Assembly: GCA_937891825.1 (NCBI GenBank)
Contig: CALAHN010000068.1
Span: forward strand, 1-64,000
DNA: 64,000 bases
Source of the DNA: an uncultured Alphaproteobacteria bacterium
GTDB lineage: Bacteria; Pseudomonadota; Alphaproteobacteria; Bin95
Reading direction: 5' to 3'
The notes below the pieces were generated by a model. That model did not search any database. It saw only the letters and a program-made list of their open reading frames with translations, and was not told the origin of the DNA. The translations under genes were made by a program, and so were the position numbers. This document shows positions 1-64,000 of the stretch, one piece after another. Position 1 is the first letter of the stretch; each line of letters begins with the position of its first letter.

Positions 1-110
1 CGAACGCTTTGGGAATCCCGAAAATGAGTCTGCCTCACCGCAGGCTGGTATAAGCTATCCGAGAAAATCTGGCGGACGCATGGCGCAAAGGGCTTAAAAC
101 CAGAGCGCCG

Positions 111-210
111 GATCGAACCAGTCTTAGGCAGAAACGCCTAAGACTGGATAACTCGATCGAAATTGAAGGATCAGCACTTGGACCGTGCGCTAACTTGAGC
201 GCGAAATGCG
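111..210 (+). repeat. Composite extragenic palindrome, copy 1
   Basis: Two adjacent palindromes. The first (111-158) begins and ends with GATC and has arms AGTCTTAGGC / GCCTAAGACT around a short loop. The second (about 174-210) is a degenerate GGACCGTGCGC-type inverted repeat. The same pair recurs at 25464-25564 and, inverted and decayed, at 41463-41560. It lies directly beyond the stop codon of the YdcH gene, so it could fold in the 3' end of that transcript. Its origin (mobile palindrome or shared terminator) is inference. Confidence 0.6.
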
Positions 211-215
211 CCAGG

Positions 216-455
216 TCAGGCGTCAGCGAGCATCTTGGCGATTTCATCCTTCAACGCCAGACGGCGGCGGCGGGCGTCGGCTTCCGTCGCTTCATCGACA
301 GCTTCGACCCGCGTTTCCATGCGATGCACGGCGCGATTGATCGTATGATAATCCTCGGCAAGCTTGGCAAAATGGGCGTTCGACTGTTTCAGTTGGTGGA
401 TCGTCTCGGCATGCTCGGCGAATTCTTCGCTCAGTTCATGGGGCGTATGGCTCAT
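216..455 (-). CDS. YdcH family (DUF465) small protein
   Basis: A 79-residue, highly charged, almost wholly helical protein. It has the heptad-like spacing and His/Glu/Lys content of the YdcH/DUF465 family, small cytosolic coiled-coil proteins of unknown role that are common in Alphaproteobacteria. Features seen are an acidic N-terminal third (HELSEEFAEHAETIHQLK), a central DYHTINRAVHRMETR segment and a C-terminal LKDEIAKMLADA helix. Length is normal for the family. A Shine-Dalgarno-like AGGAGACAAACA leader precedes the ATG. It stands just downstream of the VIT gene on the same strand. Its 3' end abuts a composite palindromic repeat. Family assignment is confident; function is unknown. Confidence 0.85.
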   Translation of the reverse strand: MSHTPHELSEEFAEHAETIHQLKQSNAHFAKLAEDYHTINRAVHRMETRVEAVDEATEADARRRRLALKDEIAKMLADA

Positions 456-525
456 TGTTTGTCTCCTGAGGGTTGGGTCGTTGAAAAGGCTTGGCAGCGA
501 GCCCGCTGGCCCGCCCGAATTACAG

Positions 526-1257
526 TCACAGCACGTCCTGAAACAGCCTGCCGACGCCGAAGGCGACAGCAGCAGCCGTCCCGCCGATCAACAGCGTTTC
601 AGCGCCAGCCCATGCCCAATGGGCCAGGGTCCACCGGCTTTTGACGGCGCCGACCAGGAAGAAGACCGCGCCGGTCAGCCCGATCGCCCACCGCTCGGCG
701 AACGGAAGATCGAGCGCGAAGGGCGCAAGCGGCGCCAGCCCGGCGATCAGGAAGGCCACGAAGGTGACGCCGCCAGCCGCCCAGGGCGAACGCAGCACAG
801 GCGACTGGCCATATTCCTCGACCAGCATGGCTTCGACCCAAAGGCCCTCATCGGCAGAAATCACCGCGACGACGCGCTCCAGGTCCTCGCCGGAGAAGCC
901 CTTGGCCCGGTAAATCTCACGGATCTCCTGGCGTTCGCCTTCCGGATTGGTCCGGATATGGCGGCGTTCGATCGCGGTCAGCCGACGCCGCTCTTCATGC
1001 TCGGCCCGTGTGCCGCTGTAGTTCGCCGCCGCCATGGAAAAGCCGTCGGCGAGCAGGTTCGCCGCGCCTAGGACCAGAATCACCCCGACAGAGAGGTCGG
1101 CGCCGATCACGCCTGCGACGATCGCGAATGTCGTGACCGCGCCGTCAATCGCCCCATAGATCCAGTCTCGGAGATAGCCGGGACTGGCGCCGGCCAGCAA
1201 GCGAGCGCGTATGGCGGCAGGGGCATGGGAATGATCGCCGTCCAGCGCGTGCGTCAT
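526..1257 (-). CDS. VIT1/CCC1 family iron/manganese transporter
   Basis: A 243-residue membrane protein of the VIT1/CCC1 family, which moves Fe2+ or Mn2+ across membranes. Residues about 25-75 contain the family opening (YLRDWIYGAIDGAVTTFAIVAG) and a second helix ending in ADGFSMAAANY. A cytoplasmic, Glu-rich segment follows at about 80-150 (EHEERRRLTAIERRHI, SADEGLWVEAMLVEE); this corresponds to the metal-binding helical hub of plant VIT1. Three hydrophobic helices close the protein. Length is typical. It sits in a minus-strand cluster with TraR/DksA, CBS-BON and YdcH genes, a neighbourhood typical of low-oxygen or stress regulons. The ion transported cannot be read from sequence. Confidence 0.88.
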   Translation of the reverse strand: MTHALDGDHSHAPAAIRARLLAGASPGYLRDWIYGAIDGAVTTFAIVAGVIGADLSVGVILVLGAANLLADGFSMAAANYSGTRAEHEERRRLTAIERRHIRTNPEGERQEIREIYRAKGFSGEDLERVVAVISADEGLWVEAMLVEEYGQSPVLRSPWAAGGVTFVAFLIAGLAPLAPFALDLPFAERWAIGLTGAVFFLVGAVKSRWTLAHWAWAGAETLLIGGTAAAVAFGVGRLFQDVL

Positions 1258-1309
1258 CGCCGATATCCGACCGCCCCGATCCTTGCCCTTGCCCTGATCC
1301 AGCCTGCCG

Positions 1310-1627
1310 TCAAGCGCATTGCCTGCAATGTTCCGTATGCGGCAGGGTTCGCAGGCGCGCCGCCGAAATCCGTTCGCCGCAGGCGATGCATGCGCCGTAG
1401 CGGCCGGCCTCGAGGCGGCCCAGCGCCGCGGTGACCGCGCGGATTTCCGCCAATGCGGCGTTCTCGATGCCTTCCAGCACTTCGTCGCCCTGCCGATTCG
1501 AAGCTTGCTCCTCGATGTCGGGATCGGCGGGCTGATCCAACGTGGCTTCAGCCTCGGCGATACGCTTGCGCAGGGCCTCGAGCCGGTCGGTCAGAAGGGT
1601 TTTGAATTCTGCATAGTTCGTCGTCAT
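1310..1627 (-). CDS. TraR/DksA-type zinc-finger protein
   Basis: A 105-residue protein with an N-terminal coiled-coil-like helical stretch (about residues 5-75, rich in Glu, Ala and Arg) and a C-terminal four-cysteine zinc finger (ACIACGE ... CRQCA, spacing C-x2-C-x17-C-x2-C). This is the TraR/DksA family. DksA proteins bind the RNA polymerase secondary channel and modulate initiation with ppGpp; short members like this one act alone or are uncharacterised. It is shorter than E. coli DksA (151 aa). It lies 42 bases downstream of the CBS-BON gene on the same strand and is probably co-transcribed with it. Family is certain; the specific role is not. Confidence 0.88.
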   Translation of the reverse strand: MTTNYAEFKTLLTDRLEALRKRIAEAEATLDQPADPDIEEQASNRQGDEVLEGIENAALAEIRAVTAALGRLEAGRYGACIACGERISAARLRTLPHTEHCRQCA

Positions 1628-1669
1628 AGCGCTCTCTTGCCTTTAGTTGCGATGATCAAGGCGCCTGCA

Positions 1670-2362
1670 TCAGGCGTAATAGGCGCTCGGGAACAGGGTG
1701 AGCTTGGCGTCCACCCGACGCACGCCGGCGATCCCTTCGACCGCGACCCGGGCGGCTTGCATGACATCGGCGCTGGGCGCGAGGCCCCACAACTCGACGA
1801 CGCCTTGCTTGACGATGACCGTCGCCTGCAGTCCACTCAAGGCCTGAGTTTCGTCAATGAGGGCGCGCGCCGCCTTGCGGATTGCGGCGTCGTCGGCGTG
1901 CGCGTCGGCCGCCTTCGGTTGCAGGGATGCGAAGGCGCGCACGATATCCGCGCGGCTGATGATCCCAACCAGACGGTCGCCGTCCATCACCGGCAGGCGC
2001 TTGACGCCTTGCGTCTCCAGCTTCATCGCGGCCGCCGACAGGTCGACGTCGGGCGCGATCGTCTGGACGGGCTTGCTCATGACATCGCCGACGCGCTTGC
2101 CATGGGATTTCACATAGTCCGCAGCTTTTTCGCGGGCGCCGAACAGGTCGAGCCACCAACTGCGGCTGCGCTGTTCGCCGCCGCCAAGCTCGGCGCGGCC
2201 GATCAGATCGCCCTCGCTCAAGATGCCGACCAGCTTGCCTGCCGCATCGACCACCGGCAGCCCGCTGACGCGGCGCTCCGCCATGCGGCGGGCGGCGTCG
2301 ATCACTGTTTCATCGACCCGCGCGCAGCACACGCCGGTCTGCATGATGTCCTGGACTTTCAT
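1670..2362 (-). CDS. CBS-pair and BON domain protein
   Basis: A 230-residue cytosolic protein. CBS domain 1 spans about residues 1-60 (starting MKVQDIMQTGV, with VSGLPVVDAAGKLVGILSEGDL). CBS domain 2 spans about 90-150 (VGDVMSKPVQTI, VKRLPVMDGDRLVGIISRADI). A BON domain fills about 160-225. CBS pairs bind adenosine nucleotides and report energy state; BON domains usually bind membranes or other proteins. Proteins of this architecture are often controlled by FixK/FNR in Alphaproteobacteria. A TTGAC-N4-ATCAA box lies 76 bases upstream of the start codon, fitting that control. It probably heads an operon with the TraR/DksA gene. Molecular partner unknown. Confidence 0.88.
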   Translation of the reverse strand: MKVQDIMQTGVCCARVDETVIDAARRMAERRVSGLPVVDAAGKLVGILSEGDLIGRAELGGGEQRSRSWWLDLFGAREKAADYVKSHGKRVGDVMSKPVQTIAPDVDLSAAAMKLETQGVKRLPVMDGDRLVGIISRADIVRAFASLQPKAADAHADDAAIRKAARALIDETQALSGLQATVIVKQGVVELWGLAPSADVMQAARVAVEGIAGVRRVDAKLTLFPSAYYA

Positions 2363-2437
2363 CGGTTCGCCTCCCCTTTGCGTGACGGCTTTCCCTGCGC
2401 CACGCCCAAGAGATTGGACCTTTGTCCCGAACCTGAA

Positions 2438-2451
2438 TTGACCTACATCAA
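2438..2451 (-). promoter_or_regulatory. FNR/FixK-type box upstream of CBS-BON gene
   Basis: The 14-mer TTGACCTACATCAA sits inside a longer inverted repeat (GAATTGA / TCAATTC, 2436-2453). It matches the FNR/FixK consensus TTGAT-N4-ATCAA with one change. Its centre is about 82 bases upstream of the start codon at 2362. That is compatible with a class II site near -41.5 if the leader is about 40 bases long. No transcript data are available. Confidence 0.55.
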
Positions 2452-2488
2452 TTCGGCATGATTTTTCCGACGGCCGCGGTCAATAAAT

Positions 2489-2761
2489 TCAGCGGCCGCG
2501 CCGGCCATCGTCGCGGCGCGACGGGCGGTCCTCGCGGCGATGTCGATCGCCGTCGGCGCGATGGCCGCGGCCGTCGCGGTAGCCATAGACCCGGCTGTGG
2601 CCATGGGGAGGCGCGGCCCGATAGTCGCCGCTATAGCCGCTATGGCCATGGCCGCCGCCATGACTGCGGTGACCATAGCAGGCGCTCAGCCCGATCGCTG
2701 CAATGACGACGATCCCGAAAGTCCGCGCGCGGCGCCAGTTCAAGCTGTTTGTCCCGGTCAT
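2489..2761 (-). CDS. Putative His/Arg-rich lipoprotein
   Basis: A 90-residue predicted lipoprotein of no recognised family. The N-terminus has basic residues, a hydrophobic helix (FGIVVIAAIGL) and a lipobox LSAC with cysteine at about residue 28, so the mature protein begins CYGHRSHGGGHGHS. The rest is low complexity, with Gly/His/Tyr repeats first and then an Arg/Asp-rich tail (DRHRREDRPSRRDDGRRG). The His/Gly stretch could bind metal ions, which would fit the nearby VIT gene, but that is only inference. The composition is extreme, so a chance frame cannot be excluded. The signal sequence plus lipobox argues for a real gene. Confidence 0.6.
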   Translation of the reverse strand: MTGTNSLNWRRARTFGIVVIAAIGLSACYGHRSHGGGHGHSGYSGDYRAAPPHGHSRVYGYRDGRGHRADGDRHRREDRPSRRDDGRRGR

Positions 2762-2822
2762 GGTTCATTCGCTCCCTGTTGGTTTCCCTATCCAACGAGC
2801 GACGCGCGAGGTTCCGTCGAAA

Positions 2823-3155
2823 TTATTGCCGGGCGTCAGAGCGTGCCGGTGGAGGCTCCGTCGCTGGCGCGGCCTGGTCCGTCTCGGCGGCAAACAGCAA
2901 GGCGACGAAGGCCGCCAGCACCGCGAATGCCAGCAGCAGAACAACCAACGGCGCCATACCGCCGGTGCGGATGCGCACCGTCCGGCGCCCGAGCGTCAGC
3001 CGTCGCTCGGGCTTCAGGCGGGCTATCGCCGCCAGGAGAAACACGACGCCGCCCGCGACGAACAACCAGTTCAGAAAGTCGCCGGGCAGCACAAGGGCGG
3101 CGTTCATGGCAAGGCTGGCTCCAGAATGCTTCGGGGACAAGCTTCGATCAGTCAT
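2823..3155 (-). CDS. Small two-helix membrane protein
   Basis: A 110-residue hypothetical protein. It has two clear membrane segments, about residues 20-43 (FLNWLFVAGGVVFLLAAIA) and 68-92 (APLVVLLLAFAVLAAFVALL). A basic loop (RLKPERRLTLGRRTVRIR) separates them and a Pro/Ala-rich tail follows. I prefer the ATG at 3155, because starting further upstream (3233) would run into the leader of the divergent oxidoreductase gene and would place a Gly/Pro-rich stretch before the protein. No family is recognised. It may be membrane-bound and partner an unknown protein. Confidence 0.5.
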   Translation of the reverse strand: MTDRSLSPKHSGASLAMNAALVLPGDFLNWLFVAGGVVFLLAAIARLKPERRLTLGRRTVRIRTGGMAPLVVLLLAFAVLAAFVALLFAAETDQAAPATEPPPARSDARQ

Positions 3156-3248
3156 GAGCATAGGCAAACCAAGGCCGCTGGGGAACTTTTCCCTTGCCCC
3201 GCCGCGCCCGGCAGCCGCACTCTCGGGCTGCAATCAGGAGGGGCAGAC

Positions 3249-4805
3249 TTGAGCCTGTATGACGCGATTTTCATTGGCGCCGGCCACAATGGCCTGATCG
3301 GCGCCGCCTATCTCGCCCGGGCCGGGCTAAAGGTTCTGGTCCTGGAGCGGCGGGACATTCTTGGCGGAGCCTGCGTCACCGAGGAGATCCCGGGCGCGCC
3401 GGGCTACCGGGTTTCGACGGGCGCCGCACAGCTCGGCAATCTTCGGCCGGAAATCATTCAGGACCTGGACCTCAAGCGGCATGGCTATGAATTGCTGTTG
3501 CCGGACCCGCTCACAGTCCTGCCCCAACCGGATGGCCGCGCCCTGATCGTCTGGCAGGACGCCCAGAAGACCCGCGCCTCGATCCAGCAGTTCTCCAGCC
3601 GCGACGCCGACGCGCTGACGGCCTTCCAACAGGACTGCGCCCGGTTCTGCGATATCCTGGAGCCGATGCTCTATGCCGAGACGACGCCAGGCTTCGGCGA
3701 CGTCGAGGCCGCATTCCGCGCGGCCGGACGGCGCGACCTGTTCCGAAGCTTCATCCTTGGCAGCATTTCAGACCTTTTGCGCAGCCGTTTCGAAAGCCCT
3801 GCCGTAATGGGATTCCTTGGGCTGACCTCGACCTTCGGCACGAACGCCGGCCCGCAAACGCCCGGCACAGCCTATGTAATGGCGCACCATCTTTTCGGCG
3901 CGACGGCAGGGCGCGGCCGCGCCGGATATGTCCGGGGCGGCATGGGCGGCCTTGCCGACGCGCTGACGCGGTCGGCGAAGGCGCTTGGGGCAGAATTTCT
4001 GACCGGCGCCGAAGTCGGCCGCATCGTCCTTGCGAACGGCGTCGCGACCGGGGTCGAACTCGCGGACGGCAGGCGGTTCGAAGGCCGGCACATTGTCTCC
4101 AACGCCGATCCGCAACGCACTTTCCTCACGCTTGTCGGCCGGCCCTCGCTCGACGAGAGCTTCGCCAACGCGATCGCAGGCATTCAGATGTGCGGTCAGG
4201 CGATCAAGGTGAACTGCGCCCTGGAGCGTTTGCCCCGCTTTCGCGGCCTGCCGGACGGCTTGACGCCCGCCCGCGTCAGCATCTGCCCGAGCCTGGACTA
4301 TGTGGAGGATGCCTGGGACCATGCGAAGCGGGGCCGGTTCTCGCTCGCGCCCTTCATGACTGTCCACATGCAATCGGCGATCGACCCGTCGCTCGCCCCG
4401 GCCGGCCGTCACACGCTCTCCTGCTACGCCCAGTATTTTCCCTATGACCTGGCGCCGGAGCTTGGCGGCTGGGAGACGCAACGGGACGCCGCCGGAAAGG
4501 CGGTGCTCGCTGCCGTCGCCGGGATTACGCGCGACCTGGCGGACGTGGTTTCCACGGTCGATGTGGCGACGCCGCTCGACCTGGAGCGCCAGTTCGCCAT
4601 GACCGGCGGCCACCAGTTCCATGGCGACATCACGCCCGGCCAGTTGTTCGACGACCGGCCGGCCCCAGGGGTATCCGGCGCGCGCACCCCGATCCCCGGC
4701 CTTTACCTCTGCGGCGCGGGCACGCATCCGGGCGGCTGCGTCTGGGGGGCGCCCGGCCAGCGCGCCGCCGCCGCGATCCTGAAGGACGACCGCCGGAATG
4801 CCTGA
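3249..4805 (+). CDS. FAD-dependent phytoene-desaturase-like oxidoreductase
   Basis: A 518-residue amine oxidase/phytoene dehydrogenase-type flavoprotein, closest in layout to the PYROXD2-like group. The Rossmann motif is at the very start (DAIFIGAGHNGLIGAAYLAR, then VLERRDILGG). The C-terminal FAD motif reads LYLCGAGTHPGGCVWGAPG. No ATG lies near the Rossmann motif. The TTG at 3249 is placed seven bases after a perfect AGGAGG (3236-3241), so I choose it; starting further upstream would add about 180 residues of unlikely composition. The gene overlaps the diaminopropionate lyase gene by eight bases, implying co-translation and perhaps amine or amino-acid oxidation. The substrate is unknown. 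Confidence 0.85.
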   Translation: MSLYDAIFIGAGHNGLIGAAYLARAGLKVLVLERRDILGGACVTEEIPGAPGYRVSTGAAQLGNLRPEIIQDLDLKRHGYELLLPDPLTVLPQPDGRALIVWQDAQKTRASIQQFSSRDADALTAFQQDCARFCDILEPMLYAETTPGFGDVEAAFRAAGRRDLFRSFILGSISDLLRSRFESPAVMGFLGLTSTFGTNAGPQTPGTAYVMAHHLFGATAGRGRAGYVRGGMGGLADALTRSAKALGAEFLTGAEVGRIVLANGVATGVELADGRRFEGRHIVSNADPQRTFLTLVGRPSLDESFANAIAGIQMCGQAIKVNCALERLPRFRGLPDGLTPARVSICPSLDYVEDAWDHAKRGRFSLAPFMTVHMQSAIDPSLAPAGRHTLSCYAQYFPYDLAPELGGWETQRDAAGKAVLAAVAGITRDLADVVSTVDVATPLDLERQFAMTGGHQFHGDITPGQLFDDRPAPGVSGARTPIPGLYLCGAGTHPGGCVWGAPGQRAAAAILKDDRRNA

Positions 4806-5961
4806 GCGCGCCCTGCCCTTCCGGCTGGCGCTGAACGCAGAGGCCAGCCGCACGGCGCCCTGGTCGGCGGAGCAGGACGCCATTCTGTCGGACAAAGGCC
4901 TCGCCGCCGCCCGCGCCGTCATCGGCGGCTGGCCGGGATATCGCCCGACGCCTCTGGCGTCCCTGAGCGGTCTTTCCGCCGCGTTTGGCGTCCGGAGCAT
5001 CGCCTACAAGGATGAAGCGTCGCGGTTCGGTCTCGGCAGCTTCAAGGCCCTGGGCGGGGCCTATGCGGTCGCCCGCATTCTTGCAGCAGCCGACGATCCG
5101 GCGGCGGTGACGGTCACGTGCGCGACGGACGGCAATCACGGCCGCTCGGTCGCCTGGGGCGCCGCCATGTTCGGCTGCCGCTGCGTCATCTTCATCCACG
5201 CGGCGGTGTCCGAAGGCCGCAAGGCCGCCATCGCGGCCTTTGGGGCGGATGTCCGGCGCACGCCGGGCAATTACGACGACAGCGTGCGTGTGGCCGCCGC
5301 GACTGCCAAAGCTAATGGCTGGCATGTCGTCTCGGACACCTCCTATCCGGGCTATATGACCGTCCCGAAGGATGTGATGCAGGGCTATGAAGTGATGGCG
5401 AGCGAAGCTTTCGACGCGCTGCCGGCGCCGCCGACGCATATCTTCCTGCAGGCGGGCGTCGGCGGCATGGCGGCCGCGGTCGCTGCCTTGGCGAAACGGC
5501 GCTGGGGGCCGGCGCGGCCGGCGATTGTGCTGTCGGAGCCGGAAGCCGCCGCCTGCTGGGTCGCAAGCTTCGAGCAAGGCGCGCCGACGCCGGTTACGGG
5601 CGACCTCGATACGATCATGGCGGGCCTCGCCTGCGGCGAAGTCTCTTTGCTCGCCTGGAGCATCCTCAAGGATCACGGCGACGCTGCGATGGCTCTGCCC
5701 GACGCCGCGGCCGCCCGCATGATGCGACGGCTCGCGGCGCCTGCGCGCGGCGACCCGCCGCTGGTCGCCGGCGAATCCGCCGTCGCCGGTCTGGCGGCCC
5801 TGGAGGCGGCGATGACGGCGCCGGACGCGAAAGCGGCGCTTGGCCTCGGCCCCGCCTCGCGCATCCTGGTGTTCGGCACCGAAGGCGATACCGACCCCGC
5901 GCTCTACCGGGAGATCGTCGGCCGGGACGCCGCGGCGGTCCGCGCTCAGGCTGGCGGCTAA
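4798..5961 (+). CDS. dpaL: Diaminopropionate ammonia-lyase
   Basis: A PLP enzyme of 387 residues (E. coli YgeX/DpaL has 398) that converts 2,3-diaminopropionate to pyruvate and two ammonia. The fold-type II signature has the Schiff-base lysine at residue 83 in GSFKALGGAYA, preceded by YKDEASRFGLG, which is typical of this family rather than of threonine deaminase. The phosphate loop follows (ATDGNHGRSVAWGA), and a glycine-rich segment QAGVGGMAAAVAAL completes the cofactor site. The start codon overlaps the end of the upstream FAD oxidoreductase. Its stop codon overlaps that of the convergent AA_synth gene. Substrate specificity is inferred from family. Confidence 0.88.
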   Translation: MPERALPFRLALNAEASRTAPWSAEQDAILSDKGLAAARAVIGGWPGYRPTPLASLSGLSAAFGVRSIAYKDEASRFGLGSFKALGGAYAVARILAAADDPAAVTVTCATDGNHGRSVAWGAAMFGCRCVIFIHAAVSEGRKAAIAAFGADVRRTPGNYDDSVRVAAATAKANGWHVVSDTSYPGYMTVPKDVMQGYEVMASEAFDALPAPPTHIFLQAGVGGMAAAVAALAKRRWGPARPAIVLSEPEAAACWVASFEQGAPTPVTGDLDTIMAGLACGEVSLLAWSILKDHGDAAMALPDAAAARMMRRLAAPARGDPPLVAGESAVAGLAALEAAMTAPDAKAALGLGPASRILVFGTEGDTDPALYREIVGRDAAAVRAQAGG

Positions 5962-6527
5962 GCCACTTTCGGCGGCGCCGCCGGATCGACGTCCCGCGGC
6001 AGCGGACGGCCGCTATCGGTCACCGCGACCGCGACCAGGATTTCATTTGCACGCGGCGCGTCGGCAAGGCGCGCTTCGATGGCGTCGAAATGGTTCCGGC
6101 TCCAGGCATTGTCCTTATGGCCAAGCGGCACGTCGAGCGTCGCGCCCGGCCCGCCGACCTTCTTCGCCGACGGGATGAGCGCATCGCCCTTCTGGACCGC
6201 CGCCCGGAGCGGTTTGCCGAGGCGTGGATGCAGGATCGCGGCGGCATGCTCCAGTTCCCCGTTCTCGCCGACGATGGCGCCTTTGCCGTAGCTCTGGGCG
6301 TCCTCGGGCCGGATGCCCAGGGCCCCGACGCAGCGGCGGCCCAGAAGTTCGCCCAATTCCGCGCCAATGGCCATCAACGGCTCCAGGTCCTGGGCGAACT
6401 GGCCCGCGAAAGGATTGGCGATAACAGCGATCGCCAGCGCCTTTCGGGTCGGCGGCGCGACGGCGGCGCCTTGAACGCCGTGGGTCTCCTCGACGAGGAC
6501 GACCAGTTTCCGGATCTTGGCAGACAT
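5958..6527 (-). CDS. AA_synth (DUF1185) family protein
   Basis: A 189-residue protein that matches the AA_synth/DUF1185 family, annotated as 'amino acid synthesis' although the reaction is unproven. Recognisable features are the N-terminal MSAKIRKLVVLVEETHGVQG, the segment VIANPFAGQFAQDLEPLM, and the conserved C-terminal stretch with DVPLGHKDNAWSRNHFDA. I use the ATG at 6527 because it gives the family's normal N-terminus; the frame stays open upstream only as the shadow of the flavin-oxidoreductase gene. It runs convergently with the diaminopropionate lyase and divergently from the LLM gene. It may act on a small amino-acid derivative with these neighbours. Confidence 0.8.
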   Translation of the reverse strand: MSAKIRKLVVLVEETHGVQGAAVAPPTRKALAIAVIANPFAGQFAQDLEPLMAIGAELGELLGRRCVGALGIRPEDAQSYGKGAIVGENGELEHAAAILHPRLGKPLRAAVQKGDALIPSAKKVGGPGATLDVPLGHKDNAWSRNHFDAIEARLADAPRANEILVAVAVTDSGRPLPRDVDPAAPPKVA

Positions 6528-6686
6528 CGGCCCATTTCTCCTCAAAGCGCTACAACCGCCGGGACGGCCCGGTACCGGAGGCGAAGCGTGCCCGCAATTG
6601 GCGTCACCGTCTATCCGGGTTGCGATCTTGCGGCTGCGGCCTGGCGCCTGCACTCTGGCAGGGACACCTGAAACGCGGAGGCTGCA

Positions 6687-7790
6687 ATGGACTTCAGCTA
6701 TTTCACCTTGGTCAGCTCGCCCTCGCCCGAGGCGGATTTCGACCGCATTCAAGACCAGATCGCGCTCGCGAAGCTGGCGGAGGCGCTTGATTTTCGCGGC
6801 ATCTGGCTGACCGAGCACTATTTCACCGGCGAAAGCGTCTACTGCGACGCCCTGACCTTCGCCGCCGCGCTCGCGACCCAGACAACGCGCCTCAGGATCG
6901 GCTTCGCGGTCGTCCAGCTGCCATTCCACCACCCCGTCCGCCTCGCGACCCAACTGGCGCTGCTCGACAATCTGAGCCGGGGCCGCATCGATGTCGGCGT
7001 CGGCAAGGGCACTGTCTATAACGAGTTCGAGTTCGTCGGCCACGGCCTCCGGAGCGGCGACGCCCGCGACCGCATGGCGGAGGCCCAGGACATTCTCCAG
7101 CGCTGCTTCACCGCGACGCCGTTTCAGCATGAAGGCCGCTACTATCAGGTCGGAGTGCCGGCGCTGCGTCCGAAGCCCGTGCAGCAGCCGGGGCCGCCGA
7201 TCTGGCGGAGCGTCGTCTCCCCGGCTTCGTTCAGCGAATGCGGACGGGCGGGCTTGCCGATCCTGACGACGCGCCTGCCCGTCGCCCGCATTCCGGAGCG
7301 CTGGACGCTCTATGCCGAGGGCCTGGCCGCGAGTTCGCTCGCCGCCGAAGCCCAGGCGCTCCGGCTCCGTCAGGCCGGCGTCTGGCGGAATGTCTATGTG
7401 GCGGAGAGCGACGCCCAGGCGGAAGACGCGCTGGCGACGGCGCTCACCGAGACCCGCCGTCACATGATGCATATTCGCGGCGCCCTGAACCCATCCGACT
7501 TCAAGATCGACCCCGCCATGCTCAATCTTTGGTCCGACCCGGATGCGGACGAAAGCACGGCGATCCGGGACGTCATGGCGACCGGCTCGCTCTATGGTTC
7601 GCCGGCCCATGTGCGCGGCCAGATCGAGGAACTGCGCGACGCCGGCGTCGGCCACATCGTCTGCCAGACGGCGTTCGGCGACATGCCGTTTGCCAAGGCG
7701 AGCCAGGCCATGCGCCTGTTCGGCGAACAGGTCATGCCGGCATTCCGGGACCCCGCCGCGGCCGCATCCCGCGAGCGCGCCGCCTCCTGA
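6687..7790 (+). CDS. LLM class flavin-dependent oxidoreductase
   Basis: A 367-residue luciferase-like monooxygenase. The TIM-barrel start (MDFSYFTLVSSPSPEADFD), GIWLTEHYF and the strand RLRIGFAVVQLPFHHPVRLA are characteristic, as is the loop NLSRGRIDVGVGKGT. Members use reduced FMN to oxygenate small organic substrates. The C-terminal part contains GSLYGSPAHVRGQIEELRDAGVGHI, the usual ending. The gene follows a good purine-rich leader (ACGCGGAGGCTGCA) and lies divergent from the AA_synth gene; that pairing recurs with LLM enzymes as far as I recall. Substrate is unknown. Confidence 0.85.
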   Translation: MDFSYFTLVSSPSPEADFDRIQDQIALAKLAEALDFRGIWLTEHYFTGESVYCDALTFAAALATQTTRLRIGFAVVQLPFHHPVRLATQLALLDNLSRGRIDVGVGKGTVYNEFEFVGHGLRSGDARDRMAEAQDILQRCFTATPFQHEGRYYQVGVPALRPKPVQQPGPPIWRSVVSPASFSECGRAGLPILTTRLPVARIPERWTLYAEGLAASSLAAEAQALRLRQAGVWRNVYVAESDAQAEDALATALTETRRHMMHIRGALNPSDFKIDPAMLNLWSDPDADESTAIRDVMATGSLYGSPAHVRGQIEELRDAGVGHIVCQTAFGDMPFAKASQAMRLFGEQVMPAFRDPAAAASRERAAS

Positions 7791-7972
7791 AGCAGGGCCG
7801 CGGCAGACAGTTCGAACGCCGCATGCTGCGGCGCAGGAAAATTGTGCGCACAGCCCAAATCTGGTGTTGACAGAGAGGCCGCTTGGCGGGACATCTCGCA
7901 CATAACTTCGGCTGGCCCAGACCGCGATGGCGCGGCTGCAAAGGGCTGCCGGTCCCGGAACGCGGAGCCGCC

Positions 7973-9064
7973 ATGCGCCCCTTTATCGCCGCCCTCCTGA
8001 TTGCAGCGTTTTCCTCAGCCCCGGCGCTCGCGGCCGAGGAAAAAGTGCTGAACGTCTACAACTGGTCGGACTATATCGCCCCCGACACGCTTGAGCGGTT
8101 CACGGCCGAAACCGGCATCCAGGTCACCTATGACGTCTACGATTCCAACGAAGTGCTCGAAGCCAAATTGATGGCCGGCTCCTCGGGTTATGATGTGGTT
8201 TTCCCGTCAGTTTCGCCCTTCGTCGCACGTCAGATCAAATCCGGCATCTACCAGAAGCTGGACCGCGCGAAACTGCCGAACTGGAGCAAGCTGACCCCGT
8301 CCCTGATGAAAGCCGTCGCCGCCAGCGACCCCGGCAACGAACATGCCGTGCCCTACATGGTTGCGGGTACGGGCATCGGCTACAATGCCGGCCTGCTCGC
8401 CAAGGCGGCGCCAGACGCGCCGACCGATAGCTGGGCCCTGCTTTTCGACCCGGCCTGGGCCGCAAAGGCCGCGACCTGCGGCGTGTCCCTGCTGGACGAC
8501 CCGAACGAGGCGTTCGCCGCAGCCTATGCGTTCCTCGGCATCGACACAGCGACCGAGAACCCGGAACACCTGGAAGCTGCGACGGCGCTGCTGCAGAGAA
8601 TCCGTCCATTCGTGAAGACCTTCCACTCCTCCTCCTACATCAACGATCTGGCGAACGGCGATATCTGCGTCGCGCACGGCTATGGCGGCGACCTGATCCA
8701 GGCGCGCGACCGGGCGGCGGAAGCGAAGAACAACGTCGAGGTCCAGGTCTATCTGCCGAAGGAAGGCGCCCAGGCGGTCATCGATGTCATGGCGATCCCG
8801 GCGGATGCGAAGCATCCCGAGAACGCCCATGCCTTCATCAACTTCATGATGCGGCCCGATGTCGTCGGCCCGATCACCAATGAAGTCGGCTACGCCAATG
8901 CAATCGACGGCGCCGAGGCGTTCGTCAGCGCGGAGCGGCTGGCCGACCCCGTGGTCTACCCCAGCCAGGCGACGCGGGAGCGGCTGTTCATCGTGCCGCT
9001 CAAGTCGCCAGCCTATGACCGGATGCGGACGCGCGCCTGGACGCGAATCAAAACCGGCCAATGA
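7973..9064 (+). CDS. potF: Polyamine ABC transporter substrate-binding protein PotF
   Basis: A 363-residue periplasmic protein of the PotF/PotD family, binding putrescine or spermidine. A Sec signal peptide runs to about residue 23 (LLIAAFSSAPALA-AEE). The mature start KVLNVYNWSDYIAPDTLERF is nearly diagnostic for PotF, with YNWSDYI the first ligand-site motif. VPYMVAGTGIGYN and FVPL-like elements follow. The ATG at 7973 gives the correct signal peptide; earlier starts would add an Arg/Trp-rich leader. It overlaps potG by four bases, so the importer is one operon, potFGHI. The mature protein delivers the polyamine to PotH/PotI. Confidence 0.92.
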   Translation: MRPFIAALLIAAFSSAPALAAEEKVLNVYNWSDYIAPDTLERFTAETGIQVTYDVYDSNEVLEAKLMAGSSGYDVVFPSVSPFVARQIKSGIYQKLDRAKLPNWSKLTPSLMKAVAASDPGNEHAVPYMVAGTGIGYNAGLLAKAAPDAPTDSWALLFDPAWAAKAATCGVSLLDDPNEAFAAAYAFLGIDTATENPEHLEAATALLQRIRPFVKTFHSSSYINDLANGDICVAHGYGGDLIQARDRAAEAKNNVEVQVYLPKEGAQAVIDVMAIPADAKHPENAHAFINFMMRPDVVGPITNEVGYANAIDGAEAFVSAERLADPVVYPSQATRERLFIVPLKSPAYDRMRTRAWTRIKTGQ

Positions 9065-10182
9065 CCGGTCCGGCGGCGAAGCAACCGCTTGACGACAGGC
9101 CGGCGGCGCTCATCCTCGAAGGGGTGACCCGCCGGTTTGGCGCGACCGTAGCAGTCGACGCCGTCGATCTGACCGTCCGGTCCGGCGAACTGTTCTCGCT
9201 GCTCGGCGCGTCCGGCTGCGGCAAGACCACCTTGCTGCGCATGATCGCCGGCTTCGAGATTCCAAACAGCGGCCGCGTGCTGATCGACGGGCAGGACGTC
9301 ACCCACGCGCCGCCCTATGAGCGCCCGGTCAACATGGTCTTCCAGTCCTACGCGTTGTTTCCGCACATGACCGTCGCGCAGAACGTCGCCTATGGCTTGA
9401 AGCAGACCGGCATGGCGCGCTCCGAGCGGGACGACCGGGTCCAGGAGGTGCTGGCGCTGGTCGAACTCGACTCCTTCGGGCGGCGCCGGCCCGATCAGCT
9501 ATCCGGCGGGCAGCGCCAGCGCGTCGCGCTTGCCCGCGCGCTCGCCAAGCGCCCGAAAATCCTGCTCCTCGACGAGCCGCTTGGCGCGCTTGACCGCAAG
9601 CTTCGGGAACGGACGCAATTCGAACTGGTAAACCTGCAGGAACGGATCGGCACGACCTTCATCCTCGTCACCCATGACCAGGAAGAAGCCATGACCATGT
9701 CCGATCGGATCGCGATCATGCAGGGCGGGCATATTCTGCAGATCGGTCCGCCGCGCGAGGTTTACGAATATCCGACCTCCCGCACCGTCGCGGATTTCAT
9801 CGGGGCGGCGAACCTTCTGGAAGGCACGGTCGCGAGCGTCGAGGGCCGATCCGCCGAAATCCGCTTGCAGGCGACCGGCGGCGCGGCCATGGCGGAAAGC
9901 GATATCCCCCTGAAGACGGGGGACGCCGTCACGGTCATGGTCCGACCGGAGAAAATCCAGGCGCATCGCGCCTCCACGGGCGCCGCGAACGAGCTTTCCG
10001 GGACGGTCATCGATATCGCTTATCTTGGCGATCTCTCGATTTATCACGTCCAGATCGCGGATGGCGTCCGCGTCCAGGTCGCAATCGCCAATCGCCGCCA
10101 TGCCGACGAAGCGCCCTTCACCTGGGACGATGCCGTCTTTCTGTCCTGGCATCCGGGCGACGGGGTGATCCTGATCACATGA
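9061..10182 (+). CDS. potG: Polyamine ABC transporter ATP-binding protein PotG
   Basis: A 373-residue ATPase. Walker A is GASGCGKTTLL, the signature LSGGQRQRVALA, Walker B ILLLDEPLGAL and the H-loop LVTHDQEEAM. The C-terminal third (about residues 240-373) is a TOBE/MOP-like domain (VMVRPEKIQ, IAYLGDLSIYHVQIADG), which places it in the CUT1/Pot group. It energises putrescine uptake through PotH and PotI. ATG start and stop overlap the neighbouring genes by four bases on both sides (ATGA junctions), so translation is coupled. All catalytic motifs are intact. Confidence 0.92.
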   Translation: MTGPAAKQPLDDRPAALILEGVTRRFGATVAVDAVDLTVRSGELFSLLGASGCGKTTLLRMIAGFEIPNSGRVLIDGQDVTHAPPYERPVNMVFQSYALFPHMTVAQNVAYGLKQTGMARSERDDRVQEVLALVELDSFGRRRPDQLSGGQRQRVALARALAKRPKILLLDEPLGALDRKLRERTQFELVNLQERIGTTFILVTHDQEEAMTMSDRIAIMQGGHILQIGPPREVYEYPTSRTVADFIGAANLLEGTVASVEGRSAEIRLQATGGAAMAESDIPLKTGDAVTVMVRPEKIQAHRASTGAANELSGTVIDIAYLGDLSIYHVQIADGVRVQVAIANRRHADEAPFTWDDAVFLSWHPGDGVILIT

Positions 10183-11072
10183 GGGCGCGGACATCGATCG
10201 CCAGCGGCCTAGGGCGCCGCCTTGTCGTCGGAACGCCGTTCTTCTGGCTCGTCGTGTTTTTCCTGGCGCCGTTCGCGATCGTCTTCGGCATTTCGCTCAG
10301 CCGCTCGCGGTTTGGCGTGCCGCCCTATGAACCGCTCTGGCAGAACGGCGCGCTCGCCGCCAGGCTCGACAATTACGCATTCCTGCTGGATGACCCGCTC
10401 TACCTGACCGCCCTGCTGAATTCCCTGGAGATCGCAGCGCTTTCAGCGGCGATCTGCCTTGTGCTCGGCTACCCGATCGCGCTTGGCGTCGCCCGCGCGC
10501 CGAAATCCTGGCGGGCGCCCTTGCTGCTCGCCGTCATCCTACCGTTCTGGACCTCGTTTCTGATCCGGGTTTACGCCTGGACCGGTCTGCTGAAGAAGGA
10601 AGGCCTGATCAACGACGCCCTAATCTGGCTCGGTCTCGCAGCGGAGCCGATCCAGATGCTGCAAACCGATTTCGCCGTGCATCTGGGCATTGTCTATTCC
10701 TATCTGCCGTTCATGGTGCTGCCGCTCTATGCCTCGCTGGAACGCCAGGACATGAGCTTGCTGGAAGCAGCCTCCGACCTGGGCGCCCGGCCCTGGCGGG
10801 CCTTCCTCACCATCACCCTGCCGCTCTCCCTGCCGGGGGCGCTTGCCGGCTTCCTGCTGGTCTTCATCCCGGCGGTCGGCGAATTCGTGATTCCGGAATT
10901 GCTGGGCGACGCCGGTACGGCGATGATCGGCAAGGTGCTCTGGACCGAGTTCTTCAATAACCGCGACTGGCCGCTCGCCGCCGCGCTCGCGATCACCGTT
11001 CTGACATTGATCGTGGCGCCGCTCGCATGGCTCGAGCATCTTCGCCTCAAGCGCAGCGAAGCCAGCCAATGA
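10179..11072 (+). CDS. potH: Polyamine ABC transporter permease PotH
   Basis: A 297-residue inner-membrane permease with about six transmembrane helices. The EAA-loop motif that docks onto the ATPase lies at about residues 188-205 (LEAASDLGARPWRAFLTITLPLSLPG). The first helix (TPFFWLVVFFLAPFAIVFGISLS) and the loop YPIALGVARAPKSW match PotB/PotH proteins. It heads the permease pair, overlapping potG upstream and potI downstream by four bases each. It forms the translocation path for polyamines delivered by PotF. Confidence 0.9.
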   Translation: MRARTSIASGLGRRLVVGTPFFWLVVFFLAPFAIVFGISLSRSRFGVPPYEPLWQNGALAARLDNYAFLLDDPLYLTALLNSLEIAALSAAICLVLGYPIALGVARAPKSWRAPLLLAVILPFWTSFLIRVYAWTGLLKKEGLINDALIWLGLAAEPIQMLQTDFAVHLGIVYSYLPFMVLPLYASLERQDMSLLEAASDLGARPWRAFLTITLPLSLPGALAGFLLVFIPAVGEFVIPELLGDAGTAMIGKVLWTEFFNNRDWPLAAALAITVLTLIVAPLAWLEHLRLKRSEASQ

Positions 11073-11869
11073 AGCGTCTTTCACCCTGGCTGATGCTGGC
11101 CGTCGTCCTTGGCTACGTCTTTCTGTACGGCCCGATCCTGAGCCTCGTCGTCTATTCGTTCAACGCCTCCAAGCTGGTCACCGTCTGGGGCGGTTTCTCG
11201 ACGAAGTGGTATGCCGCGCTCCTGGAGAACGACAAGCTGCTGGACGCGGCCTTCCTGAGCCTCCGGATATCGGTCGTGTCGGCGACGGGCGCGGTGCTGC
11301 TCGGCACGCTATCGGCGATTGCGCTGGTCCGCTTCGGGCGCTTCCGGGGGCGCTTCCTGTTCTCCGCCATGACGACGGCGCCGCTGGTCATGCCCGAGGT
11401 CATCACGGGCCTCTCCATGCTGCTGCTGTTCGTCTCGCTGCAACATGCGATCGGCTGGCCGGACGGACGGAGCCCGCTGACGATCGCGATCGCGCATATC
11501 ACCTTCGCGACCGCCTATGTCTCCGTCGTGGTTCAGGCGCGCCTGGCGCAGATGGATCGCAGCCTTGAGGAGGCGGCGCTCGACCTCGGCGCGCGGCCGC
11601 TGCGCGCATTCCTGACCGTGACCCTGCCGTTGATCGCGCCCTCGCTGATCGCCGGCTGGCTCCTGGCGTTCACCCTGTCGCTCGACGATCTGGTGGTCGC
11701 AAGCTTCGTATCCGGCCCAGGCTCCAGCACATTGCCGATGGTGGTTTTCTCGAGCGTCAGGCTCGGCCTCAGTCCCGAGGTCAATGCGCTGGCGACGATC
11801 CTTCTGGCGACAGTAGCCATCGCGGCGATCGCTGCAGGCGTCCTGGCGAACCGGAACCGCAAGACCTGA
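11069..11869 (+). CDS. potI: Polyamine ABC transporter permease PotI
   Basis: A 266-residue inner-membrane permease. It has the N-terminal helix of PotC/PotI (MLAVVLGYVFLYGPILSLVVYSFNAS), a WYAALLEN segment and the EAA loop LEEAALDLGARPLRAFLTVTLPL near residues 170-190. ATG at 11069 is chosen because it overlaps the potH stop in an ATGA junction, matching the other junctions of this operon; a start further upstream would lie inside potH. It completes the potFGHI importer. No transcription terminator is obvious in the 149 bases that follow. Confidence 0.9.
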   Translation: MKRLSPWLMLAVVLGYVFLYGPILSLVVYSFNASKLVTVWGGFSTKWYAALLENDKLLDAAFLSLRISVVSATGAVLLGTLSAIALVRFGRFRGRFLFSAMTTAPLVMPEVITGLSMLLLFVSLQHAIGWPDGRSPLTIAIAHITFATAYVSVVVQARLAQMDRSLEEAALDLGARPLRAFLTVTLPLIAPSLIAGWLLAFTLSLDDLVVASFVSGPGSSTLPMVVFSSVRLGLSPEVNALATILLATVAIAAIAAGVLANRNRKT

Positions 11870-12018
11870 ACCCAGAGGCGTTCAGGCGGGCGGTAGTCCA
11901 TGCGCTGCATGTTGCAAGCGCCTCCGGGAAATCGTCCTCCGGCTTGCGTCGGCCAGCGAATGGCGGCACTGTCGAGAGCGTGATGCGAGCGTCCCAACAG
12001 GCGCCGGGGAGACCGTCC

Positions 12019-12465
12019 ATGCGCAAAATTCTGCTTGGCCTGACTGTTGTCGCCCTAACCGCCGCGGCCGCTTATTTCGTCGTGCGGCCCAAGGCGGAAG
12101 CCGAAACCGTCGTGCTCTACAAGGACCCACAGTGCGGGTGCTGCGAGGAATACGCAAACTATCTGCGCCACAACGGGTTCGCCGTAACGGTCAGGCCGAC
12201 GGCGAACATCTACGAAATGAGCAGCGCCGCTGGCATCCCTGAAGATTTGCAGGGCTGCCACCTGGCGTATATCGGCGACTATTTCGTCAGCGGCCACGTG
12301 CCGCTCGGTACGGTCAACAAGATGTTGAGCGAACGGCCCGCCATCAAGGGCGTGACCTTGCCGGGCATGCCTAGCGGGTCGCCTGGGATGAGCGGCGCCA
12401 AGACCAAACCGTTCCAGACATACGCAATCGACAAGGGCCAACCCCGGATTTACGCAGTCGAGTAG
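12019..12465 (+). CDS. DUF411 metal-binding protein
   Basis: A 148-residue exported or membrane-anchored protein of the DUF411 family. An N-terminal hydrophobic helix (residues 4-22) is followed by the family hallmark YKDPQCGCCEEYANYLRHNGF, with a CGCC cluster at about residues 41-44. The second conserved part (CHLAYIGDYFVSGHVPLGTV) follows. DUF411 proteins often accompany copper or heavy-metal genes, where they are thought to bind metal in the periplasm. No other metal genes are adjacent here. The gene stands alone between potI and the convergent cupin gene. A GGGGA ribosome-binding sequence precedes the ATG at 12019. Confidence 0.85.
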   Translation: MRKILLGLTVVALTAAAAYFVVRPKAEAETVVLYKDPQCGCCEEYANYLRHNGFAVTVRPTANIYEMSSAAGIPEDLQGCHLAYIGDYFVSGHVPLGTVNKMLSERPAIKGVTLPGMPSGSPGMSGAKTKPFQTYAIDKGQPRIYAVE

Positions 12466-12497
12466 CCGCGAGGCGGCTCGCAGCGCGGCGACGCCGG

Positions 12498-12830
12498 TCA
12501 GAGGAACTCGACCGGCCGCTCCCATTGGATCAGCACGACGCAACCGTCGTCGGTCGAGACCGAATGGACCGTGCCTTCCGGGTTCAGGACTACTGCGCCT
12601 GCCCGCGCGACGCCGTTCTCGTCGCGCTGCGACCCTTCCAGCACGACGATCATCTCAAGGCCCGCATGGCGATGGCGCGGGACCGTTGCGCCCGGTCGAT
12701 AGCGCAGCACCGCCACATCAGGCGCGCCTTCGAAGAGGCGGCAAATCTCGATGCCGTCCCGGAAATGCTCGAACGCGCAATCGCGCCAGCCGCCCTGGAT
12801 GATGTCGGTCAAAACAATCTGCTGTGTCAT
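12498..12830 (-). CDS. Small cupin (ChrR-like) protein
   Basis: A 110-residue single-domain cupin. The two cupin motifs are visible: [23 protein letters not shown] (metal ligands His, His and Glu) and [16 protein letters not shown] (third His). Short cupins of this ChrR/anti-sigma type bind a metal and may act as small enzymes or sensors. It is the last gene of the minus-strand amide operon and overlaps the upstream cysteine hydrolase by four bases. It may therefore help process or sense an amide or urea derivative, but the reaction is unknown. Confidence 0.8.
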
Positions 12831-13488
12831 CGAAGCGCTTCCAATATGGCGTCGGTTGAAGCCGTCCAGCCGACAATCGCGCCCTGGGCCGCGATCATCG
12901 CGAGCGTCGCGGCCTTGAAGGCGGGGAAATAGCTTTCGGTCGCATCAACGGCGAGCACGCAGTCATAGCCGCGGTCGTTCGCCTCGCGCATCGTCGTCTG
13001 CACGCAGACCTCGGTCGTAACGCCCGCGACGATCAACTGCCGGACGCCTTTCGCGGCCAGGATGGCGCCAAGCTCGGTGGCGTAGAACGCGCCCTTGCCC
13101 GGCTTGTCGATCACCGTTTCGCCGGGCCTGGGCGCGAGTTCGGAAATGATCTCGGCGCCCGGCTCGCCTGCGATCAGCACCCGGCCCATCGGTCCCGGAT
13201 CACCGATCCGCAACGCCGGCGCGCCGCGCTCCCGCTTCGCGGGCGGGCAGTCGGAGAGATCGGGGCGATGGCATTCCCGCGTATGGATCACTGTCATGCC
13301 CGCCGCCCGGCAGCCTTCGAGCAAGCGCCGCGCCGTCGGCACGATCGCCTGCAGCAGCGTCACGTCATTGCCGAGGCTCGCGCCGAAACCGCCCGGTTCG
13401 ATGAAATCCCGCTGCATATCGATCACGATCAGCGCCGCATGGGCGACGTCGAGCGGAAAGGGGAAAGGCTCGGCTTGAATGACGGCCA

Positions 13489-13489
<1 letters not shown>
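12827..13489 (-). CDS. Cysteine hydrolase (isochorismatase family), possible triuret/ureide hydrolase
   Basis: A 220-residue isochorismatase-like amidohydrolase. The Asp-Lys-Cys triad is visible: Asp24 in VIDMQRDF, Lys in [13 protein letters not shown], and Cys in [35 protein letters not shown] is typical of ureidoacrylate/biuret-type hydrolases. It is a paralogue of the adjacent biuret-hydrolase-like protein, but differs in the C-terminal region and lacks ANKRW. Triuret hydrolases (TrtA) belong to this same family and work upstream of biuret hydrolase, so that is one attractive role; ureidoacrylate hydrolase is another. It overlaps the cupin gene by four bases and abuts the ABC ATPase gene. 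Confidence 0.8.
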
Positions 13490-15014
<1,525 letters not shown>

Positions 15015-15015
<1 letters not shown>

Positions 15016-15689
15016 CAGAGGACGGCCAGCAATGCGGCGCTGGGCGCCACGGCCCCGAAGACTCCGCCCTGCATCGTCACCATCTTCAGGGCGGCTGCGT
15101 GATTGCCGGGGTCGGTCGCGCCGCAGCAATCCTCGAGGATCAGGCATTCGAAGCCGCGGTCGTTGGCTTCCCGCATGGTCGTATGCACGCAAACGTCGGT
15201 CGTGATGCCGGTCAGGATCAGGTTGCGGATGCCGCGCGTATGCAGCAGCAGTTCCAGGTCCGTCGCATAGAAGCTGCCCTTGCCCGGCTTGTCGATGATC
15301 GGCTCGCCGGCGAGCGGGGCCAGTTCCTCGATGATGTCCCAGCCGGGTTCGCCCCGCACCAGGATCTTGCCGCAGGGACCGGGATCGCCGATGCCGGCGC
15401 CGATCTGGCGGGACCGCCATCGCTTGTTGGCCGGAAGATCGGCCAGATCCGGGCGATGGCCTTCCCGGGTGTGGATGATGTGAAAGCCCTTGGCCCGCAT
15501 CGCCTTCAGCACGGCCTTGATCGGCTCGATCGGCGCGCGCGTCAGGCTGAGGTCATAGCCCATCGCGTCGACATAGCCGCCTTGCCCGCAAAAATCCGTC
15601 TGCATGTCGATGACGATCAGCGCCGTGTTTTCCGGGGCGAGCGCGCCGTCATAGGGCCAGGCGTAGGGATTGGCTTCAAGCGTCGTCAT
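15015..15689 (-). CDS. biuH: Biuret amidohydrolase-like cysteine hydrolase
   Basis: A 224-residue isochorismatase-family enzyme. The triad residues are Asp28 in VIDMQTDF, Lys in [15 protein letters not shown] and Cys in [15 protein letters not shown]. The stretches [40 protein letters not shown] and [14 protein letters not shown] closely recall, from memory, the characterised Rhizobium biuret hydrolase BiuH, which makes allophanate and ammonia. I choose ATG 15689, in the expected N-terminus ([27 protein letters not shown]). It is sandwiched between the formamidase and the ABC ATPase, with overlaps or very short gaps. An allophanate hydrolase, the next enzyme, lies at 25578-27407. The assignment is strong by family and context, but unproven. 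Confidence 0.8.
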
Positions 15690-15691
15690 GA

Positions 15692-16708
15692 TTATTCCGC
15701 TGCCTCCGAAGACTTTTCGCCGAAGCGCCGGGTCGGCGCCGGGAACCCGCAACTGACGCCGTCCGTCACCTGCACCTGATCCTCCCAGGGCAACCGATAG
15801 GTTCCGGCGGCGAGGTCGTGCATGAAGGTGTAGGGACAATCCCGCGCGCCGCCCTGAACCGCGGTCATGCCGCGATGGCCAAGCTGATAGATATTGTTCT
15901 CGACGCCCCAGGTCAGGCGCGCCTCCCGCACCAGGTGCGGGCGCACCTCGGCGGTGACGATCTCATCGGGCCGGCCTGTCGTGCCATGGGCGATGATCGA
16001 TCCGTCGAAGTTGACGATCATGGCCTCGCCCATGCTGTCGAACGTGCCGTCGCTGCCGCACATGCAGACATTCGCCGTCACCATCAGATTGCAGAAGGCG
16101 TTCGCCTGATTGGTGAAGCGCCAGGCCTCGCGCACGGGCGCGGTATACCCGGCCGTCCGCAGCATGATCTCGGCGCCCTTGTAGGCGCATTCCCGCGCCA
16201 TTTCCGGGAACATGCCGTCATGGCAGATGATCAGCGCGAGTTTCGCGCCCTTCGGACCGTCGATCACCGGGATGCCAAGGTCGCCCGGCTCCCATGGCTC
16301 GACCGGCGTCCAGGGATGCAGCTTGCGGTAATACAGGCGCACATCGCCTCGGTCGTCGATCACCAGACCGACATTGTAGGGATATCCCCCGGGATTTTTC
16401 TCCATGATCGAGAAGCAGCCCCAGATGCTGTTTTCCCGGCACGCCTGCTGGAACGCCCCGACCTCCGGGCCGTCGCGCGCGCACATGATTTCCGGATTGA
16501 CGTCCATGGAGAGGCCATGCAGCGCATATTCCGGGAAGACCACGAGATCCATCCCGCCGAGATTGCGCCGGGCCTTGGCCGTCAGATCGACGATGCGCTG
16601 GGTCTGGCGCTGCAAATCCGCCGGCGTTTTCACGACCGGCAATTGCAGTTGCACGAGGCCGATGACGACGCCGTTCGGAGACTTGTTCAGACCGCCCAAG
16701 CCGTTCAT
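15692..16708 (-). CDS. amiF: Formamidase / short-chain amidase (AmiF-like)
   Basis: A 338-residue nitrilase-superfamily amidase, the length of Helicobacter AmiF (334). The Glu-Lys-Cys triad is present: Glu60 in [10 protein letters not shown], Lys129 in YYRKLHPW and Cys162 in [21 protein letters not shown] and [10 protein letters not shown] mirror the AmiE/AmiF core. AmiF hydrolyses formamide to formate and ammonia; close aliphatic amidases act on small amides, so the substrate may differ here. It sits two bases upstream of the biuret-hydrolase-like gene and ten bases downstream of the BMP permease, so it is part of a nitrogen-release operon. Best supported as an AmiE/AmiF-type amidase. Confidence 0.85.
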
Positions 16709-16718
16709 GGAATTGCTC

Positions 16719-17657
16719 CTATCGCGTGATGCTGAGGGCGCCGGGCGCGCCTGTGAGCTGACGGGTCGTTGAACTGGTGGCGATCAGCAGGCCGAGCGTC
16801 AGCACGTAGGGCGCTGCATAGAACAGGTAATAGCCCTGGGTGACGCCGACGGACTGCAACGCCGGCCCAAGCGCCCCCGCGCCGCCGAACAACAAGGCAG
16901 CCCAGAAACAGGCGATCGGGTTCCAGCGCGCGAAAATCACCAGCGCGACGGCCATCAGGCCCTGGCCGGAGGAAATGCCCTCGTTCCAGCTTCCGGGATA
17001 ATAGAGCGAGAGATAAGCCCCGCCGACGCCCGCGAGCGCGCCGCCCGCGACGGTCGCGGCGAACCGGGTCTGGTTGACCTTGAGGCCAAGCGCGCGCGCC
17101 GCGTCGTCGCTGTCGCCGACGACGCGAACTGCGAGCCCGATCCGGGTCGCACGGAACATCCAGGCCATAGCGAGGGCCAGCGCGAACCCGGCCAGAAACA
17201 GCACATTCACCTTGAGCGCCGCCACGACCTGGGGCGCATCCGACCACCAGCCGAAGGAGATCGCCGGCAGATCGGGCGCGACTGGCTGGATGTAGGGTTT
17301 GCCAAAGAAGAACGCGAGCCCCATGCCAAGCAGCATCAAGGCGATCCCGATGGCGATGTCATTGACCTTGGGCAAGCTGCAGAGCCAGCCATGCAAGGCG
17401 CCGAACGCGCCGCCAGCCATGGCCGCCGCGCCGACGCCGATCCAGGCCGAGCCGGTCTCGTAAGCGACCCCGTAACCCGCCATGGCGCCGAACACCAGCA
17501 CGCCTTCCAGCCCCAGATTGATCCGCCCCGACCGCTCGGTCAGGCATTCCCCCAGGCTGACGAAGATGAACGGCGTCGACACGCGGATCGCGCCGCCGAG
17601 CATGGCGAGCGGAACGCTCCAGAGGCCGATATCGCTTTCGCTCAACTGCGGCTCCAT
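16719..17657 (-). CDS. BMP-type ABC transporter permease 2
   Basis: A 312-residue inner-membrane permease of the nucleoside/BMP-type family (NupQ/YufQ-like). It has about eight hydrophobic helices and family motifs IFVSLGECLTERSGRINLGLEG and GLAVRVVGDSDDAARALGLKV, plus the coupling region VGGAYLSLYYPGSWNEGISSG. It overlaps the first permease gene (17642-18760) by 16 bases and is followed by the formamidase after ten bases. Permease pair, ATPase and binding protein together form one importer. The substrate is likely a nucleoside-like or amide compound related to the catabolic genes; this is inference. Confidence 0.88.
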   Translation of the reverse strand: MEPQLSESDIGLWSVPLAMLGGAIRVSTPFIFVSLGECLTERSGRINLGLEGVLVFGAMAGYGVAYETGSAWIGVGAAAMAGGAFGALHGWLCSLPKVNDIAIGIALMLLGMGLAFFFGKPYIQPVAPDLPAISFGWWSDAPQVVAALKVNVLFLAGFALALAMAWMFRATRIGLAVRVVGDSDDAARALGLKVNQTRFAATVAGGALAGVGGAYLSLYYPGSWNEGISSGQGLMAVALVIFARWNPIACFWAALLFGGAGALGPALQSVGVTQGYYLFYAAPYVLTLGLLIATSSTTRQLTGAPGALSITR

Positions 17658-18760
17658 CGGTCGGGCTGAAACATCTTGAAGCGGCCGTAGAAGGTTTCGC
17701 TCGCGAGGATCGCGATGAAGACGAACCCCTGGAGCACCAGCACCGTCGCGTCAGGCAAATCCATCCGGCGCTGGGTCAAGCCGTTGGCGGCCTCGAAGCC
17801 GGCAAGCAAGATCGCGACCGGAATGATCGCGAGCATGTTCTGCCGCGCCAGAAACGCCACCAGGATGCCGGTGTAGCCATACCCCGCCGCCAGCGAAGCG
17901 TTGGCCGAGCCGTGCACCGCCGCGACTTCCATCATGCCGGCAAGGCCCGCGAAGGCGCCGCCAAGCGCTGTCCAGCAGAACAGCAGCCGCCCGACGGGCA
18001 AGCCCTGAACCTGCGCCGCGCGCAGATTGCCGCCAATGATGCGCGCGGCGAAGCCCCAGCGCGTCCGTTCCATCAAGGCCCAGGCGATGACGCAGCCGAG
18101 GACGCCGACCGCCAGGCCCCAATGCACGTCGAGGCCGGGCAGATCGCCGATGCGGAAACCCTCAGGCAGCGGCGCGGTCGATGGCTTGTTCAAGCTTGCC
18201 GGATCGCGGAGCGGCCCTTCGACCAGATGGTTCATCAGCGCGAGCGCGATATATGCCATCAGCAAGCTGGCGATCGTCTCGTTCACGCCGCGCTTGTAGC
18301 GCAGCAGACCGATCGCGCCGATCCAGGCGCCGCCGATCAGCGCCGCCGCCGCGGCCATCAGGGCGATCCCAACCCCGCCAGGAAGCCCAGGGGCCGCCAT
18401 GGCGACAGCGCCGGCCGCAACCCCGCCCAGCACGATCGCCCCCTCGCCGCCGATGACGATCAGGCCAAGGCGCGCCGGCAGCGCGACGCAGAGCGCCGCC
18501 AGCAACAAGGGCGCCGTCCGCGACAGGGTGTTCGCCCAGGAAAACGACGTGCCGAACCCGGCCTTGTACACTAGTCCATAAAACTCGACCGGCGACTTGC
18601 CGATCGTCGCCAGGAAAAGGCTGAACGCCGCGAGACCGACACACAGGGCCGCCGTCATGATGACCGCCGGCTCCCCGCGTCGCGCCGCGACCGCGAGCCA
18701 GCGGCGCGCGTCAGACCGCGGCGGCGGCGGAACGGCTATCGACGGGGCGCTGGCTGACAT
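17642..18760 (-). CDS. BMP-type ABC transporter permease 1
   Basis: A 372-residue permease of the YufP/NupP type. The ATG at 18760 yields MSASAPSIAVPPPPRSDARR, a basic N-tail before the first helix. SPVEFYGLVYKAGFGTSFSW (an external loop typical of the family), a core LGLIVIGGEGAIVLGGVAAG and FAARIIGGNLRAAQVQGLPV are present. It lies 25 bases downstream of the BMP-family binding protein gene, overlaps the second permease by 16 bases, and forms the membrane channel with it. Confidence 0.88.
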   Translation of the reverse strand: MSASAPSIAVPPPPRSDARRWLAVAARRGEPAVIMTAALCVGLAAFSLFLATIGKSPVEFYGLVYKAGFGTSFSWANTLSRTAPLLLAALCVALPARLGLIVIGGEGAIVLGGVAAGAVAMAAPGLPGGVGIALMAAAAALIGGAWIGAIGLLRYKRGVNETIASLLMAYIALALMNHLVEGPLRDPASLNKPSTAPLPEGFRIGDLPGLDVHWGLAVGVLGCVIAWALMERTRWGFAARIIGGNLRAAQVQGLPVGRLLFCWTALGGAFAGLAGMMEVAAVHGSANASLAAGYGYTGILVAFLARQNMLAIIPVAILLAGFEAANGLTQRRMDLPDATVLVLQGFVFIAILASETFYGRFKMFQPDRWSRS

Positions 18761-18785
18761 GGCGCATCCGACCCTGACGCGCGGC

Positions 18786-19910
18786 CTACGAGGTCGCGCC
18801 GAGGACGCCCTCGACCAGATAGTCCATCCGCTCCAGAGCCACATCGCTTTCCTGGAAGCTTTGACCGGCGGTCGCGATGACCTTGCCGGCATTGCTCTTG
18901 AGCGGGCCTTTGATAACGGCGAAGCCGCCCTTCATGATCTCCGCATGCGTCGCGGCGAACTGCTTCCGGGCCGCATCGGTCATGGCTGGCCCGAGGGGGC
19001 TCATCTTCACGAAGCCTTCGGCGAGGCCGCCCCGGACGAAGTTGCCGATCGTTTCGCCGGCAAGCGCCTGCTTGACCATGCCGGTATAGACTTCCGCCCA
19101 GTTCCACTCGGCCCCGGTCAGATATTTCTCCGGCGCGAGCGGGGCCTGATTGGCGTGATAGCCGCAGAGATAGGCGCCGCGCCCTGCGGCCGTCTCCATC
19201 ACGACCTTCGGGCCGTCGACATGGCAGGTCACGACATCGACGCCCTGATCCGCGAGCGCATTAGTCGCTTCCGCTTCCTTGACCGCCATCGACCATTCGC
19301 CCGTGAAGATCACCCGGCAGGTGATCGCGGGATCGACGGCGCGGGCGCCCAGCAGGAAGGAGTTGATGTTAAGAAGCACCTGGGGGATCGGCTTCGCGGC
19401 GACGAACCCGATCTTCTTGGATTTCGTCATGTGGCCGGCGGCGATGCCGTTCAGATACTGGCCCATGCCGATATAGCCGAAATAGGAGCCGGTGTTGGCA
19501 GGGTGCTTGTCCGCGCTCCAGAGTCCGCCGCAATGCTCGAAGCGCACATCCTTGTACTTCGGGGCGACCGCCAGGATATGCGGGTCGAAATAGCCGAACG
19601 AGGTTGGAAACAGCAGCGCCGCGCCGTCGAAATTGATCATGCTTTCCATCGACTTCTGAACGTCGACGGTCTCGGGCACGTTCTCTTCCTCAACGACCGT
19701 GACGCCGGACATCGCCTTGACCGCGGCGGCGCCTTCGGCATGGGCCTGGTTGTAGCCGTAGTCGTCCTTCGGGCCGACATAGATGAAACCGACCGTCAAT
19801 CCGGACGCCCGCGCCGCGCTGAACGGCAGGGCGCTCGCAGCCACGCCGAGAGCGCTGGCGCCAGCAGCTTTCAGGAACGTGCGACGATGCAGAGGAATAC
19901 GGACGGTCAT
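18786..19910 (-). CDS. BMP-family ABC substrate-binding protein (Tat signal)
   Basis: A 374-residue periplasmic binding protein of the BMP/PnrA-like family. It carries a twin-arginine signal (HRRTFLKAAGASALG), and the mature start LTVGFIYVGPKDDYGYNQAH is diagnostic for the family. ADQGVDVVTCHVDGPKVV and GRGAYLCGYHANQAPLAPE follow. I chose the ATG at 19910, preceded by GGAGG eight bases upstream, over the ATG at 19925 that contains this ribosome-binding sequence. It is the first gene of the minus-strand amide operon. Its ligand is unknown, but because the operon encodes amidohydrolases, a ureide or amide is plausible. Tat export suggests folding in the cytoplasm first. Confidence 0.88.
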   Translation of the reverse strand: MTVRIPLHRRTFLKAAGASALGVAASALPFSAARASGLTVGFIYVGPKDDYGYNQAHAEGAAAVKAMSGVTVVEEENVPETVDVQKSMESMINFDGAALLFPTSFGYFDPHILAVAPKYKDVRFEHCGGLWSADKHPANTGSYFGYIGMGQYLNGIAAGHMTKSKKIGFVAAKPIPQVLLNINSFLLGARAVDPAITCRVIFTGEWSMAVKEAEATNALADQGVDVVTCHVDGPKVVMETAAGRGAYLCGYHANQAPLAPEKYLTGAEWNWAEVYTGMVKQALAGETIGNFVRGGLAEGFVKMSPLGPAMTDAARKQFAATHAEIMKGGFAVIKGPLKSNAGKVIATAGQSFQESDVALERMDYLVEGVLGATS

Positions 19911-20213
19911 GGCCAGGGCCTCCATTCAGACGGCTCGGCAGAACGCCGGAGCGCGCGGCTTGTGTGCGCTTGCAGCGTAACGACAGGTCTGTGCGCCGGT
20001 CTTGTGCTAAAATATGCACCTCCCGATGCGTGAAATGCAGCAGTTTGCGACTTTATGCCGGGCGACACCCCATCTGAGAGAATTCTTGCATCGGTCTGCT
20101 GTCGAATTAGCAGAAGACCGCAGCGCTTAGGCTGCTTAGGGTGCAATGCAGCATCAAACCGAGTCTGGCAGCCCGATGAAGCGGCTTCGCCAGCGAAAAC
20201 AGGGGAAGCTGAC
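19911..20213. promoter_or_regulatory. Divergent intergenic region between two importer operons
   Basis: This 303-base gap separates the BMP operon (minus) and the Dpp operon (plus). It contains an AT-rich inverted repeat GTGC-TAAAATAT-GCAC (20004-20019) and an imperfect dyad GGTCTGCT / AGCAGAAGACC (20093-20119). Both are candidate regulator sites. I see no gene or RNA here. Promoters for both operons must lie in it, but no clear -35/-10 pair stands out. Confidence 0.45.
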
Positions 20214-21830
20214 ATGGAGCGTAGAACTTTCTTGAAAGCGGCAGGCGCCGCGACTTTGGGCGCTTCCAGTCTGTCGTTGCTGAAGGCTCTGCCGGCGTCG
20301 GCAGCGCCTTCCGGCGTCGCGGTCGTCGCGATCAGCGAGACGATCAACTCGCTCGACATTCACCGCTCCGGCACCAATCGGCCGAGCTATCAGATCGCGG
20401 TCAACTGCTATGACCGGCTTGTCGCGTTCGGCACGAAGACGATGCCCGACGGCTCGCTCTCCTATGACTACAGCAAGATCGTTCCGGATCTGGCGGCGAG
20501 TTGGGGGCCGTCTGCCGACGGCAAATCGCTGATCTTCAAGCTGCGCGACGACGCCAGGTTCTGGGACGGGGCGCCGGTGACGGCGGCCGACGTCAAGTGG
20601 TCCCTGGACCGCGCGGTCACGCTCGGCGGCTTCCCGGCCGTACAGTTGAAGGCCGGCTCGCTTGAAAAGACGGAGCAGTTCGTCGTGATCGATGACCTGA
20701 CGTTCCGCATCGACCTGATCCGGGAATCCAAGCTGACCATTCCCGATCTCGCCGTGCCGGTGCCGATGATCATCAACTCGAAGCTCGCATTGCAGCACGC
20801 CACGCCTGACGATCCCTGGGCGACCGAATATCTGCATCGCAATCCGGCTGGCAGCGGCGCATTCAAGATCGCGCGCTGGGACCCGGGCCAGCAGATCGTG
20901 TACGAGCGCAATGACGCATGGACCAGCGGCAAGCTCCCCGGAGTGAAGCGCGTCGTCGTGCGCGAAGTGCCGTCCCAGGCGACCAATCGCGCCCTGGTCG
21001 AAAAGGGCGACGTGCAACTGGCTTTCGGCATCCCCGACAAGGATGCGAGCGAGCTTGCCGGCAAACCCGGGGTCAAAGTCGTTTCGACGCCGATTGAAAA
21101 CTGCATGTACTGCATCGGCCTGAACGTGAACTTCGAGCCCTTGAAGGATGTAAAGGTCCGTCAGGCCATCGCCCACGCCGTGCCCTACGCCGACATCTTC
21201 AAGGTGGCCGCCTACAACAAGGGCGCGCCGATGTGGGGCGGGCCGTCCGCGACGCCGGCGAACATCGCCTGGCCGCAGCCCTTCCCCTACGATACCGACT
21301 ACGACAAGGCCAAGGAACTGATGGCCGCGAGCAGCATGCCCGGCGGTTTCGAGACGACGATTTCGATCGATCTGTCCCAGTCGAACTGGATGGAGCCGAC
21401 GGCCCTGTTGCTGCAGGAAGGCCTAGCGAAAATCGGCATCAAGACTGTCGTCGACAAGATCCCCGGCGCCAACTGGCGCACGGCCTCGCTCGTCGAGAAG
21501 CGCTTGCCGATCCACCTGGAAACCTTCGGCGGCTGGCTGAACTATGCTGACTATTATTTCTTCTGGGCCTATGTCAAAGGCCATCTGTTCAATTCGTCCA
21601 ACTACTACAACGCTGAAATCGAAACGCTGGTCGATGAGACCCTGCATGCGGAGACCGACTCGCCCGGCTATGAGGCAAAGATCAAGCGCATGATCGAGAT
21701 CGCGTTCCATGACGTGCCGCGCATCCCGATCTGGCAGCCGACGCTGAACTCGGCGATGTCGACCAAGCTGGCGGGCTACGAGTACTGGTTCCACCGCCAG
21801 CTCGACGTTCGCAAGTTCGACGTTTCGTAG
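20214..21830 (+). CDS. Peptide/nickel-type ABC substrate-binding protein (family 5, Tat)
   Basis: A 538-residue SBP family 5 (DppA/OppA-like) periplasmic protein with a twin-arginine signal (MERRTFLKAAGAATLG). The core contains VVAISETINSLDIHRSG, WGPSADGKSLIFKLRDDARFWDG (the conserved FxLR..FxDG signature) and SLDRAVTLGG. The ATG at 20214 follows an AGGGGA ribosome-binding sequence and gives the signal peptide. It is nine bases upstream of the first permease, in a complete dpp-like operon reaching 25463. Peptides, nickel chelates or other small molecules are possible ligands. Its divergent neighbour is the amide operon and its convergent neighbour is allophanate hydrolase, so an amide or ureide is another option. 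Confidence 0.88.
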   Translation: MERRTFLKAAGAATLGASSLSLLKALPASAAPSGVAVVAISETINSLDIHRSGTNRPSYQIAVNCYDRLVAFGTKTMPDGSLSYDYSKIVPDLAASWGPSADGKSLIFKLRDDARFWDGAPVTAADVKWSLDRAVTLGGFPAVQLKAGSLEKTEQFVVIDDLTFRIDLIRESKLTIPDLAVPVPMIINSKLALQHATPDDPWATEYLHRNPAGSGAFKIARWDPGQQIVYERNDAWTSGKLPGVKRVVVREVPSQATNRALVEKGDVQLAFGIPDKDASELAGKPGVKVVSTPIENCMYCIGLNVNFEPLKDVKVRQAIAHAVPYADIFKVAAYNKGAPMWGGPSATPANIAWPQPFPYDTDYDKAKELMAASSMPGGFETTISIDLSQSNWMEPTALLLQEGLAKIGIKTVVDKIPGANWRTASLVEKRLPIHLETFGGWLNYADYYFFWAYVKGHLFNSSNYYNAEIETLVDETLHAETDSPGYEAKIKRMIEIAFHDVPRIPIWQPTLNSAMSTKLAGYEYWFHRQLDVRKFDVS

Positions 21831-21839
21831 ATCCGGGCA

Positions 21840-22868
21840 ATGGGCGGTTTTGTCCGCGGGCGGATGATCGCCCGGCGCATCATCCAGGCCTTGCCGGTGT
21901 TGTTCGGGGTCGTGCTGGTCACATTCCTGTTGACCCGCGCGCTCCCCGGCGACCCGGCCGCCTATTTCGCGGGCCCGGCGGCCGACGCAAAATCGATCGC
22001 CCAGATCCGCGAATCGCTCGGGCTGGACCGCCCGCTGCCGGAACAATTCTGGCTCTATCTCAAGGACCTGGCGACCGGCGACCTTGGGGTTTCTATTTCG
22101 ACCGGCCAGCCCGTCATGGCCGAACTGGCCCGGCGCCTGCCGGCCTCGCTTGAGCTGACGCTTGGGGCATTGCTGATCTCGCTCGCGATCGCCGTGCCGA
22201 TGGGCGTGCTCGCCGCGACCCGGCCGGGCCGGCCGATCGATCATTTCTGCCGGATTTTGGCGACGGCGGGCGTGTCGCTCCCCACATTCTTCACCGGCCT
22301 GGCGCTGCTTTTCATATTCTACTACCTGCTCGGCTGGGCGCCCGCGCCCATCGGACGCCTGGACTTCGCCTATCTCCCGCCGGACCCGGTCACAGGGTTT
22401 TATGTGATCGACGCCTTGCTGGCAGGCGATACGGAAACGGCGGTCGCCGCGTTCTCCCAACTCATTCTGCCGATGGCGACGCTGGCGCTCTTCACCCTGG
22501 CGCCGATCACCCGGATGACGCGCGGCGCCATGCTGCAGGCGCTCGGCAGCGATTTCATTCGGACCGCGAAGGCGGCGGGCCTCAGCCGCCGCAAGATCAT
22601 CGGCCGCTACGCCTTCCAGAACGCCATGCTGCCGGTCGTGACGACCCTCGGCATGGTCTTCTCCTTCACCCTCGGCGCCAATGTGCTGGTCGAGAAGGTC
22701 TTCGCATGGCCGGGCATCGGATCCTTCGCGGTCGAGGCGCTGGTCGTTTCCGACTACGCCGCGGTGCAGGGCTTCGTGCTGTCGATGGCGCTGCTGTTCG
22801 TCTGCCTGAACCTCGCCATCGATATTCTGTACACATTGATCGATCCGAGGGTCAGCATAGATGGATGA
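21840..22868 (+). CDS. Dpp-type ABC permease (DppB-like)
   Basis: A 342-residue permease of the DppB/OppB family with about six transmembrane helices. The N-terminus ARRIIQALPVLFGVVLVTFLL and LPGDPAAYFAGP match the family. MTRGAMLQALGSDFIRTAKAAGLSRRKII is the conserved EAA loop, and NVLVEKVFAWPGIGSFAVEALVVSDY the usual C-terminal stretch. The start may be ATG 21840 or ATG 21864 (MIARRII). It overlaps the DppC-like gene by eight bases. Confidence 0.88.
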   Translation: MGGFVRGRMIARRIIQALPVLFGVVLVTFLLTRALPGDPAAYFAGPAADAKSIAQIRESLGLDRPLPEQFWLYLKDLATGDLGVSISTGQPVMAELARRLPASLELTLGALLISLAIAVPMGVLAATRPGRPIDHFCRILATAGVSLPTFFTGLALLFIFYYLLGWAPAPIGRLDFAYLPPDPVTGFYVIDALLAGDTETAVAAFSQLILPMATLALFTLAPITRMTRGAMLQALGSDFIRTAKAAGLSRRKIIGRYAFQNAMLPVVTTLGMVFSFTLGANVLVEKVFAWPGIGSFAVEALVVSDYAAVQGFVLSMALLFVCLNLAIDILYTLIDPRVSIDG

Positions 22869-23742
22869 ACCAGCCGCAGAAACCGCCCTGCCCTCGAACG
22901 CAGGCTTCGCAAGGCGCTCGCTGTACATCCTGTCGGCGAACCCGGTCAGCTTCGTCGCCCTTGGCGGCTTCGGCCTGATCGTCCTGGCCGCCGTCTTCGG
23001 TCCCTGGCTGGCCCCCTACGATCCCCTGCTGACCGACGCCGCCATCGCGCTCCAGGCGCCGACCGCGGCTCACTGGTTCGGCACCGATCAGCTTGGCCGC
23101 GACGTTTTCAGCCGCGTTCTGGTCGCGACCCGGCTCGACCTCACGATCTCCGTGCTCGCCGTCGCGCTGTCCTTCGTCGTCGGCGCCGGGATCGGCACGA
23201 TGGCCGGCTATTATGGCGGCAGGGCCGACCGGATCGCCAGCCGGGTCGTCGATACGATCATGGCCTTCCCGCTGTTCGTGCTGGCGATGGGCATCGTCGC
23301 GGCGATGGGCAATTCGGTCGAGAACATCATCTACGCGACGGCGATCATCAATGTGCCGTTCTATGCGCGCGTCGCCCGGGCGGAGGCCAACATCCGGCGG
23401 AATGCCGGCTTCGTGCAAGCCGCCAAGCTTTCCGGCAACAGCGGCATGCGGATCGTCGGCATGCATCTGTTTCCGAACGCGCTGCCGCCGATGGCGGTGC
23501 AGGCGTCGCTCAATCTCGGCTGGGCGATCCTGAACGCGGCGGGGCTGTCCTTCATCGGCCTTGGCGTGAAGCCGCCGACGCCGGAATGGGGAATCATGGT
23601 CGCGGAAGGCGCCAACTTCATCGTCTCCGGCGAATGGTGGCTGGCGTTGTTTCCAGGCGGCGCGCTGATGATCACGGTCTTCACCTTCAATCTGATGGGC
23701 GACGCGCTCCGGGACATCGTCGACCCGAGGAAACGGACATGA
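22861..23742 (+). CDS. Dpp-type ABC permease (DppC-like)
   Basis: A 293-residue permease of the DppC/OppC family. It has WLAPYDPLLTDAAIALQAPT, then the invariant HWFGTDQLGRDVFSRVLVATR, and the EAA loop NIRRNAGFVQAAKLSGNSGM. FIGLGVKPPTPEWGIMV and the C-terminal LMGDALRDIVDPR complete the pattern. It overlaps the DppB-like gene by eight bases and the ATPase gene by four (ATGA), so all are translationally coupled. Together with DppB it forms the channel. Confidence 0.9.
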   Translation: MDEPAAETALPSNAGFARRSLYILSANPVSFVALGGFGLIVLAAVFGPWLAPYDPLLTDAAIALQAPTAAHWFGTDQLGRDVFSRVLVATRLDLTISVLAVALSFVVGAGIGTMAGYYGGRADRIASRVVDTIMAFPLFVLAMGIVAAMGNSVENIIYATAIINVPFYARVARAEANIRRNAGFVQAAKLSGNSGMRIVGMHLFPNALPPMAVQASLNLGWAILNAAGLSFIGLGVKPPTPEWGIMVAEGANFIVSGEWWLALFPGGALMITVFTFNLMGDALRDIVDPRKRT

Positions 23743-25463
23743 CGGCAGCGGCGGCCCAACATCCCCTAGTCGCGGTCGATGGCCTGACCGTCGAGTTCAC
23801 GACCCGCGACGGCATCGTCACCGCCGTCAGCGACGTCTCGTTCAGCCTGGCGCCCGGCGAGACCCTGGGCATCGTCGGCGAGTCCGGGTCCGGCAAGTCG
23901 GTCACCTCCTACGCCCTCATGCGCATCCTCGACGACAACGGCCGGGTCGCGGCCGGCGACATATCCTATTCCGGCGTCGATCTCGTGGCCGCGGACGACA
24001 AGACCATGCGCGCGATCCGCGGCCGCGAAATCTCGATGATCTTCCAGAACCCGCGGAGCGCCCTCAACCCGATCCGCAAGGTCGGCGACCAGATTGCGGA
24101 TGTGCTGCGCCAACACGGCATGGCGGCGGGCGTCGAAGCCCGGCGGCGCGCCGTGGCGCTTCTGGAGACCGTGCGCATCCAACAGCCGGAGGCACGTTAT
24201 CACGCCTATCCCCATGAACTCTCCGGCGGCATGTGCCAGCGCGTCGTGATCGCTCTCGCCCTCGCCTGCGAACCTCGCGTCCTGATCGCGGACGAGCCGA
24301 CGACCGGCCTCGACGTGACGACCCAGAAGACGATCCTCGACCTCGTCCGCGATCTCGCGGGCGAGCGCGGCATGTCGATGGCCTTGATCACCCACGATCT
24401 CGGCCTCGCCGCCGAATATTGCGACCGCCTGATCGTGATGAAGGCGGGCAAGGTCGTCGAAGCTGCATCGACCGAAGCTCTCTTCAACAATCCCCAGCAC
24501 GCCTATACCCGCGCGCTGATCCGCGCGACGCCCAGGCGTGGCGCGCGGCTCCGCAGCTTGTTGCCCGAGAACGACCCCCGGCGCGGCCAGCCGCAGCCCG
24601 AGGCGAATCTCCGGCAAGGCGACAGCGCCGCCGGCGGTCAGCCCCTGGTGTCGGTCAAGGAACTGGTGAAGTCCTTCGCGCCCGCCGCATCCGGCCTGCC
24701 GTTCCTCAAGCCGAAGGCGCCGGCGACGCCTGCCGTCAGGGCCGTCGATGCGATCAGCTTCGATATCTGGCCGGGCGAAAGCGTCGGCCTGGTCGGCGAG
24801 TCCGGTTGCGGGAAATCGACGACCTCGCTGATGCTGATGCGGCTGCTCGACCCCACGTCCGGAAGCATCCTGTTCGAGGGCGAGGATATCGCCGCCACGC
24901 CCTCCGGCCGCTTCCCGAAGCACCCCATGCGCTCCAAATTGCAGATGGTGTTCCAGGACCCGACAGACTCCCTCAATCCCCGGTTCACCGCCCAGCAATG
25001 CATCGCGGACCCGGTCGCCCGATTGGGCGGCTTGAGCGGCAGGAAGGCGATCGCCGACCGCGCGGCGGAACTGGCGGATATGGTGCGCTTCCCCAGGGGC
25101 CTGCTGGACCGGTTCCCGCACCAGTTGTCCGGCGGCCAGAAAGCCCGGGTCGGCATCGCGCGGGCTCTCGCTCTCCGCCCCAGCTTCCTGGTGCTGGATG
25201 AGCCGACGGCGGCGCTCGACGTATCGGTGCAGGCGGTCGTGCTGAACCTGCTCGCCGATCTCCGGTCGGAGCTGGGGCTGACCTATCTGTTCGTCTCCCA
25301 CGACCTGACCGTCGTCCGCCTGCTCTGCGAGCGCGTCATCGTCATGCGCGCCGGCAAGATCATCGAGCAAGGGCGGACTGACGACGTGATGGACAATCCG
25401 CAGTCCGACTATACGGCGACCCTGCTCGCCGCCTCGCCGCAGCCGCCGGCGGCGCTGCTTTAG
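23739..25463 (+). CDS. Fused DppD-DppF ABC ATPase
   Basis: A 574-residue fusion of both ATPases of a peptide/nickel importer. Half 1 has Walker A GESGSGKSVTS, signature LSGGMCQRVVIA and Walker B VLIADEPTTGLD. Half 2 has GESGCGKSTTS, LSGGQKARVGIA and FLVLDEPTAALD. The oligopeptide C-terminal motif is seen after each half (HAYTRALIRATPRR, SDYTATLLAASPQ). Such fused ATPases occur in GsiA/YejF-type systems. The ATG at 23739 makes an ATGA overlap with the DppC-like gene. The stop codon is immediately followed by a composite palindrome, which could end transcription. Confidence 0.9.
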   Translation: MTAAAAQHPLVAVDGLTVEFTTRDGIVTAVSDVSFSLAPGETLGIVGESGSGKSVTSYALMRILDDNGRVAAGDISYSGVDLVAADDKTMRAIRGREISMIFQNPRSALNPIRKVGDQIADVLRQHGMAAGVEARRRAVALLETVRIQQPEARYHAYPHELSGGMCQRVVIALALACEPRVLIADEPTTGLDVTTQKTILDLVRDLAGERGMSMALITHDLGLAAEYCDRLIVMKAGKVVEAASTEALFNNPQHAYTRALIRATPRRGARLRSLLPENDPRRGQPQPEANLRQGDSAAGGQPLVSVKELVKSFAPAASGLPFLKPKAPATPAVRAVDAISFDIWPGESVGLVGESGCGKSTTSLMLMRLLDPTSGSILFEGEDIAATPSGRFPKHPMRSKLQMVFQDPTDSLNPRFTAQQCIADPVARLGGLSGRKAIADRAAELADMVRFPRGLLDRFPHQLSGGQKARVGIARALALRPSFLVLDEPTAALDVSVQAVVLNLLADLRSELGLTYLFVSHDLTVVRLLCERVIVMRAGKIIEQGRTDDVMDNPQSDYTATLLAASPQPPAALL

Positions 25464-25564
25464 ATCAAACCAACCTTAGGCGGAATCGCCTAAGGTTGGA
25501 TAATTTGATCCCTATCAATTAGATAGAGCATGGACCGCGCGTCCACCTGGACGCGCCTTGCTCT
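25464..25564. repeat. Composite extragenic palindrome, copy 2 (between convergent genes)
   Basis: The first palindrome (25464-25510) has arms AACCTTAGGCG / CGCCTAAGGTT around a GAAT loop, flanked by GATC on both sides. The second palindrome (25525-25564) has outer arms AGAGCA / TGCTCT and inner arms GCGCGTCCA / TGGACGCGC. It is the best-preserved of three copies. It fills the gap between the stop codons of the Dpp ATPase and allophanate hydrolase genes, where it can work as a bidirectional terminator. A perfect FNR-like box (25505-25518) occurs by overlap with it. Confidence 0.75.
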
Positions 25565-25577
25565 AGGCAGCAGCTTT

Positions 25578-27407
25578 TCAGGACGCTTTGGCGCTCGCCA
25601 GGAAAGCGCGCCAGCCGCCGAAACCCGTGATCTCCTCGGCGCCGACAAGCCCGGCTGGCTCGCACAGGAAACCCTTCACCTGGCGTCCGCCGGCCAGATC
25701 GACCGTGCCGATGCCGAGCGGCTGCGGAATCTCGGTCATAAAATCGCCGAAAGCCGTCCGCGGCATCGCCCAGACCTCCAGCGCGATCGCGGCGCCGCCA
25801 GCGTCCTGGCGCACCAGGCCCGGCCGCTTCGGCGGGCCGCCGGCGAGGCTGTATAGCCGGTATATGGGCGCTGTCTCGCCTTCAAACAGCAATCGTCCGC
25901 CCCGTCCGGATACCTGACTGTTGAGCGGCAAGCCCTGCATATGCGCGCCGACGAGCGCCACGGCGATCTCCTCCGGTCCGACATCGGGCGCTGGTCCGTC
26001 TGCGGGCGGAAGCGCCCATCCGGTCGCCCCCAGCGTCGGCGCCTCGGCCGCATGCAGGCGGGCGCCGACAGCCGCAAGCAATCCGTCGCGGTCCGCCGCC
26101 GCCAGAAGCGTTACGCTGCCAGGCCGGCCGTCGCTTCGGGCGCGGGTCGGCACGGCGAGGCCGCACATCTGCAAGAGATTGACGAAGTTCGTATATGTGC
26201 CAAGCCGCGTGTTCGGCTCAACCGGGTCCGCCGCCAGATCGGCCACGGAGTAGAAGGTCGGGATGCTTGGGACGCACATCAGATCGACGCTGGCGATCGT
26301 CGGCTCAAGCTGGCGGCGAAGATCGGCGAGCTTGTAGAGCGCGTCGAAAGCGTCGGCGGCTGAAAAGCCCGCGGCGCTGCCGATGATCTTGGCGGTCACC
26401 GGATGCAGCGTTTCGGGGCGGGCTTCGATCTGCTGGCGGATGGCGGCATAGCGCTCGGCGACCCAGGGGCCGTGATAGAGCAAGCTGGCGACCGCTTGAA
26501 ATGGCGCAAAATCGATCGCGACGATCTCGCCGCCCAATGCTTCGAGCTTGCGCAGACTTTGGCGGTAGGAGGCTTCCTGTACCGCGTCCCCATCGAAGGT
26601 CAGCGTCGCATCGTCGGGCACGCCGATCTTGAAGCGCTTGGGCAGAGGCCAGGCTTGGGGATTGGCGCCCGACCGGGAATAGGCGTCGGCGGGATCGTGC
26701 CCGGCCATTGCCTGCATGGCGGCGAAGGCATCGCCGACCGTCAAGGCGAACACGGAAATCGTGTCCAATGTCCGGCAAGCTGGAACGACGCCCGTCGCAG
26801 AAATCAGGCCGAGACTGGGCTTCAGCCCGACAATATTGTTCAGGGCCGCGGGAACCCGGCCCGAGCCCGCCGTATCCGTGCCGAGGCTGAACGCGACCGC
26901 GCCATGGGCGACGATCACGCCGGACCCGGAACTCGAACCGCCCGGAACGATTGCCGGATCGATAGCGTTCAACGGGACCGGATAGGGCGTGCGAACGCCG
27001 ACTAGCCCGGTCGCAAATTGATCGAGGTTAGTTTTTCCGACCGGGATCGCGCCTGCGTCCCGCAAGCGCCGGACGGCGAATGCGTCTGCATCCGGTTCAT
27101 AGGCGAAATCCGGGCAGGCGGCGGTCGTCGGCATGCCTCTGACGTCGATATTGTCCTTCACGGCGAAGGGCAGCCCCCACAGCGGCTTCCGGATCGGATC
27201 GAACGGTCCGATTTCCGCGGCCGCGGCCAGAAGCGCGCCCATCGGCGCCAGGTGGAGGAAGATGCCCGGATCGCGGACGGCGTCGATGCGCCTCAGCGTT
27301 TCGGTCAGCATGTCCTCAATCGACAGGCCTGCCGCATAAGCCGCGTGCAAGCTGGCCTTGTCGAACGGCAGGGACTGCAGCGCCGGAAACACCATGAAAC
27401 CATCCAT
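25578..27407 (-). CDS. atzF: Allophanate hydrolase
   Basis: About 609 residues, matching AtzF-type allophanate hydrolases (allophanate to two ammonia and two CO2). The N-terminal amidase-signature domain has the Ser-cisSer-Lys triad: Lys in PFAVKDNIDV and the serines in PGGSSSGSGV. The C-terminal domain (about residues 470-609), with LVGAHMQGLPLNSQ and YRLYSLAGGPPKRPGLVRQ, is the small AtzF C-terminal domain. The start is uncertain: ATG 27407 and ATG 27395 are both possible and no good ribosome-binding sequence is visible. It is divergent from a LysR gene with two palindromes between them. It supplies the step after biuret hydrolase. Confidence 0.9.
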   Translation of the reverse strand: MDGFMVFPALQSLPFDKASLHAAYAAGLSIEDMLTETLRRIDAVRDPGIFLHLAPMGALLAAAAEIGPFDPIRKPLWGLPFAVKDNIDVRGMPTTAACPDFAYEPDADAFAVRRLRDAGAIPVGKTNLDQFATGLVGVRTPYPVPLNAIDPAIVPGGSSSGSGVIVAHGAVAFSLGTDTAGSGRVPAALNNIVGLKPSLGLISATGVVPACRTLDTISVFALTVGDAFAAMQAMAGHDPADAYSRSGANPQAWPLPKRFKIGVPDDATLTFDGDAVQEASYRQSLRKLEALGGEIVAIDFAPFQAVASLLYHGPWVAERYAAIRQQIEARPETLHPVTAKIIGSAAGFSAADAFDALYKLADLRRQLEPTIASVDLMCVPSIPTFYSVADLAADPVEPNTRLGTYTNFVNLLQMCGLAVPTRARSDGRPGSVTLLAAADRDGLLAAVGARLHAAEAPTLGATGWALPPADGPAPDVGPEEIAVALVGAHMQGLPLNSQVSGRGGRLLFEGETAPIYRLYSLAGGPPKRPGLVRQDAGGAAIALEVWAMPRTAFGDFMTEIPQPLGIGTVDLAGGRQVKGFLCEPAGLVGAEEITGFGGWRAFLASAKAS

Positions 27408-27481
27408 CCAAATCGGCAGGGCCGGCAGAGCGCCGTTCGTTTTCGCCCTTGAAACGCGCGACAACATTACGCCCAGCCCAC

Positions 27482-27505
27482 AGCGACGTATTGTGCTATG
27501 TCGCT
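27482..27505. promoter_or_regulatory. Imperfect palindrome in atzF-lysR intergenic region
   Basis: A 24-base dyad, AGCGAC-g-TA-ttgtgc-TA-t-GTCGCT, lies between the atzF and LysR starts. Its arms match on both sides of a six-base centre. Such dyads with T-N11-A character are typical LysR-type binding sites. It is a candidate operator for the regulator at 27550. Confidence 0.45.
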
Positions 27506-27513
27506 ACCGATCC

Positions 27514-27530
27514 GCTGCAAGAATTGCAGC
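27514..27530. promoter_or_regulatory. Perfect 7-3-7 palindrome upstream of lysR
   Basis: GCTGCAA-GAA-TTGCAGC is a perfect inverted repeat ending 19 bases upstream of the LysR start codon. The position suits autorepression by a LysR-type protein, with the neighbouring dyad at 27482-27505 serving activation of atzF. No binding data exist. Confidence 0.5.
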
Positions 27531-27549
27531 AGAAGCGGAAGGGTCGGCG

Positions 27550-28458
27550 ATGCGGTACATGACCTCCATCCGGTTTATCGACGCCGTCGCGCGCGCCGGG
27601 TCGATCCGGCGCGCGGCCGAGGAACTGGCGATCACATCGACCGCCCTCAATCGGCGCATCCTCGCTATCGAGGATGAACTTGGCGCGCCGATCTTCGAAC
27701 GCCTGCCCAGGGGCGTGCGCCTCAACAGCGCCGGCGAGCTCTTCATCCACCATATCCGCAACCAGATGTCGGACCTGGAGCGCGTGCGCGCCCAGATCGC
27801 CGATCTGGCGGGCGAGCGGCGCGGCAAGGTTTCGATCGCGTGCAGCCAGGCACTGCTGCCCTATTTCCTGCCGGAGCAGATCAGCGCCTACCGGCGGGAG
27901 CATCCCGGCGTGTCGTTCGGCGTGCACCTGAGGGACCGGGCGGCGGCTGAGGCGGCGCTGACCGACCACACGGCTGATATCGCCATCGTCTTCGAACCGG
28001 TCCGGATGGCGGAGTTTCATACGCTGATGCGGGTCCGCCAGCAGTTGCATGCCGTCCTCTCGCCGACCCACCCGCTTGCCGAGCGCCCGGTGCTGCGGCT
28101 CCGGGAATGCCTGCAATATCCCGTGGCGCTCCCAACCAATCCCTATGGGGTGCGCTATCTCCTGGAGGCGGCGCTCCAGAACTCGACGCTGGAGGCGAAT
28201 GCCGTGATCGAGTCGGACAATTTCGAATTCCTGCGCTATTACGCGGGCGCGGAACACACGATCACCTTCCAGATCCCAATTGGCCTGCCGGAGCCGTCGG
28301 CCGGGCAGACGGTTCTCTCGGTGCCGATCGATCCGAAGGACGTACCGCCGGGCATTCTCTATATGGGACAACTGCGCCACCGAACCTTGCCGGTCGCGGC
28401 GGCGAAGTTCGCGGCCGGCCTCTCGACCGTGCTGGCGAGCCGCTATGAGCCCTGTTGA
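27550..28458 (+). CDS. LysR-type transcriptional regulator
   Basis: A 302-residue LysR protein. The HTH is at about residues 4-63 (IRFIDAVARAGSIRRAAEELAITSTALNRRILAIEDELG), and the effector-binding domain spans the remainder with the usual linker (DLERVRAQIADLAGERRGKVSIAC). The effector is not predictable. It is divergent from allophanate hydrolase, with two palindromes in between, so atzF is the likely target and biuret or allophanate the possible inducer. The ATG at 27550 follows a GGAAGGGTCGGCG leader; 27559 is an alternative. It overlaps the Rieske gene by 14 bases. Confidence 0.9.
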   Translation: MRYMTSIRFIDAVARAGSIRRAAEELAITSTALNRRILAIEDELGAPIFERLPRGVRLNSAGELFIHHIRNQMSDLERVRAQIADLAGERRGKVSIACSQALLPYFLPEQISAYRREHPGVSFGVHLRDRAAAEAALTDHTADIAIVFEPVRMAEFHTLMRVRQQLHAVLSPTHPLAERPVLRLRECLQYPVALPTNPYGVRYLLEAALQNSTLEANAVIESDNFEFLRYYAGAEHTITFQIPIGLPEPSAGQTVLSVPIDPKDVPPGILYMGQLRHRTLPVAAAKFAAGLSTVLASRYEPC

Positions 28459-28804
28459 ACCGCCGGCCGACTGGCGCCGGGTCTCATCCGTCGACGAACT
28501 CGCGGCAAAGGGCCGGATCGAGGTCCTGCTCGGCCGCCAAGCCGTGCTCGTCATCTGGGCCGCCGGCGCGCCGAAAGCCTGCGCCGCGCTCTGCCCGCAC
28601 GCTTTCGCTCCGCTGATCGACGGCGAGCTTACGGACGGTCGCATCCACTGCGCCCGCCACCAGGCCTCGTTCGACCTGGAATCCGGCGCGCCCGACCCGC
28701 GCTGGCAGATCCCGCCCTTGCGGATCTACCCGGTACGCATTATCGGCGGCTGGGTCGAGATTGCGGCGCCAGCGCCGGAAGCGTTGACAGGCGCTGGCGG
28801 CTGA
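28445..28804 (+). CDS. Small Rieske [2Fe-2S] protein
   Basis: A 119-residue stand-alone Rieske protein. Both cluster-binding motifs are visible, CPH (in ALCPHAFAPLIDG) and CARH (in RIHCARHQASFDL), separated by 16 residues, which gives the two-Cys, two-His cluster. Such proteins serve as soluble electron carriers to oxygenases or as assimilatory reductase subunits. No oxygenase is adjacent; instead a methyltransferase follows after 41 bases, and the preceding LysR gene overlaps by 14 bases. Its electron-transfer partner is therefore unknown. The ATG at 28445 is chosen for the shortest family-like N-terminus. Confidence 0.85.
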   Translation: MSPVEPPADWRRVSSVDELAAKGRIEVLLGRQAVLVIWAAGAPKACAALCPHAFAPLIDGELTDGRIHCARHQASFDLESGAPDPRWQIPPLRIYPVRIIGGWVEIAAPAPEALTGAGG

Positions 28805-28845
28805 TACCGTATGCCCCGATCTTGGCCGAACCCGAAGGACAGCGC

Positions 28846-29664
28846 ATGCGCTTGACTGACGATGGCGAGCCGTCAGCCGCGGCGGCGCATAAGCATGACT
28901 TCAGCATCATGTACGATCAGCCGACTCCGGCGATGTATATCGAGGCGATGCTGGCGCTCGATTATCGGGAACCGGACTATCTGACGGAAGCCGAAGCCGA
29001 TATCGCCGATTTCGTCGCCCGCCATTTCCATGGCGAGCGTTTGACCGTCCTGGACTTGTGTTCGGGCTACGGCCTGAACGCCGTGTTCCTGCGCCTTGGC
29101 CTTTCGGGCAAGCGCTTGCTGGAACGGGTCGCGGCGGCGCTGCCAGTCGACTCGGCCGTCCCATCGCGTTGGGGGCCGCCGCTTCGGATCGTCGGCGCCG
29201 ATATCGCCCGGAACGCGCTGCTGTATGCCGAAGCAATGCGTCTGCATGACAGTTCGATCGCCTCGAACCTGGAAAAAACGCCCCCGACTGCGGCTGAAGC
29301 GGACGAACTCGCCGATGTCGACCTGATTACCTCGACTGGCTCGCTCAGCTATATCAGCGAGCGCACGATCGAGCGGATACTTGCCGCCATTCCGCCCTAC
29401 CGCCCCCTGCTCGCCCTGTTCTGGCCGATCGTCGGGCGCGACACGGCGGCGGTCAGATCGGCGCTGGAAGCTCATGGCCTGACGGTCCGGCTTGACCCGA
29501 CGCCCCGATGGCAACGTCAGTTCGCCGACGCGGCCGAACGGGAGAGGTTTCTCCAACGCTACGCGGACGCGGGCGTCCGAACCGCTGGAACCCTTCTGGA
29601 TCAGGGCGTCTGCGTCGCGGCCTTGCGCGCCAGCCGCATGAGGCCCCGCGCCGGCGCCCAATGA
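28846..29664 (+). CDS. SAM-dependent methyltransferase-like protein
   Basis: A 272-residue protein with a class I SAM-binding glycine-rich motif at about residues 65-75 (VLDLCSGYGLNAVFLR). RIVGADIARNALLYAEAMRL (acidic loop at the second strand) and DLITSTGSLSYISE, the post-motif acidic strand, match a class I methyltransferase fold. I use ATG 28846 because AAGGA lies seven bases upstream; an upstream TTG (28822) is less likely. The gene's stop overlaps the start of the giant carrier/adenylation protein by four bases (ATGA). It may methylate the product or intermediate of that protein, but the substrate is unknown. Confidence 0.75.
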   Translation: MRLTDDGEPSAAAAHKHDFSIMYDQPTPAMYIEAMLALDYREPDYLTEAEADIADFVARHFHGERLTVLDLCSGYGLNAVFLRLGLSGKRLLERVAAALPVDSAVPSRWGPPLRIVGADIARNALLYAEAMRLHDSSIASNLEKTPPTAAEADELADVDLITSTGSLSYISERTIERILAAIPPYRPLLALFWPIVGRDTAAVRSALEAHGLTVRLDPTPRWQRQFADAAERERFLQRYADAGVRTAGTLLDQGVCVAALRASRMRPRAGAQ

Positions 29665-32600
29665 ATGGAGCTCGCACCGCCTTGCCCGAGACCGAAGTCA
29701 TGTCAGACGCCCTGAATTCGACCCAGGCCAGCGACGCTCTCCTGGCCGCGATCCTTGCCGCTTTCGGGGAAGCACGCGCCGCGCCGCCGAAACGCGCGCC
29801 GGCGGCGCAGCCATTGCCGCGGTTTCGGGACCTGCTCGCACGGCATCGCGCCGGCGCGGTCGCGACATTGCTGGCTGGCGCCGGCGTCGCCGCTCAGACC
29901 GATCTCGCCCGAAGCCTTGCGGCCATCGCAGGCGCCTCGCCGCTCGCCAGCGCTGTCTGGCCCGACTGCGCCGCGCCTGCGGCCGCCGCCCGCGCCGAGA
30001 TTGACGCTGGCCGGGCCGAATTGATTCTTGGCTTCAAGCAATCGAAAGCCGGCGCGCCTGCCCGGCGGCTGTTCAACGACGCCGTATTCCTGCTGCAATT
30101 CGGCGAAATCGACGCTGCGAAAGCCAAACTTGCAGCAATTGGCGACGCCGATCCCATGCTGCGGCAATTGCTGGAGATGCGTATTCTCCAGGCCGAGGGC
30201 TATATCGGCGATGCCGATGCGCTTGGGGTCGATCTCATTCGCCGATATCCCGATACAGCCCCCGCCGACGCCGGCCTTGCCCCCGCCTATCGCCGGGTCG
30301 GCCGCCCGATCCTGCACGAACCGGCAGCGCATGCCCTGACGCCGGCGAGCGCCGCGACGCATATGCGGAGCTTGCTGTTCCATGACCTGATCGAGGAGGG
30401 CGTGGCTTTCGCGGCGCGCCACATCGATCTCGTCAAAAGCAATTTCGGGGTAGCGTTGCGGTCGGCCATGCTGCTGTCGGCCTTGCACGGCCACGCAAGC
30501 GCGATCGGCCAGCGGATTAGAGCTGAAGCTGCAACCCTGCCGATCCCAAGCCGCATCAGCGTCTCCATGATGACCGGCAATCTCGACCGCGCCGCGCTGG
30601 CCGACCTCTTGCGGGAAGGCGCCGCCGAGCCTGAAGCGTTCGCCGGCGCAACCTGGCTGCCGTTGATCGACCGGGTCTTCCGGGACGCCATGCTGCCGCC
30701 GATCCATACAGACGAAGACCGGGCGGCGCTGGCGGCCTTGCTCGCCATCGGTGATGGCAGGCTGGCGAAAGGCGGCGAACCGTTGACCGCGGCCGTGGCG
30801 GCGGCCGGATATGTCTGCCCGGATGAGGCGAACGATCTGCGCTATATCCAGGCCCGAGCCGCCGCCAACTCGGACGGGATTGCGACCCGGGACGCGGTCG
30901 ACAGCCTTCTGACCGACCGCGCCCGCACGGCGCTGGCGGCGGCGAAGGCGAGCGGGGCCGGACTGGTTCTGCTGGCGACCCACGGCGTCCGCCTCGGGCG
31001 CGGCAACTATCTGCCGGCGGCCGCGGCCGCCTATGCGGGCTTTAGGGTCAAAACCGCCATCGGCTTTTACGGGCTGGAGTTTCAGGAGCGCTTTCAGTCT
31101 TACCTGGACCCATTCATCGCTGGCGGCGCCCGGATCGAAATCGTCAGCACGAAGGGCGTCGGCGCGCTTGGCCTGACCCAGATCATGCTGGCGCATCTGG
31201 GCGATAGCGGCGCGGTCGATGTCGCGCCGGACGGGCTCTATACCGCCGGGCTGAAGGTCGCTGCCCCCTGGCTGCTGCGGCCGTTCCCGATCACCGTGTA
31301 TCCAGCGCAACTGGCTTTGGCGAAAGGCGCGCTGGCGGCGGTCGCCGCCGTCGTGCCGCAGCCGGACGGACGGCTCCTGGTCGATCTGGTTCCCCTCGCC
31401 CCGCCGCCGCCAGCTCAGGGCAGCTTGCAGACCCGCGCCGCCTGGCTGACCCAGCGCTTTGCCCGGGCCGTCCGCGCGTTCGATCGCGCAACGCAAGCGC
31501 CGGTCACGCTCGCCGCCTTGAACGAAGCTGGCGGCATGCCCCGGCCGCGCGCCCTCCTTCCGCTCGCGGACTGGCATCGCGAACGGGCGGATGCGATGAG
31601 CTTGTTCGCCTGGATCGCCGGGCCGCCGGTTCCGCCGGCGACGCTCGCCTATGCCGGCCCGAACGGCGTGACCACACGCGCCGATCTCCAGCACGGCGCG
31701 CTGAAAGCCGCCGCGATGCTGCTGCATTTCCAGGACGACAAGCCAGCGCATGGCGCGCCAGACCGGCGCTTTCTGGATCAACATCGGGTCATGGCGATCC
31801 TGCCGAAGGGCGAGACGCTTCTGGCGCTGGCGCTAGGGGCGCTGGCGTCGGGCAGCTTGTTCTCGGTCGCGGCCGACGACTTGAGCCACGACGTGATGGC
31901 GGCGCGCATCCGCGCTTTCCAACCCGACCTGATCGTCGCTGGCGCCAGCGCCTGGTCCGGCGTCCTGGCGCAAGATGCTGCATTCAATACTGTCGCCGCC
32001 CTGATCGTCGACGACGCCGGCGACGCCGCCGCACTCGCCGACCTGACGGAAAGCTTCGATCCGGCGACGGCCCTTCCCGCCATTCAGGCGACGGACCCGG
32101 GACTGGTTGTTTTCACCTCCGGCAGCGACGGCGCCCAGAAGGGCGTGACGCTGGCGAACGCCGTCCACGGCGGCGGCTCCGGACTGGATGCCCTTCTCAA
32201 CCTGACGGGCGGCGACCGCGTCGCGTATCTGACCCGGTGGGACGCTGTCGGCCTGACCGATATCCTCGCTTGTATCCGCGGCGGGGCCGGCGTCGTGCTG
32301 CCTGACGCCTTGGCGCTTTCGACGCCGGCGCGGCTGATCGACTGGATGAACGACACAAGCACGACCGTACTCTCCATGCCGGCCAGCATCTGGCGCCCCA
32401 TATCCGCGAGCGCCGCCTGGCGCGACGGCGCGCCCGCAGCCCTCCGCGCCGGCGTGCTCTGGGGCGAGCGCATCGACTGGCGCGTCATCGGCGCCTTGCG
32501 GGAAACGGCGCCCGACATGGACGCCTTCGCGACATTCGGCGCCAGCGAGGCGACCTATATCGGCTTCGGCCGCCTCTCCGGCAGCGGCGATCGCGCGCGC

Positions 32601-33479
32601 TATGGCGATGATGGCGCGAGCCCCGGCGGCGATCCCGTGCCGGGGACGACGGTGCGGATTATCGACGGCGACGCGGCAGCCGATAGCGATGAGATCGGCC
32701 AGATCGAGGTGACCGGACCAGACGTCATGCTGGGATATTTCGATGTTCTGGCGGCTGAAAACGCCTCGCCCGACCACGCGCCCATCCGCGCCATTCTGCT
32801 GGCGGACCATGCGCGCGTCACCGGCGCCGGGACCCTTGAAATCGTCGGGCGCGCCGATGCGATCGTCAAGATCGCAGGCCGCCGGCTTTCCCTGCTTGAA
32901 GCGCAACATGCGGCGGAAGGCGTTCCGGGCGTCGGGCAGGCCGTCGCCTTCGCCCGCCCCGGTGCGCAAGGTACGGACCGCATCCTGCTCGCCCTGGAAA
33001 GCGGGGCGCCGGACACGAAGGCGCTCGAAGCCGCCGTCGCCGAAGCTGTAGTCGCCCGGACATTCCCCGGCGCGCGGCCGGAACGCATGGTCGTGCTGCC
33101 CCAGTTTCCATTCGCCGCCAGCGGCAAGCTTGACCGGGCGGCGATCCTCAGGGCGCTTGAGGGCGAAACCCAGCCGCCGCCCAGCGCCGCGCCCGACCTT
33201 CCGCCCGGTCCAGCCGGACATAGGCTCGACGAGACGACGATCCTCAAGGCTCTGGCCGAATGGGCGCAAACGCGCGGCAAGGTCCCCGGCGGCAGCTTCG
33301 ACCCCAACGCGACGGCCCCGACGCTCGACTCGATCGACAGCATGGACCTGATGCTGCTGATTGAAGAGACGACCGGGCAGCGCCTGGACGCAGCGCCGTT
33401 CGACGAGCACGGCCCCGCCACGTGGCGCGCGCTGGCGGCGGCGCTCGCCGAACCTCCAAGCGCCGGGGGCGGCGGCTAA
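29661..33479 (+). CDS. Acyltransferase-like/adenylation/carrier fusion protein
   Basis: A 1272-residue protein that I do not recognise as a described family. Residues about 1-400 are helical and TPR-like, rich in Ala. Residues about 430-590 resemble the HtrB/LpxL lysophospholipid acyltransferase fold (LVLLATHGVRLGRGNY, VDVAPDGLYTAGLKVAAP), but lack a clear HX4D motif. An adenylation domain spans about 610-1160: TSGSDGAQKG (817), FGASEATYIG (957), GQIEVTGPDVMLGYF, GRADAIVKIAGRR and catalytic Lys in SGKLDRAAIL (1153). An acyl-carrier-like domain ends the protein, with LDSIDSMDLMLLIEE (Ser at 1223). It overlaps the methyltransferase gene by four bases. It may activate and load an acyl or amino acid substrate. 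Product unknown. Confidence 0.75.
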   Translation: MNGARTALPETEVMSDALNSTQASDALLAAILAAFGEARAAPPKRAPAAQPLPRFRDLLARHRAGAVATLLAGAGVAAQTDLARSLAAIAGASPLASAVWPDCAAPAAAARAEIDAGRAELILGFKQSKAGAPARRLFNDAVFLLQFGEIDAAKAKLAAIGDADPMLRQLLEMRILQAEGYIGDADALGVDLIRRYPDTAPADAGLAPAYRRVGRPILHEPAAHALTPASAATHMRSLLFHDLIEEGVAFAARHIDLVKSNFGVALRSAMLLSALHGHASAIGQRIRAEAATLPIPSRISVSMMTGNLDRAALADLLREGAAEPEAFAGATWLPLIDRVFRDAMLPPIHTDEDRAALAALLAIGDGRLAKGGEPLTAAVAAAGYVCPDEANDLRYIQARAAANSDGIATRDAVDSLLTDRARTALAAAKASGAGLVLLATHGVRLGRGNYLPAAAAAYAGFRVKTAIGFYGLEFQERFQSYLDPFIAGGARIEIVSTKGVGALGLTQIMLAHLGDSGAVDVAPDGLYTAGLKVAAPWLLRPFPITVYPAQLALAKGALAAVAAVVPQPDGRLLVDLVPLAPPPPAQGSLQTRAAWLTQRFARAVRAFDRATQAPVTLAALNEAGGMPRPRALLPLADWHRERADAMSLFAWIAGPPVPPATLAYAGPNGVTTRADLQHGALKAAAMLLHFQDDKPAHGAPDRRFLDQHRVMAILPKGETLLALALGALASGSLFSVAADDLSHDVMAARIRAFQPDLIVAGASAWSGVLAQDAAFNTVAALIVDDAGDAAALADLTESFDPATALPAIQATDPGLVVFTSGSDGAQKGVTLANAVHGGGSGLDALLNLTGGDRVAYLTRWDAVGLTDILACIRGGAGVVLPDALALSTPARLIDWMNDTSTTVLSMPASIWRPISASAAWRDGAPAALRAGVLWGERIDWRVIGALRETAPDMDAFATFGASEATYIGFGRLSGSGDRARYGDDGASPGGDPVPGTTVRIIDGDAAADSDEIGQIEVTGPDVMLGYFDVLAAENASPDHAPIRAILLADHARVTGAGTLEIVGRADAIVKIAGRRLSLLEAQHAAEGVPGVGQAVAFARPGAQGTDRILLALESGAPDTKALEAAVAEAVVARTFPGARPERMVVLPQFPFAASGKLDRAAILRALEGETQPPPSAAPDLPPGPAGHRLDETTILKALAEWAQTRGKVPGGSFDPNATAPTLDSIDSMDLMLLIEETTGQRLDAAPFDEHGPATWRALAAALAEPPSAGGGG

Positions 33480-36400
33480 AAAATAAAGTCGTCGGCGTCC
33501 AGTTGGTCCGCCGATACGCCGAGCAGTCGCGCCACATCGCCGTCGGCAAAGGCGATATCGACCCGATTTGGTCCAGCGACGGCATTGGCGAGAAGCGTCG
33601 CTACGGAGGCGAAGCCAAAGCCGACAAGATCGATGCGATCGACCCCGACCGCAAAATCGCGCACGATATCGAAGCCGGAGCCCGGCGAGAACACGAAAAT
33701 GTCGGCATCCTGGCCGCCCGTCAGTTGGTCGCGGCCGGCGCCGCCAATCAGCGTATCCGCGCCGAAAGACCCGATCAGCCGATCGTTGCCTGCGCCGCCG
33801 TTCAGGATATCGTCGCCGCTGTTGCCGAACAGCAGATCGTCGCCCGCCCCGCCGAACAGCCGGTCGCGGCCGACGAGGCCCGCGATGCGATCCGCCCCCT
33901 GACCGCCTGAAAGATCGTTATCGGAATTATCGCCGGTCAGGTTGTCGTCGCCGGCGCCGGTCTCGACATTCTCCAGATTGGCGAGCGTCGCCCGCGCGCC
34001 GCTGGCGTGGAGCGCGAAGCCGGCTTTCAGGTTCACTTCAATGCTGCTGGCCAACCGGGCGTAGGACAACACATCGACGCCGCCAGCGCCGTCGATCACG
34101 TCGGCGCCGCGGCCCGGCTGGAAGAAGTTGCGGCCGTCATCGCCGATCAGCACGTCGGCGAAGGGCGTCCCGGCCACGCCCTCGATTCCGAACAGCGTGT
34201 CGATATTGCCGTAACCGTCGCGGAAGGCGATGTTCTGGCTGAGATCGACCGAGACGCCTGCCGGGGAATTGGCGTAGCTGGCGCGGTCGAACCCCTCGCC
34301 GCCGAAGATCAGATCGTTGCCGGCGCCGCCCTCGAACGAGCGGAAGACCGGCAGCAGGGACACGGGCGGCGGCTGGACGCCAGGGCCCGCCTGGGCCAAG
34401 GCGGCTGTGATATTGCCGACGGCGGCTGTGCCCGCGCCGAAACCGGGGTCGCTCGCGCCGATCAGGAAATCGTTGAACGGGGTCGCGCGCACCTCAAAAA
34501 TCCCGGCGACGCGGTCGGTGCCGACGGAACTGTCGCCGCGAATAATGCCGCTGCGCAAATCGGCGAAGATCGAGCCGGTGGAGCCTTCGTCATAGCGCAC
34601 GAGGGTCGTCTCGCCGTCTCCGACGATGACATCGTTGGTGGCGGTGTTCGTGACGACGCGCTCGGCGCTCTCCGTCACGGTGACGGTCGCCCGGCCCACG
34701 GTCGATCCGCCCTGACCGTCCAGCAGACGGTAGTCGAAGCTGTCGACGCCCGCGAAGCCCTCATCGGGCGTATATGTGAACGACCCGTCGGCGGCGATGG
34801 CGACGACGCCATTGCCCGGCGCGGCGGCGAGGGCCACGTCGACGCTGAGAGCATCCCCGTCGGGATCGCTGTCGAGGCCGCCGCCATTGTCCGCCAGCAC
34901 ATTGCCGGAAACAGCCGCCGCTTCGTCAGTTACAAAACTGTCGGCGGCGGGGAGCGGCGCATCGTTAACGCCTTCAATCGTGATCGCCGCGGTCTGCGCC
35001 AGCGTCCCGCCCTGGCCGTCGGAGATCGTGTAGCCGTAGCGGACGGTTTCGGCCGCCCCGGCTTTCAGGCCGCCGTAGAGGCTGGGGTCGAGGGCGAGCG
35101 TCTGGCCGTCAATGACAAAGCCCTTGTCGTCGCCGCTCAGCAGCGTCAACCCGGTAACGGTCAAAGGATCGTTTTCCGTGTCCTGAGCGCCGGCCAGAAG
35201 GTCGATGACCAAGCTCGCGTCGTCCTCCAGCGCCGTGACCGCCACAGGCCCGGCCGCCGTCGGCGCGTCATTGGTATTGTTGACGGTGATCGTCACGACG
35301 CCGGCGTCGCTGCCGCCCTGCCCGTCCAGAACCTGGTAGGTGAAGCTGTCGAAGCCGCTGAAGCCTGGGTTCGGCGTATATCGGAACGAGCCATCGCCGC
35401 TCAATGCGAGCACGCCGTTCTGCACGTCCACGAGCGGCGCCACGACGACGGTCAGGGCGTCGCCGTCAATGTCCGTGTCGGGACCGGCGCCGTTGTCCGC
35501 CAGCACATCTCCGACGAGCACACGATTTTCGTCCACGCTGAATGTATCGTCGGCGGCCGTCGGCGCATCGTTGACCGGCCGGACGGTCAGGCGAACCGTG
35601 CCGATGGCCGTCCCGCCTTTCCCGTCAGACAGCACATAGTCGAACCGGTCGACGCCGACGAAATTGGCGTCTGGCCGGTATTCGAAAGAACCGTCAGCCC
35701 GCAGCGTCAGCGCGCCATTGACGGGCGCCAGCGCCGGGTTGACCGAGACCGTTAGCGCGTCGCCGTTCGGATCGAAATCGGCGCCGAAGCCGTTGTTCGT
35801 CAAAACCGATCTTTGCAGCACCGTGTCTTCGCTGAAAAAGAACCGATCCTCGCGCGCGACCGGCGCATCGTTCAGGCCGCGCACCCGGATGATCGCAGCT
35901 TGATCGACCGTGCCGCCATCGCCGTCGGAAATCGTGTAGTCGTACCGGATGACTTCCGTTTCGCCGGCGGCGAGGCTGGCATATTGCGTCGGATCGACGG
36001 TCAACTCGCCGCCCTGAATGGCGACGCCCCTGTCATCGCCGAGCGTGACTGTCAGATTTTCGATGCGGAGCGCGTCGCCATCGACATCGGCGGCGCCGGC
36101 CAGAAGGTCCAGCACGATCGGCTGCCCATTCTCGAAAGCCGAGCCCCGAAGGAAGCCCGCTGTCGTCGGCGCGTCATTGACCGCCGCCAGAATGATCCGG
36201 ACCGCCGCCGTATCCGTCCCGCCTTGCCCGTCATCGAGCGTATAGACGAACCGGTCCGTGCCGTTGAAATTCGCGTCGGGCGTGTAGGTGAACGAGCCAT
36301 CGGCCGCCATGACCACGACGCCGCGCCCGGGCGCGGTCACGAGCGTCGTTGATACAGTCAGCGCGTCGCCATCGACATCCCTGTCGGGATTGACGCCATT

Positions 36401-37912
36401 GTCAGCGAGCACATTGCCCGTGACGACCGTATCCTCGTCGGCGCGGAAAACATCGTTCAGGGCGACCGGCGCATCGTTCAAGCCGCGCACGCGGATGATC
36501 GCCGCCTGGGAAACCGTCCCGCCATTGCCGTCGCTGACGTCATAGACATAGCGCAGCACTTCCGTGGCGCCGGCGGCCAAGCTGTCATAGGCGCCTGGGT
36601 CGATCCTGAGGGTCGCCCCCTCAATGCTCACGCCCTTGTCGTCGCCAGCGATCTGGCGGAGATCCGAAACCGCGAGCGTATCGCCTTCGATATCCGCGGC
36701 GCCGGCCAGGAGGTCCAAGACGAACGGCGCATCGTCCTCGAACGGCGCGGCGCGCACGACATCGGCCACGGTCGGCGCATCGTTCACGGCATTGACCGTG
36801 ATCGTCACCGTGCCCGTGTCGGTTCCGCCCTGCCCGTCCAGAAGCCTGTAGACGAAGCTGTCGGTCCCGTTGAAATTGGCGTCGGGCGTGTAGCTGAACG
36901 TCCCGTCCGTGTTCAGGACAAGCGAACCGTTTGCGACGTTTGTCACCGGAGTCGCGGCGACCGACAGCGCGTCGCCATCGCCGTCGCTATCGGCGCCCGA
37001 GCCGTTGTCAGCGAGCACATCGCCCGTAATGGCGCTATCCTCATTGCCGGATACCGCATCGTCCGCAGCGACCGGCGCATCGTTCACGGCATTGACGACG
37101 ATGTCGAGCGTCAATCTGGCGGCGGTCGAATTGCCCGCCCCCGTGCCGCCGCCGTCCGAGGCTTCGATCGTCAGCCGGTCGGCGCCGATGAAGCCGGGAT
37201 CGGGGCGATAGGTCAGCGTCGCGAGCGCGGCGTTGAGGTCGGCGAGCGTGCCCGCGAGCTTCACCGCGCCCGTGCCCAAGGCGCCGCCGACGACCGTGAC
37301 GCCGGCGATCGCGTCGACGTCGACGCTGCCCGAACTGGCCTCGAGCGAAAGGTTCATCACCGTCGCGCCCACATCGACATCGGCCAGTTTGAGGCCGAAC
37401 ACGTCGAGGCTGCCGTTCTCAAGCACGTCGGCAGGGTTCGCGGGGCCGCTGCGCGGCGTAACGACGCCGAAAGACGTCAAATCGGGGCCGCCCGCGGCGT
37501 TCTTGAAGGTCTGGTCCGCGGCGTCAAACCGGTAGGCCGCGACGATCGACCGATCCGCAAGATCGACGGCGCCGTCCGCCAAAGCTGCCGCTTCCGCCTC
37601 GTCAAAGGCGCGGCCGAAGAGGTTGACGTCGCCGATTGCGCCGATCAGGCTCTGTCGGGCATCGAAGCCGCCGCCGGCCCTATCCTGATCCTGTCCAAGT
37701 ACGACAGCCCCTGATCCGCCGAGGGCCTGGCCGGGCGAGGCGACGCCGTCCAGAACCTTGACGCCATCCAGAAAGCCCTTAACCGCGCCCGTCGCGCTAT
37801 CCCAGGTGACGGCGACGTGGTGGGGCGCCAGATCGTTGATCGTCGTCGAACCGGACATAACGATCGCGCCATTGATCTGGACGCCAAGCTGCGCGCCCTG
37901 GCTGAACACCAC
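33476..37912 (-). CDS. RTX adhesin, C-terminal part downstream of an amber codon
   Basis: This frame continues that of the upstream VWA gene (37961-39625) without shift; a single TAG codon at 37961-37963 separates them. Any internal start would be weak (GTG 37912), inside a LamG domain. It then carries a cadherin-like domain, eight cadherin/VCBS modules of about 100 residues (NDAPxxxD starts) and a C-terminal RTX block (GGAGDDLLFGNSGDD) with the T1SS-type tail LDADDFIF. Such proteins are Ca2+-binding surface adhesins secreted by type I systems, not encoded here. Without readthrough this part is untranslated or truncated, so it may be a nonsense pseudogene. Confidence 0.75.
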   Translation of the reverse strand: MVFSQGAQLGVQINGAIVMSGSTTINDLAPHHVAVTWDSATGAVKGFLDGVKVLDGVASPGQALGGSGAVVLGQDQDRAGGGFDARQSLIGAIGDVNLFGRAFDEAEAAALADGAVDLADRSIVAAYRFDAADQTFKNAAGGPDLTSFGVVTPRSGPANPADVLENGSLDVFGLKLADVDVGATVMNLSLEASSGSVDVDAIAGVTVVGGALGTGAVKLAGTLADLNAALATLTYRPDPGFIGADRLTIEASDGGGTGAGNSTAARLTLDIVVNAVNDAPVAADDAVSGNEDSAITGDVLADNGSGADSDGDGDALSVAATPVTNVANGSLVLNTDGTFSYTPDANFNGTDSFVYRLLDGQGGTDTGTVTITVNAVNDAPTVADVVRAAPFEDDAPFVLDLLAGAADIEGDTLAVSDLRQIAGDDKGVSIEGATLRIDPGAYDSLAAGATEVLRYVYDVSDGNGGTVSQAAIIRVRGLNDAPVALNDVFRADEDTVVTGNVLADNGVNPDRDVDGDALTVSTTLVTAPGRGVVVMAADGSFTYTPDANFNGTDRFVYTLDDGQGGTDTAAVRIILAAVNDAPTTAGFLRGSAFENGQPIVLDLLAGAADVDGDALRIENLTVTLGDDRGVAIQGGELTVDPTQYASLAAGETEVIRYDYTISDGDGGTVDQAAIIRVRGLNDAPVAREDRFFFSEDTVLQRSVLTNNGFGADFDPNGDALTVSVNPALAPVNGALTLRADGSFEYRPDANFVGVDRFDYVLSDGKGGTAIGTVRLTVRPVNDAPTAADDTFSVDENRVLVGDVLADNGAGPDTDIDGDALTVVVAPLVDVQNGVLALSGDGSFRYTPNPGFSGFDSFTYQVLDGQGGSDAGVVTITVNNTNDAPTAAGPVAVTALEDDASLVIDLLAGAQDTENDPLTVTGLTLLSGDDKGFVIDGQTLALDPSLYGGLKAGAAETVRYGYTISDGQGGTLAQTAAITIEGVNDAPLPAADSFVTDEAAAVSGNVLADNGGGLDSDPDGDALSVDVALAAAPGNGVVAIAADGSFTYTPDEGFAGVDSFDYRLLDGQGGSTVGRATVTVTESAERVVTNTATNDVIVGDGETTLVRYDEGSTGSIFADLRSGIIRGDSSVGTDRVAGIFEVRATPFNDFLIGASDPGFGAGTAAVGNITAALAQAGPGVQPPPVSLLPVFRSFEGGAGNDLIFGGEGFDRASYANSPAGVSVDLSQNIAFRDGYGNIDTLFGIEGVAGTPFADVLIGDDGRNFFQPGRGADVIDGAGGVDVLSYARLASSIEVNLKAGFALHASGARATLANLENVETGAGDDNLTGDNSDNDLSGGQGADRIAGLVGRDRLFGGAGDDLLFGNSGDDILNGGAGNDRLIGSFGADTLIGGAGRDQLTGGQDADIFVFSPGSGFDIVRDFAVGVDRIDLVGFGFASVATLLANAVAGPNRVDIAFADGDVARLLGVSADQLDADDFIF
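33685..33965 (-). repeat. RTX calcium-binding nonapeptide block
   Basis: Tandem copies of GGxGxDxLx on the minus strand, among them GGAGDDLLFGNSGDD, GGAGNDRLI and GGAGRDQLT. They form a parallel beta-roll that binds Ca2+ outside the cell. The block lies near the C-terminus of the adhesin, as expected for type I secretion. Isolated further repeats occur upstream near 34100 and 34320. Confidence 0.85.
34670..37085 (-). repeat. Eight cadherin/VCBS-like modules in two alternating types
   Basis: Tandem modules of about 100 residues, each beginning NDAP. Type A has a LADNG...DGDAL...FNGTDSF...LDGQGG pattern. Type B has a VLDLLAGA...GDDKG...ISDGDGGT pattern. The order from the N-terminal side is A B A B A A B A. 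Two more modules (B then A) lie at 38098-38712. These are Ca2+-dependent stalk domains of a large adhesin. Confidence 0.8.
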
Positions 37913-37960
37913 GAACGCATTGTCCTGATTGCTGACGGCGTAGGAGAAGAAGTCGTCGAA

Positions 37961-39625
37961 CTAGTTCGAGGCATCGAGTTCGACCGTCATATCGACAGTC
38001 AGCGCCTGACGCGGAAAATCGTTGAAATTCTCGCGGATGGCAAAATTCTGCGTCGCGCCGTCGAAACCGGCCATGGTCTGATGCAGGATAGTCGGCGCAT
38101 CGTTGATCGGCGCGACGGTCAGCGTCACCTGACCGACGCCAGTTCCGCCCTGTCCGTCCAGTACGGTATAGGCGAAGCCGTCGGTTCCGGCGAAATCGGC
38201 GCTCGGCGTATAGACGAACGAGCCGTCGGCGTTGAGCACGAGCACGCCATTGGCGACGTTCGACGCCGGCGTTGTCGAAATCGTCAGCGGATCGCCGTCG
38301 ATATCGCTGTCGGCGCCCGCGCCATTATCGGCAAGGACATTGCCGGTGATATCCGTGTCTTCCGTCCCGGATATGGCGTCATCGCGGGCCGTCGGCGCAT
38401 CGTTCGCGCCCGCAATCGAGATCGTCGCCGTCTGCTGCACCGTGCCGCCGTCGCCGTCGCTCACGACGTAGCTGAAGACCACCTGCTCCGATTGCCCGAC
38501 CGCCAGCGCGTTATAGGCGGACGGATCGACCGTCAGCGCATTCCCCTGGAGGACGATGCCGCTGCCGTCGCCGCTGGTCAGGACGAAGTCCGCGACCACG
38601 AGCGTGTCGCCTGCGTCCGCATCCGACGCGCCCAGCAGCAGATCGACCGCAAATGCCGCGGCGTTCTCCGTCGTCGCGGCGGTCACGGGGCCAGCGACGA
38701 CGGGCGCGGCGTTGCCGCCGATGACAGCTTGCGTTTCAACCAGCGTCACCCGGTCCGCCGTCGTTACGAGGTCGCCGTCCGTATCGAAGATGGCCGTGCT
38801 GACAAACGTGCTCGCGACGCCCTTGGTCAAGCCGGGCACGTCCTGCAGCGCCAGCGTGAAGCCGCCGCCGGAGCGGGTCAGGTCGTCCAATCCGGCGACC
38901 ACGATATCGTCGGCCCCATCGACGCGGAGCGCGAGCGAGAAATCAACCACTGCGAGGGCGAAGATTGGCGTCGCGCTCAAGGCGTCGCGGAGGTCCGACG
39001 TGCTTTGAACGATCTCAGCACCGCCGGTATTATCAAGTCCATTCAAGACGTTCAGGGAAATATTGAACCCGATTCCGAAAGCCGAAACCTGCGCCAGCGC
39101 CTTCACGTCAGCCGCTACATTTTGAAAGCCTGCATTAGCTCCCGCCGGCGATGGATTGCCATCCGACATGAATAATAGAAAATTCTCATCGTTCGGATCG
39201 ACCGAATTAAAAAATGCTCGTGCTATTTGAAGGGTTTGCAGAAAATTCGTACCGCCGCCTGTGAACGGCGCCAGCTGCGCGATGTTGTTGAGGACGCTGT
39301 CGTTCAGGTCAAACGCTTCTGTCGAATTTCCAGGAAATTGGGTGGCATTGCCCGCAAACCGGATGAGCTTGATCTGGACGCTGTTCTCAGCACCTTCGAA
39401 TTGCACACGTAACGCATTGATCGCATTCTGAATTGACGCAATCTGGATAGCATATTGCTGTGAGCCAAGACTGCCCGACGCATCGAATGCAAAAACGACA
39501 TTGACGTCGGACTGGTTCGAGCGGCCGAACGAGATATCGACCTCGAAGTCGGCCTTGTTTCCGTCCGCGACAGCATCGACGGTCAACGTCGCCGATTGTC
39601 CGCGATCGTTCGCAAACTGTGCCAT
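37961..39625 (-). CDS. VWA/cadherin-like adhesin N-terminal part (amber-terminated)
   Basis: A 554-residue open frame that ends at a TAG within a LamG-type domain, with the same frame continuing for another 1490 codons. No Sec signal is seen, fitting C-terminal type I secretion. The von Willebrand A domain lies at about residues 35-230 and has the metal-binding MIDAS motif DASGSLGS, then TGGGTNFLQ and FMSDGNPSPAG. Two cadherin-like modules follow. The LamG domain begins near residue 520 (FPRQALTVDMTVELDAS) and is cut. An upstream TTAA-N7-TTAA site suggests control by CtrA. Either the gene is inactivated or the amber is a sequencing error. Confidence 0.78.
   Translation of the reverse strand: MAQFANDRGQSATLTVDAVADGNKADFEVDISFGRSNQSDVNVVFAFDASGSLGSQQYAIQIASIQNAINALRVQFEGAENSVQIKLIRFAGNATQFPGNSTEAFDLNDSVLNNIAQLAPFTGGGTNFLQTLQIARAFFNSVDPNDENFLLFMSDGNPSPAGANAGFQNVAADVKALAQVSAFGIGFNISLNVLNGLDNTGGAEIVQSTSDLRDALSATPIFALAVVDFSLALRVDGADDIVVAGLDDLTRSGGGFTLALQDVPGLTKGVASTFVSTAIFDTDGDLVTTADRVTLVETQAVIGGNAAPVVAGPVTAATTENAAAFAVDLLLGASDADAGDTLVVADFVLTSGDGSGIVLQGNALTVDPSAYNALAVGQSEQVVFSYVVSDGDGGTVQQTATISIAGANDAPTARDDAISGTEDTDITGNVLADNGAGADSDIDGDPLTISTTPASNVANGVLVLNADGSFVYTPSADFAGTDGFAYTVLDGQGGTGVGQVTLTVAPINDAPTILHQTMAGFDGATQNFAIRENFNDFPRQALTVDMTVELDASN
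38098..38712 (-). repeat. Two cadherin/VCBS-like modules in the VWA part
   Basis: One type B module (NAAPVVAG..., DLLLGASDADAGD) followed by one type A module (NDAPTARDD..., NVLADNGAGADSD). They lie between the VWA domain and the LamG domain. Sequence resembles the eight-module block at 34670-37085. Confidence 0.8.
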
Positions 39626-39693
39626 CAGGAACCGCCAGAGGGGAACAGCAAGGGAAAGACCCGGACAGCCCCTAGTAAATATTGCGCCGCTTA

Positions 39694-39709
39694 TTAACTG
39701 CTTATTAAC
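39694..39709 (-). promoter_or_regulatory. CtrA-type site TTAA-N7-TTAA upstream of adhesin
   Basis: TTAACTGCTTATTAAC lies 69-84 bases upstream of the adhesin start at 39625, inside a tandem 11-base repeat (GCTTATTAACT twice, 39689-39710). Half-sites TTAA are exactly seven bases apart, the CtrA consensus spacing. Local base composition is AT-rich compared with its surroundings. CtrA commonly controls cell-surface and motility genes in Alphaproteobacteria. Confidence 0.5.
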
Positions 39710-39913
39710 TTCATTTTTCGGTCGAAAGCAACATTCGCATGCGGCTTAAACATCAGCGCAAGCGCAATTTTCGCGAAGTACCGACGGTTTGCGCATGCGT
39801 CGACGACGACCCGAAGCGCGGGCGACGCGCGGCCACGTGCATTTCAAACCGGCGCCGGATAGTCTGGATCGAGCCACGCATCGCGCATGGCGATCCAGGC
39901 GGAGGAACCGACG

Positions 39914-40102
39914 ATGCCGATCTGGCAGCGAATGCTTATCACCCTGGCGTTGATCGTCGCCGCGAGCTGGCTTGTCACACTGCTGCTGGAAGCCATGCTC
40001 GGGGTTCGGTTGCCGGCCTATATTGCAGGCGTCATCGGCGGCATTACCGGCGTCCCCGTCTGGGAGATCCTGCGCCGGGTGCAAGCGAAGCCGAAGCTGT
40101 AA
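39914..40102 (+). CDS. Small two-helix membrane protein
   Basis: A 62-residue hypothetical protein with two membrane helices, about residues 7-29 (LITLALIVAASWLVTLLLEAML) and 33-50 (LPAYIAGVIGGITGVPVWEIL), and a short basic C-tail. The chosen ATG at 39914 has a GGAGGAA ribosome-binding sequence eight bases upstream. It sits between the adhesin promoter region and the convergent CbpM gene. No family is recognised. Confidence 0.6.
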   Translation: MPIWQRMLITLALIVAASWLVTLLLEAMLGVRLPAYIAGVIGGITGVPVWEILRRVQAKPKL

Positions 40103-40133
40103 TCCGGAACCATGGCAGAGGCTGGGAGCAAGC

Positions 40134-40523
40134 TCAGCCGCCGCCGCTGATCCGACGTCCCAGTAGTTCCGCCGCATAGGCGCGCACGTCGTCCGGCCCC
40201 TTGCCATGGGCGGCGTCAAGCGCGGCATTCAGGCTTTCGAACTTCGCGACCTGCATGTGCAGCCTGTCGATCAGGTCGAGCATGATGCCAATGGACGGAT
40301 CCTCCACGCCCATATCGCTGCGGAGCGCGCGGATCAGGAGCAGCCTTGCGCCAAGCGTCGACCGCCTGGCGCCGGCGATCCGCGTCGCCTCGAGCCGAAG
40401 CCAGCCGCGCGCGGCCCATTCCCGCGCTTCGACCACCGATGCGGCGCCGGTCTCGGCGCACACAAGCGTCAGGAGATAGTCGCCCCCTTCGGCTGCGTCG
40501 CCGGTCGGATCGCCATTGCTCAT
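40134..40523 (-). CDS. cbpM: Chaperone modulator CbpM-like protein
   Basis: A 129-residue MerR-like helical protein. Its C-terminal half (LIRALRSDMGVEDPSIGIMLDLIDRLHMQ) has the CbpM signature, including the R-x-x-x-D-MGV-x-x-x-x-IGIMLDLIDRL pattern, and its N-terminal half (ETGAASVVEAREWAARGWL) matches the helix-turn-helix-like part. CbpM binds CbpA's J-domain and inhibits it. The start codon overlaps the stop of the downstream-read J-protein gene by four bases, giving a classic cbpA-cbpM operon (CbpA first). Confidence 0.8.
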   Translation of the reverse strand: MSNGDPTGDAAEGGDYLLTLVCAETGAASVVEAREWAARGWLRLEATRIAGARRSTLGARLLLIRALRSDMGVEDPSIGIMLDLIDRLHMQVAKFESLNAALDAAHGKGPDDVRAYAAELLGRRISGGG

Positions 40524-41443
40524 GTTGTGTCCTCCAACTTTGCCCGCGGGTTCTCGGGGCGACGCTTTGCCCAGGCCGCCAGGCAGGCTTTCAATTCATC
40601 GTCCGGCGCTTCCGGCGCGACGATGACCAAGCGCACGATCTGGTCGCCGCTGCCGCCGCCGCGCCTTGACGCGCCCTTGCCCGCAAGGCGCAAGCGCTGG
40701 CCCGCCTTGGCGCCGGCGGGCGCCTTCACGTCCACCGGGCCGTGCAAGGTCGGCGCGCGCACGGTTCCGCCGAGCACGGCCTCGGCGAAGGTGATCGGCA
40801 GGTCGAGCAGGATGTCATCGCCCTTGCGCTCAAAGTACGGATGGGCCGCGATATGCGCTTCGATAAAGAGGTCGCCCGGCGGTCCGCCGTCATACCCGGC
40901 CTCGCCCTTCCCCGTGAGCCGGATGAGTTCGCCTTCCTGCAGCCCCGGCGGCATGGTGACGTCCAGGCTCGCGCCGGTTGGAAGGCGCACCCGCCGGACG
41001 CCGCCGAGGCAGGCGACGCCGAACGGCACGGTGATCGTCATGACCTGATCGGCGCCTCTCGCCGGCCGGGGACGGCGCGGGCCGCCGCCGCCAGCGCCTT
41101 TGCCGAACATTTCCTTGAGGAAGTCCTGCAAGTCCGCCTCGCTGGCGAAGCCTTCCTGCGCCGCGAACCCTGCCCCTCGGCCAAACGGCGCCTCCGCCGC
41201 CATCGGCGCGCGCTCATGGCCGCTTGCGTCGATCTCGCCCCGATCGAACCGTGCGCGCTGCGCCGGATCGGAGAGGATGGCGTTGGCGTTGGCGGCTTCC
41301 TTGAATTGCCGTTCGGCTTCCGCGTCGCCGGGATTGAGGTCTGGGTGATGCTTCTTGGCGAGACGGCGATAGGCTTTGCGAATGGCGTCCGCCGTCGCTG
41401 TCTTCTCGACCCCCAGAACCGTATACGGATCACGTTCCGCCAT
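40520..41443 (-). CDS. cbpA: CbpA-like J-domain chaperone
   Basis: A 307-residue DnaJ-family co-chaperone. The J-domain (about residues 3-70) has YTVLGVEKTATADAIRKAYRRLAKKHHPDLNPG with the essential HPD. A Gly/Pro-rich linker (AGGGGPRRPRPARGA) is followed by the two beta-barrel peptide-binding domains (VMTITVPFGVACLGG, VDVKAPAGAKAGQRLRLAGKG). No zinc-finger CxxCxGxG repeats are present, so it is of the CbpA, not DnaJ, type. I choose ATG 41443, preceded by GGAGAAG. CbpM is adjacent downstream. Copy 3 of the palindromic repeat sits in its leader. Confidence 0.88.
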   Translation of the reverse strand: MAERDPYTVLGVEKTATADAIRKAYRRLAKKHHPDLNPGDAEAERQFKEAANANAILSDPAQRARFDRGEIDASGHERAPMAAEAPFGRGAGFAAQEGFASEADLQDFLKEMFGKGAGGGGPRRPRPARGADQVMTITVPFGVACLGGVRRVRLPTGASLDVTMPPGLQEGELIRLTGKGEAGYDGGPPGDLFIEAHIAAHPYFERKGDDILLDLPITFAEAVLGGTVRAPTLHGPVDVKAPAGAKAGQRLRLAGKGASRRGGGSGDQIVRLVIVAPEAPDDELKACLAAWAKRRPENPRAKLEDTT

Positions 41444-41462
41444 TGGCTTCTCCATTCAGCCC

Positions 41463-41560
41463 GCCGTTCCGTCCAGGCGGAGGCGCGGCCCAAGCGCCAG
41501 CTTCATGATAACGATCGAATTATCCGCTCTTAGGCATTTCCGCGCCGGAGGGATTTGATC
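41463..41560 (-). repeat. Composite extragenic palindrome, copy 3 (decayed)
   Basis: The inverted, decayed copy of the repeat at 111-210 and 25464-25564. Between 41513 and 41560 it keeps GATCGAATTATCCGCTCTTA and a closing TTTGATC, but the internal arm is altered, so the hairpin is weakened. The second palindrome is recognisable as a reverse-strand variant at 41463-41495. It lies beyond the stop codon of the GMC gene and upstream of cbpA. Confidence 0.5.
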
Positions 41561-41564
41561 TGGA

Positions 41565-43163
41565 TCAGCGCGCCGCGTCCGCCAGGATCATATCCGCGCC
41601 CTTTTCCGCGACCATCAGGACAGGCGCATTGATATTGCCGGATGGCATGGTCGGCATGACCGAGGCGTCGATCACCCGAAGGCCAGCGATGCCGCGCACT
41701 CGCAGGCGATCGTCCGTCACTGCCATGGGATCGGCGTCCGCGCCCATCTTGCAGGTGCCCATGACGTGATAGGTCGTGGCGCCCGTGCCGCGCGCGTAAT
41801 CCAGGAGGTCCGCATCCGACTGAATGTCGACGCCGGGGTAAAGCTCATGGGCCCGATACTTGTCGAACGCTGAAGCTTCGCCGACCTGACGCACGACGCG
41901 CATGCCGCCGAGGAGCGCCGCCTGATCGATCGGGTCCGACAGATAGTTCGGGCGGATCACTGGCGCCGTCGCCGCGTCCGGCGACTGGATGTGGATGGAG
42001 CCCTTGCTCTCCGGGCGGCATTGATAGACGCCGATGGTCATGCCGGGCTCGCGGTGGAAGGCCCGGGTGAAGGCGTCGAAGCTGCCATGCGCGAAGAAGA
42101 ACTGGCAGTCGGGCGTATCCAGTTCCGGCCGGCTGCGGACAAAGCCATGGCCGATGCCGGCGGTCCAGGTCAGGATGCCGCGCCGGGTCAGGGCGTATTT
42201 GATCGCTTCCTTGACGAGGCTGAGGCCGCGGGTCTGATCGTTCAGCGTGATATTCTGCTTCACCCGCCAGGCGAAGCGCGCGGCATAGTGATCCCGGTAG
42301 TTCTCCCCGACGCCCGGCAGCACATGCGCGCTCGCAATGCCATTGGCCTGCAGGACCCGCGGGTCGCCGATGCCGGAAAGCTCCAGAAGCTGCGGCGACT
42401 GCACGGCGCCGGCGGACAGGATGACTTCCCGGCCGGCCCGGGCTTCCCGCATTTCAGCGCCGACCTTGTAGGCGACGCCGACGGCGCGCTTGTCGCGCAG
42501 CAGCACGCGCTGCGCGAAGGCGCCGGTTTGGACCGTCAGGTTCTTGCGTCCGCGCGCCGGCTTCAGATAGGCATCGGCGGCGCTGAAGCGGCGCCCGTCC
42601 TTCATGGTCGTCTGATAATAGCCGAAGCCTTCCTGCTCGGCGCCGTTATAGTCGGGATTGGCCTTGTAGCCGGCTTCGACGCCGGCCTGGACGAAGGCGT
42701 CGACCAGTTCATGGCGCTCGACCATGTCCGCGACATGCAGCGGCCCATCGCCGCCGCGGAGCGCGTCGCCGCCGCGCTCGAAGGTTTCGGTCTTCTTGAA
42801 GTAGGGCACGACATCGTCATAGGACCAGCCGCGATTGCCGAGCTGGCTCCAGGTGTTGTAGTCGATCGGGTTGCCGCGCACATACAGCATGCCGTTGATC
42901 GAGGACGACCCGCCCAGCACCTTGCCGCGCGGGATCGGGACCCGCCGCCCCTTGGTCGAGGCCTCGCCTTCGGTTTCGAAGTTCCAGTTCAAGGTGGGAT
43001 GGTACATCAGCTTCTGGAAGCCGACCGGGATCTTGATCCAGAGGTTCTTGTCCTCGCCGCCGGCTTCCAGCAGCAGCACCGTGATTTTCGGATCGGCCGA
43101 CAAGCGATTGGCCAGAACGCAGCCAGCCGACCCGGCGCCGACGATGATGTAGTCGTATTCCAT
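41565..43163 (-). CDS. GMC-family FAD oxidoreductase (choline dehydrogenase-like)
   Basis: A 532-residue flavoprotein. The FAD-binding motif is at the N-terminus (DYIIVGAGSAGCVLANRLS), followed by GKVLGGSSSINGMLYVRGN, the GMC signature 1, and signature 2 GAVQSPQLLELSGIGDP. The active-site region reads YHVMGTCKMG with the catalytic His, and the C-terminus PSGNINAPVLMVAEKGAD. Substrates are alcohols such as choline or aliphatic alcohols; the choice cannot be read from sequence. I use the ATG at 43163, nine bases after GGGGAG. It is divergent from the crotonase gene. Confidence 0.9.
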   Translation of the reverse strand: MEYDYIIVGAGSAGCVLANRLSADPKITVLLLEAGGEDKNLWIKIPVGFQKLMYHPTLNWNFETEGEASTKGRRVPIPRGKVLGGSSSINGMLYVRGNPIDYNTWSQLGNRGWSYDDVVPYFKKTETFERGGDALRGGDGPLHVADMVERHELVDAFVQAGVEAGYKANPDYNGAEQEGFGYYQTTMKDGRRFSAADAYLKPARGRKNLTVQTGAFAQRVLLRDKRAVGVAYKVGAEMREARAGREVILSAGAVQSPQLLELSGIGDPRVLQANGIASAHVLPGVGENYRDHYAARFAWRVKQNITLNDQTRGLSLVKEAIKYALTRRGILTWTAGIGHGFVRSRPELDTPDCQFFFAHGSFDAFTRAFHREPGMTIGVYQCRPESKGSIHIQSPDAATAPVIRPNYLSDPIDQAALLGGMRVVRQVGEASAFDKYRAHELYPGVDIQSDADLLDYARGTGATTYHVMGTCKMGADADPMAVTDDRLRVRGIAGLRVIDASVMPTMPSGNINAPVLMVAEKGADMILADAAR

Positions 43164-43309
43164 AGCGCGCATCTCCCCATGCCAGGGGATCGACCTTACC
43201 GGATTTGATCGGCCGCGCCAGATGGCGCGCGGCCGCCGGGGGTTGGCGCTTCCGCCGTTCCCGTCGCAGACTGGCCTCCAACCGGAACACTTCCCGCAGG
43301 AGGACCGCC

Positions 43310-44083
43310 ATGGACGCCCAAGTCATCGAATGCGCGATCGCCGACCATATCGCCGTCGTCACCATCAACAATCCGCCCGTGAACGCCATGAGCCCGGCCT
43401 TCAAGGCCGGCATCCAGGAAACCTTCGACCGCCTGAGCGACCTGCCCGACGTGCGGGTCGCGGTCCTGACCGGCGCCGGTAAGATTTTCTGCGCCGGGGC
43501 GGACATCAAGGCGAGAGCTGGCATGGAGCCGCAGCCGGGCGACCATTGGAGCGGCAGCCGCTCCGCCCGCGAAACTTTTCACGCCATCATGGAATGCAAG
43601 AAGCCGGTGATCTGCGCCTTGAACGGCCCGGCCCTCGGCGCGGGCCTCGCGGTCGCGGCCTCCTGCGATATCCTGATCGCGTCCGAGCGCGGCTCGCTTG
43701 GCTTGCCGGAGATCAATGTCGGCCTGCTCGGCGGCGGGCGACATACGATGCGCCTGTTCGGCCATTCCCTGACCCGGCGCATGATGTTCACCGGCTACCG
43801 CGTGCCGGCGGACGAACTCTACCGTCTCGGCATCGTCGAGGCAGTTTATCCGGCCGATGAACTGATGCCCGCCGCCATGGCGATGGCCAGGGAGATCGCC
43901 GCCAAAAGCCCGATCGCCATGACCCTCGCCAAGCATGCCCTCAACACGATCGAGGACATGACGCTCCGGGATGGCTACCGCTTCGAGCAGGGCATGACCG
44001 GCGAACTTGGGAAATACGAGGATTCCAAGGAAGCCATGAAAGCGTTCGCTGAAAAGCGCGCGCCGGTCTTCAAAGGACGCTGA
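43310..44083 (+). CDS. Enoyl-CoA hydratase/isomerase family protein
   Basis: A 257-residue crotonase. The CoA-binding oxyanion motifs are CAGADIKAR (residues about 62-70) and GPALGAGLAVAASCD (about 107-121). The second catalytic Glu is retained in LGLPEINVG, but the position of the first (hydratase Glu144) is an Ala or Gly in ALGAGLAVA. It may therefore be a dehydratase, isomerase or hydrolase variant instead of a true hydratase. A GGAGGA ribosome-binding sequence precedes ATG 43310. The 3' end overlaps the convergent YihY gene by 14 bases. Confidence 0.88.
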   Translation: MDAQVIECAIADHIAVVTINNPPVNAMSPAFKAGIQETFDRLSDLPDVRVAVLTGAGKIFCAGADIKARAGMEPQPGDHWSGSRSARETFHAIMECKKPVICALNGPALGAGLAVAASCDILIASERGSLGLPEINVGLLGGGRHTMRLFGHSLTRRMMFTGYRVPADELYRLGIVEAVYPADELMPAAMAMAREIAAKSPIAMTLAKHALNTIEDMTLRDGYRFEQGMTGELGKYEDSKEAMKAFAEKRAPVFKGR

Positions 44084-45077
44084 GGTCGGGACGGCCAGGT
44101 TTCGGCGGCGGCGGATTGCGCGCCCGCAGATACTTCTCCGTCTCGGCGTTGATCTCCGCGCCGAGCAGGATGATGTAGGCGCTGAGGTAGAACCACATCA
44201 GCAAGCCGACGACCGCGCCAAGCGAGCCATAGGTTTCATTGTAGCTGGCGAAATTCGCGACATAGAGGGAGAACGCCGCCGAGCCGACGAGCCAGAGCAC
44301 GGTCGCGAGCGCCACGCCCCAACTCAACCATAGCGTCGAGCCATCTTCCCGTTGGGGGCCGTAGCGATAGATCACTGCAAGCCCGGCGCCGACGGCGGCG
44401 ATGACGATCGGCCAGCGGAAGATCGCGGCCGCCCATTCCCCGATCGCCCAGAAGTCCAGCATATTCAAGATGATCGGAATAGCCAGGATTGCGAGGAACG
44501 CCACCCCGACGACCAGAAACAACACGCCCGTCAGGGTCAGAGTCACCAGAATTTGCGCCAGGAACTTCCGGGGCGCCTCCGCGCCATAGACGACATTCAG
44601 GCCGCGCACAATGGCGTTCACGCCGGCGCGCACACCCCAGATCGCAATCAGGATCGCAAGGATGCTGGCGAAACCGAGTTTAGTGCGCCCGGCGCCCGCC
44701 AGATCGCGCACCTGCGCCGCGACGATTTCGAAGGCGCTTTCCGGCAGAAGGTCGGCGATGGCGTCCAGGTTCCTGGTCACCTCAAGCGGATCGGCGACCA
44801 TGCCATAGAGGCCGACAAAGGCCGCAATCGCCGGGAACAGGGCTAGCATCGCATAAAAGGCGACGCCGGCCGCGATCAAGGAGACATTGTCGCGCGCCAA
44901 TTCCTGCCGGACACCCCGCAGAATGTGCAGCCAATCCCGCCAGGTCAGCTCCGGCAGGCGAAGCGACCGCAAAGCCGGCCGCCATCGCGGCCGCGAGAGC
45001 CGGAAAGCTGGCAGCTTGAGCTTCGGCGCGCGCAGGGCGGTCCGCCGCGCTTTCTCGCCATCGCCGTCGCCGTTCAC
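44070..45077 (-). CDS. YihY/BrkB family membrane protein
   Basis: About 335 residues of the YihY/BrkB family (once named ribonuclease BN, which is not their function). Six hydrophobic helices are seen; the family motifs are ISLIAAGVAFYAMLALFPAI-like (DNVSLIAAGVAFYAMLALFP), RGLNVVYGAEAPRKFL and TLWLSWGVALATVLWLVGS. NETYGSLGAVVGLLMWFYL marks the last conserved part. The start is uncertain: a GTG at 45077 has GGGGGA seven bases upstream, while an ATG at 45134 would add a basic, unlikely tail. Role unknown; proposed in envelope transport. Confidence 0.82.
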   Translation of the reverse strand: MNGDGDGEKARRTALRAPKLKLPAFRLSRPRWRPALRSLRLPELTWRDWLHILRGVRQELARDNVSLIAAGVAFYAMLALFPAIAAFVGLYGMVADPLEVTRNLDAIADLLPESAFEIVAAQVRDLAGAGRTKLGFASILAILIAIWGVRAGVNAIVRGLNVVYGAEAPRKFLAQILVTLTLTGVLFLVVGVAFLAILAIPIILNMLDFWAIGEWAAAIFRWPIVIAAVGAGLAVIYRYGPQREDGSTLWLSWGVALATVLWLVGSAAFSLYVANFASYNETYGSLGAVVGLLMWFYLSAYIILLGAEINAETEKYLRARNPPPPKPGRPDLSVL

Positions 45078-45274
45078 GTCAGCATCCCCCACCCTCCAGC
45101 GCCATCGCTCCTGGCCCCGCCGATGCCGCAGCATAGCCGCCCGATGCCGCCGATGGCGATGGCGTCCAGGCAAAAGGCATTTTTCATGCAGGAAAGATGA
45201 TGCTTAGATGACGTTCAAGGGGGCGCGCTCCGCGCCATCCGCTCCGCTCCACCTCGTTGCATGGAAACTTGAAT

Positions 45275-47572
45275 ATGGCCCGGCCGCTCGAAGGCGTCAC
45301 AGTGCTCGACCTCTCCGTTCACGATGCGGGTGCGCTCGCGACGCAGTTCCTCAGCGATTGCGGCGCGCGGGTTTTGCGCGCCGTCAATCCGAAGGCGCCG
45401 CTGTTTCGCGACGGCGGGTTCGTGATCTGGGATCGCGGCAAGGAGGCGATCGCCTTCGATCCGGACCAACCGGACGCCGCCGAGGTCCTGGCCGGCCTGA
45501 TCCCCGGCCTGGACATCCTGATCGAGGATTTTGCGCCCAGTTCGCCCCATCAGGCGCTTGTCGCGGCCGATCGGCTGAAAGCGTTGAACCCGCGCTTGAT
45601 CGCCTGCTCGATCACGGCCTATGGCAAGCAAGGCCCGCTGAAGGACGACCCGCCGGTTGACGATCTGGTGCTGGCGCGCTCCGGCGTTCTGGGCGGCATG
45701 CCGGGGTTCCGCGCCGCGCCTGTCCACACCGTGCATCCGCTGCCGAGCGTCGGCGCCGGCATTTTCGCCGCCATCGGCGTCGCGGCTGCCTTGCTGGCGC
45801 GCGAGACGACCGGGCGCGGCCGCATGGTCGAAACCTCGATGCTGGCCGGCGCGCTGCTCTATCATCCGAAGGTGCTGGGCGACGGCATTGCGCCCCATGT
45901 CTTCCAGTCCCACCCGTCCGGCAGCGCGCCCTTCTACAGCGTCTATGAATGCGCGGACGGCAATTACGTCCAGCTTGGCTGCGTCCACGAAGGCTTCATC
46001 GGCGCCGCCGCCAAACTGATGGGCATCGCCGACTATGTGGCCGAACCGCGCTTCGACAAAGGCCGCGGCGGCAAGACGGAAGCCGACGTGCAGGAAATGC
46101 GCGACGCGCTGACGAAGATCATGAAGGCCCGCGCCGCCGCCGACTGGTGCGCCGCGTTCGAAGCAGCCGACGTGCCCTTCGCGCCCGCCCGCCACGCCGA
46201 GGAAAGCCTGGACGACGAACAGGTCCGGCATAACGGCATGGTCTGGCAGGCGGACGATCCCGACCGCGGCCCCGTCGTCCAGATGGGCGCGCCCATCGCC
46301 TTCACCAAGACCCCAGCCGCGCCCCAGGGCCCCCGCGCCAAGAGGGCGGCGCCCCCGCCCAGCCTGCCCGCCCTCACAGCCTCCAACCCGCCGCCAGCGG
46401 CGCTCCAGGGCGAAGAGGCGCCGCCCCTGGCAGGCATTCGCGTGCTGGAGATCACCAATCTGATCGCCGGGCCGACCGGCGGGCGGCTGCTCGCCGACCT
46501 CGGCGCCGACGTCATCAAGCTTGAGCCGCCCGCCGGCGACATCTCGCGTCCGATCGGCCGGACGTATTTCTACAACGTCAATTTCAACAAGCGCTCGGTC
46601 TGCTTCGACGCCAAGAAGCCGGGCGCCAAGGAAGCGATCCAGGCGATTGCGGCGACCTGCGACGCGCTGCTCGCCAACATGCGGCCGGGCGCCTCGGAGC
46701 GCATGGGCATCACGCCCGCGATCAACCCGACGCTGATCGAAACCCACCTGACGGGCTACGGCTGGACCGGCCCGTACGCCAAGCGGCCGGGCATCGACCC
46801 GCTGGCCCAGGCGCTGATGGGCTTGCAGCGGGCGCAGGGCGGGCCGGACAACCCGCCCTCCTTCCCCGCACAGTTGGCGCCGACCGACTACACGACCGGC
46901 GCCATGGGGGCGCTCGGCACGATCCTGGCGCTCTATCAATTGAAGACCAGGGGCGTCGTCCAGCGGGTCGAAAGCAATCTTCTGAATGGCGGCGTCGTCC
47001 TGAGTTCGGCCTGGTTCAGCCGCTATCAGGGCAAGCCCGAGCGGCCGCTCGCCGATCAGCAGCAATATGGCCTGAGCGCCCATCACCGGCTCTACCGATT
47101 GGCGGACGGCTGGGTCTATGTCGCGGCCGACCATCCGACAGAGCAGGCGGCGCTGGAGGCCTGGCTCAACGTCGCGAAGGCGGATGCGGCCTGGGATGGC
47201 CATCCGGCGCGCTCGCCGCTGGCGGAGGCGATGGCGGCGGCGTTCGCCGGGCGCACGCTCGCGGACGTGCTGGCGGGGCTCAAGGCCGCCGGCGTGCCCG
47301 CGGCCGAAGCCCAGCCGGGCGACAGCGAGCATTTCCTGAACGATCCGCATTCGGCCGCGAACGCTTTCGTGACGACGCGCCAGCACCCGAAGGTCGGCAA
47401 GCTGACGACGGCCTGGAATTACATCCAGTTTGGCGACACCGCGCTGACCCAAGGCCGCCCGACGCCGCTCCTCGGCGAACAAACGGCCGAAGTACTGAAA
47501 GAATCCGGCCTCGACGACGCGAAAATTCGGGCGCTGTTCGAAAGCGGCGCGGCGCTCGCCGAGACAGTTTGA
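45275..47572 (+). CDS. Tandem CaiB/BaiF CoA-transferase
   Basis: A 765-residue fusion of two class III CoA-transferase (CaiB/BaiF) halves. The N-half (1-350) has LEGVTVLDLSVHDAGALATQ and TGRGRMVETSML; the site of the catalytic Asp reads HPLPSVGAG, so it is lost. The C-half (390-765) has LAGIRVLEITNLIAGPTGG, GADVIKLEPPAGDISRP and the Asp in APTDYTTGAMG, so it is probably the active half. A Pro/Ala linker (about 350-390) joins the two. Class III enzymes transfer CoA between organic acids. The next genes are a DsbA-like selenoprotein, glutathione transferase and acyl-CoA synthetase. ATG 45275 is chosen; TTG 45257 is possible. Confidence 0.85.
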   Translation: MARPLEGVTVLDLSVHDAGALATQFLSDCGARVLRAVNPKAPLFRDGGFVIWDRGKEAIAFDPDQPDAAEVLAGLIPGLDILIEDFAPSSPHQALVAADRLKALNPRLIACSITAYGKQGPLKDDPPVDDLVLARSGVLGGMPGFRAAPVHTVHPLPSVGAGIFAAIGVAAALLARETTGRGRMVETSMLAGALLYHPKVLGDGIAPHVFQSHPSGSAPFYSVYECADGNYVQLGCVHEGFIGAAAKLMGIADYVAEPRFDKGRGGKTEADVQEMRDALTKIMKARAAADWCAAFEAADVPFAPARHAEESLDDEQVRHNGMVWQADDPDRGPVVQMGAPIAFTKTPAAPQGPRAKRAAPPPSLPALTASNPPPAALQGEEAPPLAGIRVLEITNLIAGPTGGRLLADLGADVIKLEPPAGDISRPIGRTYFYNVNFNKRSVCFDAKKPGAKEAIQAIAATCDALLANMRPGASERMGITPAINPTLIETHLTGYGWTGPYAKRPGIDPLAQALMGLQRAQGGPDNPPSFPAQLAPTDYTTGAMGALGTILALYQLKTRGVVQRVESNLLNGGVVLSSAWFSRYQGKPERPLADQQQYGLSAHHRLYRLADGWVYVAADHPTEQAALEAWLNVAKADAAWDGHPARSPLAEAMAAAFAGRTLADVLAGLKAAGVPAAEAQPGDSEHFLNDPHSAANAFVTTRQHPKVGKLTTAWNYIQFGDTALTQGRPTPLLGEQTAEVLKESGLDDAKIRALFESGAALAETV

Positions 47573-47641
47573 TTGCGGAGCCGCCGCCGTTCATGCGACG
47601 CTGTTCCGGCAGTTCAGCTCCAAAAACGGGAGGACGCCGCG

Positions 47642-48265
47642 ATGGCCGATCCGATCACGCTTGAGATCTTCACCGACTACGTTTGACCCTGGTGTTACCT
47701 CAGCACCGGGCGTGTTGAGAAACTGAAGGAAAACTTCGACGTGCAGGTGAAGTGGGTGCATTTTCCGCTGCATCCGGACACGCCCGCCGAAGGCAAATCC
47801 CTGGAAGACCTGTTCCGGGGCCGCGACGTCGACGTTGAAGGCATGTACCGCCAGATGAAGGCCCGCATGGACGCGGAGGGTCTGCCCTATGGTCGGCGGA
47901 CCCACACCTATAACAGCCGCCTCGCCCAGGAAGTCGGCGCATGGGGCGATGCGCAGCTGGGCGGCGCGGACGCCCTCCACGATGCGCTCTACAAGGCCTA
48001 TTTCGTCGATGCGAAGAACATCGCCGATGTCGAGGTTCTGATGGCCATCGTCGAAGCCGTCGGCATGGACGCCGCCGCCGCGCGCGAAGCGCTGGAGGCA
48101 CGGGCCTTTCAAGCCGCGGTCGACGCCGATTGGGCCAAATCCCGGCAATATGGCGTGACCGGCGTGCCGACGTTCGTCGCAGGCGGCTATGGCGTCGTCG
48201 GCGCCCAGCCTTATGAAACCCTGGAAGCGCTTGTCCGGAAAGCCGGCGAAGCGCCCGCCACCTGA
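47642..48265 (+). CDS. DsbA-family (FrnE-like) selenoprotein candidate with UPWC motif
   Basis: A 207-residue thioredoxin-fold protein. Reading starts at ATG 47642, after a strong GGGAGGA (47628-47634). The frame runs MADPITLEIFTDYV-TGA-PWCYLSTGR, then continues intact to 48265. The TGA (47684-47686, residue 15) replaces the first Cys of the CPWC active site of DsbA/FrnE proteins; Cys18 is kept and so is the cis-Pro loop GVTGVPTFVAGG. This is the classic UxxC selenocysteine arrangement. A SECIS-like hairpin follows. A later GTG start would lack strand 1 and the active site. Sec machinery lies outside the window. Alternative: a nonsense change or sequencing error. Confidence 0.8.
47684..47722 (+). 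promoter_or_regulatory. SECIS-like hairpin after in-frame TGA
   Basis: After the TGA (47684-47686) comes a 12-base spacer, then an 8-bp stem CTCAGCAC / GTGTTGAG (one G-U pair) with the loop CGGGC (47707-47711). A lower three-pair extension GTT/AAC is possible. The loop starts 20 bases after the TGA and has G at its second position, meeting the usual bacterial SECIS constraints (spacing of about 16-37 bases, G in the first two loop bases). Confidence 0.6.
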
Positions 48266-48281
48266 AGGAGCGCTGAGCCCC

Positions 48282-48968
48282 GTGATCGACGCCTATTATT
48301 GGCCGACGCCAAACGGCTGGAAAATCTCCATCGCCCTGGAGGAGATGGGGCTCGCCTATCGGGTCATCCCGGTCAATATCGGCAAGGGCGAGCAATTCGA
48401 ACCGGACTTCCTGAAAATCAGTCCAAACAACCGCATGCCGGCGATCGTCGATCACGATCCGCCCGGCGGCGGCGAACCGATCGCTGTGTTCGAAAGCGGG
48501 GCGATCCTGATCTATCTCGCCGAGAAGGCGGGGAAATTCCTGCCGACAGCGCTTCGCCCCCGCATGGAAGTCCTGGAATGGCTGATGTGGCAGATGGGCG
48601 GCATGGGGCCGATGTTCGGCCAGTCCGGTCACTTCAAGTTCTATGCGCCGGAACAAATTCCCTACGCCCAGAACCGCTACGAGCAGGAAATGCTGCGGCT
48701 CTATGGCGTTCTGGACCGGCGGCTGGCGGGCCGCGATTTTATTGCGGGCGACTACTCGATCGCCGATATGGCCTGCTGGCCCTGGGTCATCACCTACAAG
48801 CGCCAGAACGTCGATCTGGATGCATTCCCCAACGTCAAACGCTGGTATAAGGCGTTGCAGGCGCGGCCCGCATTGCGCAAAGGCTATGCAGTCGGCCAGG
48901 AATTCGGGAAGCCGACCGGCAAGCGGGACGCGGAAGCACAGCGAAACCTGACGCCCGGCGCGCGCTGA
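48282..48968 (+). CDS. Nu-class glutathione S-transferase (YfcG/YghU-like)
   Basis: A 228-residue thiol transferase. The N-terminal thioredoxin-like domain has [17 protein letters not shown] and [12 protein letters not shown], with the cis-Pro in RMPAIVD, and the glutathione-site [14 protein letters not shown]. The C-terminal helical domain contains [20 protein letters not shown]. No cysteine is in the active-site start; this is the YfcG/YghU (nu) pattern, with disulfide reductase activity. A GTG at 48282 is used, since the sequence begins VIDAYYWPT. It lies 16 bases after the selenoprotein gene, so the two redox proteins are probably co-transcribed. Confidence 0.85.
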
Positions 48969-48993
48969 CGAGACTGACGAGGGGACATGCCGC

Positions 48994-50709
48994 ATGAACG
49001 CCGTCGCCGATCTATTGCCCCGCAACGGCGTCGCCCATGTCGTCGGCGCGACGACGCCGGCGCTCTGGCGGAAAACCATCCCCGCCGCGCTGGCTGAAAC
49101 CGCCGCGGCGTTTCCCGATCGGGATGCGGCCGTGTTCCTCGAGCAAGGCGTGCGCTGGACCTGGGTCGAATTCGCCGCCGAGGTCGACGCCGTCGCCGCC
49201 GGCTTCCTCAAGCTCGGCCTGAAGACCGGCGACCGGGTCGGCATCTGGTCGCCCAACCGCGCGGAATGGGTGCTGACCCAGTTCGCGACCGCCCGGCTTG
49301 GCATTATCCTGGTCACGATCAATCCGGCTTACCGCCTGGCCGAGGTCGAGTACGTTCTGAACAAGGTCGGTTGCGCCGCCCTGGTGACGGCGGCGGCGTT
49401 CAAGTCCAGCGACTACCTGGAGATGCTGCAGACGCTCGCGCCGGAACTGGCGACCGCCACGCCCGGCGCGCTCAAGGCCGCCAAGCTGCCAAGCCTCCGC
49501 GCCGTCATCCGCGTCGGCGCCGAGAAAACCCCCGGCATGCTGAATTTCGCCGATGTGGCCGTGAGCGGGGATGCCGTCGACGTCGCGGCCCTGGACGCGA
49601 TCACGGCGATGCTGCAGCCCGACGATCCGATCAACATTCAGTTCACATCCGGCACGACCGGCGCGCCGAAAGGCGCGACGCTCAGCCACGTGAACATCAT
49701 CAATAACGGCCGCTTCGTCGTGGCCGCGCAACGCTTCACCCACGCCGACCGCCTGTGCATCCCCGTGCCGCTCTATCATTGCTTCGGCATGGTGATGGGC
49801 GTGCTCGGCTGCGTCGCGTCCGGCGCCGCGATGGTCTTTCCAAGCGAAGGCTTCGACCCTGAAGCGACGCTGAAGGCGATTTCAGCCGAACGCTGCACTG
49901 CGCTCTATGGCGTGCCGACGATGTTTGTCGCGCAATTGCAGCGCCCGGATCTGAAAGCCTTCGATCTATCCTCGCTCCGTACCGGCATCATGGCCGGGGC
50001 GCCCTGCCCGACCGAAGTGATGAAGCGCTGCGTTTCGGAGATGAACCTCGCCGACGTCACCATCGCCTATGGCATGACCGAAACCAGCCCCGTCTCCTTC
50101 CAGACCGCCGCAGACGACCCCCTGGATCGCCGCGTCTCGACCGTCGGGCGCGTCCAGCCCCATGTCGAGGTCAAGGTGGTCGATGAACACGGCCAGACCG
50201 TCGCCCCCGGCGTCCAGGGCGAAATCTGCACCCGCGGCTATGTCGTCATGCGCGGCTATTGGGACGACCCCGAGCGGACCGCCGAAGCGATCGACGCCGA
50301 GGGCTGGATGCATACAGGCGACCTAGGCGTCATCGACGCCGAGGGCTATTGCAACATCACCGGCCGCGTGAAGGACATGCTGATCCGCGGCGGCGAGAAC
50401 GTCTATCCCCGCGAGGTGGAGGAATTCCTCTACCGCCATCCGGCCGTCCAGGAGGTGCAGGTCTTCGGCGTGCCCGACAAGCGCTTCGGCGAGGAGGTCG
50501 CCGCCTGGATCGTGCCGCGCCAGGGCCAGACCGCGACCGAGGACGACATCCGCGCCTTCTGCCGCGGTCAGATCGCCCACTACAAGGTTCCGCGCTATGT
50601 GCGCTTCAAGACCGAACTGCCCATGACCGTCACCGGCAAGGCGCAGAAGTTCAAGATGCGGGAGGCCATGATCGAAGAGCTCGGCATCGAGGTCGAACAG
50701 ACCGCGTGA
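48994..50709 (+). CDS. Long/medium-chain acyl-CoA synthetase (AMP-forming)
   Basis: A 571-residue ANL-family enzyme. Motifs: [18 protein letters not shown] (P-loop), [50 protein letters not shown] and the catalytic Lys in [14 protein letters not shown]. This is the layout of FadD-type fatty acyl-CoA synthetases. It probably activates a fatty or aromatic acid to its CoA ester. It follows the GST gene by 25 bases and overlaps the ABC ATPase gene in a TGATG junction, so it may be co-transcribed with the BMP importer. Chain-length preference unknown. Confidence 0.88.
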
Positions 50710-52229
50710 TGACCCCGCCACGCTTTGAAGCCGCCAATCTGACGAAACGCTTCCCAGGGGTCTTGGCGAACGATGCGGTCAGCCTTCACGTCGAAGCTGG
50801 CGAAATTCACGCGCTGCTCGGCGAGAACGGCGCGGGCAAGTCGACCATGGTCAAGATGATCTACGGCCTGATGCGGCCGGACGGCGGCGAGATGCGCCTG
50901 GACGGGCAGCCCTACAGCCCCGCCAAACCGGCGGAAGCCAGGGCCATGGGCGTCGGCATGGTGTTCCAGCACTTCTCGCTGTTCGATGCGCTGACGGTCG
51001 CGGAGAATATTGCGCTTGGCATTTCCGGCATGCGGCCGACCCGGGCGCTCAGCCAGAAAATCATCGATGTTTCAAATTCCTATGGCTTGGCGCTTGATCC
51101 GGACCGGCATGTGCAGTCCCTTTCGGCCGGGGAGCGGCAGCGGGTCGAGATCGTGCGTTGCCTGCTGCAGAACCCACGCATGCTGATCATGGACGAGCCG
51201 ACCTCGGTGTTGACGCCGCAGGAAGCCGAGACCCTGTTCGAAACCTTGCGGCGGCTCGCGGCCGATGGCTGCTCGATCCTGTATATCTCCCACAAGCTCG
51301 ACGAGATCCGCGCCCTCTGTTCGCGGGCGACGGTCTTGCGCCATGGCCGCTTGGTCGGCGCAGCCGACCCGCGCCAGACCTCGGCGCGGGAACTGGCGGA
51401 GATGATGATCGGCGGCGCCTGGAACGCCGCCGGCGCCAAGGCCATGACGCCAGGCCGCGCGCGGCTGGAAGTCCAGAACCTGTCGCTAGCGAGCGAGGAC
51501 CCCTTCGGCGTGGCGCTGAAGGAAATCGGCTTTACCGTGCATGCGGGCGAAATTCTGGGCATCGCCGGGATCGCCGGCAATGGCCAGACGGAACTGCTGG
51601 ATGCGTTGAGCGGCGAACGCCGGACGGCGCCCGGCTGCATCCGCCTGAACGGCGCCGCCATCGGCGACCTTGGGCCGACGCGGCGGCGGCGGCTGGGCCT
51701 CTGCGCCGTGCCGGAGGAACGACTGGGCCATGGCGCTGCGCCGGAGCTCAGCCTCGGCCACAATGTCCTCCTGTCCGCCCGGACCCGCCAGGGCCTGGAG
51801 CGGCGCGGCTTCCTCAGCCTGACGCGCGCCCGCGCCTTCGCCGACGACGTGGCGAAGCGCTTCGATGTGCGCTCCAGCGGCGTCCATGCCGAAGCGCGCA
51901 CGCTTTCCGGCGGCAATTTGCAAAAATTCATTGTGGGCCGGGAGATAGCGCAAAATCCTGATGTTCTATGCGTGCTCCAGCCAACCTGGGGCGTCGATGC
52001 CGCGGCCGCGGCCGCAATCCACACGGCGATCTTGACGCTCGCCGCCGACGGCGCGGCGGTTCTGGTCATTTCGCAAGATCTGGGTGAGCTTCTGGCGATT
52101 TCCTCACGCTTCTCCGTCATCGCCGACGGCCGCGTCTCGGAACCCCGCGCGGTCGGCGACGTCACGGTCGAGGAAATCGGCTTGCTGATGGGCGGCCAGG
52201 CCGGGCCATCGGAAGCGATCGCCGTATGA
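50709..52229 (+). CDS. BMP-type ABC transporter ATP-binding protein 2 (two NBDs)
   Basis: A 506-residue double ATPase. NBD1: GENGAGKSTMV, LSAGERQRVEIV and MLIMDEPTSVL. NBD2: degenerate Walker A GIAGNGQTELL, LSGGNLQKFIVGRE and VLCVLQPTWGVDA, lacking a normal Glu. This asymmetry is usual in the nucleoside/BMP group. The ATG at 50709 makes a TGATG overlap with the acyl-CoA synthetase stop. It starts a complete importer (50709-55381) with permeases and binding protein downstream. Confidence 0.9.
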   Translation: MTPPRFEAANLTKRFPGVLANDAVSLHVEAGEIHALLGENGAGKSTMVKMIYGLMRPDGGEMRLDGQPYSPAKPAEARAMGVGMVFQHFSLFDALTVAENIALGISGMRPTRALSQKIIDVSNSYGLALDPDRHVQSLSAGERQRVEIVRCLLQNPRMLIMDEPTSVLTPQEAETLFETLRRLAADGCSILYISHKLDEIRALCSRATVLRHGRLVGAADPRQTSARELAEMMIGGAWNAAGAKAMTPGRARLEVQNLSLASEDPFGVALKEIGFTVHAGEILGIAGIAGNGQTELLDALSGERRTAPGCIRLNGAAIGDLGPTRRRRLGLCAVPEERLGHGAAPELSLGHNVLLSARTRQGLERRGFLSLTRARAFADDVAKRFDVRSSGVHAEARTLSGGNLQKFIVGREIAQNPDVLCVLQPTWGVDAAAAAAIHTAILTLAADGAAVLVISQDLGELLAISSRFSVIADGRVSEPRAVGDVTVEEIGLLMGGQAGPSEAIAV

Positions 52230-53317
52230 TCCGCCTGGAGCCCCGCCCGACCGCTTCGACGGCGATGATCTACATCGCGCCCGCGGCGGCGATCCTGCTC
52301 AGCATGGCCGCCGGCATGGGGCTGTTCTGGGCCTTGGGCGAAGACCCGGTGCGCGGCATCGGCATGGTCTTCATCGAACCGCTCACCGATTGGTTCTATA
52401 TATCTGAAATCTCGGTGAAAGGGACGCCGTTGCTGCTGATCGCGATCGGCCTGTCGTTCGGCTTCCGCGCCGGCATCTGGAATATCGGCGCCGAGGGTCA
52501 GTTCACCGTCGGCGCATTGGCTGGCGGCGCAACGGCGCTGGCACTCTATGACATGGAAGGCCTCTGGGTGCTGCCGCTGATGGCGCTCGCCAGCATCGCC
52601 GCAGGCATGGCATGGGCCGCGATCCCCGCATTCTTGCGGACACGTTTGAATACAAACGAAATTCTCGTGACGCTCATGCTGACCTATGTGGCGACCCACA
52701 TCCTCAGCATCCTGGTGCACGGCCCCTTGAAGGACCCGACCGGCTTCAATTTTCCCGAAAGCCGGCTCTTCCATGACGCCGCGACGGTCCCGGTGCTATT
52801 CGAAGGCGCGCGCGCCCATGTCGGCCTGCTCGCTGCGTTTCTGGTCGTCGCGGTCGCCTGGCTGACGCTTCGCTATCATGTCTTCGGATTTCAGATGAAG
52901 GTGACGGGACAGGCGCCGCGGGCGGCGCGCTTTGCCGGGTTCGTCCAACCCCGCGCCGTATGGGCCTGCCTCCTCATCTCCGGCGGCCTCGCGGGCTTCG
53001 CCGGGATGCTGGAGGCGGCCGGCCCCGTGGGCCAGCTCGTGCCCGCGATCCCGGTCGGCTATGGCTTTACCGCGATCATTGTGGCGTTTCTCGGCCGGCT
53101 GCAGCCGCTCGGCATCCTGTTCGCCAGCTTCGTCATGGCGCTGACCTATATCGGCGGCGAAGCGGCGCAGATCGACATGAACCTGCCCAATGCGATCACG
53201 GGCGTCTTCCAGGGCATGTTCCTGTTCCTGCTGCTCGGCATCGACGTGCTGACCCGCTACCGGGTGCGCCGCATCCCTCGGCGGCCCGCCCCGTCCGCCG
53301 CGCTTCGGGGGGCATAG
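52226..53317 (+). CDS. BMP-type ABC transporter permease 3
   Basis: A 363-residue permease of the NupP/YufP type. It has VRGIGMVFIEPLTDWFYISE (external loop), GFRAGIWNIGAEGQFTVGAL, the family's GAEGQ motif, NTNEILVTLMLTYVATHIL and the coupling region QAPRAARFAGFVQPRA. The C-terminus is basic (RVRRIPRRPAPS). It overlaps the ATPase gene by four bases and is followed after six bases by the second permease. Confidence 0.9.
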   Translation: MIRLEPRPTASTAMIYIAPAAAILLSMAAGMGLFWALGEDPVRGIGMVFIEPLTDWFYISEISVKGTPLLLIAIGLSFGFRAGIWNIGAEGQFTVGALAGGATALALYDMEGLWVLPLMALASIAAGMAWAAIPAFLRTRLNTNEILVTLMLTYVATHILSILVHGPLKDPTGFNFPESRLFHDAATVPVLFEGARAHVGLLAAFLVVAVAWLTLRYHVFGFQMKVTGQAPRAARFAGFVQPRAVWACLLISGGLAGFAGMLEAAGPVGQLVPAIPVGYGFTAIIVAFLGRLQPLGILFASFVMALTYIGGEAAQIDMNLPNAITGVFQGMFLFLLLGIDVLTRYRVRRIPRRPAPSAALRGA

Positions 53318-53323
53318 GCGGCG

Positions 53324-54244
53324 ATGGAGCTGATCCAGGCCATCATCGCGTCGATCATCGTCGCCGCAACGCCCCTCGCCTTCGCCGCTATCGGCGAGGT
53401 CGTGGCGGAGAAATCCGGCGTCCTCAATCTCGGGGTCGAGGGCATGATGATCGTCGGCGCCCTTGCGGGCTTTGCCACGACCTTTGAAACCGGATCGCCC
53501 GCGCTAGGCGTGCTCGTCGCGGCCGCTGCCGGCACGACGGCCGCCCTCGCCTTCGGCTTTCTGACCCAGATCCTGCTCGCCAATCAGGTGGCGACCGGCC
53601 TGGCGCTGACCTTGTTCTGCCTGGGGCTGACGGCGCTTGCCGGCCATGCCTATTCGGGCCAGGCGACGCCGCCCCTGCAGCCCATCCCGATCCCGCTCCT
53701 GTCGGAGATCCCGGTTCTGGGCCCGGCGTTGTTCGCCCATGACGCGCTGGTTTATCTCGCTGTCGCCCTGGCGCTGGCCGCCGGATGGTTTCTCCGGTCG
53801 ACCCGCGCCGGCCTGATCCTCCGCGCGATCGGCGAGAACCCTGACGCAGCGCACGCCATCGGTTACCCGGTCGTCCTGGCGCGCCTTATGGCGCTGGCCT
53901 TCGGCGGCGCGCTGGCGGGCATCGGCGGGGCTTATCTGTTTCTGGTCCAGACGCCGCACTGGGTGGAGAACATGACCTCCGGCCGCGGCTGGATCGCGCT
54001 CGCCATCGTGGTGTTCGCGGGCTGGCGGCCGGAACGCGCCTTGCTCGGCGCGTATCTGTTCGGCGGCGTATCGGTCATTCAGCTGCATATGCAAGCCTTC
54101 GGCATCGATATCGACGCGCAATATCTCTCGATGGCGCCCTATCTCGCGACGATCGTGGTGCTTGCGCTGATCTCCCATGATAAGACGCGGCAGCGCATGA
54201 ACGCGCCAGCGGCGCTTGGCCGGCCTTTCTTCCAAAGCTCATAG
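53324..54244 (+). CDS. BMP-type ABC transporter permease 4
   Basis: A 306-residue permease of the NupQ/YufQ type. EVVAEKSGVLNLGVEGMMIVGALAG is the family motif, as is GLILRAIGENPDAAHAIGYPV. The segment GGAYLFLVQTPHWVENMTSGRGW matches the coupling region. Eight to nine hydrophobic helices are visible. It is paired with the previous permease. Only 60 bases separate it from the binding-protein gene, so the four genes likely form one operon. Confidence 0.9.
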   Translation: MELIQAIIASIIVAATPLAFAAIGEVVAEKSGVLNLGVEGMMIVGALAGFATTFETGSPALGVLVAAAAGTTAALAFGFLTQILLANQVATGLALTLFCLGLTALAGHAYSGQATPPLQPIPIPLLSEIPVLGPALFAHDALVYLAVALALAAGWFLRSTRAGLILRAIGENPDAAHAIGYPVVLARLMALAFGGALAGIGGAYLFLVQTPHWVENMTSGRGWIALAIVVFAGWRPERALLGAYLFGGVSVIQLHMQAFGIDIDAQYLSMAPYLATIVVLALISHDKTRQRMNAPAALGRPFFQSS

Positions 54245-54304
54245 GCCGCACGACAGGATTGAGACGCCCTTGGCAATGACAGGTACAACAACGGAGGCAA
54301 TCTG

Positions 54305-55381
54305 ATGCAGCGTAAGGCACTGAAACTCGCGGCCCTCGGGCTGGCCGCCGCCCTCATCGGCGGACCAGCCCTGGCAGACGGCAAGACCAAGGTTGGGTTC
54401 GTCTATGTCGGTCCGGTCGGCGACCACGGCTGGTCCTACGAACACGATCAGTCCCGGCTGGCGGTCGAAGCCGAATTCGGCGACAAGGTCGAGACCACCT
54501 ATGTGGAAAAGGTCTCCGAAGGGCCCGACGCGGAGCGCGTCATCCAGCAGTTGGCGCGGAGCGGCCATGACCTGATCTTCACCACCTCCTTCGGCTTCAT
54601 GAACCCGACGCTCAAGGTCGCGAAGCAGTTCCCCAAGGTGAAGTTCGAGCATGCGACCGGCTTCAAGCGCGCCCCAAACCTCGCCACATATTCCGCGCGC
54701 TTTTATGAAGGCCGCACGGTGATCGGCCTGATCGCCGGCAAGATGACGAAGACCAACACTGTCGGCTACATCGCCTCATTCCCGATCCCGGAAGTGGTGC
54801 GCGGCATCAATGCGGCTTATCTTGCGGCGAAGAGCGTCAATCCCGACGTCAAGTTCAAGGTCATCTGGGTCAGCACCTGGTTCGATCCGGGCAAGGAAGC
54901 CGACGCCGCCAAAGCGCTGATCGATCAGGGCGCGGACGTGCTGATGCAGCACACCGACAGCCCCGCCGCCATGCAGGTCGCCGAGGAGCGCGGCATCTAT
55001 GCCTTCGGCCAGGCCTCCGACATGAAGCGCTTCGGCCCGAACGCACAGTTGACCTCCATCGTCGACAACTGGGCGCCCTACTACATCGCCCGCGTCAAGG
55101 CGGTGATGGACGGAACCTGGGAGAGCACGGACACCTGGGACGGCATCAAGCCGGGCATGGTCGGCATCGCCCCGCTGTCGGACAAGCTGCCGGCTGACGT
55201 GAAAGCCCTCGCCCAGCAGGCGATCGACGACATTGTCGCCGGTACGCGGCATTCCTTCACAGGCCCGATCAACAAGCAGGACGGTTCGCCCTGGCTGAAA
55301 GCCGGCGAAACCGCCAGCGACGGCGACCTGGCGTCAATGAACTTCTATGTCGAAGGCGTGGAAGGCGCGCTGCCGAAGTAG
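54305..55381 (+). CDS. BMP-family ABC substrate-binding protein 2 (Sec signal)
   Basis: A 358-residue BMP/PnrA-type binding protein. A Sec signal ends at about residue 23 (AAALIGGPALA-DG). The mature start KTKVGFVYVGPVGDHGWSYEHD is characteristic, with VEKVSEGPDAERVIQQLARS and FATGFKRAPNLATYSARFYEG-like segments; GADVLMQHTDSPAAMQVAEE is also typical. ATG 54305 has GGAGG upstream. It differs from the first BMP protein in using Sec rather than Tat. Ligand unknown; the family includes nucleoside and purine binders. Two hairpins follow its stop codon. Confidence 0.9.
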   Translation: MQRKALKLAALGLAAALIGGPALADGKTKVGFVYVGPVGDHGWSYEHDQSRLAVEAEFGDKVETTYVEKVSEGPDAERVIQQLARSGHDLIFTTSFGFMNPTLKVAKQFPKVKFEHATGFKRAPNLATYSARFYEGRTVIGLIAGKMTKTNTVGYIASFPIPEVVRGINAAYLAAKSVNPDVKFKVIWVSTWFDPGKEADAAKALIDQGADVLMQHTDSPAAMQVAEERGIYAFGQASDMKRFGPNAQLTSIVDNWAPYYIARVKAVMDGTWESTDTWDGIKPGMVGIAPLSDKLPADVKALAQQAIDDIVAGTRHSFTGPINKQDGSPWLKAGETASDGDLASMNFYVEGVEGALPK

Positions 55382-55433
55382 GGACTGCGCTTTTGCGGTC
55401 CCGCGCCGGCGGAAGGGTCAACCCTCCGCCGGC
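55381..55433. terminator. Pair of hairpins between convergent operons
   Basis: The first hairpin, GGGAC-TG-CGC-TTTT-GCG-GTCCC (55381-55402), follows the BMP binding-protein stop. The second (55405-55433) has arms GCCGGCGG / CCGCCGGC plus AGGGT / ACCCT around a two-base loop, and it overlaps the stop codon of the minus-strand ATPase gene. Both operons end here, so a bidirectional terminator is likely. Confidence 0.6.
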
Positions 55434-57142
55434 ATGACGGCCGACGGCTCCAGCAGGTCCATGCGCGGCATCAGGTCCAGGAGATGGCGGGTGTAAGGAT
55501 GCTGCGGGGCGGTGAATAATTGCTCGTTCTCGCCAATCTCGCAGATGGCGCCGTCCTTCATCACGGCGATCCGGTCGCACATCTGCCGGATCACCGGCAG
55601 GTCGTGGCTGATGAACAGCATGGTCAGCCCAAGCTCATCCTGCAGATCCTTCAAAAGGTTCAGGATTTGCGCCTGGATCGAGACATCCAGGGCCGAGGTC
55701 GGCTCGTCGCAGATCAGGATGCGCGGGCGGGAGGCCAGCGCGCGGGCGATGGAGATGCGCTGGCGCTGGCCGCCGGAAAACTCGTGAGGGTAGCGCTTGG
55801 CGGCGCTGGCGCCGAGGCCGACATGGTCCAGCAGGTCGCCGATGATGCGCTGGGTCTCGGCTTCATCCGCCGTCAGCTTGAAGAAACGGATCGGCTCGGC
55901 GACGATCTCGCCGACGCGCATCCGGCCGTTCAAGCTGGAATAAGGGTCCTGAAAGACCATCTGAAGCGCCCGCCGGGCTTTCCGGGTCTCCGGCGCCCGC
56001 GGGTCCGCCAGAAGATCGCGGCCCATCGCCTGGATCGAGCCCTGATCGACGTTATAGAGCCGGGCGATACAGCGGGCGATGGTCGACTTGCCCGACCCGG
56101 ACTCGCCGACCAGACCGAAGGTCTCGCCCTCCCGGATCTGGAAGCTGACGTCGTTGACGGCTTTCAGCATCTTGCGGTTGCGTTTCAGGATGGCTTTCTG
56201 CAGCACGAAGCTCAAGCTGATGTTCTTGACATCGACTGCGATGCCCTTGGGCGGCCGGAAGTCCTGCGCCGCCCCCAGCCAATGGTTCTGGACGTCGATC
56301 CGCCGTCGGGGCGCGTCGCCGCCTTCGATATAATCGATCGCGGCGAAGCGCTTCAGGCGCTTGTCGGCGCGCGGCACGGCGGCGATCAGGCTTTTGGTGT
56401 AGGCGTGCGTCGGGGCGCCCAGCACCTGGGCCACGGGTCCCGTCTCCACCACCTCGCCCCGGTACATGACGGCGACCCGGTCGGCGATATTGGCGATCAC
56501 GCCGATATCGTGGGTCACGATGATGACGCCCAGATTGCGCGAGCGGCAGAGGCCCTTGATCAGATCGAGGATCTGCGCCTGGATCGAGACGTCGAGGGCG
56601 GTCGTCGGCTCGTCGGCGATGATCAGGTCCGGGTCGCCCGCGAGCGCGAGCGCGATCACGACACGCTGGCGCATGCCGCCTGAAAACTGGTGCGGATAGG
56701 CCTGGAGCCGCGCCCGGGCTTCGGTGATGCCTACGCCCTCCAGCAGCTCGACGGCCCTGTCGGCCGCCGCTTTGTCGCGCAGCCCAAGGGATTTCTGAAT
56801 GGTCTCGACCAATTGCTGCCCGATGGTCAGCAACGGATTGAGCGAAGTCTGCGGGTCCTGAAAGATCATGCCGATCTCATCGCCGCGAATGCGCCGCATC
56901 TCATCCTCGGAGAGGCCGCGGATATTCTTGCCCTTGAACAGAATCTCGCCGGCCGTCACTTCGCCGGGCTTCTCCAGTAAATCCATGATCGCATTACCGA
57001 TCGTGGATTTCCCCGCGCCCGATTCGCCGACGAGGCCAAGCACCTCGCCCGCCTCGACCTGGAGCGAGACATTACGGGCGGCCTTCACCGTCTCGCGGCG
57101 CGTCAGGAAAGCGACGTCAAGGCCTTTGATGTCGAGCAGCAT
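55418..57142 (-). CDS. Fused DppD-DppF ABC ATPase 2
   Basis: A 574-residue double ATPase. Half 1: Walker A GESGAGKSTIG, FSGGMRQRVVIA and LIIADEPTTALD. Half 2: GESGSGKSTIA, FSGGQRQRISIA and ILICDEPTSALD. The oligopeptide C-terminal motif occurs twice (HAYTKSLIAAVPR, HPYTRHLLDLMPR). I use the ATG at 57142, which overlaps the DppC-like stop (ATGA); the longer frame is the wrong start. It is the last gene of a minus-strand operon 60686-55418, the second Dpp-type importer in the window. Confidence 0.9.
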   Translation of the reverse strand: MLLDIKGLDVAFLTRRETVKAARNVSLQVEAGEVLGLVGESGAGKSTIGNAIMDLLEKPGEVTAGEILFKGKNIRGLSEDEMRRIRGDEIGMIFQDPQTSLNPLLTIGQQLVETIQKSLGLRDKAAADRAVELLEGVGITEARARLQAYPHQFSGGMRQRVVIALALAGDPDLIIADEPTTALDVSIQAQILDLIKGLCRSRNLGVIIVTHDIGVIANIADRVAVMYRGEVVETGPVAQVLGAPTHAYTKSLIAAVPRADKRLKRFAAIDYIEGGDAPRRRIDVQNHWLGAAQDFRPPKGIAVDVKNISLSFVLQKAILKRNRKMLKAVNDVSFQIREGETFGLVGESGSGKSTIARCIARLYNVDQGSIQAMGRDLLADPRAPETRKARRALQMVFQDPYSSLNGRMRVGEIVAEPIRFFKLTADEAETQRIIGDLLDHVGLGASAAKRYPHEFSGGQRQRISIARALASRPRILICDEPTSALDVSIQAQILNLLKDLQDELGLTMLFISHDLPVIRQMCDRIAVMKDGAICEIGENEQLFTAPQHPYTRHLLDLMPRMDLLEPSAVMPAEG

Positions 57143-58074
57143 CAGCGGAGCTTCGGGTTGAGAGCGTCGCGCATCCAGTCCCCCAGCAGGTTCACGGAAA
57201 ACACCAGCACCACAAGCGCGATCGCCGGAAAGAACGTGATCCACCAGAGGCCGGAGAACAGGAACTCGTTCCCGACCCGGATCAGCGTGCCGAGCGACGG
57301 CGTCGTCGGCGGAATGCCCTGGCCCAGAAAGGACAGGGTCGCCTCGGCGATGACCGCGAGCGCGAGGCCGATGGTCGCCAGCACCAGCACCGGCCGCATG
57401 ACGTTCGGCAGGATATGGCGGACCATGATCATCCAGCCCGGCAGATCGATGACGCGCGCCGCCTGCACATATTCCTTGCTGACCTCGACCATGGTCGCGC
57501 CGCGCACGACGCGCGCGAACTGCGGCCAGTCGGTGAGCCCGATGGCGACGATGACGACATAGATCGCGAACTCGTCCCGCATCTCCAGCGGCAGGACCGC
57601 GCGCCCGACGCCATTGATCAGGATGGCGAGCAGGATGCCCGGGATCGTGAGTTGCACATCGGCAGCGCGCATGATGATGCTATCGACCGTCCCGCCGAAA
57701 TACCCCGAAATCACGCCGAGCACGACGCCCAGCACCATGCCGAGGCAGACCGCCGCCAGTCCGACGATGATCGAGAGCCGCCCGCCATAGAGGATGGTCG
57801 AGAGCATGTCGCGGCCCTGATTGTCGGTTCCAAGCAGGTACTGCGCTTGCCCGCCTTCGATCCACGCCGGCGGGAGTTTCCCGTCCCAAAGCGAGATCTG
57901 CGAGGGGTCGAACGGATTGAACGGCGCGATCAAAGGCGCCAGCAGCGCCGCCCCGATACACAGAACCGCGATGCCGGCCGCGATCATGGCGGACGGCGTC
58001 GTCAGGAAGGAATGGGCGACATCGTTATCCGCGAGCCGGCCCCAGAAGCCGAGAGGAGGCTTTGTCGTCGCCAT
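57142..58074 (-). CDS. Dpp-type ABC permease (DppC-like) 2
   Basis: A 310-residue permease of the DppC/OppC family. It has LIAPFNPFDPSQISLWDGKLPP, then YLLGTDNQGRDMLSTILYGGR, the family's GTDxxGRD motif. VSKEYVQAARVIDLPGWMIM is the EAA loop, and FLGQGIPPTTPSLGTLI precedes the C-terminal LLGDWMRDALNPKLR. It is one base apart from the DppB-like gene and overlaps the ATPase gene. Start at ATG 58074. Confidence 0.9.
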   Translation of the reverse strand: MATTKPPLGFWGRLADNDVAHSFLTTPSAMIAAGIAVLCIGAALLAPLIAPFNPFDPSQISLWDGKLPPAWIEGGQAQYLLGTDNQGRDMLSTILYGGRLSIIVGLAAVCLGMVLGVVLGVISGYFGGTVDSIIMRAADVQLTIPGILLAILINGVGRAVLPLEMRDEFAIYVVIVAIGLTDWPQFARVVRGATMVEVSKEYVQAARVIDLPGWMIMVRHILPNVMRPVLVLATIGLALAVIAEATLSFLGQGIPPTTPSLGTLIRVGNEFLFSGLWWITFFPAIALVVLVFSVNLLGDWMRDALNPKLR

Positions 58075-58075
58075 C

Positions 58076-59047
58076 TTACTTGGCTCCCAGCCGAATGCGC
58101 GGATCGATCACGAAATACAGAATGTCGACGACAAGGTTCACGACCACGAAGACCAGCGCGACGAAACAAAGATAGGCCGACATGATCGGCACATCGACGA
58201 AATCGACCGACTGAATGAACATCAGTCCGGTTCCAGGCCACTGGAACACGGTCTCGGTGATGACCGAGAAGGCGATCAGGCCGCCGATATTGATGCCGAT
58301 GATCGTCACAACCGGCACAAGCGTGTTCTTCAGGGCGTGGCTGAAATTGATGGCGCGCTCCGAAAGGCCCCGGGCGCGAGCGAACTTGATGAAATCGGCC
58401 TGCATGACCTCCAGCATCTCGGCGCGGACCAGTCGCAGGATGATCGTCATCTGGAAAAGCGAGAGGGTGATCGCCGGCAGGATGATCGACCTCCAACCGT
58501 CGATGGTCAGCAAGCTGGTCTTCCAACCGCCAAGGTCGATGACGCCGCCCCGGCCCGACGATGGCAGCCAGCGCAGATGCACGGCGAAGAGATAGATCAG
58601 GCCGATGCCGATAATGAATGTCGGCAGCGAAACGCCGATCAGCGAGCCCGAGAGCACCAACCGACTCGCCCAGGAATTCCGCTGGATGCCGGTATAGACG
58701 CCGGCCGTTATGCCGAAGCCCAGCGCGATCAGGGCGGAGACGAAGACCAGTTCCAGGGTCGCGGGCAGCCGCTCCGCGATCAGTTGATCGACCGGGCGCT
58801 TGATCCGGTAGCTCAGCCCGAAATCGCCCTGGATCGCGTTGCCGAGAAAGCGACCGTACTGAACGATGATCGGGTCGTCGAGACCCAGTTCCTGGCGGAT
58901 GCGCACCCGGTCTTCGCGGGTCGCGTCCTGGCCGACCATGTTGTTGACGGGGTCGCCGACGAAATTGAACAAGGAGAACGAGATCACCGAAACGCTCGCC
59001 ATCACGAGAATGGATTGGAGCAGGCGGCGCACGATCAATGCGAACAT
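58076..59047 (-). CDS. Dpp-type ABC permease (DppB-like) 2
   Basis: A 323-residue permease of the DppB/OppB family. Its N-terminus LIVRRLLQSILVMASVSVISFSLF is typical, as are FGLSYRIKRPVDQLIAERLPATLELV and the EAA loop RAEMLEVMQADFIKFARARGLSER. VITETVFQWPGTGLMFIQSVDFVDVPIM is the conserved C-terminal motif. It is the first permease gene of the operon, 73 bases after the binding-protein gene; a strong hairpin lies between them. Confidence 0.9.
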   Translation of the reverse strand: MFALIVRRLLQSILVMASVSVISFSLFNFVGDPVNNMVGQDATREDRVRIRQELGLDDPIIVQYGRFLGNAIQGDFGLSYRIKRPVDQLIAERLPATLELVFVSALIALGFGITAGVYTGIQRNSWASRLVLSGSLIGVSLPTFIIGIGLIYLFAVHLRWLPSSGRGGVIDLGGWKTSLLTIDGWRSIILPAITLSLFQMTIILRLVRAEMLEVMQADFIKFARARGLSERAINFSHALKNTLVPVVTIIGINIGGLIAFSVITETVFQWPGTGLMFIQSVDFVDVPIMSAYLCFVALVFVVVNLVVDILYFVIDPRIRLGAK

Positions 59048-59076
59048 TTCGGAAGGGTATTTCCTGCCTGAACGAT

Positions 59077-59107
59077 GGCCGGGCCGGCGCGTCGCGCCAG
59101 CCCGGCC
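59077..59107 (-). terminator. Intercistronic hairpin between binding protein and permeases
   Basis: A very stable hairpin with arms GGCCGGGC / GCCCGGCC and GGCGCG / CGCGCC, interrupted by one mismatch. It sits between the binding-protein gene (ends 59121) and the first permease (starts 59047). It lacks a U-tract. Such hairpins stabilise or attenuate transcripts, so the binding protein is made in excess of the permeases. Confidence 0.55.
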
Positions 59108-59120
59108 GAACGTTCCTGGA

Positions 59121-60686
59121 CTACTTCATGACGATGAAGCGCGGACGCAGGGCGTCGTCGGCGCCGATCGGGGCGTCGACCTTGTTCGACATCGCCCAGG
59201 CGATGACCTGATGGTGCAGCGGCACATAGGGCTTGTCCGCCAGCACGATGTTCCAGGCCTCTTCGATCATGGCTGTGCGCTTGTCGATGTCGGTTTCTGT
59301 CGCGATCGCCGCCGTGATCTCATTGACGCGCGCATTGTTGTAGCCCGTGGCGTTCCACGAGCCGCCATCCGCCAGCAGATACGCGAAGACATAGTGGCTA
59401 TCCAGGGTAGGCACGCCCCAGCCCAGCATATAGAAATCGCTGGTCCGCTTCTGGATCTTGGGGAAATGCTGCGCCTTCGAGACTGCTTCCAGATTAACCT
59501 TGACGCCGACTTTCGCCAGCATCGCGACGGCCGCCTGGCAGATCTTTTCATCGTTATTGTAGCGATTGTTCGGGCAGTCCAATTGCACGGTGAAACCGTT
59601 CGGATATCCCGCATCGGCCAGCAACGCCTTGGCTTTCTCGGGATCGAACGGCAGCGGCTTGTCGTTTTCGGGCGTGTTGCCGAACACGCCGGGCGGCGTG
59701 ATCATGCCGGTCGGGAAGGACAGGCCTTCCATGACGACCCGCTGGATCGCGACCTTGTCCATCGCGAGGTTCATGGCTTCGCGAACGCGCACGTCGGCAA
59801 AGGGGTTCTTGCCCTTGACGTCGGACGTCCTGAGTTCTGCGACGCCCTGGTCCATGCCGAAGAAGATCGAGCGGATCTGGGCGACGGTAATGACCTTCAG
59901 GCCATCGGCAGATTCGATGCGTTTCAGGTCCTGCAGCGGCGGATCGAGCACGAAATCGACCTCTCCGGATAGCAGGGCCGCGACACGGGTCGCCGCATTG
60001 GCGATCGGGCGATACTCAATCCGGTCGATATTGCCGGGGAACAGCTTGTCGCCCCACCAGGCGGTGTTGCGGGCCAGGACAGTCAATTCGTCCGGCGCGC
60101 GCGAAACGACCTTGAAGGGGCCGGTGCCGTTCGCGTTGCGAACCGCATAAGTTTCCTGCTTGGCCTTGAAATCCTGCGGGGTCGTAACGTTGTTCTTTTC
60201 GGCCCAATCCTTGTCGAGGATGTAGGTCGAGGTCAGCTGGTTCGGCAGAATCGGGTTCGGGCCATCGGTCATCAGCTTGACGGTGTGATCGTCGATGATC
60301 TGAACGCTGGTGATGCCGGAAACCTGTTCCTTGAAGTCGGAACTGGGCGATTGGGCGCGCTCGATCGAGAATTTCACGTCTTCGGCGGTGAAGTCGGCGC
60401 CGTCATGAAACTTGACGCCTTCCCGCAGCTTGAACGTCCAGCCGTCGGCGGCGCCGGTCCAGGAGACCGCCAGTTCCGGCTGCAGCTTCATTTGCGGATC
60501 GCGGGTCACGAGCGATTCGTAAAGCTGCCCGTTCATCGCATTGGTCGGGCCTTCGTTCTGGGACATCGGGTCGAGCGTCAGGGCGTCGCCCTGGCTGGCC
60601 CATTTGAAGACGTTCTCGGCGAATGCAGGCGCGCTCGCCAGCGCAAATACGGCCGCCGTCGCCAGTAGCCATCGGGATTGTCGCAT
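59121..60686 (-). CDS. Peptide/nickel-type ABC substrate-binding protein 2 (family 5)
   Basis: A 521-residue SBP family 5 protein. A Sec signal ends near residue 23 (VFALASAPAFA-EN). FKWASQGDALTLDPMSQNEG opens the mature protein; WTFKLREGVKFHDGADFTAEDVKFSIERA is the signature region. A stronger match to the dipeptide/glutathione group is seen in NEGPTNAMNGQLYESLVTRDPQM. It heads the second Dpp operon, divergent from the YcaQ gene by no close distance. Ligand unknown. ATG 60686 follows AAGGAGGC. Confidence 0.9.
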   Translation of the reverse strand: MRQSRWLLATAAVFALASAPAFAENVFKWASQGDALTLDPMSQNEGPTNAMNGQLYESLVTRDPQMKLQPELAVSWTGAADGWTFKLREGVKFHDGADFTAEDVKFSIERAQSPSSDFKEQVSGITSVQIIDDHTVKLMTDGPNPILPNQLTSTYILDKDWAEKNNVTTPQDFKAKQETYAVRNANGTGPFKVVSRAPDELTVLARNTAWWGDKLFPGNIDRIEYRPIANAATRVAALLSGEVDFVLDPPLQDLKRIESADGLKVITVAQIRSIFFGMDQGVAELRTSDVKGKNPFADVRVREAMNLAMDKVAIQRVVMEGLSFPTGMITPPGVFGNTPENDKPLPFDPEKAKALLADAGYPNGFTVQLDCPNNRYNNDEKICQAAVAMLAKVGVKVNLEAVSKAQHFPKIQKRTSDFYMLGWGVPTLDSHYVFAYLLADGGSWNATGYNNARVNEITAAIATETDIDKRTAMIEEAWNIVLADKPYVPLHHQVIAWAMSNKVDAPIGADDALRPRFIVMK

Positions 60687-60878
60687 CTAAGCCTCCTTCT
60701 TTGTCTCGCAGGCCGCCTGCTGTTGCCTCGATGGGGCTGCGCTTAACCCACGACAGTAACGCCCTCTCCGTCATGGGCAAGCCTGAAAACGCAGCACGAG
60801 GCCAAAGTGCATCACAATCCGGCGCCTGCCGGATAAATGAGCGCCCATCGCCCATACTGGCGTCAAAGGCCTTTGGCG

Positions 60879-62087
60879 TCAGAGCGGCTGACGGAGCCAT
60901 CCATCGGCGAAGCGCACACGGTCGCAACCGGCAAAGACCGCCAGACGATCAAGCTCCCGTTCCAGCTTCAGGGCGCGCGCCCGGCCAAGCGTCAGTCCCG
61001 GTTCCGGCCAATAGGCCGTGACGGCGAGCGCGCCTTCGTCGCGCTTCATATCGATGCGCCCGACCAGCCGGTCGCCTTCCAGCACGGGAAAGACGTAGTA
61101 GCCATAGGTCCGCTTCGGCGCCGGCACGAATATCTCGATCCTGTAGCGGAAGCCGAACAGCCATTCCGCCCGCCGCCGATCCCTGAGCGCCGGGTCGAAA
61201 GGGCTGAGCACGCGCAGCCGCCCGAGGGGCGGCCGGCTTGCGGCCACGGCCGCCAGAACGTCGGGCCGGGCGAAGGCGCGCCTGACGCCGCCGTCGGCGC
61301 CTTCGACATCGACTTCGATCACGCTGTCGCCCAGGGCCCGCGCCGCCCAGGCCTTGGCCTCCGATGGCGCAACCGTCGCCCAGAAGGCGGCGATCTCCCC
61401 GGACGTGCCGAACCCCAGCCGGTCGAGCGCGCTCTCGCACGCCCAGGCGACCGTCGCATCGCCATTGGGCCGATGCGCGCGGATATCCGCCGGCACGACG
61501 TTTTCCTCCAGATCGAAGATTTTTTGGAAGCCCTCGCGCCCGCTGACGGCGAGCGCGCCGGTCCGCCAAAGAAATTCGAGCGCCGTCTTGGAGGGATGCC
61601 AGTCCCACCAGCCGCCGCTGGACCGGTCCTCGTCGCCGCCGACGTCGCGGGCCATCGCCGGGCCGCGCTCGCGGATATGCGCCAGAACGGCCTCGAACCT
61701 GTCCTCGAAGCCATCCCGCCGCCAGTCGCGCCACCGGTCGCGCAGCCGCACGGCGTCCCGCTCGAAGCGCAGCCGCCAGTGGGGATAGAACGCCATCGGG
61801 ATGATGGCGGCGTCATGGGTCCAATGCTCGAACAGGCTCCGGCGCTTTTCCAACAGGGCCTTCAACTGGCGCGGTCGGTAATTGGCGTTCCGGGCGGCCA
61901 GGATCATGTCATGGGCGCGCGCGACGGTGTTGACGCTATCGACCTGCACGAACCCGATTTCTTGGATCAATTCATGCAGATTCGCGGCCGAAAGCGGCGC
62001 GCCGAAAGGCTGGCTGAGGCCGTGCCGCGCGAGGAAGAGCCTGCGGGCGTCGCGGTTGGCGAGGAAGGGGCGGGCAGCGTCGGTCAT
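60879..62087 (-). CDS. YcaQ/AlkX-like DNA glycosylase (HTH_42)
   Basis: A 402-residue protein of the winged-helix HTH_42 family, related to YcaQ/AlkX interstrand-crosslink glycosylases. The motif near residue 45 is FVQVDSV, the Q-x-D catalytic pattern of the YcaQ group (AlkZ has Q-x-Q). The N-terminal wing (ANLHELIQEIGF) and later ARAHDMILAARNANYR and FEHWTHDAAIIP are conserved. The last part holds a beta-barrel-like domain ending GDRLVGRIDMK. It probably unhooks damaged or alkylated bases. Start ATG 62087 (MTDAARPF) is preferred to 62144, which would add an Arg-rich leader. The adjacent genes give no DNA-repair context. Confidence 0.85.
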   Translation of the reverse strand: MTDAARPFLANRDARRLFLARHGLSQPFGAPLSAANLHELIQEIGFVQVDSVNTVARAHDMILAARNANYRPRQLKALLEKRRSLFEHWTHDAAIIPMAFYPHWRLRFERDAVRLRDRWRDWRRDGFEDRFEAVLAHIRERGPAMARDVGGDEDRSSGGWWDWHPSKTALEFLWRTGALAVSGREGFQKIFDLEENVVPADIRAHRPNGDATVAWACESALDRLGFGTSGEIAAFWATVAPSEAKAWAARALGDSVIEVDVEGADGGVRRAFARPDVLAAVAASRPPLGRLRVLSPFDPALRDRRRAEWLFGFRYRIEIFVPAPKRTYGYYVFPVLEGDRLVGRIDMKRDEGALAVTAYWPEPGLTLGRARALKLERELDRLAVFAGCDRVRFADGWLRQPL

Positions 62088-62186
62088 CGCAGCGGCTGTA
62101 AGGCGCCTTGCCCGGCGAAAGCAAGTCCCCGCCCCGCTCGCCATCGGTTATAGTCGCCCAAACAAGCGATCTCCGGGAGCGAGGCG

Positions 62187-63311
62187 ATGACTGAACGCAA
62201 TCTGACATTCGGGTGGTTTCTGCCGACCAGCGGCGATAGCACCTGCCTCGCGGATCCTGCGGCGCGCCTGCCCCAAAGCCGCGCGCTGTTCGACGAAATC
62301 GTCGATGTCGTCGACAATGCAGGCTTCACCTACATGCTGATGCCGGTCAACGCCGCCTGCTGGGAGGCGACCGTGGTCGGCGCCTATTACATTGCGCGCA
62401 CGAAACATGTGGCGCCGCTCGTCGCCCTTCGCTCGGCTTACTGCAACCCGGTGCTGTCGGCGAAGATGTTCGCGACGCTGGATCAGATGTCGGGCGGGCG
62501 CCTTTGCATCAACCTGATCGCCGGCATCAACGACGATGACACCAAGGCCGACGGCATCCCCGACGACAAAACCACGCGCTATGAGAAAATGGACGAGGAA
62601 GTCCAGATCATGAAGCGCCTCTGGTCCAGCAATGCGCCCATTGGCTTCTTCGGCAAGCACTATCAGGTCGACACGGCGATTGAACCGAAGCCGCTGCAGC
62701 AGCCGCATCCGCCCTTCTTCCTGGGCGGCGGGTCGGAACAGGCGTTGGAGATATCCGCCAAGCATTCCACGGTTCACCTGTTCTGGGGCGACCGGCCGTC
62801 CGGCATCGCCGCAAAGATCCAGGACCTCAAGGCCCGCGCCCGCCGTCACGGCCGGGAAGCGCAACTGGGGTTCGGCATGCGCCTGCAGATCGTCTGCGCC
62901 GAGACGGAGGACGAAGCCTGGGCGGACGCCGAGCGCCTGATCGCCGGCGCCACCCGCTTCGAACTCGCGAACATGCGGACGCGCCCGAATGCGGCGAACG
63001 CCGCCGAAGGCATCCGGCGCACATCGGAAGCCAACCGCCAGGTCTGGAAACTGCTGGAGGAGTCAGGCGAGAGCATGAAGCTAGGCCCCCATCTCTGGAC
63101 GGGCATATCGACCGTACGCGCCGGCGCCGGCATCGCAGTCGTCGGCAACCCCGAACAGGTGGCGGCGACCCTGGAAGAGTTCGTTCAGGCCGGATGCACA
63201 AGCTTCTGCCTGTCCGGATATCCCCACGCCAAGGCGGCGCGCATCTTCGCCGAAAAGGTCATGCCGCGCTTCCAGGGCCGCATTTCCGACGTCCTGCCCC
63301 AAGCTGCCTGA
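62187..63311 (+). CDS. LLM class flavin monooxygenase (SsuD-like)
   Basis: A 374-residue FMN-dependent monooxygenase of the alkanesulfonate/nitrilotriacetate type. LTFGWFLPTSGDSTC opens it, then ALRSAYCNPVLSAKMFATLDQMSGGRLCINLIAG, the standard SsuD-like core (CINLIAG.ND). PPFFLGGGSEQALEISAKHSTVHLFWGD is the other conserved block. The C-terminal FCLSGYPHAKAARIFAEKVMP is typical. It oxygenates an unknown small substrate. It begins a plus-strand unit with a DapA-family gene. Confidence 0.88.
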   Translation: MTERNLTFGWFLPTSGDSTCLADPAARLPQSRALFDEIVDVVDNAGFTYMLMPVNAACWEATVVGAYYIARTKHVAPLVALRSAYCNPVLSAKMFATLDQMSGGRLCINLIAGINDDDTKADGIPDDKTTRYEKMDEEVQIMKRLWSSNAPIGFFGKHYQVDTAIEPKPLQQPHPPFFLGGGSEQALEISAKHSTVHLFWGDRPSGIAAKIQDLKARARRHGREAQLGFGMRLQIVCAETEDEAWADAERLIAGATRFELANMRTRPNAANAAEGIRRTSEANRQVWKLLEESGESMKLGPHLWTGISTVRAGAGIAVVGNPEQVAATLEEFVQAGCTSFCLSGYPHAKAARIFAEKVMPRFQGRISDVLPQAA

Positions 63312-63326
63312 CCGGGAGCGAAGCCA

Positions 63327-64000
63327 GTGGCCGCCAAACCCTATTCCGGCATCTGGCCGGTTGCGCCGACCCCCTTCAACGACGACGGCTCGCTCGATCT
63401 GGAGGGCATGCGCCGCGTGCTCGATTGCATGGTCGATCAAGGCGTCGACGGCGTCTGCATCCTCGCGAACTTCTCCGAGCAATTCCTGTTGAGCGACGAC
63501 GAGCGCGCGACCCTGACGCGCCTTTGCCTGGAGCACATGGCGGGACGGGTTCCCATCATCGTGACGGCCTCGCATTTCGCGACGGCCGTGGTCCAGGCCC
63601 GGGCGCGGGAGGCGGCCGCGATGGGGGCCGCCATGCTGATGCTGATGCCCCCCTATCACGGCGCCGGCCTCCGGGCCGACGAGGATGCGACGTTCGAGCA
63701 TTTCGCAGCCGCCGGCGCCGCGGGCGGCATTCCGATCATGGTGCAGGACGCCCCGCTTTCCGGCGTCCAGATGTCGGTCGCGCTCCTGGCGCGGCTGGCG
63801 CGCGAGATCGAGCAGGTAAAGCTCTTCAAGATCGAGACGCCCCAGGCGGCGGCGAAGATCCGGGCGCTCCTCGTCGCCGGCGGCGACGCCATCGAAGGCC
63901 CGTTCGACGGCGAGGAAGCAATCACGCTGATGGCCGACATGGACGCCGGCGCCACGGGCTCCATGACCTCGGCGACACTGCCGGACCTGATCAGGCCCGC
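63327..64000 (+). CDS. DapA-family (dihydrodipicolinate synthase-like) lyase, partial
   Basis: The N-terminal 224 residues are in the window; the gene runs off its end. It starts with GTG 63327, after GGGAGCG. The TIM-barrel begins YSGIWPVAPTPFNDDGSLD, the DapA/NAL family entry. MPPYHG contains the conserved Tyr of the mechanism and VKLFKIETP carries the Schiff-base Lys. The usual GTTGE-like loop reads LANFSEQFLLS. This suggests an aldolase/lyase acting on a 2-oxo acid, but not necessarily lysine biosynthesis. Its neighbour is an LLM monooxygenase. Confidence 0.8.
   Translation, partial: MAAKPYSGIWPVAPTPFNDDGSLDLEGMRRVLDCMVDQGVDGVCILANFSEQFLLSDDERATLTRLCLEHMAGRVPIIVTASHFATAVVQARAREAAAMGAAMLMLMPPYHGAGLRADEDATFEHFAAAGAAGGIPIMVQDAPLSGVQMSVALLARLAREIEQVKLFKIETPQAAAKIRALLVAGGDAIEGPFDGEEAITLMADMDAGATGSMTSATLPDLIRP

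Follow-up and report, generated by a model that had tools for sequence, protein, structure and literature searches.

A predicted selenocysteine-containing FrnE-type DsbA oxidoreductase encoded by an uncultured alphaproteobacterium

The gene, its reading frame, and its active site

The window, i.e., the whole 64,000-nucleotide stretch of DNA analyzed here, comes from an uncultured alphaproteobacterium (GCA_937891825.1) and contains a predicted FrnE-type gene that is interrupted by a single TGA. The features of the locus are as follows.

47628..47634, + strand: ribosome-binding site GGGAGGA, 7 nt 5' of the ATG (sequence reading)
47642..48265, + strand: predicted Sec-containing FrnE-type DsbA oxidoreductase gene, 207 aa plus stop (PF01323, PDB, and Foldseek matches)
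47684..47686, + strand: in-frame TGA, predicted Sec15, first active-site position of U-P-W-C (44 TGA and 38 TGC/TGT in distinct relatives)
47693..47695, + strand: TGT, resolving Cys18 (column invariant in the alignment of relatives)
47699..47719, + strand: bacterial SECIS-like hairpin with stem CUCAGCAC/GUGUUGAG (pairing, covariation, and fold)
48167..48169, + strand: cis-Pro P176 in GVTGVPTF, expected to face the active site (column invariant in the alignment of relatives)

Direct reading of the sequence bore out the layout given in the original prediction, namely the GGGAGGA, the ATG at 47642, the TGA at 47684-47686, and an intact frame to 48265, and the cis-Pro loop that it claimed was found as GVTGVPTF. 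From the ATG, the frame reads MADPITLEIFTDYV, then the TGA, then PWCYLST, and stays open up to the stop TGA at 48263-48265. The TGA is the sole internal stop of the 207-residue frame and gives the motif U15-P-W-C18. A profile search with the read-through protein matched PF01323 over residues 6 to 196 (E = 1.1e-35), and its PDB sequence matches included the Deinococcus FrnE entries 5cnw/5cp1 (E of about 6e-28). The features of FrnE/DsbA proteins are present, i.e., the DSBA domain, the (C/U)PWC motif, and the cis-Pro. Besides Sec15, the only thiol is that of Cys18; the translated 207-aa product has no Cys after C18 and thus lacks a C-terminal CX4C. This motif is common in FrnE but is neither universal nor defining, being absent from the FrnE proteins of D. 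maricopensis and S. roseofulvus (PMC8945050).

An AlphaFold model built on 32 relatives, with Sec modelled as Cys, had a pLDDT of 90.6. Foldseek ranked Deinococcus FrnE (5co3) at the top, with an E value of 3.1e-13 and a TM score of 0.87 by query length. In the model, Sec15 lies just N-terminal to the helix that begins at residue 16, and the cis geometry of P176 is assumed from the family.

The standard list of open reading frames holds only the form that starts at GTG 47741 and has lost the active site, which is exactly the gene-caller truncation that the original prediction foresaw. This form would be the functional product if the UGA were a real or leaky stop. Such a product would, however, have neither the first strand nor any of the UPWC motif or helix 1, and so would be without the active site and several invariant residues. 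Moreover, close relatives preserve the family sequence over the 14 codons 5' of the TGA, and the Shine-Dalgarno-like site is positioned to serve ATG 47642. We consider a functional product from GTG 47741 very unlikely.

Selenocysteine and cysteine forms among the relatives

Relatives were sampled by a search of 142 genomes and a GTDB scan (80 loci). After removal of identical genes, the codon corresponding to Sec15 in relatives of 45 to 75% identity was TGA in 44, TGC in 20, and TGT in 18, with no other codon observed. The TGA falls, as had been claimed, at the position of the catalytic Cys, and the comparison with the family that the original prediction proposed shows Cys in this column in other close homologues. 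Only one of all these relatives has another in-frame stop, near the C-terminus. The 142-genome search contributed five further close relatives with one internal TGA. Cys-side relatives are about 55 to 65% identical to the window protein, and the loci read for more distant FrnE paralogues, one of them in the host genome (L023), have Cys there. A search of plasmids gave relatives only under 60% identity and none at or above this value.

Records of the TGA form carry the labels Alpha-, Beta-, and Gammaproteobacteria, Rokubacteria, Myxococcota, Acidobacteriota, Planctomycetota, Desulfobacteraceae, and Gemmatimonadota, although these are metagenome bins and some labels may be wrong. Since the read-through product matches PF01323 and several phyla have TGA at this exact codon, the TGA is not a chance occurrence. 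A TGA is one base away from TGC/TGT and the assembly is a 163-contig draft, as would suit a chance change in a dying or misread frnE. The same TGA is nevertheless found in 44 distinct genes from separate assemblies, the frame 3' of it is intact and conserved at 65 to 75% identity in the nearest relatives, and a hairpin holds the downstream synonymous sites fixed (see below). Independent TGA homologues under selection refute a pseudogene or sequencing error, to which we give next to no credence.

The two forms also differ in the genomes that carry them. A strong tRNA-Sec match was found in 20 of 25 genomes with a TGA relative versus 4 of 25 with a Cys relative (Fisher p = 1.2e-5), these 50 genomes having been picked by hand to span the TGA and Cys groups and related genomes not being independent. 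A match was counted as strong above 60 bits, a line set after seeing the gap between 62.3 and about 53 bits and used because the Rfam cut-off of 47 bits also lets in other tRNAs. The five TGA genomes that lack a strong match are draft metagenome genomes. No strong match was present in the genomes of the Cys forms L090, L093, and L117.

In the tree, the Cys forms fall into three groups amid the Sec forms: L090 within a betaproteobacterial Sec group, L093 together with L117, and a large marine Rhodospirillales/SAR116 group. With the Cys paralogues as outgroup, this arrangement points to Sec having arisen once and having been replaced again by Cys three times, in a tree whose basal branches are unresolved and which gives an indication of the direction only. 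A further-reaching proposal, which we regard as possible but rather doubtful, is that of a distinct FrnE subclade without an NCBIfam model, having a single gain of Sec, a subsequent dispersal across many phyla during which the SECIS stayed almost frozen, and at least three reversions to Cys, mostly where tRNA-Sec was not found.

The downstream hairpin and the selenocysteine machinery

The hairpin was not part of the original prediction. It begins 12 nt past the UGA and has an 8-bp stem (arms at 47699-47706 and 47712-47719) and a 5-nt loop, CGGGC (47707-47711), with G second and 20 nt after the UGA. In spacing, loop, and stem it fits the bacterial SECIS model as given in PMC13188914. The family hairpin folds at -16.0 kcal/mol and wins in a 55-nt segment and across the alignment. 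The bare 45-nt segment of the window favors a competing hairpin (-14.7) as its minimum-energy fold, and for L129 and L137, which are the most distant of the TGA relatives, the predicted fold differs from the family hairpin.

The segment CTCAGyACCGkGCGTrTTGAg is nearly frozen in the TGA relatives, third codon positions included, whereas the Cys relatives differ in sequence here and the hairpin is absent from them. Pairing in the stem CUCAGYAC/GURUUGAG amounts to 7.39 of 8 pairs for TGA genes, compared with 4.27 for Cys genes. When each codon was redrawn from the synonymous codons of the same gene, the expectation was 4.29 ± 0.20 of 8 pairs, with a maximum of 4.82 in 500 resamplings. Changes on both sides were seen at three of the eight pairs (9 cells versus 2.1 in shuffles, 31 distinct rows), a compensatory change from U-A to C-G occurs in 7 of the 31 rows, and slid registers of the stem fail the covariation test. 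The stem is conserved beyond the constraint of the protein. An Rfam scan of the window returned nothing, no Rfam family matching the hairpin at cut-off.

The host genome (4.3 Mb in 163 contigs, a draft that is 99.97% complete) contains tRNA-Sec (71.5 bits; anticodon UCA by ARAGORN), selB (424 bits), selA (512 bits), which adjoins selB, and selD (276 bits), all over cut-off. The search for selABCD proposed in the original prediction, which had named their absence as evidence against itself, found them all. The selD, of the Cys form CGGCGAK, makes up the C-terminal half of a 722-aa protein (ORF 1390-3558, minus strand, L018, G000:C104), the N-terminal half of which resembles an NAD(P)/FAD dehydrogenase (NADH dehydrogenase).

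Read-through of the UGA is needed in any case, and a reassigned code or a suppressor might insert Trp or Cys instead. Against this, the window gene itself ends in TGA, as do 24 of the 48 counted TGA loci; the host has the Sec machinery; and in its other TGA-containing genes that were found, the TGA falls at redox positions. Insertion of Trp or Cys is, in our judgment, scarcely credible.

Family searches that read through stops gave at least four more candidate selenoproteins in the host genome, each with TGA at a redox site, so Sec decoding is probably in wider use there. A SelW-like (PF10262) gene with a CGVU motif is a probable selenoprotein (L267, G000:C89:55655-55852). A Bcp-like peroxiredoxin with TPGU has its TGA at the expected peroxidatic position (L272/L195, G000:C49:1691-2056, minus strand). 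The others are a Prx-like protein with a UPYC motif (L273/L186, G000:C40:1829-2269, minus strand) and a protein that has an AhpC/TlpA-like domain, a UGC motif, and a long extension at the C-terminus (L150, G000:C4:2002-2331, minus strand). A de novo codon-bias scan for more TGA genes over roughly 1.7 of the 4.3 Mb was less productive than the family searches, yielding antisense noise for the most part and missing the known case; it gave one weak candidate, GVDUVCAFC, in L178 around 2846 on the minus strand. Elsewhere in the window, another TGA candidate (at 7868) was rejected as intergenic.

Predicted function, known family, and neighborhood

The recoded codon, the conserved RNA signal, the machinery, and the fold are supported by computation. 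The machinery, the TGA/Cys column, and the hairpin support the original reading of the gene as a probable selenoprotein. The TGA at 47684-47686 is very probably a genuine Sec codon in a FrnE/DsbA-type active site, and we put the probability that the gene makes a Sec-containing thiol:disulfide oxidoreductase of the FrnE branch of the DsbA superfamily at about 0.96.

The incorporation of Sec and the chemistry, direction, and partners of the reaction are inferred. The ribosome would decode the UGA as Sec, with the downstream hairpin recruiting SelB and SelB bringing Sec-tRNA-Sec. The protein is probably cytosolic because the fold begins at residue 5, too early for a signal peptide to precede it. 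The selenolate of Sec15 would attack a substrate disulfide or an oxidized thiol, Cys18 would resolve the selenenylsulfide, and cis-Pro176 would hold the substrate. As there is no further Cys, regeneration would depend on an external partner such as the thioredoxin or glutathione systems. By analogy, a role as a cytosolic thiol:disulfide reductase or isomerase with an external reductant is likely. Deinococcus radiodurans FrnE DR_0659 (PDB 5CNW, 5CO3), a cytosolic disulfide reductase/isomerase, has the same fold and a CPWC at the matching place, with Cys where the window protein has the predicted Sec. Unlike the window protein, it also has a CX4C motif for regeneration at its C-terminus (PMC8945050). 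The SCO1869 DsbA oxidoreductase (PDB 3GL5) is also alike in its FrnE-type DsbA fold, although identity is low (30%).

COG2761 is what we take to be the FrnE-type DsbA group. Sec-containing DsbA-like UxxC proteins were classed under COG2761 in the Sargasso Sea data in 2005 (PMC1088965), and "DsbA 1" was among the more numerous selenoprotein families of the Global Ocean Sampling in 2008 (PMC2398784). A 2026 review lists "DsbA-like protein (form 1)," with UxxC, as predicted and without experimental verification (PMC13188914). Sec-containing DsbA-like proteins (COG2761/PF01323) are therefore an already catalogued predicted family, which the original prediction did not mention. Like the window gene, form 1 combines this fold family with Sec in place of the first Cys of CxxC, a bacterial SECIS downstream, and widespread Cys homologues. 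The window protein fits form 1 by UxxC and PF01323 and may belong to the same subclade as the published representatives NIP15863.1 and AACY01178397. The window gene is a solid further member of a selenoprotein type predicted since 2005. A literature search for "UPWC" found nothing relevant.

Ordinary gene callers cut this well-supported predicted selenoprotein at GTG 47741 and remove its active site. No NCBIfam model matches the window protein at cut-off, so the same truncation may recur in many genomes. The Rcas_1661 family thioredoxin-like (seleno)lipoprotein model (NF041057, DsbG-like) is similar in its thioredoxin fold and UxxC, but the protein is not a member, scoring 38 bits against a cut-off of 190 in the C-terminal part only. 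The close Sec and Cys forms of this family offer a natural comparison well suited to showing what Sec contributes to a disulfide enzyme of the cytosol.

Directly downstream, 48282-48968 encodes a YfcG-like GST whose resemblance to the GSH-dependent disulfide-bond oxidoreductase stays below the NCBIfam cut-off; this thiol-redox neighbor is not the adjoining gene in relatives. Conserved neighborhood was set aside as a clue to function, since only the upstream gene is kept, and within the genus alone (L059-L061). This gene, at 45257-47572, directly upstream, encodes a 771-aa protein with two tandem CoA-transferase family III (CaiB-like) domains.
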